Source: an uncultured Bacteroidales bacterium (GTDB lineage Bacteria; Bacteroidota; Bacteroidia; Bacteroidales; Bacteroidaceae). From it: a stretch of DNA of 34,695 nucleotides. The notes below the pieces were generated by a model, which saw only the letters and a program-made list of their open reading frames with translations, was not told the DNA's origin and did no database searches. The position numbers were made by a program, and so were the translations under genes. Below are positions 1 through 34,695 of the stretch, piece by piece; the stretch's first letter is position 1, and each line of letters opens with the position of its first letter. The stretch covers positions 1 through 34,695 of the forward strand of contig CACZMI010000015.1 of the NCBI GenBank assembly GCA_902782245.1, given 5' to 3'.

Positions 1-416
1 ATGACATGGACGCCTTTTGTTTCATCCATATGCTCGGCGAAATACTCGATGACGCCGCGCACCGGGGAAACGCCGGTGCCGCCCGCGACGATGACAAGCT
101 CCTTGCCCCGGTACTGGTCGAGATCGAAACCGTTGCCGTAAGGCCCGCGGATGTAGATCTTATCGCCGACGTTATAATTGAAAACCTCGCCCGTGACGTG
201 GCCGACCCTGCGGATCGTAAAGTCCAGTATGCCTGGCGTGATGCCGCTGACGGAAATCGGTGACTCGCCGTACTTGGGGATGGATATCTCAAAAAACTGG
301 CTGGGCTTGACACTGAGGGCGTCGTCATAGCTCAGGCGGAAGGTCCACTCATTCGCTGTGTGCCGGACGATCTCCTTTACCTCGGAGAGGACGGGGATGT
401 AGTCGTTATTCGGCAT
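1..416 (-). CDS. asrB: Anaerobic sulfite reductase subunit B, N-terminal fragment
   Basis: Reading the minus strand from the ATG at 414-416 gives an open frame of 138 codons that runs off the window start. It begins MPNNDYIPVLSEVKEIVRHT and contains the FAD-binding segment RGPYGNGFD and the NAD-binding loop VAGGTGVSPVRG. This is the ferredoxin-reductase fold of AsrB, which passes electrons from NAD(P)H to the sulfite-reducing subunit AsrC. Only the N-terminal half is present. Codon use is rich in ATC, GTC, CTC and CGC/CGG, unlike the ATA/CGT-rich genes of the rest of the window, and resembles clostridial genomes. No ribosome binding site precedes the ATG and no asrA lies upstream; an acetyltransferase-like gene body starts instead. 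The family call is fairly sure. Whether the fragment belongs to this genome is doubtful. Confidence 0.75.
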   Translation of the reverse strand, partial: MPNNDYIPVLSEVKEIVRHTANEWTFRLSYDDALSVKPSQFFEISIPKYGESPISVSGITPGILDFTIRRVGHVTGEVFNYNVGDKIYIRGPYGNGFDLDQYRGKELVIVAGGTGVSPVRGVIEYFAEHMDETKGVHV

Positions 417-418
417 TT

Positions 419-850
419 TCGGACAGGCAGATTGATGACTTTGCCCGCAAGTTCGTACCGCTTCTGGACAAGCGTTTTGCCGCGTTCGTGCTTGACAAGG
501 ATGATAATCTTGTGGCCGGAGCGCTCACGATGACATCAATTGCTCGTGCATTGCAGAAGGCTCAGGGCCGTCTGTTCCCGTTTGGCTGGTGGCACATTAT
601 CAAGGCACTCAAGATAAAGCGCTCAAATATTGTGGAGTTCCTGTTCATAGCCGTCAAGCCGGAGTACCAGAACAAGGGAATCAACGCTGTACCGTTCTCC
701 ATACTCAATCCCAATCTGGTCAAACTCGGATATACGTTGGGCGAGACCAATCCGGAACTGGTTGACAACGTAAAGGTTCAGAGCCAGTGGTCGTACTATG
801 AAGGAGTAAGGATAGTACGTCGCAGGGCGGTTTTTTTCAAGCCCATCTGA
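419..850 (+). CDS. GNAT-like acetyltransferase, C-terminal part only (5' truncated at a junction)
   Basis: The frame is open from the junction near 417-419 to the TGA at 848-850. The GTG at 488 is an internal codon, because good protein sequence (DFARKFVPLLDKRFAAFVLD) precedes it in frame. The visible 143 residues include the segment FLFIAVKPEYQNKGINAVPF, like the acetyl-CoA-binding strand-loop of GNAT acetyltransferases, and a conserved-looking tail LGYTLGETNPELVDNVKVQS. From memory, similar Bacteroidales proteins (YghO-like) are about 380 residues, so roughly the first 60 percent is missing. Codon use matches the downstream Bacteroidales genes, so this side of the junction belongs to the main contig. 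The substrate is unknown. Confidence 0.6.
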   Translation, partial: SDRQIDDFARKFVPLLDKRFAAFVLDKDDNLVAGALTMTSIARALQKAQGRLFPFGWWHIIKALKIKRSNIVEFLFIAVKPEYQNKGINAVPFSILNPNLVKLGYTLGETNPELVDNVKVQSQWSYYEGVRIVRRRAVFFKPI

Positions 851-886
851 TTTAATTTTGTTTTGAGAAAAGTATAATAGAGATAT

Positions 887-2845
887 ATGGCAGACACTGA
901 AGAACTTTTTGACCCGCAGACACCTCAGGTGCAGTACAACGAGGACAATATCCGCCACATGGACGATATGGAGCATATCCGTACCCGTCCCGGTATGTAC
1001 ATAGGTAAACTGGGCGACGGATCGGCCGCCGATGACGGAATCTACGTGCTGCTCAAGGAAATCATAGACAACAGCGTCGATGAGTTCCGCATGAATACCG
1101 GCAAGCGCATAGAGATAGACCTGGCCGATACGGGCAAGGTGTCGGTCCGTGACTACGGCCGCGGCATCCCGCAGGGTAAGCTTGTGGATGCGGTAAGCAT
1201 TCTTAATACCGGCGGTAAGTTTGACAGCAAGGCGTTCAAGAAGAGCGTGGGTCTGAACGGTGTGGGTCTCAAGGCTGTAAATGCGCTCAGTTACCATTTT
1301 GAGGTGAGCAGCTGGCGTGACGGTCAGGTCCGTACACTGCAGTTTGAGCGCGGTAAACTTAAGTCGGACAAGACTGAGCCCAGTGCCGATGAGCACGGAA
1401 CCCAGGTGATTTTTGAGCCTGACAATGACCTTTTTGTGGGCTATCAGTTCCGTCCTGCCATAATAGAGACCATGCTGCGTAACTACACTTATCTGAACAC
1501 CGGCCTTACCATCATGTACAACGGCCAGCGTTTCATGTCACGCAACGGTCTGGAGGATCTGCTCATGGAGCGCATGAGTGCCCAGAGCCTCTATCCCATA
1601 ATACATCTGCAGGGAACTGACATAGAGATAGCCTTTACCCACACCAACCAGTACGGCGAGGAGTACTACTCATTCGTGAACGGTCAGTATACATCGCAGG
1701 GCGGAACACACCAGAGCGCATTCAAGGAGCATATAGCCCGTACCATCAAGGAGTTCTACGGCAAGAACTTTGAGTCGGGCGATGTGCGTAACGGCATAGT
1801 GGCCGCAATAGCCGTCAACGTTGAGGAGCCTGTGTTTGAGAGCCAGACCAAGATCAAGCTGGGCTCCACCACCATGAGCCCGGGCGGAGGCGTATCACTC
1901 AACAAGTTCATAGGAGACTTTATAAAGAAGGAGGTCGATGACCTGCTCCACAAGGAGGCCGAGATAGCCGATGTATTGCTCAAGAAGATACTGGAATCTG
2001 AGAAAGAACGCAAGGAGATAGCCGGTATAACCAAGCAGGCCCGTGAGCGCGCCAAGAAAGCCAATCTGCATAACCGCAAACTGGCCGATTGCCGCATCCA
2101 CCTGAACGATGCCCGTGGTGACCGCCAGGAGGAGAGCTGCATCTTCATAACAGAGGGTGACTCTGCCAGCGGCTCCATTACCAAGAGCCGTGACGTAAAT
2201 ACACAGGCCGTATTCAGTCTGCGCGGTAAACCCCTTAACTGCTACGGCCTTACCAAGAAGGTGGTATATGAGAATGAGGAGTTCAACCTGCTGCAGGCCG
2301 CACTCAACATAGAGGAGGGCCTTGATGACCTGCGTTACAACAAGATAATAGTGGCAACTGATGCCGATGTGGACGGTATGCACATACGTCTGCTCATGAT
2401 AACCTTCTTCCTGCAGTTCTTCCCCGAACTTATAAGGAAAGGCCACGTATACATACTGCAGACTCCGCTGTTCCGCGTACGTAACAAGCGTAAGAAGAAA
2501 AAAGGTGCCGATGCCCACGTGGACGGTGTGGTAACCGAGAAGGGTGAGTTCGAGACCATCTACTGCTACAATGATGACGAGCGCCGTCAGGCCATTGAGA
2601 AGCTGTCACCCAATCCCGAGATAACCCGATTCAAAGGACTGGGAGAGATATCGCCCGATGAGTTCAAGAACTTTATCGGCCCCGATATGCGTCTGGAACT
2701 GGTAACACTCAAAAAGACCGATGCGGTCGATGACCTGCTCTCATTCTATATGGGCAAGAACACAATGGAGCGTCAGAACTTTATAATAGACAACCTGGTA
2801 GTTGAGGAGGACCGTGTAGATGAGGATGAAGGTGAGAAATTCTAA
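887..2845 (+). CDS. parE: DNA topoisomerase IV subunit B (type IIA topoisomerase ATPase subunit)
   Basis: A 652-residue GyrB/ParE-family protein. The N-terminal GHKL ATPase shows EIIDNSVDE (E58, N62), DYGRGIP (about 89-95) and [10 protein letters not shown] (about 122-131). The transducer domain follows, then a TOPRIM domain with EGDSASG (E423), LRGKPLN and DADVDG (D492, D494, D496), the metal-binding acidic set used with the ParC subunit to cut DNA. It hydrolyses ATP to pass one duplex through another, decatenating and relaxing daughter chromosomes. The length and the [11 protein letters not shown] start fit the Bacteroidales topoisomerase IV B subunit rather than a longer GyrB with an insertion. 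The ATG at 887 gives the normal N-terminus. coaD follows after 12 bases, an arrangement common in Bacteroidales. GyrB is the only serious alternative. Confidence 0.9.
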
Positions 2846-2857
2846 ACTTTAAGGACT

Positions 2858-3304
2858 ATGAAACTGTTTTTCCCGGGATCGTTTGACCCCTTCACCATAG
2901 GACATGCCGATCTGGTTGAGCGCGCTCTCAATCTGGGCTGCGAGGTGGTGATAGCCATAGGCATAAATGAGGAGAAAAAGCCCATGTTCAGTACTGCAAA
3001 GCGTCTTGATTCCATCCGTAACTATTACAAAGGATACTCCCGTGTAAGTGTCATAGAGTATAAGGGACTTACGGTGGATGCAGTGCGTGAAAACGGTTGT
3101 GATGCAATTTTGCGCGGCATACGTTCAGTGACGGATTATGATAAGGAACGTAATCTGGCCGATATTAACCGAACCATTGACGGCGTTGAGACCGTACTGC
3201 TGGTATCAAATCCTGCATTCCAGCACGTAAGCAGCAGTCTGGTACGTGAACTCATATCTTTCGGACGTAATGCCGATGACCTTATGATAGATACTTTCAG
3301 ATGA
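2858..3304 (+). CDS. coaD: Phosphopantetheine adenylyltransferase
   Basis: A 148-residue nucleotidyltransferase that converts 4'-phosphopantetheine and ATP to dephospho-CoA, the fourth step of coenzyme A synthesis. The start GSFDPFTIGHADLVERA carries the TxGH motif for ATP binding, and the C-terminal FQHVSSSLVREL is the conserved (I/V)SSxxVR region. RGIRSVTDYDKE is also diagnostic. The length is within a few residues of other bacterial CoaD proteins. An AAGGA sequence lies just before the ATG. The stop codon overlaps the next gene's first ATG by four bases (ATGA), implying translational coupling in a parE-coaD-protease operon. Confidence 0.93.
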   Translation: MKLFFPGSFDPFTIGHADLVERALNLGCEVVIAIGINEEKKPMFSTAKRLDSIRNYYKGYSRVSVIEYKGLTVDAVRENGCDAILRGIRSVTDYDKERNLADINRTIDGVETVLLVSNPAFQHVSSSLVRELISFGRNADDLMIDTFR

Positions 3305-4938
3305 TAATGATGAAAAAGATAAATATTCTGATTGCGGCACTCCTGATGCCGCTGATGCTGACTGCCCAGCCCGGTCGTATTGGCCAGCCTCAGATGCAAC
3401 CGCCCATGCAGCGTCAGCCTCAGATGCAGCCCCAGGCTACATCAATAGATGCTGAACTTCAGAAACTGCTGGTAGCCGAAGGGGCTATATCGGCCCTGTA
3501 TGTGGAGGAGGTTGATGAGAAGAAAATTGTCGAGAAGGCTATCATAGGCATGCTCGAGGAACTTGATCCGCACTCAACCTATCTTACAGCCGAGGAAAAC
3601 GACAAGTCAAACGAGACGCTCATGGGCTCATTCGAGGGCATCGGCGTCCAGTTCAATATGGTTGAGGATACGCTTTTCATAGTACAGCCCATACCCGACG
3701 GCCCGTCCGAGAAGGTGGGTATACTGGCAGGTGACCGTATCATTACCGTAAACGATACTACCATAGCCGGAGTGAAGATGTCCCAGGAGGCCATAATGAA
3801 ACGTCTGCGTGGTCCAAAGGGTACCAAGGTGGATCTGGGCATAAACCGCCGTGGTGTAAAAGAACTGATTCACTTTATGGTAATCCGAGACCAGATTCCC
3901 GTGAACACTGTAGATGCCGCTTATATGATCCGTCCGGGAATAGGATACATCAAGATTTCCAGTTTCGGAGCCACCACAGTCCAGGAGTTTGAGGAAAAAC
4001 TCTCCGAACTCAAGGGACAGGGTGCACAATCACTTATCCTGGACCTGCAGGGTAACGGCGGAGGTCTGCTGATGGCTGCCGTCAGCATTGCCAACGAGTT
4101 TCTGGGACGTGACCAGATGGTGGTTTATACCGAGGGCCGGCGTTCGCCCCGTAGCGGTTATCTGGCCGACGGTCGCGGACGTTTCCGTGACGGCAAACTT
4201 GTGGTGCTTATTGACGAGTACTCCGCATCGGCCAGCGAAATTGTATCGGGCGCAGTTCAGGATTGGGACCGTGCAACAATAGTAGGCCGCCGTTCGTTCG
4301 GCAAGGGTCTGGTTCAGCGCCCCATAGAGTTTCACGACGGTTCCCTGATACGACTTACCGTAGCCAAATACTATACTCCCGTGGGCCGATGCATACAGAA
4401 GCCTTACGGTAAGGACGTCGACTACGGAGACGACATACTGGAACGCCTGCATCACGGCGAACTCACCAACCGTGACAGCATCCATTTCCCCGACTCGCTC
4501 AAGTACAGTACCATGATCAGGCATCGGACCGTGTATGGAGGCGGAGGTATCATGCCCGATGTATTCGTACCGCTGGACACCACACGTACCAACCAGTATT
4601 ACCGTGACGTAACAGCCAAGAACATAGTGCTGAATACTTCAATGCAATATACGGAACGTAACCGCCGCAACCTGCAGCGCCGTTTCAAGTCATTTGAGGA
4701 ATTCAACAACGGATTCCAGGTTGGGCCAGATGTGATGAAATTGTTCCTTGACAAGGCCAAGGATGCCAAGGTCGAGTATGACGAGGCTCAGTATCAGGAG
4801 GTTCGAGGTATACTGGAGACACAACTGAAGGCCACCATAGCGCGTCTGATATGGGGCATGAATTCCTATTACCGGGTAATACAGGACCTGGACGAGGTTA
4901 TTCAGAGGGCTGTGGCGTTTATGGAAACAGGTCAATAA
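3301..4938 (+). CDS. S41-family C-terminal processing peptidase (CtpA/Tsp-like), exported
   Basis: A serine protease of the C-terminal processing family, expected to act in the periplasm. Three possible ATGs (3301, 3307, 3310) lie together; the last gives a classic signal peptide MKKINILIAALLMPLMLTAQ. A linker rich in Gln, Pro and Met follows (about residues 23-47). Next come an N-terminal helical segment, a PDZ domain (about 110-190, GIGVQFN to LRGPKGT) and the peptidase core. The catalytic dyad is readable as Ser310 in YSASASEIVSG and Lys335 in RRSFGKGLVQ, 25 residues apart as in E. coli Tsp. Its length of 545 residues is typical for Bacteroidales S41 proteases found after coaD. Natural substrates are not deducible. 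A gap of 96 bases separates it from the next gene, with no clear terminator. Confidence 0.88.
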   Translation: MIMMKKINILIAALLMPLMLTAQPGRIGQPQMQPPMQRQPQMQPQATSIDAELQKLLVAEGAISALYVEEVDEKKIVEKAIIGMLEELDPHSTYLTAEENDKSNETLMGSFEGIGVQFNMVEDTLFIVQPIPDGPSEKVGILAGDRIITVNDTTIAGVKMSQEAIMKRLRGPKGTKVDLGINRRGVKELIHFMVIRDQIPVNTVDAAYMIRPGIGYIKISSFGATTVQEFEEKLSELKGQGAQSLILDLQGNGGGLLMAAVSIANEFLGRDQMVVYTEGRRSPRSGYLADGRGRFRDGKLVVLIDEYSASASEIVSGAVQDWDRATIVGRRSFGKGLVQRPIEFHDGSLIRLTVAKYYTPVGRCIQKPYGKDVDYGDDILERLHHGELTNRDSIHFPDSLKYSTMIRHRTVYGGGGIMPDVFVPLDTTRTNQYYRDVTAKNIVLNTSMQYTERNRRNLQRRFKSFEEFNNGFQVGPDVMKLFLDKAKDAKVEYDEAQYQEVRGILETQLKATIARLIWGMNSYYRVIQDLDEVIQRAVAFMETGQ

Positions 4939-4973
4939 ATGGCTCATCCTTACAAATAAACCGATTTTTTGTG

Positions 4974-4981
4974 TAAGTTTG
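4974..4981 (+). promoter_or_regulatory. Candidate Bacteroidetes -7 promoter box
   Basis: TAAGTTTG matches the Bacteroidetes -7 consensus TAnnTTTG and lies 53 bases before the transporter start. No convincing TTTG element sits about 20 bases upstream, so only half of the promoter is seen. Confidence 0.4.
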
Positions 4982-5034
4982 TGAGCCCAAAATTTTTAGG
5001 ATAACCAAAATTATTAATCAATAAACTCATTTTT

Positions 5035-6438
5035 ATGGCAAACGAAGTAAACAACGGTTACTACAAACTGAGTTGGGGACAGAGAATCGGTTTCGGTTCG
5101 GGTGACCTTGCCCAGAATCTGATTTTCCAGACAGTTGCATGTTTCCTGATGCTGTACCTGTGTACAGTACTTAAAATCAACCCCGGTTTTGTTAGCGGAC
5201 TTATCCTTGCAGTAAGACTGCTTGACTGTTTCTGGAGTCCTGTGGTAGGAAAGTATATCGACAACCACAATCCCAAACTCGGAAAGTATCGTACATATCT
5301 GCTTTACGGCGGTATACCTCTTACCGTTGCAGCCTGCTTCCTGATGCTTCCTGCAGTAGCAACCTGGGGCATGACATGGAAGATTGTCTATGCAACTGTA
5401 AGTTACACCCTGCTCAGCATGATCTACTCCGTAGTGAATATACCTTACGGCTCAATCATGGCCTCAATGACCCGTGACAACGATGAGGTTCTTATCCTTA
5501 CATCAACCCGTATGGTATGCGCCAATATCGGTCAGATAGTAGTTCAGGCCGGCTTCCCCATCGGACTTGCCATGTGCGTGGGTATTGCAGTAGACTGGAA
5601 TCAGGCCGTATTCATGGCTATCGGTACAATACCGGCATTCATCATCCTGCCTTCACTGCCGGTTTTAAAGAAACTGTTCGGCAAGAAGGGACTTTATTAC
5701 CTGCTTCTTTGTGTAGGTCTGGTAGGTTTCATCACCCTGTTCATCATAGGTAAGTTCTTTGATGTACAGAAGTGCAATGCAATCGTTCAGGGCGCAAAGG
5801 TTCTGACCGGTGTAGGTCTGCTGGTAGGTTCACTCATGTGGGCTCTGGTTCCTGAGGTTATCACCGATGCCGAGTACCGTACCGGCAACCGTCCCGCCGC
5901 TACCGTTAACGCCCTGGCCGGTGTAGCTTTCAAGGCCGGTTTCTCACTTGCAGGCTTCATCACTCCCTGGGTTATGGGTCTTATAGGCTTTAACCTGGCA
6001 AGCGAGGAGTCAGCTCTGCCTACCGATCCTAAGGCATGGTTCACTGTTACCTGCATTTTTGCAGTAGTAGGTTTCGTTCTGCTCACACTCTGCTTCATGG
6101 GCAGTAAGGAGAACATCACCACCACTCCTGAAAAGCCTGTTTCATTCAAGGAGATGTGGCTTGAGTTCAAGGCCAACAAGTGCCTGCAGCTGGTTCTGAG
6201 CATCTTTATCGTAGTGTTCCTGGCATCATTCATCAGCGCTCCGGTAAATGCATATTATACTCACCTGAGTGATTATAATGCAACCGTTCAGAATGCCATC
6301 CTGTGGTTCACCACCATCATTCCCGCCATCCTTCTGGTTGTAGTAGGATATCTGGTATACAAGTATCCTCTTACCGACCAGCGTCTTGACGAGATGAACA
6401 AGGAGATTGAAGCAAGACATCACGCTGCTCAGAAATAA
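5035..6438 (+). CDS. GPH-family (MelB-like) sugar:cation symporter of the MFS fold
   Basis: A 467-residue membrane protein with about twelve hydrophobic segments. The N-terminus (LSWGQRIGFGSGDLAQNLIFQ) and the early segment LLDCFWSPVVGKYIDNHNPKLGKYRTYLL match the glycoside-pentoside-hexuronide:cation symporters, in which the Asp-containing loop before GK(Y/F)RPYLL-type motifs binds the coupling cation. A central cytoplasmic loop and a second half with VPEVITDAEYRTGNRPAATVNALAGVAFKAG follow, the usual GPH second-repeat motif. It should import a sugar or glycoside with Na+ or H+. No neighbouring glycosidase shows which one. It stands alone, with a -7 promoter box upstream and a strong terminator downstream. 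Confidence 0.8.
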   Translation: MANEVNNGYYKLSWGQRIGFGSGDLAQNLIFQTVACFLMLYLCTVLKINPGFVSGLILAVRLLDCFWSPVVGKYIDNHNPKLGKYRTYLLYGGIPLTVAACFLMLPAVATWGMTWKIVYATVSYTLLSMIYSVVNIPYGSIMASMTRDNDEVLILTSTRMVCANIGQIVVQAGFPIGLAMCVGIAVDWNQAVFMAIGTIPAFIILPSLPVLKKLFGKKGLYYLLLCVGLVGFITLFIIGKFFDVQKCNAIVQGAKVLTGVGLLVGSLMWALVPEVITDAEYRTGNRPAATVNALAGVAFKAGFSLAGFITPWVMGLIGFNLASEESALPTDPKAWFTVTCIFAVVGFVLLTLCFMGSKENITTTPEKPVSFKEMWLEFKANKCLQLVLSIFIVVFLASFISAPVNAYYTHLSDYNATVQNAILWFTTIIPAILLVVVGYLVYKYPLTDQRLDEMNKEIEARHHAAQK

Positions 6439-6463
6439 TCAGTAATTCTGTCAATACACAATG

Positions 6464-6497
6464 GGGCCGATACTGTGTAAGGTATCGGCCCTTTTTT
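6464..6497 (+). terminator. Rho-independent terminator after the GPH symporter
   Basis: GGGCCGATAC (6464-6473) pairs perfectly with GTATCGGCCC (6482-6491) across an 8-base loop and is followed by six T residues. It lies 26 bases past the transporter stop. Confidence 0.9.
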
Positions 6498-6505
6498 GCC
6501 AATAA

Positions 6506-6538
6506 TTGTTAATGATATGTCAAAAAAGTATATATTCG
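6506..6538 (+). promoter_or_regulatory. Weak candidate promoter for the beta-propeller lipoprotein
   Basis: TTG at 6506-6508 and TATATTCG at 6531-6538 are spaced about as the Bacteroidetes -33/-7 elements are, but the -7 box deviates from TAnnTTTG at one base. The ATG at 6548 would leave a very short leader, so the call is tentative. Confidence 0.25.
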
Positions 6539-6547
6539 CGCCTTGAA

Positions 6548-7699
6548 ATGAAAACGGGTATTGTGTCAAACACCAGACTGGCAATTGGCTTGTTTATTCT
6601 GCCGGTTGTCCTTTTCCTTCTGTCCGGCTGTCAGAAAAGACAAAAGGTTTGTGACACATGTCTTCATGAGATTTACGCTCCGCTTCTGGAGGATTCCCCT
6701 ACGGAATATCCCATAATGTCAAGCATGTTTGAACGTGTGGACACGGTGTTTCTGGAAAATGCGGGCTATGAGAGTATCATACCTTCGGTCGATGAGGTTG
6801 TTTCATTCAGTGACACCATCATAGTAAGATCGGCCAATACTCTTTTCTTCTTTAATGACAAAGGCAAGTTCCTGTACCGTTTTGACCGTCTGGGCAAGGG
6901 TACGGGCAATTATCGCACGATAGACCGTTTTGACATTCTTGAGCAACGGGGTGAGCTTTACATAATGGACGGTCATACCAACAATATCTTTGTGTATGGC
7001 ATGGACGGCAGTTATAAGCGCAGCGTTCAGATTGATGATTATGTATGTGACTTTGCGGTGCTGCCTGACGGCGATTTCCTTTTTGCCAATCCCATTAAAT
7101 ATACGGGTCGTAACCATCGTCGCGGGCTTTGGAAAACAGGGGCCGACGGTAGGTTCATTAAGCAGCTTGTCGAGTTTGACCCTGAATTCGCTCACGTGAG
7201 CTTAAATACCCCGTATATCAATCATATATGCCCTGGTGTGATAGGTTTTATGGGCATTGAAGATAATGACAAGTTCTATCACTACGCCGATGACAGCATA
7301 TCGGCCACCTGTCGAATGACAACCGATATCGTAATCCCCGATGAACTCAAACGGAGCGACAAGGTGTTTATAAATCCCCAGAAAGAGTATACCAAGTGTG
7401 GTTATCTGGAAACTCCCCGATTCCTGTACTTTGTAAATACAAACTACGGAGCCAACCTGATGATAGTATTCACTGACAAGAAAGACTGGACCACATACCG
7501 CATGTATGTCTATACGGGAGAGTTTAATCACGACAAAGAGACACGCGAGCCGTTCCCGTTCCTGGTGGGTTCATACAACGGCACTCTGGTGGGATTCTAT
7601 GATTCGGGCATGATTCTGGACAACGAGCGTTTCAAGTCCCTGTTCCCCACCATCACCAAGGATTCCAATCCCGTACTCCTCTTTTTCCGCGAAAAATAG
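6548..7699 (+). CDS. 6-bladed beta-propeller lipoprotein (Bacteroidales type)
   Basis: I chose the ATG at 6548 because it starts a clean lipoprotein signal: MKTGIVSNTRLAIGLFILPVV followed by lipobox LSGC. Upstream TTG/ATG codons in frame would put charged residues and the promoter region inside the protein. The mature part of about 350 residues begins with two further cysteines (CDTC) and contains propeller-like blades, for example FFNDKGKFLYRFDRLGKGTGNY, YIMDGHTNNIFVYGMDGSYKRSVQ and PDGDFLFANP. This is the layout of the 6-bladed beta-propeller (DUF4934-like) proteins common in Bacteroidales, which are surface or periplasmic proteins of unknown function. It is monocistronic between two terminators. 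The exact family assignment is from pattern and memory only. Confidence 0.65.
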   Translation: MKTGIVSNTRLAIGLFILPVVLFLLSGCQKRQKVCDTCLHEIYAPLLEDSPTEYPIMSSMFERVDTVFLENAGYESIIPSVDEVVSFSDTIIVRSANTLFFFNDKGKFLYRFDRLGKGTGNYRTIDRFDILEQRGELYIMDGHTNNIFVYGMDGSYKRSVQIDDYVCDFAVLPDGDFLFANPIKYTGRNHRRGLWKTGADGRFIKQLVEFDPEFAHVSLNTPYINHICPGVIGFMGIEDNDKFYHYADDSISATCRMTTDIVIPDELKRSDKVFINPQKEYTKCGYLETPRFLYFVNTNYGANLMIVFTDKKDWTTYRMYVYTGEFNHDKETREPFPFLVGSYNGTLVGFYDSGMILDNERFKSLFPTITKDSNPVLLFFREK

Positions 7700-7726
7700 T
7701 ACAAAAGGGGACAGACCCCTTTTGTA
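7700..7726. terminator. Bidirectional terminator between convergent genes
   Basis: TACAAAAGGGG (7700-7710) pairs over its full 11 bases with CCCCTTTTGTA (7716-7726) around a 5-base loop. A/T runs lie on both sides, so it can end transcription of both the lipoprotein gene and the minus-strand ferredoxin operon. Confidence 0.85.
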
Positions 7727-7731
7727 TCATT

Positions 7732-9210
7732 TTAAAAACCGAAGTCAAAATCCTGGGTTTCTATAACTGCGTCCTGCTCGGGAGCTTTAGCCTCCAGGTG
7801 GATGGGATTTCCCTCAATGTGAACGGCCTTTACCGGGCAGATGAATTCGCAGCCGCCGCATCCTACGCACATTTCGGGAGTGGTCTCGGGGATGGTCAGG
7901 CCACCCTCAAACGGAACCATATGGATGGCCTGGACGGGACAGTGCTCGGCGCAGGCTCCGCAACTGGTGCGGTTTACGTTTACCACGCAGATATCCTTGT
8001 TGAAAACAACACGTCCGGGTTGGGTCCGATGTTTCTCCTCAACCGTGAGAGGCTTTATGGCGCCGGCAGGGCAGACCTGGCTGCACAGGTTGCAGTCAAA
8101 GTTGCAGTAGCCGTCGTCAAACTTCATGACAGGTTGCATTATGCCGCCCAGTCCGTATTCCAGACCTGCAGGCTTGAGTACATGGCTCGGACACTTGCTC
8201 ACGCACAGGTGACAGGAGGTGCAGTGACCCAGCAGGTTCCTGTGACTTACAGATCCTGGAGGCGACATGGGAACACGCGTATCCTTTACACCTGTAACCT
8301 TTGCCTGGACTGCGGCGGGAGCAAGAGCTGCTAATACCAGCGTGGATTTAAGGAACTGGCGCTTGGACTCATCGACCGATTCGGCCTGACTGTGCCTTTT
8401 TACGGGACCAAAGTATATGGCTTTCTGCTTGCATGCATCAATGCAGTCAAAGCAATCCACGCAACGTGAGTAGTCAATCTGCTGGTTGGCGGAGTCAATA
8501 CAGTATGCCTTGCACTTGCGCTGGCATGCCAGACAATGGTTGCAACGGTCCTTGTCAATACGTATGCGCAGAAGTGAGAATCTTGAGAAAAATCCCAACA
8601 AAGTACCAACTGGACATATAGTATTGCACCATGTGCGTCCATAATGGTAAGAGAAGTGGCCGATGACCAGCAATGTGAGTATTGCCACTACGAATGCGCT
8701 TATGGACTGCAGTGATACAGCCACCTTGAAGAACCGGTAACTGCCAAACAGTTCACCTATGGATGCAAGCAGGTTGTTGCCAAGCAGATAGACCGGACGG
8801 AACAACTCGACAGCCAGACGCCCGTATGCACTGTAAGGTTCCACCAGACCCACCAGGAAGGTAAAACCGCACAGCCATGCAATAACCAGTACAGCCAGGA
8901 CTCCCCAGCGCAGCCAGGGCTGTTCGGGCTTGTATCCGTATTTCTTTTTCTTGTCAAATTTCTTTGACAGCCAGTTAAAGAAATCCTGGAATATTCCCAA
9001 CGGACATATTACCGAGCAGTAAAGACGTCCCAGCAACAGAGTGGCCACGATAAGGCATGCCAGCGTTACAATACTCAAAGAAAGAAGTGCGGGCCCGAAC
9101 TGGATTTTCTGGAGCAGGGGATTGTCTATCACACCTGCAAAATCTATAAACCCGTAAGTGAGCAGGGCGATGACTGCGACAGCCACCGCCGTTCTTATCT
9201 TGCGTAACAT
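7732..9210 (-). CDS. Membrane polyferredoxin of the NapH/MauN type with multiple [4Fe-4S] sites
   Basis: A 492-residue protein with hydrophobic segments in the first half, among them two membrane-embedded CSVICPLG and CNTICPVG motifs (CxxxCP), which mark the NapH/MauN/NosR C-terminal domain. Several ferredoxin motifs follow: CNHCLACQRKC, CVDCFDCIDAC, CTSCHLCVSKCP, CNLCSQVCP, CGACAEHCP and CVGCGGCEFICP. It should carry electrons from the quinone pool or membrane to a periplasmic or cytoplasmic partner. The start ATG overlaps the upstream DUF362 stop codon by one base (TGATG), so the two are co-translated. The second half looks like a fused soluble polyferredoxin, making it longer than plain NapH. 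The physiological acceptor cannot be read from the sequence. Confidence 0.8.
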   Translation of the reverse strand: MLRKIRTAVAVAVIALLTYGFIDFAGVIDNPLLQKIQFGPALLSLSIVTLACLIVATLLLGRLYCSVICPLGIFQDFFNWLSKKFDKKKKYGYKPEQPWLRWGVLAVLVIAWLCGFTFLVGLVEPYSAYGRLAVELFRPVYLLGNNLLASIGELFGSYRFFKVAVSLQSISAFVVAILTLLVIGHFSYHYGRTWCNTICPVGTLLGFFSRFSLLRIRIDKDRCNHCLACQRKCKAYCIDSANQQIDYSRCVDCFDCIDACKQKAIYFGPVKRHSQAESVDESKRQFLKSTLVLAALAPAAVQAKVTGVKDTRVPMSPPGSVSHRNLLGHCTSCHLCVSKCPSHVLKPAGLEYGLGGIMQPVMKFDDGYCNFDCNLCSQVCPAGAIKPLTVEEKHRTQPGRVVFNKDICVVNVNRTSCGACAEHCPVQAIHMVPFEGGLTIPETTPEMCVGCGGCEFICPVKAVHIEGNPIHLEAKAPEQDAVIETQDFDFGF

Positions 9211-10157
9211 CAGAGTTTGATTCTCTTTACGTTGATAGACTCAAGATCCATTGTGCCCAGACCCAGCTTCTGACCGTCGGGGATATGCTCAATGTTTTCA
9301 AACTTGATGCTCTTGTTTATTCCGGTAAAGAACTTGCCGGCTGCGGTATCTACGGCAACGATATCGGGTGATGCGAACAGGGCCTTGGTAAGAACCACGT
9401 CACTGGCGCTGCGTCCCTGCGGGCCGTTGGTGGCAACGGTGCGGTATGCGTCAACGATATGCAGAACGGCTGGCTTGTAGGTGCAGATATCGGCAATGCA
9501 CTGGTGGAGTCCGCGTGAATGGAAGGCGCGGCGGTCCCAAACGATACCCATGTGGTTCTTCATGGCGCAGGTCATAAGCGCACCGCCATGATTCTTAAGC
9601 ACGGGAACGTTAATCCATTTGTCACACTCTATGATGGCTTTGTGAACCTGAGCGTTCTTGAGTGATACACCCTTGGGAATATCTACCCTCTCATATGATG
9701 ACTGCTCGTGGGCATATACCATGGTGGCGCCGGCTTTCTTCACGGCAGCCTCGATGCCGCTGTGGTCATAGCAGCGGGTCCAGTTGTCACAGGTGTGGTC
9801 AAATACCTTAATCTCGGCTGCGCCAGCATCCTGACACATCTTGATAAGTGCCACTAACAGGTCCGGGTTGGTGTTTCCGGCAAGTTCGGGGGTGCGGTCC
9901 CAGCCTATGTTGGGTTTGATTACTATCTTGTCTCCTTTCTTGATGAAACGGCCTATGCCGCCCAGTTCTTTCATGGCCGCCTCAAGCATGGCTGCAGGTT
10001 CGCCGTTCATTACGGCTGCCAGATCGGCGTTATCGGCTGCTGCAGCAGCACCTGTTGACGGTACGGTCGATGCCATTACATCCATCATACCACTGCTTTT
10101 TACGGTCACTAATGCTCCGGCAGCAGCCAGAGTCTTAAGGAAATCCCTTCTATCCAT
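9210..10157 (-). CDS. DUF362-domain protein with Tat signal
   Basis: A 315-residue protein starting MDRRDFLKTLAAAGALVTV, a twin-arginine (RRDFLK) export signal typical of cofactor-containing proteins. The body matches the DUF362 pattern: IVIKPNIGWDRTPE, NTNPDLLVALIKMCQDAGA, WINVPVLKNHGGALMTCAMKNHMGIVWDRR and HIVDAYRT. DUF362 proteins often sit beside ferredoxins and have no settled activity. This copy lacks its own ferredoxin repeats but is translated just ahead of a polyferredoxin gene, so the pair probably forms a redox module at the membrane. Start choice is supported by the Tat motif at the extreme N-terminus. Confidence 0.75.
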   Translation of the reverse strand: MDRRDFLKTLAAAGALVTVKSSGMMDVMASTVPSTGAAAAADNADLAAVMNGEPAAMLEAAMKELGGIGRFIKKGDKIVIKPNIGWDRTPELAGNTNPDLLVALIKMCQDAGAAEIKVFDHTCDNWTRCYDHSGIEAAVKKAGATMVYAHEQSSYERVDIPKGVSLKNAQVHKAIIECDKWINVPVLKNHGGALMTCAMKNHMGIVWDRRAFHSRGLHQCIADICTYKPAVLHIVDAYRTVATNGPQGRSASDVVLTKALFASPDIVAVDTAAGKFFTGINKSIKFENIEHIPDGQKLGLGTMDLESINVKRIKL

Positions 10158-10350
10158 ATTGGTCTTGTTTGATATTATCGGTTAGCAATATAACTGGTCG
10201 CTAAGGTATGCATTTTGTTCCAATTTCCGTTCCGTTTTAGTTTTATTATATATTTTGTCTACTATTTGCAGTATCTACTATTGTATCAGTAGGCGGAAAT
10301 TGTTAATTTCGCGCAAATTATCAGTTAAACCGCAAAACTCTATAAAAACA
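10158..10350. other. Divergent intergenic region between the DUF362 operon and purH
   Basis: 193 bases, AT-rich, without a plausible gene. It must hold the promoters of both divergent units. Only the purH-side one could be recognised with any support. Confidence 0.6.
10281..10311 (+). promoter_or_regulatory. Candidate purH promoter
   Basis: TTG at 10281-10283 and TAATTTCG at 10304-10311 are 20 bases apart. This is close to the Bacteroidetes TTTG-N19-21-TAnnTTTG pattern, with one mismatch in the -7 box, and lies 39 bases before the purH ATG. Confidence 0.4.
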
Positions 10351-11877
10351 ATGTCCGAAACAAAAAGAATTTCATCAGCTCTGATATCGGTTTTCCATAA
10401 GGACGGCCTTGACGAGATTATCAGCAAGCTTCACCAGGAGGGTGTCAAACTCATTTCAACAGGCGGAACCCAGCGTTTCATCGAATCCCTTGGCGTGCCT
10501 TGCCAGGCAGTTGAGGAACTCACAGGTTATCCCTCAATCCTGGGTGGCCGTGTAAAGACCCTTCATCCCAAAGTATTCGGCGGCATTCTGGCCCGCAGGG
10601 AGGAGGAGAACGATATGGCTCAGATGGCCAGTTATGACATTCCTGAGATTGATCTGGTGATTGTGGATCTTTATCCTTTTGAGGATACCGTAAAGTCCGG
10701 TGCAGAGGATGCGGACATCATCGAGAAGATAGATATAGGCGGCATATCCCTTATCCGTGCCGGTGCCAAGAATTTCAAGGATGCAGTTATAGTAGCCAGC
10801 AAGGATCAGTACAAGCCTCTGCTTGATATCCTGAACGAGCGTGGCGCCGAGACCACACTTGAGGAGCGCCGCTGGTTCGCCAAGGAGGCATTTGCCGTTT
10901 CATCATACTATGACAGCTGCATTTACAACTGGTTTGCCGCAGGTCAGGATGAGGATCATTTCCGTCTGGCTCTGGACGGCCATAAGGCTATGCGTTACGG
11001 CGAGAACCCCCATCAGAACGGCGTGTTCCACGGTGATCTTGATGCAATGTTCGATCAGGTACACGGCAAGGAGATATCTTACAACAACCTGCTTGACATC
11101 AACGCAGCAGTTGACCTGATAGATGAGTTCGATGAGACCACATTCGCCATACTCAAGCACAACAACGCATGCGGTGTGGCTTCACGTCCTACACTGCTCG
11201 AGGCCTGGAAGGATGCCCTTGCAGGTGATCCCGTATCTGCATTCGGCGGCGTGCTGGTAGCCAACGCTCCCATTGACAAGGCTACAGCCGAGGAGATAAA
11301 CAAGATATTCTTTGAGGTAATCATAGCTCCCGATTATGACTTTGACGCCCTTGAGATACTGGGTCAGAAAAAGAACCGTATCATACTGGTGCGCAAGGAT
11401 CAGAAACTCCCCGTCAAGCTGGTACGTTCGGCCCTGAACGGCGTGCTTGTACAGGATAAGGATACCAAGGTTGAGACTCCCGATGACCTCAAGCTGGTAA
11501 CCTCACGCAAGCCCTCAGACCAGGAGGTTGACGATATGCTCTTTGCCAACAAGATAGTTAAGAACAGCAAGAGCAACTCTATAGTATTTGCCCGCGGCAA
11601 GCAGTTGCTGGCAAGCGGTGTAGGTCAGACATCACGTGTGGATGCCCTCAAGCAGGCAGTAGAGAAGGCACACGGATTCGGATTCACACTGGAGGGTGCG
11701 GCAATGGCAAGTGACGCTTTCTTCCCGTTTCCCGACTGTGTGGAACTGGCCGATAAGGCAGGCGTCAAGAACGTTATCCATCCGGGAGGCTCGGTACGTG
11801 ACCAAGAGTCAATAGACTACTGCGAGCAGCATGACATGACAATGGTCATGACCGGTTTCCGTCATTTCAAACATTGA
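10351..11877 (+). CDS. purH: Bifunctional AICAR formyltransferase / IMP cyclohydrolase
   Basis: It catalyses the last two steps of IMP synthesis. I use the ATG at 10351 (MSETKRISSALISVF), which gives 508 residues, normal for PurH. Further upstream in-frame TTG starts would add a basic tail inside the promoter region. The N-terminal MGS-like cyclohydrolase domain shows KLISTGGTQRFIESLG and LGGRVKTLHPKVFGGIL. The C-terminal formyltransferase has the catalytic KHNNACG (K269, H270) and the ending HPGGSVRDQESIDYC. It is the first gene of the run leading into mreB, 26 bases downstream, the usual Bacteroidales order. Confidence 0.95.
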   Translation: MSETKRISSALISVFHKDGLDEIISKLHQEGVKLISTGGTQRFIESLGVPCQAVEELTGYPSILGGRVKTLHPKVFGGILARREEENDMAQMASYDIPEIDLVIVDLYPFEDTVKSGAEDADIIEKIDIGGISLIRAGAKNFKDAVIVASKDQYKPLLDILNERGAETTLEERRWFAKEAFAVSSYYDSCIYNWFAAGQDEDHFRLALDGHKAMRYGENPHQNGVFHGDLDAMFDQVHGKEISYNNLLDINAAVDLIDEFDETTFAILKHNNACGVASRPTLLEAWKDALAGDPVSAFGGVLVANAPIDKATAEEINKIFFEVIIAPDYDFDALEILGQKKNRIILVRKDQKLPVKLVRSALNGVLVQDKDTKVETPDDLKLVTSRKPSDQEVDDMLFANKIVKNSKSNSIVFARGKQLLASGVGQTSRVDALKQAVEKAHGFGFTLEGAAMASDAFFPFPDCVELADKAGVKNVIHPGGSVRDQESIDYCEQHDMTMVMTGFRHFKH

Positions 11878-11903
11878 TTTCTAACTAATTACTGGATATT
11901 AAA

Positions 11904-12926
11904 GTGGGACTGTTTTCATTAACACAAGAGTTGTCGATGGACCTTGGCACCGCCAATACCATCATAATGCACAACGATAAGATTGTAGTGAACGAGCCTT
12001 CGATCGTTGCACTTGACAACCGTACCGACAAGATGGTGGCAGTGGGCAATCAGGCCAAGATGATGTATGAGAAGACCAACAAGGATATCCGCGTGGTCCG
12101 TCCTTTGAGAAACGGTGTGATTGCCGATTTCGATGCCTGCGAGCAGATGATGCGCGGTCTGATAGGTATGGTTGATACCGGCCGCCGCCTCTTCTCACCC
12201 TCACTCAAGATGGTGATAGGTGTTCCGTCGGGCAGTACTGAGGTTGAGCTCCGTGCCGTACGTGACAGCGCCGAGCATGCCGGAGGCCGTGAGGTATACA
12301 TGCTGTTTGAGCCTATGGCAGCCGCTATAGGTATCGGCATTGACGTACTCGCCCCCGAGGGCAACATGATTGTCGATATAGGTGGCGGTACAACCGAGAT
12401 TGCCGTTATCTCTCTGGGAGGTCTGGTATCCAACAACTCCGTAAAGGTGGCCGGCGATGATTTTACAGCCGATATCCAGGAGTACATGGGCCGTCAGCAC
12501 AACGTGAAGGTATCTGAGCGTATGGCCGAGCGTATCAAGATAAACGTAGGCGCCGCCCTTACCGAACTGGGTGACGATGCCCCCGAGGATTATATCGTAA
12601 ACGGCCCCAACAAGATTACAGCCCTGCCCATGTCAATCCCCGTATGCTATCAGGAGATTGCACATTGTCTGGACCGCTCAATCGCCAAGATAGAGAGTGC
12701 CGTGCTCAACGCACTTGAGAACACTCCTCCTGAACTCTATGCCGATATCCTCAAGAACGGCATCTACCTGTCAGGCGGCGGCTCCATGCTTCGTGGTATC
12801 AGCAAGCGTCTGGCCGACAAGATAGGAATTGAGTTCCACGTGGCCGATGAGCCTCTGCTGAGCGTAGCCAAGGGTACAGGCGTGGCTCTTAAGAATGTAG
12901 ACCGTTTCTCATTCCTGATGAGATAA
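11904..12926 (+). CDS. mreB: Rod-shape-determining actin homologue MreB
   Basis: A 340-residue bacterial actin that forms membrane-bound filaments and steers lateral wall synthesis. The GTG at 11904 gives the family start MGLFSLTQELSMDLGTANTII, with phosphate-1 motif DLGTANT, phosphate-2 motif IVDIGGGTTEIAVISLGG and adenosine motif YLSGGGSMLRG. FEPMAAAIGIGIDV is also characteristic. It leads mreC, mreD, mrdA and rodA with short gaps, so the whole elongasome core is probably one transcript. Confidence 0.95.
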   Translation: MGLFSLTQELSMDLGTANTIIMHNDKIVVNEPSIVALDNRTDKMVAVGNQAKMMYEKTNKDIRVVRPLRNGVIADFDACEQMMRGLIGMVDTGRRLFSPSLKMVIGVPSGSTEVELRAVRDSAEHAGGREVYMLFEPMAAAIGIGIDVLAPEGNMIVDIGGGTTEIAVISLGGLVSNNSVKVAGDDFTADIQEYMGRQHNVKVSERMAERIKINVGAALTELGDDAPEDYIVNGPNKITALPMSIPVCYQEIAHCLDRSIAKIESAVLNALENTPPELYADILKNGIYLSGGGSMLRGISKRLADKIGIEFHVADEPLLSVAKGTGVALKNVDRFSFLMR

Positions 12927-12942
12927 AGCCTCAAGGAAAGCC

Positions 12943-13755
12943 GTGCGTACGCTACTGGATTTTTTGGTAAAGCACAGCTACGTTTTCCTGTTCATACTGC
13001 TGGAGGTCCTGTCGCTGGTGCTTCTGTTCGGTTTCAACGACCGGCAGAATGAGGCCTTTATGACATCGGCCAACTCCATGTCCGGCACGCTCTTTGAGTG
13101 GCGAACCGACGTAGGTCAGTATTTCAGTCTCAAAAAAGAGAATGATGCACTGGTGGAGGAGAATGTGCGTCTGCACAACCTGCTCATAGAGAAGACTGAC
13201 AGCCAGACGGTAAGGATGATGGGGACTCTGTCATCGGACAACGTGATAGCGGCACGCGTGGTTGACAATTCGGTCCGTAAGGATGACAACTACATAACCA
13301 TCAACAAGGGCCGCCGTGACGGAATATCACAGGGTATGGGCGTCTATAGCGCGCAGGGTGTGGTAGGCGTGATCATGGCTGCAGGCCGCAGTTACTCCAT
13401 CATATTGCCGGTGCTCAACGGCAATACCAGCATCAGTTGTAAGGTTAAGGACCACGACAGTTTCGGATTCCTGGAGTGGGGCGGCGGTGACCCCTATGTG
13501 GCACAGATAAAGGATATGCCCTATCATGCCGACATCCAGGCGGGCGATACCATAGTGACTACCGGTTTTTCATCGGTGTTTCCACAGGATATACCGGTGG
13601 GTATAGTAAAGGATGTGGAGCATGCCAGGAACGGATATACGCTCAGGGTGAATGTGAATCTGGCAGTTGATATGTCAGACCTGAGATGGGTGTATGTCCA
13701 TACCCGTACGGCCGATCCCGAGATAGAAGAGTTGTATAATCTGATAAATGACTGA
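12943..13755 (+). CDS. mreC: Rod-shape-determining protein MreC
   Basis: A 270-residue bitopic inner-membrane protein linking MreB to periplasmic wall enzymes. The GTG start at 12943 follows an AAGGAAAG ribosome-binding-like sequence. One N-terminal membrane segment (about residues 10-30, YVFLFILLEVLSLVLLFGF) precedes a coiled coil (about 62-90) and the double beta-barrel domain, with INKGRRDGISQGMGVYSAQGVVGVI and IQAGDTIVTTGFSSVFPQDIPVGIV as conserved MreC elements. It lies 16 bases after mreB and 3 bases before mreD. Confidence 0.93.
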   Translation: MRTLLDFLVKHSYVFLFILLEVLSLVLLFGFNDRQNEAFMTSANSMSGTLFEWRTDVGQYFSLKKENDALVEENVRLHNLLIEKTDSQTVRMMGTLSSDNVIAARVVDNSVRKDDNYITINKGRRDGISQGMGVYSAQGVVGVIMAAGRSYSIILPVLNGNTSISCKVKDHDSFGFLEWGGGDPYVAQIKDMPYHADIQAGDTIVTTGFSSVFPQDIPVGIVKDVEHARNGYTLRVNVNLAVDMSDLRWVYVHTRTADPEIEELYNLIND

Positions 13756-13758
13756 GCC

Positions 13759-14277
13759 ATGGAGAAAGGATCATTCATATCAAGACTCTTCACGCTGATA
13801 GGACTGGTGCTGCTTCAGGTACTGTTCCTTAACAGGATCAACCTGTTCGGGTATGTTACCCCGCTTTTCTATATCTGGATGATAGCCCGTTTTGACAGTT
13901 CCATGTCCCGTACATCCATTCTGCTGTGGGCTTTTTTCCTCGGACTTTCAATAGATATTTTTTCCGGAACACCCGGATTGAATGCTGCAGCGGCTACTCT
14001 TGTGGCCATGTTCCAGCCGGGCATAGTCAAACTGTTCGTGCCATTGGACCGTCATGATGTGCTGTTACCCTGCTCAGCATCCATGGGCGGCCGCCAGTTT
14101 GCAGGTTATCTGCTGCTTATCACGGCATTGCATCATACCGTTTACTTTATTCTGCTCAGCATTCCGCTGGGAGACTGGACCGTACTTGTGCTGAAGGTAG
14201 TATTCAGCACCCTGCTCACATTCCTCTTTATGCTGGTAGCGGAATCCGTTACAGGCCGTTCTGTTCCCAAACACTGA
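13759..14277 (+). CDS. mreD: Rod-shape-determining protein MreD
   Basis: A 172-residue polytopic membrane protein with about five to six hydrophobic segments. Its position between mreC and the PBP2 gene, and the motif LWAFFLGLSIDIFSGTPGLNAAA (FxxGLxxDxxSGxxxG, with a conserved Asp), identify MreD. MreD works with MreC in the elongasome. Sequence conservation of this family is low, so the call rests on context together with the topology and the motif. Confidence 0.88.
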   Translation: MEKGSFISRLFTLIGLVLLQVLFLNRINLFGYVTPLFYIWMIARFDSSMSRTSILLWAFFLGLSIDIFSGTPGLNAAAATLVAMFQPGIVKLFVPLDRHDVLLPCSASMGGRQFAGYLLLITALHHTVYFILLSIPLGDWTVLVLKVVFSTLLTFLFMLVAESVTGRSVPKH

Positions 14278-14284
14278 CATAGCG

Positions 14285-16129
14285 GTGAAGAACCACAGGT
14301 TTGACAACAGGAAATTCGTTATCGGCCTAATGGTCGTGCTGGTAGTTTTGCTTTATGTCGGGCGTCTGGTCCAGATACAACTTATAGATACCCGTTACCG
14401 TAATTCGGCCGATAACAACGCACTCTATTACCGTACCGTTTATCCCACCCGCGGCGTAATCTATGACCGCAAGGGACGTATGATTGTGAGTAACCAGCCG
14501 TCATTTGACGTCACGGTGGTTATTCGTAACGTGAAAGACCTGGATACTCTGGCATTCTGCCGTTCGCTGGATATAACCAGGGAGTATTTTGACACCCGTA
14601 TGTCCGATATCCGCAACCGCCGTAAGAATCCCGGATACTCACCCTATACGGAGCAGATATTCCTGGCACAGATGTCATTTGATGAGATATCCGACTTTAG
14701 GGAGAACCTGTACAGGTTCAACGGGTTCGGAATAACACAGCGTCAGCAGCGTAAGTACAGTTATGAGGCAGCGGCACACCTTCTGGGCGATCTGGGAGAG
14801 GTCTCCAAAAGTGAGATGGAGGAAGACAGCTGGTACACCCAGGGTGATGTGATAGGCAAGCAGGGAGTAGAGAAATACTACGAGTCCAGACTGCGCGGGC
14901 AGAAGGGAACCGAGGTACTGCTTAAGGATGCTTACGGTCGTATACAGGGCAGTTATTATGACGGTGAGTATGACAAGGAAGCCATACCCGGCCGTAACCT
15001 GACGCTGGGCCTTGACATAGATCTGCAGATGCTGGGAGAGAAACTGATGCAGAACAAGATAGGCAGCATTGTGGCTATCGAACCCAAGACCGGTGAGATT
15101 CTCTGTATGGTATCGGCCCCGTCGTTCAATCCTTCGGAGTTATCCGGCCGACATCGCGGAGAACATTATCAGGAGTTGCAGTCCAGACCCGACAAGCCTC
15201 TGCTCAACCGTCCCATCCAGGGAACCTATCCTCCCGGCTCAACATTCAAGACATCACAGGCACTGACTCTGCTGCAGGAGGGTATCATTGATACCAGGAC
15301 CAAATATCCCTGTAATGACGGATTCTCATTCCGCGGTCTGAGGGTGGGCTGTCACTCACATTCGTCTCCGCTTGATCTGAATTTTGCCATAGCCACATCA
15401 TGCAACAGCTATTTCTGCTGGGGTTACTACTATATGATAGGCGCCGCCAAATACGGTACGCCGCAGAAAGCCCTTACAGTATGGAAGGACTATATGGTCG
15501 AGATGGGTTTCGGCTACACGCTGGGAGTTGACCTTCCCGGCGAGGCCCGAGGCATGATACCCAACTCCGATTATTATGACCGTCATTACAACCGCTCCTG
15601 GAACGGACTCACTACCATAAGCAACTCCATCGGTCAGGGTGAGGTTACCCTTACCCCGCTTCAGATTGCCAACCTGGGTGCCACCATCGCCAACCGCGGT
15701 TATTACATCACTCCCCACGTGGTAAAGACCGTTGACGGCGAGCCGCAGGATACCGCCTATACCAAACGCCATTATGTGAGTGTTGACAAGGAGAACTATG
15801 AGATTGTGGTTCAAGGCATGCGCCAATCAGTCATTGATGGTACATGCCGATCGGCCAATAACCGGAATTATGTTGTGTGCGGCAAGACCGGAACGGCACA
15901 GAACCGTGGTATAGACCACTCGGTGTTTATGGGATTCGCTCCCATGGATGATCCGCAGATTGCCATTGCGGTTTATGTCGAGAACGGCGGATTCGGTGCG
16001 GTGTACGGCGTACCGATAGGCGCTCTTATGATGGAGCAGTATATCATGGGCGGGCTCTCTGAGGCCAGCCAGCGTAAGGTTGAGGATTATTCAAGTCGTG
16101 TGATAGATTATGGAGAGGAGGAACGTTGA
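14285..16129 (+). CDS. mrdA: Penicillin-binding protein 2, elongation transpeptidase
   Basis: A 614-residue class B PBP that cross-links peptidoglycan during cell elongation together with RodA. The GTG start at 14285 yields a short cytoplasmic tail, one membrane anchor (FVIGLMVVLVVLLYVGRL) and the N-terminal pedestal with YPTRGVIYDRKGRMIVSN. The transpeptidase domain carries the SxxK nucleophile (Ser319-Thr-Phe-Lys322), SxN (S372-C-N374) and KTG (K534-T-G). Its last 20 bases overlap the start of rodA, indicating coupled translation. Confidence 0.95.
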   Translation: MKNHRFDNRKFVIGLMVVLVVLLYVGRLVQIQLIDTRYRNSADNNALYYRTVYPTRGVIYDRKGRMIVSNQPSFDVTVVIRNVKDLDTLAFCRSLDITREYFDTRMSDIRNRRKNPGYSPYTEQIFLAQMSFDEISDFRENLYRFNGFGITQRQQRKYSYEAAAHLLGDLGEVSKSEMEEDSWYTQGDVIGKQGVEKYYESRLRGQKGTEVLLKDAYGRIQGSYYDGEYDKEAIPGRNLTLGLDIDLQMLGEKLMQNKIGSIVAIEPKTGEILCMVSAPSFNPSELSGRHRGEHYQELQSRPDKPLLNRPIQGTYPPGSTFKTSQALTLLQEGIIDTRTKYPCNDGFSFRGLRVGCHSHSSPLDLNFAIATSCNSYFCWGYYYMIGAAKYGTPQKALTVWKDYMVEMGFGYTLGVDLPGEARGMIPNSDYYDRHYNRSWNGLTTISNSIGQGEVTLTPLQIANLGATIANRGYYITPHVVKTVDGEPQDTAYTKRHYVSVDKENYEIVVQGMRQSVIDGTCRSANNRNYVVCGKTGTAQNRGIDHSVFMGFAPMDDPQIAIAVYVENGGFGAVYGVPIGALMMEQYIMGGLSEASQRKVEDYSSRVIDYGEEER

Positions 16130-17567
16130 CATATTGGGCAAACTTGACTGGCTTACGGTACTGCTGGTGCTGGTCATAGTAGTATGCGGTTGGTTCAGCA
16201 TATGCGGGGCAAGCGCCAATGTGGAGAATGTTGACCTGTTCTCATTCTCAACCCGTCCCGGCAAGCAGATGGTGTGGATACTTTGTGCCCTGGCGCTTGG
16301 CGTCATAGTATTGTTCATCAACCAGAATTTCCTTAACTCATACGCCTATATCATATACATAGCGATGGTGCTGCTGCTTATAGTCACCATCTTTGTGGCA
16401 AAGGACACCAAAGGCTCCCGTTCGTGGCTCAATCTGGGTCCTGTAAGTCTTCAGCCTGCCGAATTCGCCAAATTCGCCACAGCACTGGCGCTTGCCAAAT
16501 TTGTGGACCGGTTTGACTTCAATCTGTCATATCCTGCCGATCTGCTCAAGGCCTGCGCCGTATTCCTGGTCCCCATGCTGCTGATAATATGCCAGAACGA
16601 GACAGGATCGGCACTGGTATATCTGGCATTCCTGCTGGTATTGTACAGGGAGGGTATGACCGGAAGCATACTGTTTCTGGGATTCTGTGCGGTGCTTTTC
16701 TTTATACTGGAAATAAAATACAGCCCTGTCAGTTTCGGCGACCAGCCTTTCCAGGTTGGAACATGGCTGGTCCTTACCATAATCCAACTGCTGGAGGCGC
16801 TCATGATATGGATAATGTCACGTGACCGCAACCTCTCACTGACCGTGTTGGGAATAGGGCTGGGCGGAATGCTGGTGGGACTTGCCGTATCACTCTCCAT
16901 CATCCCCTTCAAGGTGACATGGCTGCAGATGGGACTCATTGCCGTAACAAGCGTCTATATAGTTTTCCGTTCACTCAAGGATATGGTACGCCGATACATC
17001 TGGGTTGCGGTTTTTGCCGTAGGATCCATAGGTTACCTGTTATCGGTCGATTACGCATTCAATGATATCCTTAAACCTCACCAGCGCACCCGCATAAACG
17101 TGATACTGGGCTTGGAGGATGATCCCCAGGGAGCCGGATATAACGTGAATCAGTCACTGATTGCCATAGGTTCGGGCGGACTTACCGGTAAGGGATTCAT
17201 GAAAGGTACACAGACCAAACTCAAATATGTGCCCGAGCAGGATACCGATTTCATATTCTGCACCGTGGGCGAGGAACAGGGATTCAAAGGCTCGCTTTTT
17301 GTGCTGCTGCTCTATATGGGTCTGCTGTTGCGTCTTATCGTACTTGCCGAGCGGCAGTCATCAGTATTCGGCCGGGTATACGGATACTCTGTAGTATGCA
17401 TACTGCTGTTCCACCTATTTATAAATATAGGAATGGTATTGGGCATCACGCCCGTAATAGGAATCCCCCTGCCGTTCTTCAGTTACGGAGGCTCCTCACT
17501 CTGGGGGTTCACCATACTCTTGGCCGTCTTCCTCCGCATCGACTGCGAACGCACCACCTCCTACTGA
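16110..17567 (+). CDS. rodA: SEDS peptidoglycan glycosyltransferase RodA
   Basis: A 485-residue polytopic SEDS protein that polymerises lipid II into glycan strands for side-wall growth, paired with the PBP2 encoded just upstream. The ATG at 16110 lies inside mrdA and gives MERRNVDILGKLDWLTVLL, whose length before the first membrane segment matches other Bacteroidales RodA proteins. A TTG at 16134 is possible but less fitting. Conserved features include the first-membrane-segment motif GWFSICGAS, AWLNLGP-like SWLNLGPVSLQPAEFAKF, and the catalytic-loop region IGSGGLTGKGFMKGTQ followed by PEQDTDFIFCTVGEEQGF. It ends 13 bases before the convergent ricT gene. Confidence 0.94.
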   Translation: MERRNVDILGKLDWLTVLLVLVIVVCGWFSICGASANVENVDLFSFSTRPGKQMVWILCALALGVIVLFINQNFLNSYAYIIYIAMVLLLIVTIFVAKDTKGSRSWLNLGPVSLQPAEFAKFATALALAKFVDRFDFNLSYPADLLKACAVFLVPMLLIICQNETGSALVYLAFLLVLYREGMTGSILFLGFCAVLFFILEIKYSPVSFGDQPFQVGTWLVLTIIQLLEALMIWIMSRDRNLSLTVLGIGLGGMLVGLAVSLSIIPFKVTWLQMGLIAVTSVYIVFRSLKDMVRRYIWVAVFAVGSIGYLLSVDYAFNDILKPHQRTRINVILGLEDDPQGAGYNVNQSLIAIGSGGLTGKGFMKGTQTKLKYVPEQDTDFIFCTVGEEQGFKGSLFVLLLYMGLLLRLIVLAERQSSVFGRVYGYSVVCILLFHLFINIGMVLGITPVIGIPLPFFSYGGSSLWGFTILLAVFLRIDCERTTSY

Positions 17568-17580
17568 AAAAGCTCCCCTT

Positions 17581-18693
17581 TTATTGTTGTTGAGGACGGG
17601 GTCCGCGGTTGGGGCGATGCTTTTTCTTCTTTTTCTTTTTGTCAAAGCGGGACAGGTCGCCGTCGGTGAGGATGTCGTTCTCTATGCGGGAGTCGGTCTT
17701 GACTACGCTCTCATCTAGGCTTAATGGTTTCTGGCCCTTGCGGTTAAGGGCAATAATCTCAAGCGCCCTGGCCGGAGTGATGGTCTCCACGTTGGCTGCA
17801 AACACCTTATCGGTTGAGTATGATATCTGACCGTTCAGGATATCGGCCTTAAAGAAATAGTAAGTGCTGTCCTTGGTCTCAAGCGGAATGTCACGTGACG
17901 GGAATCCCTTCTGTGCCTCTACGTAGGCATCTACCTCATAGTTGAGGCAGCACTTGAGTTTGGCGCATTGGCCTGCCAGTTTCTGCGGGTTCATGGAGAG
18001 GTCCTGGAAACGGGCGGCACCGGTTGAGACCGATACAAAGCTGGTCATCCATGTGGTGCAACAGAGCTCTCTGCCGCAGGGGCCGATACCACCTATGCGG
18101 CCTGCCTCCTGACGGGCACCTATCTGTTTCATCTCAATACGAACGTGGAACGCATCGGCCAGCACCTTGATGAGTTGACGGAAATCCACACGGCCATCTG
18201 CAATGTAGTAGAAGATGGCCTTGAGACCGTCACCCTGATACTCCACGTCACCAATCTTCATCTCCAGGCCCAGGTCCTTGGCAATCTGGCGGGAACGGAT
18301 CATGGTGTCATGCTCGCGGGCCTTTGCCTCGGCATACTTCTCCATATCAACCTCACGGGCCTTGCGGTATACGCGCTTGATCTCAATGTCGGGGCGCAGG
18401 TTGGCCTTCTTCATCTGGAGTTGTACCAGACGTCCGGTCATTGTGACGGTACCAATATCGTGGCCGGGATTGGACTCCACGGCAACGATGTCACCCTTTT
18501 CCAGAGGCAGTTTGTTGGAGTTGATAAAGAATCCCTTGCGGGTGTTCTTGAACTGAACCTCAACGTAGTCGCCCTCATCGGCCCCCGGTACACCTGCCAG
18601 ATAGTCAAAAGAGTGGAGTTGGCCCATTGACCGGCCGCAACCCTTGCAGCAGATTCCGCCGCTGCCGTTATTGAGTATGAAATCCTGATCCAT
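17581..18693 (-). CDS. PSP1-domain protein, RicT/YaaT-like
   Basis: A 370-residue protein with the PSP1 fold. In Bacillus the homologue RicT (YaaT) works with RicA and RicF in an Fe-S complex affecting RNA maturation. Visible features are an N-terminal cysteine cluster CCKGCGR (C15, C16, C19), the core RVDFRQLIKVLADAFHVRIEMKQIGARQEA, the cysteine motifs GPCGRELCC (about 203-212) and CAKLKCCLNYE (about 238-248), and a strongly basic lysine-rich tail. Its start codon overlaps the holB stop by one base (TAATG). A holB-PSP1 pair is widespread in bacteria, which supports the assignment. No RicA or RicF homologue is in the window, so a role identical to Bacillus is not assured. Confidence 0.8.
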   Translation of the reverse strand: MDQDFILNNGSGGICCKGCGRSMGQLHSFDYLAGVPGADEGDYVEVQFKNTRKGFFINSNKLPLEKGDIVAVESNPGHDIGTVTMTGRLVQLQMKKANLRPDIEIKRVYRKAREVDMEKYAEAKAREHDTMIRSRQIAKDLGLEMKIGDVEYQGDGLKAIFYYIADGRVDFRQLIKVLADAFHVRIEMKQIGARQEAGRIGGIGPCGRELCCTTWMTSFVSVSTGAARFQDLSMNPQKLAGQCAKLKCCLNYEVDAYVEAQKGFPSRDIPLETKDSTYYFFKADILNGQISYSTDKVFAANVETITPARALEIIALNRKGQKPLSLDESVVKTDSRIENDILTDGDLSRFDKKKKKKKHRPNRGPRPQQQ

Positions 18694-19829
18694 TATTGTT
18701 TCATTAGCATGATGGTCTTGAGTGACATGTCAAAAAAGACCATCTTGGAGTTAACGTTCTGTTCTATATCTCTTTGGGCATCGGACAGCATATCCATAAG
18801 TCCGATGATATTGTTCTCATTTACGAATGGGGCGAACCTTACTGAGAACTGCCGCTCCTGCTCTGTCATGTAATTGAGGTCGGGGTTGTGGAAGTTACAG
18901 ATAAAGTTCTCGCGTATCATGCGCTGGCAGTAGGCAAGGAACCGTTTCTGCCACTCGCGCCCGCCGCCGGCTATGCTCTCCGACCACCGTTTAAGGTCCT
19001 TGAGCTTACGGCCGTAAGACAGACGCATGAGTTGTGTAAAGTAGTCAAAGAACTCATCGCTCTCGGCATTTACGCGCAGAGCGCTTATGGCCTTGAGCCA
19101 GCTGCCGCCGCTCAGGTGTGCAATCTTCTGAGCCGTTTCCTGATCAAGCTGATAGCCCGGGCCCTGAAGCCTTTCTGCAATCTCCTGCTCGGGAATGCGC
19201 TTGAAGTCTATGCGCTGTGTACGGCTCAGTATGGTCTCCAGCATCTGCTCGGGGGCATCGGTGGTAAGTATGAATACCGTCTGGGCAGGCGGCTCCTCCA
19301 ACAGCTTGAGCAGGGAGTTGGCGCACTGCTGGTTCATCTTCTCGGCATGCCAGATTATCATTATCTTGTAACCGCCCTCTACGGATTTGAGCGACAGTTT
19401 GGATGTGATCCGCTCACTCTCGGTCACGAATATGCTGGCCTGCTTGTTTTCGGCATCAATGGCGCTGAGCCAATCCTCAAAGCCAAAGTATTGCTGCTCC
19501 AGCACTGTCTCGCGCCAGGTCTGGATCTCGTCGTCTGATACTGTTGACCGCTCTGAAGTCTTGCTTTTGTTTATTACAGGGAACACAAAGTGCAGGTCGG
19601 GGTGGACCAGCTTGTCCATCTTGACGCAGGCGGGGCACTTGCCGCAGGAGTCTGCAGCAGTACCTTTGTCGCGGCACAACAGATAGCGGGCAAAAGCAAT
19701 GGCTGTCTGCAACTTGCCTACCCCCTCGGGACCGCAGAACAGCAGCGCGTGGGGCACAGTCCCGGCCTGAGCGTCCTTTACGAGCCGCTCAATCACATCC
19801 TGCTGTCCTATGATATCCCTGAAATACAT
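18693..19829 (-). CDS. holB: DNA polymerase III delta-prime subunit (clamp-loader AAA+ protein)
   Basis: A 378-residue AAA+ clamp-loader subunit. It begins MYFRDIIGQQDVIERL and has a Walker A GPEGVGK (33-39), a zinc-binding cluster CGKCPAC (C62, C65, C68), the segment IIWHAEKMNQQCANSLLKLLEEPP and a sensor-like LTTDAPEQMLETILSRTQ, where delta-prime/gamma proteins usually have SRC. It helps load the beta clamp at primed sites. It follows the fumarase gene without any gap (stop/start at 19830/19829) and precedes the PSP1 gene. Confidence 0.88.
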   Translation of the reverse strand: MYFRDIIGQQDVIERLVKDAQAGTVPHALLFCGPEGVGKLQTAIAFARYLLCRDKGTAADSCGKCPACVKMDKLVHPDLHFVFPVINKSKTSERSTVSDDEIQTWRETVLEQQYFGFEDWLSAIDAENKQASIFVTESERITSKLSLKSVEGGYKIMIIWHAEKMNQQCANSLLKLLEEPPAQTVFILTTDAPEQMLETILSRTQRIDFKRIPEQEIAERLQGPGYQLDQETAQKIAHLSGGSWLKAISALRVNAESDEFFDYFTQLMRLSYGRKLKDLKRWSESIAGGGREWQKRFLAYCQRMIRENFICNFHNPDLNYMTEQERQFSVRFAPFVNENNIIGLMDMLSDAQRDIEQNVNSKMVFFDMSLKTIMLMKQ

Positions 19830-21473
19830 TTATTTCAAAATGCTGCAACCCTGGCAGGGCTTAAGTTGTTTGAAAAAGTCATTTCCCTTATCGTCCACCA
19901 AAATGAAGGCAGGGAAGTCCTCAACCTCAATCTTCCAGATGGCCTCCATGCCAAGCTCGGGGTACTCAACGCACTCAATTGACTTGATGTTGTTCTGAGC
20001 CAGGATGGCAGCGGGGCCGCCAATTGAACCCAGGTAGAAACCTCCGTGTTTCTTGCAGGCATCGGTAACGGCCTGTGAGCGGTTACCCTTGGCCAGCATG
20101 ATCATTGATCCGCCGTTGTCCTGGAACTCATCAACGTAGGGATCCATACGTCCTGCGGTGGTGGGGCCCATTGAGCCGCAAGCCATTCCGGCAGGTGTCT
20201 TGGCGGGACCTGCGTAGTAGATGGGATGCTCCTTGAGGTACTGAGGCATAGGCTCACCTGCATCAAGACGTGCCTTGATCTTGGCGTGGGCTATGTCACG
20301 ACCTACTATGATTGTGCCGTTAAGGCTCAAGCGGGTGCTTACGGGATACTGTGAGAGCTGCTTGCAGACCTCGGCCATGGGGCGGTTCAGGTCAACCTTT
20401 ACGGCATCGCCTTCACCTGCCTGACGCAGTTCCTCGGGAATCAGCTCGTATGGTTTGTCATCCATCTTCTCAATCCAGATACCGTCCTTGTTTATCTTGG
20501 CCTTGATGTTACGGTCAGCACTGCAGCTTACGCCCAGACCTATGGGGCAGCTTGCGCCATGACGCGGCAGACGGATAACGCGTACATCGTGAGCCATATA
20601 CTTACCGCCGAACTGTGCACCCAGACCAATCTTGTATGCCTCCTGCAGGAGCTGTTTCTCAAGCTCTACGTCGCGGAATGCGCGGCCGGTCTCATCGCCT
20701 GTGGTGGGCAGTGAGTCATAGTAGTGGGTCGATGCCAGCTTTACGGTAAGAAGGTTCTTCTCAGCGCTGGTACCGCCTATCACGAATGCAATGTGGTAGG
20801 GCGGGCAGGCTGCGGTACCCAGGCTCTTCATCTTCTCCACCAGGAACGGAATCAGTGTGCCGGGATTCTGGATGCGGGCCTTGGTCTCCTGATACAGGTA
20901 TGTCTTGTTGGCCGATCCGCCGCCCTTGGTAACCATCAGGAAACGGTACTCCATACCCTCGGTAGCCTCGATGTCAATCTGGGCGGGCAGGTTGCACTTG
21001 GTGTTGACCTCATTGTACATGTCCAGCGGAGCGTTCTGGCTGTAGCGCAGGTTCTCCTCGGTATAAGTCTTGTAAACGCCCTCTGACAAAGCCTCCTCAT
21101 CGCAGAATCCGGTCCATACCTGCTGACCCTTCTCGCCGTGGATGATAGCGGTACCGGTATCCTGACACAGAGGCAGCTTACCCTTGGCCGATACCTCGGC
21201 GTTGCGCAGGAATGTAAGTGCTACGTACTTATCGTTATCTGATGCCTCGGGATCACGCAGAATCTTGGCCACCTGCTCGTTGTGTGAGCGGCGCAACAGG
21301 AAACTTACATCGCGGAATGCGGCATTGGCCATCTTGGTCAGACCCTCCTTCTGAACCTTAAGGATAGGTTTGCCCTCAAACTCGCTTACGCTTACATAAT
21401 CCTTGGTGAGCAGATAGTATTCTGTCTCATCCTTGCCCAACTGGAACATGGGCGCATACTTGAAATTTGCCAT
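19830..21473 (-). CDS. Class I fumarate hydratase ([4Fe-4S] enzyme)
   Basis: A 547-residue single-chain class I fumarase that interconverts fumarate and malate. In Bacteroidales this serves the reductive branch to succinate. Cluster-ligand candidates are C103 in [11 protein letters not shown]317 in GVSCSADRN and C432 in [15 protein letters not shown]; the last motif is the signature of the beta-type domain. [20 protein letters not shown] and [12 protein letters not shown] are further family hallmarks. The start [23 protein letters not shown] matches other family members. The three cysteines expected for an oxygen-sensitive aconitase-type cluster are all present. It lies 20 bases after hflX. 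Confidence 0.93.
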
Positions 21474-21493
21474 AATCTATTCTGTTGTTTTAA

Positions 21494-22747
21494 TCATTCC
21501 ATATCCGGATAGAGGAAATCATTGTAGGGGTATTTCTGTACGTGCAACTGCTTTACTCTGTCGTATAATACCTTTCTCATGTTCTCAATTCCTGTCTTCT
21601 TGAGTGCCGATACAAACAGGCACTCGCCGTTAAGGCGGCCCATCCAGGTGCGCTGCAACTCCTCCATGGTGATGTTCTCACGCGTGGCGGGAGTGAGGTC
21701 ATCGGCCTCTTTCTCCACCCAGGTGTAGGCATCGGTCTTGTTAAAGAGCACAATCTTTGGCTTGTCGCCAGCGCCAAGGTCGGCCAGGGTCTTGTCCACC
21801 ACCTTCATCTGGTCCTCAAAATCGGGGTGCGATATATCCACCACGTGTATGAGCAGGTCTGCCTCACGGACCTCATCCAGTGTGGATTTGAATGACTCCA
21901 CAAGGTCGGTGGGCAGCTTACGTATGAATCCTACGGTGTCGGACAGCAGAAACGGCAGGTTATCGACCACCACCTTGCGCACCGTTGTGTCAAGGGTTGC
22001 AAAGAGTTTGTTCTCGGCAAACACATCGCTCTTGGAGAGCAGGTTCATAAGGGTGGATTTGCCTACGTTGGTGTATCCTACCAGCGCCACGCGGATAAGA
22101 CGGCCGCGGTTCTTGCGCATGGTTGATTTCTGACGGTCTATATCGGCCAGCTGCTCCTTGAGCCAGCTTATACGCTTGGTGATTATTCGGCGGTCCATCT
22201 CAAGCTGGGTCTCACCGGGTCCGCGAAGACCAACGGTGCCCTTTCCGCCGCCGGCACCGGAACCACCGCCCTGACGCTCCAGGTGGGTCCACATTCGCTG
22301 CAGGCGGGGCAGCAGATAACGGTACTGCGCCAGCTCCACCTGAGTCTTGGCGTGGGCCGTCTGTGCACGCATGGCGAATATGTCCAGAATCAGCGATGTG
22401 CGGTCCAGGACCTTTACGCCAAGCACGCTCTCAATGGCCGACATCTGCTTGGCTGTGAGTTCATCGTCAAAGATTGCCATACCAACCTCATTCTCCATAT
22501 CCTCCATGCGCTTTATGTAATCACGCATCTCCTCCAGCTTACCCTTGCCCACGTAAGTGGCGGCAAGTGCCTGGGGTATCTTCTGCGTGAAACGGCGCAT
22601 TACACGCACGCCGGCGGTATCGGCCAGGAACTCAAGCTCGTCAAGATACTCCGTTGTCTTTCGCTCGTCCTGATCCTGCGTTATGATACCTACCAGTATG
22701 GCGGTTTCGGCTTTCTTCTCAGTTATGACTTGGAACTCTTCCTTCAT
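21494..22747 (-). CDS. hflX: Ribosome-associated GTPase HflX
   Basis: A 417-residue GTPase that splits stalled or hibernating ribosomes. The N-terminal domain ends in the HflX-specific glycine-rich loop GGGSGAGGGKGTVGLRGPGETQLEMDRR. The G domain has G1 GYTNVGKST (K230), G3 DTVGF, G4 NKTD and G5 FVSALKKTG. The ATG at 22745-22747 overlaps the rsmI stop by four bases (ATGA), so translation is coupled. The C-terminus is short, as in the Bacteroidales forms. Confidence 0.94.
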   Translation of the reverse strand: MKEEFQVITEKKAETAILVGIITQDQDERKTTEYLDELEFLADTAGVRVMRRFTQKIPQALAATYVGKGKLEEMRDYIKRMEDMENEVGMAIFDDELTAKQMSAIESVLGVKVLDRTSLILDIFAMRAQTAHAKTQVELAQYRYLLPRLQRMWTHLERQGGGSGAGGGKGTVGLRGPGETQLEMDRRIITKRISWLKEQLADIDRQKSTMRKNRGRLIRVALVGYTNVGKSTLMNLLSKSDVFAENKLFATLDTTVRKVVVDNLPFLLSDTVGFIRKLPTDLVESFKSTLDEVREADLLIHVVDISHPDFEDQMKVVDKTLADLGAGDKPKIVLFNKTDAYTWVEKEADDLTPATRENITMEELQRTWMGRLNGECLFVSALKKTGIENMRKVLYDRVKQLHVQKYPYNDFLYPDME

Positions 22748-23421
22748 CTGTCTGCTCCTCCCAATATAATCACAATCTCACCTTTGGGCTCGTGGGCCTT
22801 GAAGTGAGCAAGTACTTCACTCAATGTGCCGCGCACACACTCCTCATGAACTTTTGAGATTTCGCGGCATACTGCAACGGGGCGCTCCGGACCAAAGGCT
22901 TCTATAAACTGCTCCAGCGCCTTGACAAGGCGGAACGGAGACTCGTAGAATATGATGGTGCGTGGCTCATCCTTAAGCGCGGCAATGCGGCTCTGGCGGC
23001 CTTTCTTCTGAGGCAGGAATCCCTCAAAGAGGAACCTGTCACAAGGCAGACCCGAGTCAATCAGCGCCGGCACAAAAGCCGTGGCGCCCGGCAGGCACTC
23101 CACATCAACGCCCTGCTGCACACACTCGCGCACCAGCATGAATCCCGGGTCCGATATGCCCGGCGTACCCGCATCGCTTATAAGCGCCACAGACTCTCCC
23201 GCCATAATACGCTTGGCCATCTGGGCCGATGTCTCATGCTCGTTGAACTTATGGTGTGATTGCAGCGGCTTGTGGATATCGTAGTGCTTGAGCAGCACTG
23301 AACTGGTACGGGTATCCTCGGCCAGGATAAGGTCAACCTCCTTAAGGATGCGTAACGCCCTCAAGGTTATGTCTTCAAGATTTCCCACCGGGGTGGGTAC
23401 CAGATATAGTTTTCCTGCCAT
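22744..23421 (-). CDS. rsmI: 16S rRNA (cytidine-1402 2'-O) methyltransferase
   Basis: A tetrapyrrole-methylase-fold enzyme that methylates C1402 of 16S rRNA in the decoding centre. I place the start at the ATG 23419-23421 (MAGKLYLVPTPVGNLEDITL), giving 225 residues, the family norm. An upstream in-frame TTG at 23445 would add eight residues unlike the family and come within five bases of a promoter box. Motifs are PTPVGNLEDIT, EDTRTS, LISDAGTPGISDPG, ECLPGATAFVPALIDSGLP and FYESPFRL. It heads the minus-strand run rsmI-hflX-fumarase-holB-ricT. Confidence 0.92.
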   Translation of the reverse strand: MAGKLYLVPTPVGNLEDITLRALRILKEVDLILAEDTRTSSVLLKHYDIHKPLQSHHKFNEHETSAQMAKRIMAGESVALISDAGTPGISDPGFMLVRECVQQGVDVECLPGATAFVPALIDSGLPCDRFLFEGFLPQKKGRQSRIAALKDEPRTIIFYESPFRLVKALEQFIEAFGPERPVAVCREISKVHEECVRGTLSEVLAHFKAHEPKGEIVIILGGADR

Positions 23422-23449
23422 CGTGTATGCGCGCGTGCGTTGCAAAACA

Positions 23450-23457
23450 CAAAAGTA
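23450..23457 (-). promoter_or_regulatory. -7 promoter box for rsmI operon
   Basis: The minus strand reads TACTTTTG, an exact TAnnTTTG match, 29 bases upstream of the chosen rsmI ATG. No matching TTTG at the usual upstream distance was found. Confidence 0.45.
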
Positions 23458-23490
23458 GGCAAAATCCCCGTAACTGCCGTATTTTTTACG

Positions 23491-23498
23491 TAAGTTTG
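23491..23498 (+). promoter_or_regulatory. -7 promoter box for the membrane protein/lipoprotein/radical SAM operon
   Basis: TAAGTTTG, an exact TAnnTTTG match, lies 22 bases before the ATG at 23520. It is divergent from the rsmI box 34 bases away. The upstream -33 element is not obvious. Confidence 0.5.
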
Positions 23499-23519
23499 CA
23501 TTTACAACAGAGAAGAATC

Positions 23520-25265
23520 ATGGCTGAAAAAAGCAAAGCTGAAGATTTTATTTTTGCGGCCGGAGTGTTGATCGTATCCTGGGTCATGCTTTTTGCCGAT
23601 GCTCCGTTCCGTTTGGATTTCAAGGAGCAGATAAGCATATTCCTTCTTGATGCAGACCGTATCAGTTGGTATCTCTCCAATCCGGCTGTCGTATCATCCG
23701 TAATAGGTGACTGGCTGACACAGTTCTACACCAACAGGGTTATGGCCCCGACGCTGAGCGTCATTCTTTTTGCGGCCATAATCATCGGCCTTAAAGACTT
23801 CTTCCGTAAGGCTGAACCCAATCGTCCCGACTGCCTGCCTCTTATGACCGTTCCTGTTTTGCTTGAGGGCTATTTCATGACATTTCCCAACTATCCCGTA
23901 TCGGCAACCGTAGGGCTGGCAATTTCGGTATGGGCTGCGGTAGGACTGGCAAGTCTCAAGAATTCCGGATACAGTTTCCTTATTTACGGATTATCGGTAC
24001 CTGTCATGTTTGTAATTGCGGGAGCGCACGCATTCACTTTGGCAATGCTGCTTGCATTCCTTAAGCGTAAGGACGGCATCGCCTCTTTGCTGGCCATAGC
24101 AACGGGTGTGGTAATCCTGATAATATGCGGTCGTTTTTATAACCTTACCCTGCTGCATACATTCCTCTGGCCGGTTTGGCCCGGTTACATCATTCCGCAT
24201 AAGGCTCTGATCCTGCTTATGCCCTGGCTGGTTCTGACAGTGATGATCCTGGCGCTCTTTTATGAAAAAGTCATGGATGCCCGTTGGTTGAGATACCTGT
24301 ACCCTATGATATTCATTCTCGGCATGTCGGTGTCGGGCGCCTTAAAGAACGATGAACTGGAGCGTACCGTCAAGATAGGAACCCTGGCATATCACGAGCA
24401 GTGGAAAGAGGTAAGACTATTGGCTCAGCAGAACATGGGAAAAACATACTACGCATACTATTGGAATGTCTGCAATGCGCGTGAAGGCAGTCTGCCTCAG
24501 GATCTGCTCAAGGGCCGATGGTCTTTGCCGGAGAATGCGCTGTTCCTGTCAACAGGCAAGGGTGACCCCTATTTCTCAATGATGTATTTCACCGATGCGC
24601 TATTGGAGATGGGCGATGTATCACAGGCAACAGACTGCGCTTTGCTTGCCCAGACCGTCATGCCGGGTCATTACTCCACCAGAATGCTGCGCCGTCTGGC
24701 TCAGATTGCAGTGATTACGGCCGATTATGACGTGGCCCGCAAGTATCTGAATATTCTGATGCGTACCCGCAACCACAGGGCATGGGCCCAGGATTTGCTG
24801 GAATCCATTAATACCGACGATATTCCTAAACAGTATCTGATATGGCGTTCCAGGACAGCGCCCAGAGACCGTTTCTTTGCGCAGGGCGATATAAGGTCAT
24901 CACTTGCCATAATAGCTCAGGAATGTCCTGATAACAAAGTGGCAATTGACTATCTGCTCTGCTCCAACCTGCTTGAGAAAAAACTCAACACATTTGTAGG
25001 CCTTTATGATAAGTATTATCTGAATTCCCTGGACAGAATGGTCGTAGTGCCGGACCTTTATCAGGAGGCTCTGCTGGTTAACGTTAACTCCAGGGAGTCA
25101 CTCATTGAGACAGCCCGGAAATACAATCTGTCGCAGGAAGTGGTTGATAAGTACATACATTTCATGGATGCCCGTTCTGCTGACCCCAATGTGCTTATTG
25201 ATGAAGCCCGGGGTACATACTGGCACTACCTGATGGCAGTAAAACTTAACAACAATCAGCAATGA
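23520..25265 (+). CDS. Polytopic membrane protein with helical soluble C-terminus, DUF6057-like
   Basis: I use the ATG at 23520 (MAEKSKAEDFIFAAGVLI), just past a promoter box and an AGAGAAG leader; upstream in-frame codons overlap the divergent promoter. Of 581 residues, roughly the first 270 contain about eight hydrophobic segments (for example FAAGVLIVSWVMLFA, LSVILFAAIIIGL, ALILLMPWLVLTVMILALFY). The rest is soluble and alpha-helical with TPR-like spacing (VSQATDCALLAQTVMPGHYSTRMLRRLAQIA, DYDVARKYLNILMRT). It resembles a Bacteroidales family I remember as DUF6057, with no known function. Its stop overlaps the following cytochrome-like lipoprotein gene by four bases. The context suggests a membrane partner for the exported lipoproteins. 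Confidence 0.65.
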   Translation: MAEKSKAEDFIFAAGVLIVSWVMLFADAPFRLDFKEQISIFLLDADRISWYLSNPAVVSSVIGDWLTQFYTNRVMAPTLSVILFAAIIIGLKDFFRKAEPNRPDCLPLMTVPVLLEGYFMTFPNYPVSATVGLAISVWAAVGLASLKNSGYSFLIYGLSVPVMFVIAGAHAFTLAMLLAFLKRKDGIASLLAIATGVVILIICGRFYNLTLLHTFLWPVWPGYIIPHKALILLMPWLVLTVMILALFYEKVMDARWLRYLYPMIFILGMSVSGALKNDELERTVKIGTLAYHEQWKEVRLLAQQNMGKTYYAYYWNVCNAREGSLPQDLLKGRWSLPENALFLSTGKGDPYFSMMYFTDALLEMGDVSQATDCALLAQTVMPGHYSTRMLRRLAQIAVITADYDVARKYLNILMRTRNHRAWAQDLLESINTDDIPKQYLIWRSRTAPRDRFFAQGDIRSSLAIIAQECPDNKVAIDYLLCSNLLEKKLNTFVGLYDKYYLNSLDRMVVVPDLYQEALLVNVNSRESLIETARKYNLSQEVVDKYIHFMDARSADPNVLIDEARGTYWHYLMAVKLNNNQQ

Positions 25266-26683
25266 AACGCAGAAACATCATATACCTGTTGCTGGCTCTT
25301 GTACTGGCGGGCTGTTCGTCAAGGCCGCAGGATACATTTCAGGGAATGTTCCCCGATTACACGGATATAACCATACCCTGCAACATAGCACCCCTTAATT
25401 TCAGGATTGCCAATGCATCGGCAATAAAGGTTCAGGTAAAAGGTATCAAAGGAGAATATTTGTTCCGCGGTCACCGGGGACTTGTAAAATTCCCCGTCAG
25501 GAAATGGCACCGTATGCTCAGTGCCGAGACCGGCAACACACTTACGGTAAACGTAACAGCCGGAGAGAACTATCGGGACTCATTCACGTGGACGGTTGCA
25601 CAGGACTCAATTGACAAATACATGAGTTACCGTCTGATTGAGCCTGCATATGAGGTCTGGAGCGGCATACAGATAGAGCAGCGTGACATTACAAGCTTCC
25701 GTACCCGCCTGCTGGGTGACAACCGTAACGCCGAGCTCTGTTGCATGAACTGCCACACGACAAACCGCAACGGCACATCATTCATGCACCTGCGCGGATC
25801 CAAGGGTGGCACTATACTTACCCGTGGCGGGCGCAACTATAAACTCAACACCAAGACCGATAACACCGGCGGCGGAGTATACGGTGACATAACCTCCGAC
25901 GGCCGTTACGCCGTATTTACCACAGCCGATATAACCTTTGCCATCCACAGCCGCACGGATATGAGGATGGAGGTGTATGATAAACGATCGGACCTGGTAG
26001 TGGTGGATTTTGACAACTTAACTGTAACCGACAACCCGTCCACCAGCGGCGATGAATTCCAGGAGACATTCCCATGCTTCAGTGCCGACGGCCGTACCAT
26101 ATTCTTTTGCCGTGCCCGTCATCTCACACAGCCGGACAGCATAGACCATATGCACTATGATCTTGCAGTAGTAGAGTTTGACCCCGAGACCGGCCGTATG
26201 GGTGACAGGGTTATAACCATAATTCCTGCAGGAGAGAACCTGTCATTCAGCCATCCCAAGGCATCACCCGATGGCCGCTGGCTTATGGTAACCGCCGCCC
26301 GGTACGGAACGTTCCCCGTCTGGCATAAGGAGAGTGAACTGTGGCTGATTGACCTTCAGACGCGCAGGATTGACGTGCTGCCGCAGGTAAACGCATACGG
26401 TGCCGATACCTATCACAGTTGGAGCAGCAACAGCCGTTGGGTGGCATTTGCCTCCAAGCGTGACGACCTGGTTTACGGACGTCCCTACATCGCGTACATC
26501 GGACCGGACGGGAAGGCGGGTAAGCCGTTTGTACTGCCGCAAAAGGATCCGGACAAGTATCTCACTATGCTCAAGTCATTTAACCTTCCGGAACTTTACG
26601 CTATACCTGAGATATACAACGCACGTGAGACTGCATCATTTTACAAGGATGTTGAGGCCGTGCAGTTAAAATATAAACAGTAA
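25262..26683 (+). CDS. Lipoprotein with one c-type haem motif and PD40/TolB-like propeller repeats
   Basis: A 473-residue protein beginning MKRRNIIYLLLALVLAGC, a lipoprotein signal with lipobox LAGC (Cys18). After an Ig-like or beta-rich N-terminal region, C161-M-N-C164-H165 forms a CxxCH haem c attachment site, with an additional Cys160. The second half has WD40-like PD40 blades: FSADGRTIFFCRARH, SHPKASPDGRWLMVTAARYG and SWSSNSRWVAFASKRDD. The likely place is the periplasm or outer membrane, with haem attached by the cytochrome c maturation system. Distal haem ligand and redox partner are not visible. It is coupled by an ATGA overlap to the upstream membrane-protein gene and followed after 11 bases by a small lipoprotein. 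Confidence 0.75.
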   Translation: MKRRNIIYLLLALVLAGCSSRPQDTFQGMFPDYTDITIPCNIAPLNFRIANASAIKVQVKGIKGEYLFRGHRGLVKFPVRKWHRMLSAETGNTLTVNVTAGENYRDSFTWTVAQDSIDKYMSYRLIEPAYEVWSGIQIEQRDITSFRTRLLGDNRNAELCCMNCHTTNRNGTSFMHLRGSKGGTILTRGGRNYKLNTKTDNTGGGVYGDITSDGRYAVFTTADITFAIHSRTDMRMEVYDKRSDLVVVDFDNLTVTDNPSTSGDEFQETFPCFSADGRTIFFCRARHLTQPDSIDHMHYDLAVVEFDPETGRMGDRVITIIPAGENLSFSHPKASPDGRWLMVTAARYGTFPVWHKESELWLIDLQTRRIDVLPQVNAYGADTYHSWSSNSRWVAFASKRDDLVYGRPYIAYIGPDGKAGKPFVLPQKDPDKYLTMLKSFNLPELYAIPEIYNARETASFYKDVEAVQLKYKQ

Positions 26684-26694
26684 AAAGCATTGAT

Positions 26695-27093
26695 ATGGCA
26701 TACAGGAAATTCAAGATAGCGCTGTCCAAAGGCTGGACATATATGATCTGCTCTCTGTCAGTGGCCGTATTGGCACTGGTGGGCTGCCGTAGCAAGAAAG
26801 AACTCCAGACGCAGCAGAAACCCGAGCCGTCGCAGGATGCCGCCGATGCGTCTGATGAGTACCAGACACGCGCCAACAGTCTGGCTCAAACTCTCATTCT
26901 GCCGAGTGACTCCAAGGAGGTTCAGGCAATGATCAAACAGGTAAACAGCCTCAAGAAGGACCTTTCGGACCGTATGAACTCCGTAATCTACGGAACACCC
27001 GAGGTAATGCAGCGCCGCGCTCAGGAGAACCGCGCCATGAGGGCCAGGATAGACTCCCTTGACAACGTAATCAACAAGGTCCGTCTCAAATAA
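26695..27093 (+). CDS. Small coiled-coil lipoprotein, candidate partner of the radical SAM enzyme
   Basis: 132 residues. The signal part KGWTYMICSLSVAVLALVGC ends in a lipobox LVGC (Cys31), followed by a charged linker and a helical segment rich in heptad-like hydrophobics (QAMIKQVNSLKKDLSDRMNS and RAMRARIDSLDNVINKVR). Between them is the string IYGTPEVMQRR. Short lipoproteins carrying a YGTP or YGxP string directly beside a radical SAM gene are typical of the Bacteroidetes rSAM/lipoprotein system (TIGR04133/TIGR04134 type), as I recall it. The stop is immediately followed by the radical SAM ATG with no gap, supporting a functional pair. Whether this lipoprotein is a substrate is inference. 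Confidence 0.6.
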   Translation: MAYRKFKIALSKGWTYMICSLSVAVLALVGCRSKKELQTQQKPEPSQDAADASDEYQTRANSLAQTLILPSDSKEVQAMIKQVNSLKKDLSDRMNSVIYGTPEVMQRRAQENRAMRARIDSLDNVINKVRLK

Positions 27094-28170
27094 ATGGACT
27101 CACGTTTGGGCTTAGCCAAAAGACTGCTTCTGGAATCGGGTCGTGCCGCATTCCGGACCCAGGTGTTGGAGCACAGACTCTCCCAGCTGTTCTGGGAGTG
27201 CACCCTGCGCTGCAACCTTAACTGTCGCCACTGCGGGAGCGACTGCCGTAAGACCGCCGGCCTGGAGGATCCTCCCATGAGTGACCTGCTGGGCGTTCTG
27301 GACAGCAGCCCTGCCGGTTTTGACCGCGGCAATTGTGTTGTTATAACCACCGGCGGCGAGCCTCTGGTACGCAAGGATATCATTGAGGTGGGCGCCCAGA
27401 TCAAACAGCGCGGATACCTGTGGGGAATGGTCACCAACGGAATGCTGCTTACACAGGACAAGGTGCGTGAGTTGGTGGATACCGGTCTGGACACCGTAGC
27501 CATGAGCTTTGACGGCTTTGAACCAGAGCACAACTGGATGCGGGGCAGTGACCAGAGCTTTAAGCGGGCCGATGCCGCCTTGGATTGGTTTAATGAGCAT
27601 CCCGCCCTTACGTGGGATGTCATAACCTGCGTAAACCGACGCAACTTCAATTACCTGAACGAATTCAAGGAGTATCTTATAAGCCGCGGCGTAAGGATGT
27701 GGCGCATATTCACCGTTGCACCCATGGGCAGAGCCGTCACGGAGCCGGAACTTATGCTGTCCGATGATCAGTTTACACAGTTGATGGAGTTTATCGTAGC
27801 CGTTCGCCGCGAGGGCAGGATAGAACTCAATTTCTCATGTGAGGGCTTTGTGGGCCGCTACGAGGGCCTGGTGCGTGACCATCTGTTCCACTGCATAGCG
27901 GGCGTAAGCGTAGCATCCATCCTTAGCGACGGCTCCATATCCGGCTGCCTGAGCATACGCAGCGACTACCATCAGGGCAACATCCACAATGATGATTTCT
28001 GGGATGTGTGGGAGAATGGATTCAAGCCCTACCGCAACCGCCGCTGGATGAAGACGGGGGAGTGCTCTCACTGCAAAGCTTGGCGGTACTGCCAGGGCGG
28101 CGCCATGCATTTGCGGGACTCTGCGGGCTCTATGCTTTCCTGCAACTACCTTAAAGTGACGCATTGTTAA
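27094..28170 (+). CDS. Radical SAM/SPASM enzyme, rSAM/lipoprotein system type
   Basis: A 358-residue radical SAM protein. The AdoMet cluster motif CNLNCRHC gives CX3CX2C at C40, C44 and C47, preceded by LFWECTLR (extra C36) and followed by GSDC. TTGGEPL is the GGE motif that binds SAM, and SFDGFEPEHNWMRG is highly typical of the Bacteroidetes family TIGR04133. A SPASM-like auxiliary-cluster domain follows with C267, C285, C324, C327, C333, C350 and C358 (CIAGVSVASIL, GSISGC, CSHCKAWRYC). Such enzymes usually modify peptides. The family occurs beside lipoproteins, as here. The reaction is unknown. It is the last gene of the four-gene operon, and a 10-base inverted repeat spans its stop codon. 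Confidence 0.82.
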   Translation: MDSRLGLAKRLLLESGRAAFRTQVLEHRLSQLFWECTLRCNLNCRHCGSDCRKTAGLEDPPMSDLLGVLDSSPAGFDRGNCVVITTGGEPLVRKDIIEVGAQIKQRGYLWGMVTNGMLLTQDKVRELVDTGLDTVAMSFDGFEPEHNWMRGSDQSFKRADAALDWFNEHPALTWDVITCVNRRNFNYLNEFKEYLISRGVRMWRIFTVAPMGRAVTEPELMLSDDQFTQLMEFIVAVRREGRIELNFSCEGFVGRYEGLVRDHLFHCIAGVSVASILSDGSISGCLSIRSDYHQGNIHNDDFWDVWENGFKPYRNRRWMKTGECSHCKAWRYCQGGAMHLRDSAGSMLSCNYLKVTHC

Positions 28171-28265
28171 ACGACGCCTTTGCGTCACTTGGAGTTATCA
28201 CCGCAATTGACCTGGGGGTCAATTGTGGAATGATGACCCCTGTCCCTGCCACGGGCCATCATTCC
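28154..28265. repeat. Three successive inverted repeats after the radical SAM gene
   Basis: AAGTGACGCA (28154-28163) pairs with TGCGTCACTT (28181-28190) across the stop codon, with an alternative GACGC/GCGTC stem inside. CAATTGACC (28204-28212) pairs with GGTCAATTG (28217-28225) around TGGG. GGAATGATG (28227-28235) pairs with CATCATTCC (28257-28265). All stems are perfect. None has a trailing T-run, so they are not simple terminators. Confidence 0.7.
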
Positions 28266-28331
28266 AACAAAAAAAGACCTGAACTCCCTTGAAAGCAAGC
28301 TTTCAGATGATTTCAGGTCTTTTTTTGTTGG
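28264..28331. terminator. Large bidirectional terminator hairpin
   Basis: A perfect 20-base outer stem, 28264-28283 with 28312-28331, contains seven A residues on one arm and seven T residues on the other. It encloses a second 7-base stem TGAAAGC/GCTTTCA (28290-28296 with 28299-28305). The T-run fits termination of the radical SAM operon on the plus strand, and the symmetry would also stop minus-strand transcripts. No gene is seen in 28171-28517. Confidence 0.8.
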
Positions 28332-28415
28332 TGATCCGCTCGGGATTAGTTGCCCTTGATTTTATTGTCTTTAATTTGCCTGTATATTTATGATTATCAG
28401 CGACTTGCCAAAAAT

Positions 28416-28471
28416 GTTGGTACGATGAGGTTTAACGGAGTATAAAAGTGTTGGTACTTTGTTGGTACTTT
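28416..28471 (+). repeat. Three GTTGGTAC boxes upstream of the integrase
   Basis: GTTGGTAC occurs at 28416-28423, 28450-28457 and 28461-28468. The last two belong to a perfect tandem 11-mer GTTGGTACTTT (28450-28460 and 28461-28471). Their position right before the integrase suits arm-type integrase binding sites or part of attL. Confidence 0.6.
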
Positions 28472-28491
28472 TGGTTTTCTTCGTATCTTTG
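28462..28491 (+). promoter_or_regulatory. Integrase promoter
   Basis: TTG at 28462-28464 inside the repeat, then 19 bases, then TATCTTTG at 28484-28491, an exact TAnnTTTG box, 26 bases before the integrase ATG. The overlap with the repeats suggests the integrase could repress its own promoter. Confidence 0.65.
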
Positions 28492-28517
28492 TCCAGCAAC
28501 TCTAAAATTCAACATTT

Positions 28518-29927
28518 ATGGCAACCTATTTTTCTTTCAAATCGGAGGGCTGTATTCTAGCCCGAATACGCGTCGGGAAGCGTTTTGATGGAGTGATTAA
28601 GGAAATAATCAACATCAAGAGAGTGATTCCAGATCTATATCTCCCAGAGGAATATTGGAACCATTATACTTCACTTACCAAAGATACTGCACGCGAAAAC
28701 TACCTTAAACACAAAGAAAAATTCCGTGATACCATTCAAAGGCTCAAGTTGATTCGTAAAAAGATTGACGCCTGCGGCACCGATATTACGTCTGCAAAAA
28801 TAGACGAGATCATTAATAGTGTCATTAATGCGGATATTATTAAAGAGCTGGAGGAGGAGGCTGCAGAAAAAGAAAAGAAGAGACTGCAGCAAGAGGAAGC
28901 TGAAAAGAAGAAAAAGCAGATGACTCTGACCAAGTTCATTGACCAATATATTAAGGATGTGAAGGATGGAAAGAGGACAACTCTGGCACATGGACGTACT
29001 TTTGTCCAGGGGTCACGGTTCAGCTTGACAAATTCACTTGGCCACTTCAAGGAGTTCATGGCAGATACCGGCGTGACATACGACTTCCAGGATGTGGACT
29101 TGGACTGCTATACTAAGTATAAGGCCTGGTTGATGGCTCAGGATATCAGCAAGGATAAGGAGGATCCTAAACATACTCCTGTTCACTATGCAGATAATAC
29201 TATAGGTGGTTTTATTAAGAAGCTGAAGTGTGTTCTGAGGGCTGCGGAGAGCCGCGGATATCCGGTTAATCCAGCTTATAAGAGCACGGAATTCAAGGCG
29301 CAGTCATCAGTTGATGTGGATACCATCTATCTGACCCGTGAGGAGGTGGAGAGGTTTGAGAAGGTGGACCTTACCAAGAAAGAGGACGGAAAGAACCTGG
29401 AACTTGCAAGGGATATCTTCTTGGTGGGCGTTTGGACTGCTCAGCGTGTGTCTGACTATAACAACCTGAAACCGGAGAATATTAAAGAGGTGGACAACAA
29501 CGGAACACCGATGACGTATATTTCCATTCACCAGCAGAAGACCGGCCGATTTGTGGAGATTCCATGTAATGCTAAGGTTCGTGCTATCCTGAATAAGTAT
29601 CCTAAGGGCCTGCCCCATCTGAGTGACCAGAAGATCAACAAATACATCAAGGACATTGGTAAGATGGCCAAGATTGATGATGTGATTGAGGTTAAGGGCA
29701 GCCGCGGTGGCCAGGTGATTAAAGAGTACTACAAGAAATACCAGCTGATTTGCACGCATACGGCGCGAAGGACGGGAGCCACACTTATGTATTTGGATGG
29801 CATTGCGATTTATGACATCATGAAGGTTACCGGACATAAGAGTGTGACTACTTTGGAGAAGTACATTAGGGCGGATAAGTTGGAGGTGGCGCAGAAACTG
29901 GTACTGAAGTATGACTACTTCAAGTAA
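28518..29927 (+). CDS. Tyrosine-type site-specific integrase
   Basis: A 469-residue phage/ICE-type integrase. An N-terminal arm-binding part is followed by a long charged helix (about 110-135, EEEAAEKEKKRLQQEEAEKKKK), a core-binding SAM-like domain (about 136-260) and the catalytic domain. Catalytic residues are readable as Arg310 (TAQRVSD), Lys341 (HQQKTGR), His414 and Arg417 (HTARRTGA), His440 (TGHKS) and Tyr449 (LEKYI), a complete set. It should integrate and excise the element found downstream. The gene points into the element and is followed by its own terminator. The ATG at 28518 suits the promoter and gives the usual MATYFSF-type start. Confidence 0.93.
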   Translation: MATYFSFKSEGCILARIRVGKRFDGVIKEIINIKRVIPDLYLPEEYWNHYTSLTKDTARENYLKHKEKFRDTIQRLKLIRKKIDACGTDITSAKIDEIINSVINADIIKELEEEAAEKEKKRLQQEEAEKKKKQMTLTKFIDQYIKDVKDGKRTTLAHGRTFVQGSRFSLTNSLGHFKEFMADTGVTYDFQDVDLDCYTKYKAWLMAQDISKDKEDPKHTPVHYADNTIGGFIKKLKCVLRAAESRGYPVNPAYKSTEFKAQSSVDVDTIYLTREEVERFEKVDLTKKEDGKNLELARDIFLVGVWTAQRVSDYNNLKPENIKEVDNNGTPMTYISIHQQKTGRFVEIPCNAKVRAILNKYPKGLPHLSDQKINKYIKDIGKMAKIDDVIEVKGSRGGQVIKEYYKKYQLICTHTARRTGATLMYLDGIAIYDIMKVTGHKSVTTLEKYIRADKLEVAQKLVLKYDYFK

Positions 29928-29931
29928 CAAT

Positions 29932-29970
29932 AAGAGAGCCTGGCTGGGAGCCGGGCTCTCTTGTTTTGTT
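29932..29970 (+). terminator. Terminator after the integrase
   Basis: AAGAGAGCC (29932-29940) pairs with GGCTCTCTT (29954-29962), with an inner GGCT/AGCC pair and a T-rich GTTTTGTT tail. It begins 4 bases after the integrase stop. Confidence 0.8.
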
Positions 29971-30083
29971 ACTTAACGATACATAATAGTTTATTTTTGG
30001 CGTTTTGTGTATGAAATATGTACTGATTTGTTCCATTTCTGCATTTTATTGGTCTAAACTAAAATATTTGGGTTTTGATATTA

Positions 30084-30131
30084 TATATTTGCGGCCGAGC
30101 CTGAGTTGAGCCTTGGCGGGTGGGGCTCAGG
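30084..30131 (+). promoter_or_regulatory. -7 promoter box followed by leader hairpin
   Basis: TATATTTG (30084-30091) is an exact -7 match. Right after it CCTGAG (30100-30105) pairs with CTCAGG (30126-30131), and GAGCC/GGCTC alternatives overlap, so the transcript would begin near a structured leader of about 200 bases before the 30322 gene. The remainder of the gap 29928-30321 is AT-rich and holds no convincing gene. Confidence 0.4.
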
Positions 30132-30213
30132 TTGAACTAAAGGTCCTCTCCTTTTTGCTCAATTGGATATAGGGTATTCATCTTGGTTCCGGTTGTTTTT
30201 CCTTTACGGAGCC

Positions 30214-30284
30214 TGCTTGTTTGACAACCATGACACGGGAGCATTAGGGTGGATTGTATTAACCCATAAAACTTTCGACAAGCA
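30214..30284. repeat. Imperfect hairpin containing first copy of the 19-base repeat
   Basis: TGCTTGT (30214-30220) pairs with ACAAGCA (30278-30284). Inside, TTAGGGT (30244-30250) pairs with ACCC-A-TAA (30262-30269, one bulge). Bases 30263-30281 match 33990-34008 at 18 of 19 positions, same orientation. Confidence 0.5.
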
Positions 30285-30321
30285 ATGACAAAAATTAACT
30301 TTAGTGCTTTTTGAAACACAA

Positions 30322-30963
30322 ATGAAAGATCCTTTGTTTGAAGAGCAGCAGGCGATTATCGACAAGATCAACGAGAGTGAGTCGATTGATTGTTTTGACC
30401 TGGACTGCGAAGAATTGACTGGTGGATACCAGTTGGAGAGATTGCAAAAAGTAGTGTCCAAGATCAGGGGAAGACGCAAGAGGATTGCGACAGTGAAGGC
30501 GTGCCGGTCACAGTATGAACTGCACATCATACGGACCAACCACGAGTTTTATCAGGATAAGTGGGATTGGGACTGCGCTTTCAAGACATACTGTGACAAG
30601 CTTATTTGGGACCTTGAGGAGGGCGAGGCTTTTGTTGCCAATAATGAGTTAGCCTTACATCTTAGAACTGAGCACGACAAGGTGCTTGCAGCTATGGAAT
30701 CAGAGAAGGCGAAGACGCTGTTTAAGCGCATACCGCCTATGTATTACGATGGCAAGAGGTGGCACAAGGATGTGCCCAAAACTATAATCAGCCAGTTTGT
30801 CCAGATCCTGAGCGGGATATTACGTATCCCGGACAGGAAGAAGTGGGTGTATTTTGAGCGATATTGGGATATCACCGGACTATCCAAGGCATATTACTCG
30901 CGTAATGGCCGTGGGCTGGACAAGGAAATCAAGCAGCTATTCCCCGAATATGAAGGGGTATAA
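30322..30963 (+). CDS. Unrecognised 213-residue protein of the mobile element
   Basis: I do not recognise this protein. I choose the ATG at 30322 (MKDPLFEEQQAIIDKINES) over the GTG at 30304, which lies in a promoter-like TAACTTTA string. It is soluble and mainly helical, with a basic patch KIRGRRKRIATVKACR (about residues 46-61), a tryptophan/aspartate-rich stretch QDKWDWDCAFKTYCDKLIWDLEEGE, and a C-terminal part PPMYYDGKRWHKDVPK to FPEYEGV that could be a compact DNA-binding fold. No signal peptide or membrane segment is seen. It sits alone between the structured 5' region and a terminator, so it has its own transcript. Possible roles include element regulation or anti-phage cargo; neither is shown. 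Confidence 0.6.
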   Translation: MKDPLFEEQQAIIDKINESESIDCFDLDCEELTGGYQLERLQKVVSKIRGRRKRIATVKACRSQYELHIIRTNHEFYQDKWDWDCAFKTYCDKLIWDLEEGEAFVANNELALHLRTEHDKVLAAMESEKAKTLFKRIPPMYYDGKRWHKDVPKTIISQFVQILSGILRIPDRKKWVYFERYWDITGLSKAYYSRNGRGLDKEIKQLFPEYEGV

Positions 30964-31020
30964 GGGTAGATAACAAAACAAACCTTACCCACCCGCCTAC
31001 CATACTACCTACCCGGGTAT

Positions 31021-31057
31021 GGGCAAGAACCCCTCAGTGAGGGGTTTTTTATTGCCC
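31021..31057 (+). terminator. Terminator after the unrecognised gene
   Basis: AACCCCTC (31028-31035) pairs with GAGGGGTT (31039-31046) and is followed by four more T residues. An outer GGGCAA/TTGCCC pair (31021-31026 with 31052-31057) can extend it. Confidence 0.85.
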
Positions 31058-31124
31058 CTTTTTATGTACCCGTGTACTATAACAACCACTATCGCGGGGT
31101 ATACCATAATCAGTTGAACCAGGC

Positions 31125-31160
31125 AGGCCAACTTTGCAGCGTAACAACAAAGACAGGCCT
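31125..31160 (+). promoter_or_regulatory. Inverted repeat upstream of the HTH gene
   Basis: AGGCC-AA-CTTTG (31125-31136) can pair with CAAAG-ACA-GGCCT (31148-31160). It lies 52 bases before the DUF3853-like gene and could be an operator or leader structure. Nothing else is seen in 31058-31211 except an AT-rich leader with CAATTAAAGTTCAACTT, similar to part of the hairpin at 34007-34022. Confidence 0.35.
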
Positions 31161-31211
31161 GAGAGTTGTTTGCGACCAATCAATTAAAGTTCAACTTAAA
31201 CAAACGTGATT

Positions 31212-31526
31212 ATGGAATTAGAAAACAGTAGAGTACTTGCATCAATTACTGTTGGTGAGTATAAGGAGATGCTCAGCCAGATGCTGGATGAGAAGGTAAC
31301 ACCAAAGGAGGCACCTCATGTTATGGGCCATGGAATCAAGTGTATCATGGAGCATTTTGGAGTTTCGAAGACTACGGCACAAGGCCTGAAGGACGGATGC
31401 CTGAAGGATGCGGTGATGCAGAACGGGCGTAAGATTCTGGTGGACTTGACGCTTGCCGAGAAGCTATACGATATGAGACGCTACTACAAAAGCCAGCAGA
31501 GGTATGGAAACTGGGAAGAAGACTGA
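31212..31526 (+). CDS. Small DUF3853-like HTH protein (excisionase/regulator type)
   Basis: 104 residues from the ATG at 31212; a GTG two codons earlier is also in frame. The core GIKCIMEHFGVSKTTAQGLKDGCLKDAVMQNGRKILVD has the layout of the Bacteroidales DUF3853 family and of MerR/excisionase-like winged helices: helix, turn (GVSKTTA), recognition helix and wing (GRKILVD). Such proteins usually stand directly before the primase genes of Bacteroidales islands and may control excision or replication-gene expression, like AlpA of P4-type elements. Its 3' end overlaps the next gene by 23 bases. Confidence 0.65.
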   Translation: MELENSRVLASITVGEYKEMLSQMLDEKVTPKEAPHVMGHGIKCIMEHFGVSKTTAQGLKDGCLKDAVMQNGRKILVDLTLAEKLYDMRRYYKSQQRYGNWEED

Positions 31527-32079
31527 AAAGCGTGAGTTCTGGAAGCCGGTACCGCAGACTTTCTCCATACTCAAGGCGGGCAGTAAGATACTGAAGCCAT
31601 ACGGAGTGATGGATCCTTACGCGGCATACAAATACATAAGGGATGGCGTATCACGTGAGCAGACGGAGAAGCTGCGCAGCATCATGGACCCGAAGGAGTT
31701 CCGGAAGTATAAGTTCAATGCTTTTGAGATGGCACTGTTTAGCGGGGTGTTCAGCAAGAAGGACAAGAATGCCCTGACGAAGGCCACGGGATATGTATGC
31801 TTTGACTTTAACCATGTATCTGTACAGCAGACCAAGGACATTCTGATGGGACTGGAGCAGTTTGAGACAATACTGCTGTTTACCAGCGCATCAGGGCACG
31901 GCGTGAAATGGGTGGTGAACAACAACTTTGTGTTTGAGCATGAGGATTTTTACAACGTGGTGAGCAACTACCTGTGGGAAAAGTATAGGATAGAGGCGGA
32001 TAAGAATTCAAACGGAATTGCAACCGGTTGCCTGCTGCCTTATGATCCGGAGGTGTATCTAAACCCGAATTACATGTAA
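31504..32079 (+). CDS. BT4734/BF3469-type protein (VirE N-terminal, primase-like)
   Basis: 191 residues beginning METGKKTEKREFWKP inside the upstream gene. The central part GYVCFDFNHVSVQQTKDILMGL and TILLFTSASGHGVKWVV matches the BT4734/BF3469 (VirE_N) family of Bacteroidales mobile elements. These carry an archaeo-eukaryotic-primase-like core: an acidic strand (D101, with N103 where I would expect a second acid) and a SxSGxGxK segment (S128-K135). The end CLLPYDPEVYLNPN is also family-like. In these elements it pairs with a PriCT-2/DUF3987 protein, which follows after four bases. A role in priming or initiating replication of the element is likely but not proven. Confidence 0.7.
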   Translation: METGKKTEKREFWKPVPQTFSILKAGSKILKPYGVMDPYAAYKYIRDGVSREQTEKLRSIMDPKEFRKYKFNAFEMALFSGVFSKKDKNALTKATGYVCFDFNHVSVQQTKDILMGLEQFETILLFTSASGHGVKWVVNNNFVFEHEDFYNVVSNYLWEKYRIEADKNSNGIATGCLLPYDPEVYLNPNYM

Positions 32080-32083
32080 GGCG

Positions 32084-33895
32084 ATGAGTGAGACGAAGTT
32101 TGATCTTGGCAGATGGTTGAACGCGGACCGTGGCGACGAGCAGGAGTCACGGTCCGGGGAAACCTGCGGATGGACTCAGCAGAACTATCTGTTTGAGCAT
32201 GTGGAGACGCTGGTGAGTGAGATTGAGGCAAGCCTGGTAAATCTAACCAAGACATATGAGGAGTGGCTTAATATAGGCTACTCTCTGGCTGATGGTTTGG
32301 GTGCAAACGGGCGGATATACTTCCATAGGTTGAGCCTGCATAACCCGCATTACAGCTTTGACAAGGCGGAGATATTGTATGCCAAGTGCATGAGTGGAAA
32401 GAGAGAGGGAATTACCATCTGTTACCTGTTCGACAAAGCCCGGGAAGCGGGGATAAACTATGAGTTTACGAAGAGTGGCAAACCGTCAAAACCGACAAAA
32501 CCGACAGGTGTCGGTAAAATTGACGACACGGAAACCGACACGGTGTCGGTTCTGTCGGTTTTGTCGGATGATGGACCATTACCGACTTTTTCAGACCAAG
32601 TTGAGGGTTTGTTGCCCGGATTCCTGGGGCTGATATCGGTGTATGGGCAAACATATCAGGAGAAGGATGTGCTGCTGCTTGGGGCGATTGTAACTCTGTC
32701 AGCCTGCCTGCCGAATGTGTATGGACGGTATGCCGGTATGGAAGTGTATCCCAACCTTTTCTTCTTTCTGACAGCAAGGGCCAGCAGCGGTAAGGGGCGG
32801 TTGAACTTGTGTAGGCTGCTGGTACAGCCCATCCATGACAAACTCTATAAGGAGTACCAGGCAGAAAGGAAGGAGTACCTGAAGCAGAAGGCAGCTTATG
32901 AGGCCCGGAGGTCAAAGTGTATGGTGAAGCCGGATCCACCTATAAAGCACCTTTTGTTCATACCGGCTAACAGCAGCGCAACATCAGTCTATCAGATACT
33001 GAGTGAGAGCGATGAGCGCGGGCTTATATTTGAGACTGAGGGTGATACTCTGGCTTATGCTTTTGCAAGCGACTTTGGCAATTTCAGCGATGGGTTCCGG
33101 AAGGCCTTTCACCATGAGCCGATAAGTTACCACCGGAGGACTGATGATGAGCATGTGGACATAAAGCACCCTCAGTTGAGCACGGTATTGAGCGGCACGC
33201 CTGAGCAGCTGAGAAGCCTGATACGTGACACTGAGAACGGATTGTTCAGTAGGTTCATTTTTTACAGCATGAATACGGGACTGGACTGGATGGATGTGTT
33301 TTCCTTACCAAAGGGGCCCAGCCTGGATGATGAGTTTGCGGAGATGGGCCATACGTTCACTGCTTTTTATGAGAGGCTGTGCAAGACAAGAAGGCTGTAC
33401 TTTCAGTTCAAGCCCAGCCAGAATGAACGGTTTCACAGATACTTTAGTCAGCTGCAGTTTGAGCTATACAACAGATACGGCGAGAACATGATAGCCAGTG
33501 TGCGGCGAATGGGTCTGATATTCTACCGTATTGCCATGATATTGACCACCCTTAGGATAATGCAGCACGGCGATTACGTATCTGATATGTGTTGCCTGGA
33601 CATAGACTTTGATAACACGATGAAGATTGTGAACGTGATTATACAGCATACGGTATCCGTGTATAAGGATTTGTGCTCTATTCAGACTGCGCTGAAGGAG
33701 GCAAACATAAGCATAAGGGAGAAGTTCTACAGGGAGTTGCCAATGGAGTTTGACTGGGATGCGGTATGGCAGAAGGCGCAGATGATGAGGATTAGCAACA
33801 GGACTGCAGAAAGGTATATAGCCCACTATTGCAAGGTGGGAGCCCTGGTAAAGGAGAGCACGGGGCTGTACAGGAAGGTGGAGCCGGTTGGTTGA
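32084..33895 (+). CDS. PriCT-2 + DUF3987 primase/helicase-like protein
   Basis: 603 residues. Residues about 45-130 (TYEEWLNIGYSLADGLGANGRIYFHRLS to YLFDKAREAGI) resemble the PriCT-2 primase C-terminal domain. A low-complexity linker follows (KPSKPTKPTGVGKIDDTETD, then VSVLSVLSDD). The DUF3987 domain has a Walker A-like ARASSGKGRLNL (K237) and an acidic strand GLIFETEGDTLA (E317, E319). The segment TVLSGTPEQLRSLIRDTENGLFSRFIFYSM is typical of DUF3987. With the preceding primase-like protein it would make a split primase-helicase, comparable in concept to P4 alpha. The linker's DNA contains an unusual array of CCGACA dyads. A strong promoter overlaps the stop codon. Confidence 0.75.
   Translation: MSETKFDLGRWLNADRGDEQESRSGETCGWTQQNYLFEHVETLVSEIEASLVNLTKTYEEWLNIGYSLADGLGANGRIYFHRLSLHNPHYSFDKAEILYAKCMSGKREGITICYLFDKAREAGINYEFTKSGKPSKPTKPTGVGKIDDTETDTVSVLSVLSDDGPLPTFSDQVEGLLPGFLGLISVYGQTYQEKDVLLLGAIVTLSACLPNVYGRYAGMEVYPNLFFFLTARASSGKGRLNLCRLLVQPIHDKLYKEYQAERKEYLKQKAAYEARRSKCMVKPDPPIKHLLFIPANSSATSVYQILSESDERGLIFETEGDTLAYAFASDFGNFSDGFRKAFHHEPISYHRRTDDEHVDIKHPQLSTVLSGTPEQLRSLIRDTENGLFSRFIFYSMNTGLDWMDVFSLPKGPSLDDEFAEMGHTFTAFYERLCKTRRLYFQFKPSQNERFHRYFSQLQFELYNRYGENMIASVRRMGLIFYRIAMILTTLRIMQHGDYVSDMCCLDIDFDNTMKIVNVIIQHTVSVYKDLCSIQTALKEANISIREKFYRELPMEFDWDAVWQKAQMMRISNRTAERYIAHYCKVGALVKESTGLYRKVEPVG
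32492..32567. repeat. Seven CCGACA hexamers in dyad arrangement inside the helicase gene
   Basis: CCGACA occurs at 32492, 32501 and 32535. Its complement TGTCGG occurs at 32509, 32544, 32553 and 32562. The outer 16 bases 32492-32507 are the exact reverse complement of 32552-32567. Near-copies lie at 32484 (CCGTCA) and 32582 (CCGACT). The array encodes only the low-complexity linker. Confidence 0.8.
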
Positions 33896-33922
33896 CAAAT
33901 AAAGATTTATGCATTATCTTTG
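33892..33922 (+). promoter_or_regulatory. Canonical promoter at the end of the helicase gene
   Basis: TTG (33892-33894), 20 bases, then TATCTTTG (33915-33922), the best -33/-7 pair in the window. It overlaps the DUF3987 stop codon and drives transcription into a region without a credible protein gene, starting near 33929. Confidence 0.7.
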
Positions 33923-33989
33923 CAAACGCCTAGGACAAATAGCCCCAGGTGATTTAAGTACGAAGGAATTCTGCTTAAGTTCCGCTTCA

Positions 33990-34008
33990 CCCATTAAACT
34001 TTCGACAA
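33990..34008 (+). repeat. Second copy of the 19-base direct repeat
   Basis: CCCATTAAACTTTCGACAA matches 30263-30281 (CCCATAAAACTTTCGACAA) at 18 of 19 positions in the same orientation. It forms the base of the left arm of the long hairpin. The two copies flank the 3.7-kb block of four element genes. Confidence 0.65.
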
Positions 34009-34151
34009 TTAAATTGAACTTGAAGTTGGAACAAGAGCTGGATGCCTGTGTGAGGTGTATATGTAAACCCAAAAGGGTGATTCATATCTCCCTCCGCATG
34101 GCATCGGAAATCTTGTTCATTTCAGTTCAAGGGTGTCGAAAGCCTAATGGG
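33990..34151 (+). ncRNA. Candidate structured RNA or hairpin DNA element, about 57 pairs
   Basis: A single long imperfect hairpin. From outside to tip the paired blocks are 33990-33996/34145-34151, 33999-34007/34134-34142, 34014-34019/34125-34130, 34021-34024/34121-34124, 34029-34036/34111-34118, 34041-34046/34100-34105, 34047-34050/34095-34098 (one G-T), 34052-34055/34091-34094, 34059-34063/34083-34087 and 34067-34070/34075-34078, with an AAAA tip. It lies about 70 bases after a canonical promoter. No family is recognised. It may act as RNA or as folded single-stranded DNA. Confidence 0.55.
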
Positions 34152-34195
34152 GGGATGGACGTAGAACCGGTGTCATGCGGTTTATTTTTATCCCC
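34151..34195 (+). other. Second hairpin following the long one
   Basis: GGGGAT (34151-34156) pairs with ATCCCC (34190-34195), enclosing AACCG/CGGTT (34165-34169 with 34178-34182). A T-run follows further on (34217-34225), so this could be the end of a short transcript. Confidence 0.45.
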
Positions 34196-34695
34196 TTGGT
34201 CAATTCCGGTATATAAGTTTTTTTTCACTTGAGCGATGGCGCAGCATCCTGCTGGCCAGCACCCTCCACGACCTCTATACAATACATTACAGCCCACCAC
34301 GTGTAAGCCAGCAGAATTCTGCCAGGCTTGGATGACAGTTGGCCGATGGCGGAGCTCAAAGGCCACCGGCCGAATGAGCAGCTGCTGGCCAGCCCACTGC
34401 AAACAATGAGAAAAGTTGTGATGGGAACGGTGTGTCTTGGGATGACGGCGGCAGTGTGCAAAAAGAAAAGGAGCACAATCTCTTGTACTCCTTCTCCATC
34501 TTAATCGATTACCTATCCGATGAGGTATCTCCCAAAGTATTCCTCGCCATCAAAGAGAATCAGATCCAGATAATAGACAGCCTTGCGGATTCGGGGATGA
34601 CATTGATTTTTGGAACATGAATAAAAGTTTATCTTTTTCGTTCATGCGGATATTATCAGAATAACCGTCTTTTGTTATTTGATACCCACATGGCT
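34196..34695. other. Right-hand region with repeats and no assignable gene
   Basis: The first part (34229-34400) is GC-rich with two direct copies of a composite unit: CGATGGCGnAGC (34234-34245 and 34344-34355), each followed by the palindrome GCTGGCCAGC (34251-34260 and 34384-34393). A 62-residue frame at 34432-34620 (ending [13 protein letters not shown]) reads fairly like protein but has only a GTG start and no recognised relative. The last 75 bases are AT-rich. I cannot name a gene here. Confidence 0.4.

Follow-up and report, generated by a model that had tools for sequence, protein, structure and literature searches.

Directly after the primase-helicase genes of an uncultured Bacteroidales bacterium lies an imperfect hairpin of 162 bases, and the question it raises is whether so long a palindrome serves the DNA, as a site of replication or recombination, or is part of an RNA. 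The window, i.e., the whole stretch of 34,695 nucleotides analysed here, is an entire contig of a 2.5-Mb draft genome, and statements about the neighbourhood stop at its right edge. A first-pass annotation had proposed a structured regulatory RNA, a folded single-strand origin or recombination site, a retron msd-like hairpin or a palindromic MITE. We favour, with a probability of about 0.6, the reading that the hairpin represents the ground state of a transcript of about 265 nt, which would belong to a broad class of Bacteroidales leader RNAs, two-state and attenuator-like. A promoter box, a conserved structure, a terminator-like end, likeness to the class and two sets of helices, both conserved and each excluding the other, were shown for it by sequence comparison.

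The hairpin and the element around it

On the plus strand, the minimum free energy (MFE) of positions 33990-34151 was -74.0 kcal/mol, compared with a mean of -36.8 (SD 3.6) for dinucleotide shuffles (z -10.25). None of 200 shuffles was as stable, in agreement with the earlier judgement that the structure exceeds chance. The minus strand folded nearly as stably (-70.0 kcal/mol, z -10.2). The long nested hairpin that had been described is present, with the ACCC-AAAA-GGGT tip in place; however, the MFE structure contains 61 pairs in 11 nested blocks rather than about 57 pairs in ten. The statement that it is not a terminator holds for the hairpin itself, which is followed, however, by a terminator-like stem and a T-rich run. 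The following parts were assigned.

33892-33922 (+): promoter P2, TTGACA and the -7 box TATCTTTG (33915-33922), of the TAnnTTTG type
33927-33951 (+): small 5' stem of the RNA (MFE fold)
33965-33983 (+): strand x, in the linker; its partner in the alternative fold is 34028-34046 (x'), and the left arm is then enclosed in a loop
33990-34151 (+): whole hairpin, the resting fold (fold, covariation, match to the model R2 described below)
33990-34007 (+): left arm LA, with a variable outer box, the AAA strand of an internal loop and the inner box TTTCGACA (inverted repeat I2; covariation helices 1 and 2)
34037-34055 (+): strand a, which forms the 5' side of the conserved apical stem (helix 4, with 95% of its cells paired and two-sided change absent)
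34067-34078 (+): apical tip ACCC-AAAA-GGGT (MFE fold)
34094-34107 (+): strand a', 3' side of the apical stem, complementary also to 34167-34180 (14 bp, -26.8 kcal/mol)
34134-34151 (+): right arm RA (inverted repeat, element-specific matching, covariation)
34160-34189 (+): terminator-like stem, with its 3' half t' at 34167-34180 and a T-rich run after it (fold and by eye)

The hairpin lies in an element with an integrase and a primase operon.

28518-29927 (+): tyrosine recombinase, the integrase (PF00589, PF13102; PHROG integrase)
30084-30091 (+): P1, probable promoter box TATATTTG ahead of the primase operon (sequence)
30261-30281 (+): LS, which repeats the left arm in direct orientation about 42 nt ahead of the first ORF of the operon (sequence comparison)
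30322-30963 (+): first operon ORF, protein of unassigned function (no Pfam or PHROG match; position conserved)
31206-31526 (+): DUF3853 protein (PF12964)
31504-32079 (+): protein with a BT4734-like N-terminal domain, probable primase part (PF08800; PHROG DNA primase/helicase)
32084-33895 (+): PriCT_2 and DUF3987 protein (PF08707, PF13148), which we take to be the helicase part
34229-34440 (+): right-end region, with repeats like TTGGNCGATGGCGGA (34229 and 34339) and the END motif CGGTGTGTCTTGG (34428), at fixed spacing

The shared repeat noted previously is real: 30259-30281 and 33986-34008 are 91% identical over 23 nt. The gene order from integrase to primase operon is kept in relatives of the window's genus, and boxes resembling P1 were found upstream of the LS repeat in L017, L018 and L021. 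A DNA search of 61 genomes gave 13 places in 11 genomes, all within this genus. The integrase was matched in 12 of 393 genomes, including the window's own, and tblastn at 12 loci in 11 other genomes found no primase genes near its distant relatives. Additionally, an inverted repeat with 24-nt arms (92%) occurs at 32483-32567, within the PriCT_2/DUF3987 gene.

At the right end, the distance from the common core of the hairpin to END was 376 bp in all 10 loci with a match to each of the two motifs, and L023 was consistent via its second motif (338 bp, as in the other loci). Despite this fixed distance, large parts of the sequence between core and END are only 39-50% identical. To the right of the hairpin, a region of about 290 bp (34191-34440 in the window) keeps its length in the class A loci defined below, with the spaced TTGGNCGATGGCGGA repeats and END, and holds no conserved ORF; the repeats are possibly integrase arm sites or iterons. 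Several elements share, at their left end, the motif GGTGATCCGCTCGGGATTA, which in the window precedes the integrase (28330-28348); in L014 and L016 a tRNA-like gene takes its place. These two loci are 98% identical up to END, immediately after which their cargo differs. Defence-like cargo adjoins the elements and differs from one to another (L014 7612-8514, L015 8849-11215, L016, L049 5472-7025, L024, L130 2576-5812); it includes DUF4062 and SNF2/ResIII helicase genes (Pfam) and genes that, by eye, are presumably of the Abi, AbiE and methylase types. The same radical-SAM gene adjoins the element in the window (24456-28154) and, in the opposite orientation, in genome G017 (L021 9700-13425).

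Compensatory change and the predicted transcript

Among 13 loci of the genus with a DUF3987 gene, 10 carried the window's type of hairpin (class A), one (L130, class C) carried a different hairpin of the same design and two (L124 and L125) had none. An eleventh class A hairpin was found in L024, from which the primase genes are absent and in which the left flank of LS is fused straight to the hairpin. Aligned without gaps from the common core, the 11 class A loci stayed in register throughout; MAFFT introduced a single gap of 1 nt, which is compensated and falls within the window's terminator. The covariation alignment consisted of these 11 loci, the window included, and comprised 10 distinct rows, about 7 of them independent (near-duplicates: L014/L016, L017/L018 and L021/L022/L024).

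Two-sided changes occurred in 16 of the 47 consensus pairs, a number reached by 1 of 500 shuffles. They filled 57 cells; the shuffles gave 17.1 ± 3.2, none of the 500 reaching 57, and sliding the partner by 1-3 columns gave no more than 24. Moreover, 93% of cells were paired, and consensus folding of 7 loci gave a z of -19.8 against 60 column shuffles. The first-pass annotation had named related islands without the symmetry or without compensatory substitutions as the finding that would count against the hairpin; the covariation of 16 pairs over 11 loci went the other way. These changes indicate that the hairpin structure is under selection. At variable pairs of 7 class A loci, GU filled 25 cells and AC 7, which points to the plus strand as the strand seen by selection.

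The box of P2 ends 68 nt before the hairpin and agrees with the Bacteroides promoter consensus TAnnTTTG (PMC7366714). A box of this type lies at an identical distance (-137 from the core motif) in all 7 non-redundant class A loci with the primase cassette, which bears out the earlier remark that the promoter favours an RNA; L024, which has no cassette, has a different promoter box, at -110. Several relatives have a GC-rich 5' stem (by eye). Downstream of the hairpin, a stem with a T-rich run was present in class A, the run being interrupted in L017, L018 and L023. Taken together, the hairpin is predicted to belong to a transcript of about 265 nt.

Relatives in other Bacteroidales and the genes after them

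A covariance model of class A (R1) found diverged relatives, namely class B, in the window's genus before TPR-like genes, and class D, in other Bacteroidales. A second model, R2, was built from five class D hits and contains no sequence of the window's genus; its seeds were R1 hits, so the two models are not independent. R2 matched 67 of 393 Bacteroidales genomes and 38 of 207 genera in a scan run on Bacteroidales genomes alone, and the E-values of both models are rough. When the locus was searched directly, the window hairpin scored 50.8 bits (E 8e-12 over 36 sources). The genome-wide scan scored 6 candidates per genome, so copy numbers from it are lower bounds; the window's own genome was not listed by it. 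Class D is multicopy, and its copies are mostly far apart on contigs, with no arrays among the matches listed. A 35-member alignment (A6, fitted to R2) showed two-sided changes in 31 of 37 pairs.

The arm helix has an internal loop, AAA opposite CC, between two boxes. The outer box varies widely among class D copies and yet stays paired, the copy's own partner being the best in 27 of 28 rows. For example, L138 and L139 are 90% identical over 239 bp and have wholly different outer boxes.

The link of class D to the strand of the downstream ORF is strict. Across 68 loci (28 and 40 more, with L145, near-identical to L143, left out), the first downstream ORF of at least 80 aa was on the same strand in 65, on the opposite strand in 0 and absent in 3; related pairs remain among them (L180/L181, L170/L203, L158/L206), so the 65 cases are not independent events. 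The upstream ORF was on the same strand in 38 loci and on the opposite strand in 27. The distance from RNA to downstream ORF had a median of about 105 nt and was at most 250 nt in 53 of 65, and TAnnTTTG occurred upstream in 57 of 68 loci compared with 71 of 1996 background windows. Judging from this arrangement, class D RNAs are gene leaders. In the class B loci seen, the downstream gene is likewise on the strand of the RNA. By contrast, a same-strand gene within about 250 nt downstream is lacking for the window RNA up to the contig end, and no plus-strand ORF of at least 80 aa starts between the RNA and that end. In L014, the next gene after the class A right end is on the opposite strand.

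The genes after class D RNAs are diverse, with many exported proteins and lipoproteins. By a rough home-made rule, the enrichment is modest: exported proteins made up 39 of 65 downstream ORFs compared with 41 of 104 control ORFs (Fisher p 0.011), and a lipobox was found in 19 of 65 compared with 9 of 104 (p 0.001). Class D-like sequences were also seen on plasmids of Bacteroides finegoldii (NZ_OY725942) and Phocaeicola dorei (NZ_CP072250), in L174 at about 3001-3102 and L175 at about 3001-3103, each preceding a same-strand hypothetical protein gene.

At the gathering score, Rfam 15 gave no match in the window and two tRNAs alone in 7 related loci, and at a loose threshold only chance-like matches appeared. 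Several Bacteroidetes motifs are listed in PMC2864571; those adopted by Rfam were below threshold in the window and the 7 related loci. The window hairpin was not found in plasmids and phages, and IMG/VR yielded nothing with two hairpin patterns and the DUF3987 protein as queries. We found no earlier description of the class in the open-licence literature. Two unnamed palindromic Bacteroidetes candidates of a 2021 survey, HMP_4078 and HMP2_4205 (PMC8040213), may, by their description, be pieces of this class. HMP_4078 lies near genes for D5 N-terminal and phage-integrase domains, which resemble those of class A, and HMP2_4205 near TPR genes, as class B does. However, they measure only 109 and 132 bp, and the survey's section on them has neither a two-state model nor a class. 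Most likely, the window hairpin is a member of a large gene-leader RNA family of Bacteroidales without a match in the public RNA catalogue. If this is right, a dominant group of gut bacteria carries a large regulatory RNA family unnamed in Rfam, often multicopy per genome and placed before accessory-looking genes, with a two-fold switch whose arm box varies from copy to copy.

Two mutually exclusive folds and their interpretation

Two alternative helices can form in the window RNA besides the hairpin. In one, strand x pairs with x', the strand before a; in the other, a' pairs with t'. We refer to the long-hairpin fold as T and to the fold with x:x' and a':t' as R.

All 10 of the class A loci tested have the a':t' helix, at energies of -20.8 to -26.8 kcal/mol. 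In the alignment of classes A and B, six of its pairs showed two-sided changes, and its paired cells and covariation score were above those of all 500 shuffles; its count of pair types was not outstanding (46 of 500 shuffles). The terminator stem t:t' showed little covariation, with one two-sided pair. For the x:x' duplex, the 8 cassette-bearing class A loci tested gave -17.3 to -24.3 kcal/mol and L024 gave -10.6; in 4 loci tested, 0-3 of 300 shuffles were as good. Complementarity between x and the strand preceding a was seen in 8 loci of class A and 5 of class B. Class C, of unrelated sequence, retains both helices (-24.5 kcal/mol for x:x' and -34.0 for a':t').

In class D, a':t' reached -20 kcal/mol or stronger in 69 of 69 loci (including L145, near-identical to L143), with the best register picked and without a shuffle control. 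Partners within a copy paired slightly better than partners from different copies, both for x:x' (-15.8 vs -13.4; own partner best in 1 of 28 rows) and for a':t' (-33.3 vs -29.9; 6 of 28 rows). Despite this slight advantage, 0 of 2000 permutations matched the observed sums for either helix. The exceptions were L024, without x, L049, without a', and L051, without a good a':t' (-15.1). In L049 (class B, 7195-7410), about 19 nt corresponding to strand a' were lost, possibly leaving a broken or locked switch.

Fold T was the more stable, its margin over fold R being 0-24 kcal/mol in class A, with a median of 16 in class D, so the hairpin must be opened by something. Because the two sets of helices are mutually exclusive and the hairpin set is the more stable, we infer a choice between termination and readthrough, with the hairpin as the off state. 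In fold T, LA:RA and a:a' would sequester strand a', the terminator stem would form and transcription would stop. Once the hairpin is opened, x would pair with x' and a' would capture t', the terminator's 3' half. The first of these pairings would place LA in a loop and the second RA, and RNA polymerase would read on. In most class D loci, readthrough would switch on the gene about 105 nt downstream. In class A, the RNA instead has the primase operon on one side and the element's right end on the other, with no clear gene before the contig end in the window, and we infer a regulatory link to the element.

Riboswitches, T-box and trp-type leaders are transcription-attenuation leaders. They share with the class a promoter, a structured leader, a terminator-like stem and mutually exclusive helices, and with class D and the class B loci seen a same-strand gene downstream. 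Unlike them, this class has no known ligand or leader peptide, and it has a very long arm helix with a box nearly private to each copy; the genes are diverse rather than of one pathway, and class A has no near downstream gene.

The regulatory RNA option thus draws on the constant-distance promoter box, the terminator-like end, the GU-biased covariation and the likeness to a leader class. Since the arm sequence is element-specific and repeated before the primase operon, the right arm could also pair with that leader in trans, a possible parallel to P4 immunity. In the P4 satellite, CI RNA pairs with seqA and seqC, terminating the replication transcript (PMC4825925). A stand-alone, trans-acting antisense RNA of this kind, whose right arm pairs with LS in the operon leader and keeps the primase operon off, is an unlikely but serious alternative. 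The primase-helicase operon is as in satellites, and P4 and the window element, as far as that source describes the former, are both integrating elements with a primase-helicase, in which a structured RNA lies among two direct repeats and one complementary copy. LS was present in the 9 class A loci in which the operon start is covered, and it matched the left arm at 14-18 of 20 positions. The duplex of LS with RA had -20.7 kcal/mol within and -11.4 between elements, the true matching being the best of 5040 permutations (7 loci). However, LS and LA differ at 57 positions, of which RA pairs with LS alone at 17, with LA alone at 20, with both at 5 and with neither at 15; RA thus shows no preference for LS, and the pairing has no support independent of the likeness of LS to LA. 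Furthermore, in two genomes the class B arm had no second copy within 3 mismatches, and the fetched stretches of classes B, C and D contained no convincing one. In three genomes, an 18-letter piece of the class D arm (up to 3 mismatches) matched 16 non-self places compared with 6 for the reversed control, so a second copy may exist in class D; none of the 4 places inspected folds as such a hairpin. Unlike the P4 RNA as described in PMC4825925, the window RNA has its own promoter after the operon and a pairing that is predicted; no homology between the two is known, and a repeat like LS is not shown for classes B and D.

The readings at the level of DNA start from the same repeats. Integron attC and CTX attP are folded sites, imperfect hairpins with boxes and an unpaired central stretch. 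The window hairpin resembles them in its boxes and in the internal loop between them, an integrase is nearby, and in L024 exactly the primase cassette between the repeats is missing, as if the integrase had cut it out between LS and the arm; the wholesale difference of the outer box between the close relatives L138 and L139 would also suit such a site. We consider this quite improbable, for the L024 junction could be an ordinary deletion between short repeats, the copies listed are mostly far apart and form no arrays, and the strict strand link to the downstream ORF, with a promoter, is not expected of a recombination site. The promoter and terminator-like end also set the hairpin apart from attC and attP. 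In addition, class D copies lead genes, and in the five class D loci tested, stretches of 9-14 kb contain no homologue of the integrase or of the primase genes found in the window, which makes recombination unlikely as a general role. An origin or single-strand initiation site for the adjoining primase-helicase would fit the position of the hairpin directly after these genes and the fixed-spacing repeats to its right; it is very improbable given the same five loci, the promoter and terminator-like end, and the hairpin retained in L024 without primase genes. The replication or recombination option of the first-pass annotation rests on the repeat, which is element-specific, and on the neighbouring genes. 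A DNA-level role, suggested by the LS/LA repeats and L024, is made less likely by the class D results and the downstream strand count. Hardly credible is a retron msd, a MITE or another functionless palindromic repeat. The structure is palindromic and class D is multicopy, but the ten window proteins scanned included no reverse transcriptase domain, and a conserved gene is what the compensatory change and the unvarying length and promoter distance point to, which leaves the MITE unsupported. If the two-state leader reading is right, the window hairpin is explained without a role in replication or recombination.

An extension of the two-state leader, which we regard as doubtful, is an addressable switch. 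The open fold would show the complementary arm strands in two separate loops, and the private, exchangeable address of each copy could read a matching trans site, DNA or RNA; in the window element, one copy of the address would lie in the RNA and another ahead of the primase operon, letting the RNA recognise the element it belongs to. Seen by eye, several loci (not L021) also hold a possible leader peptide directly after LS.
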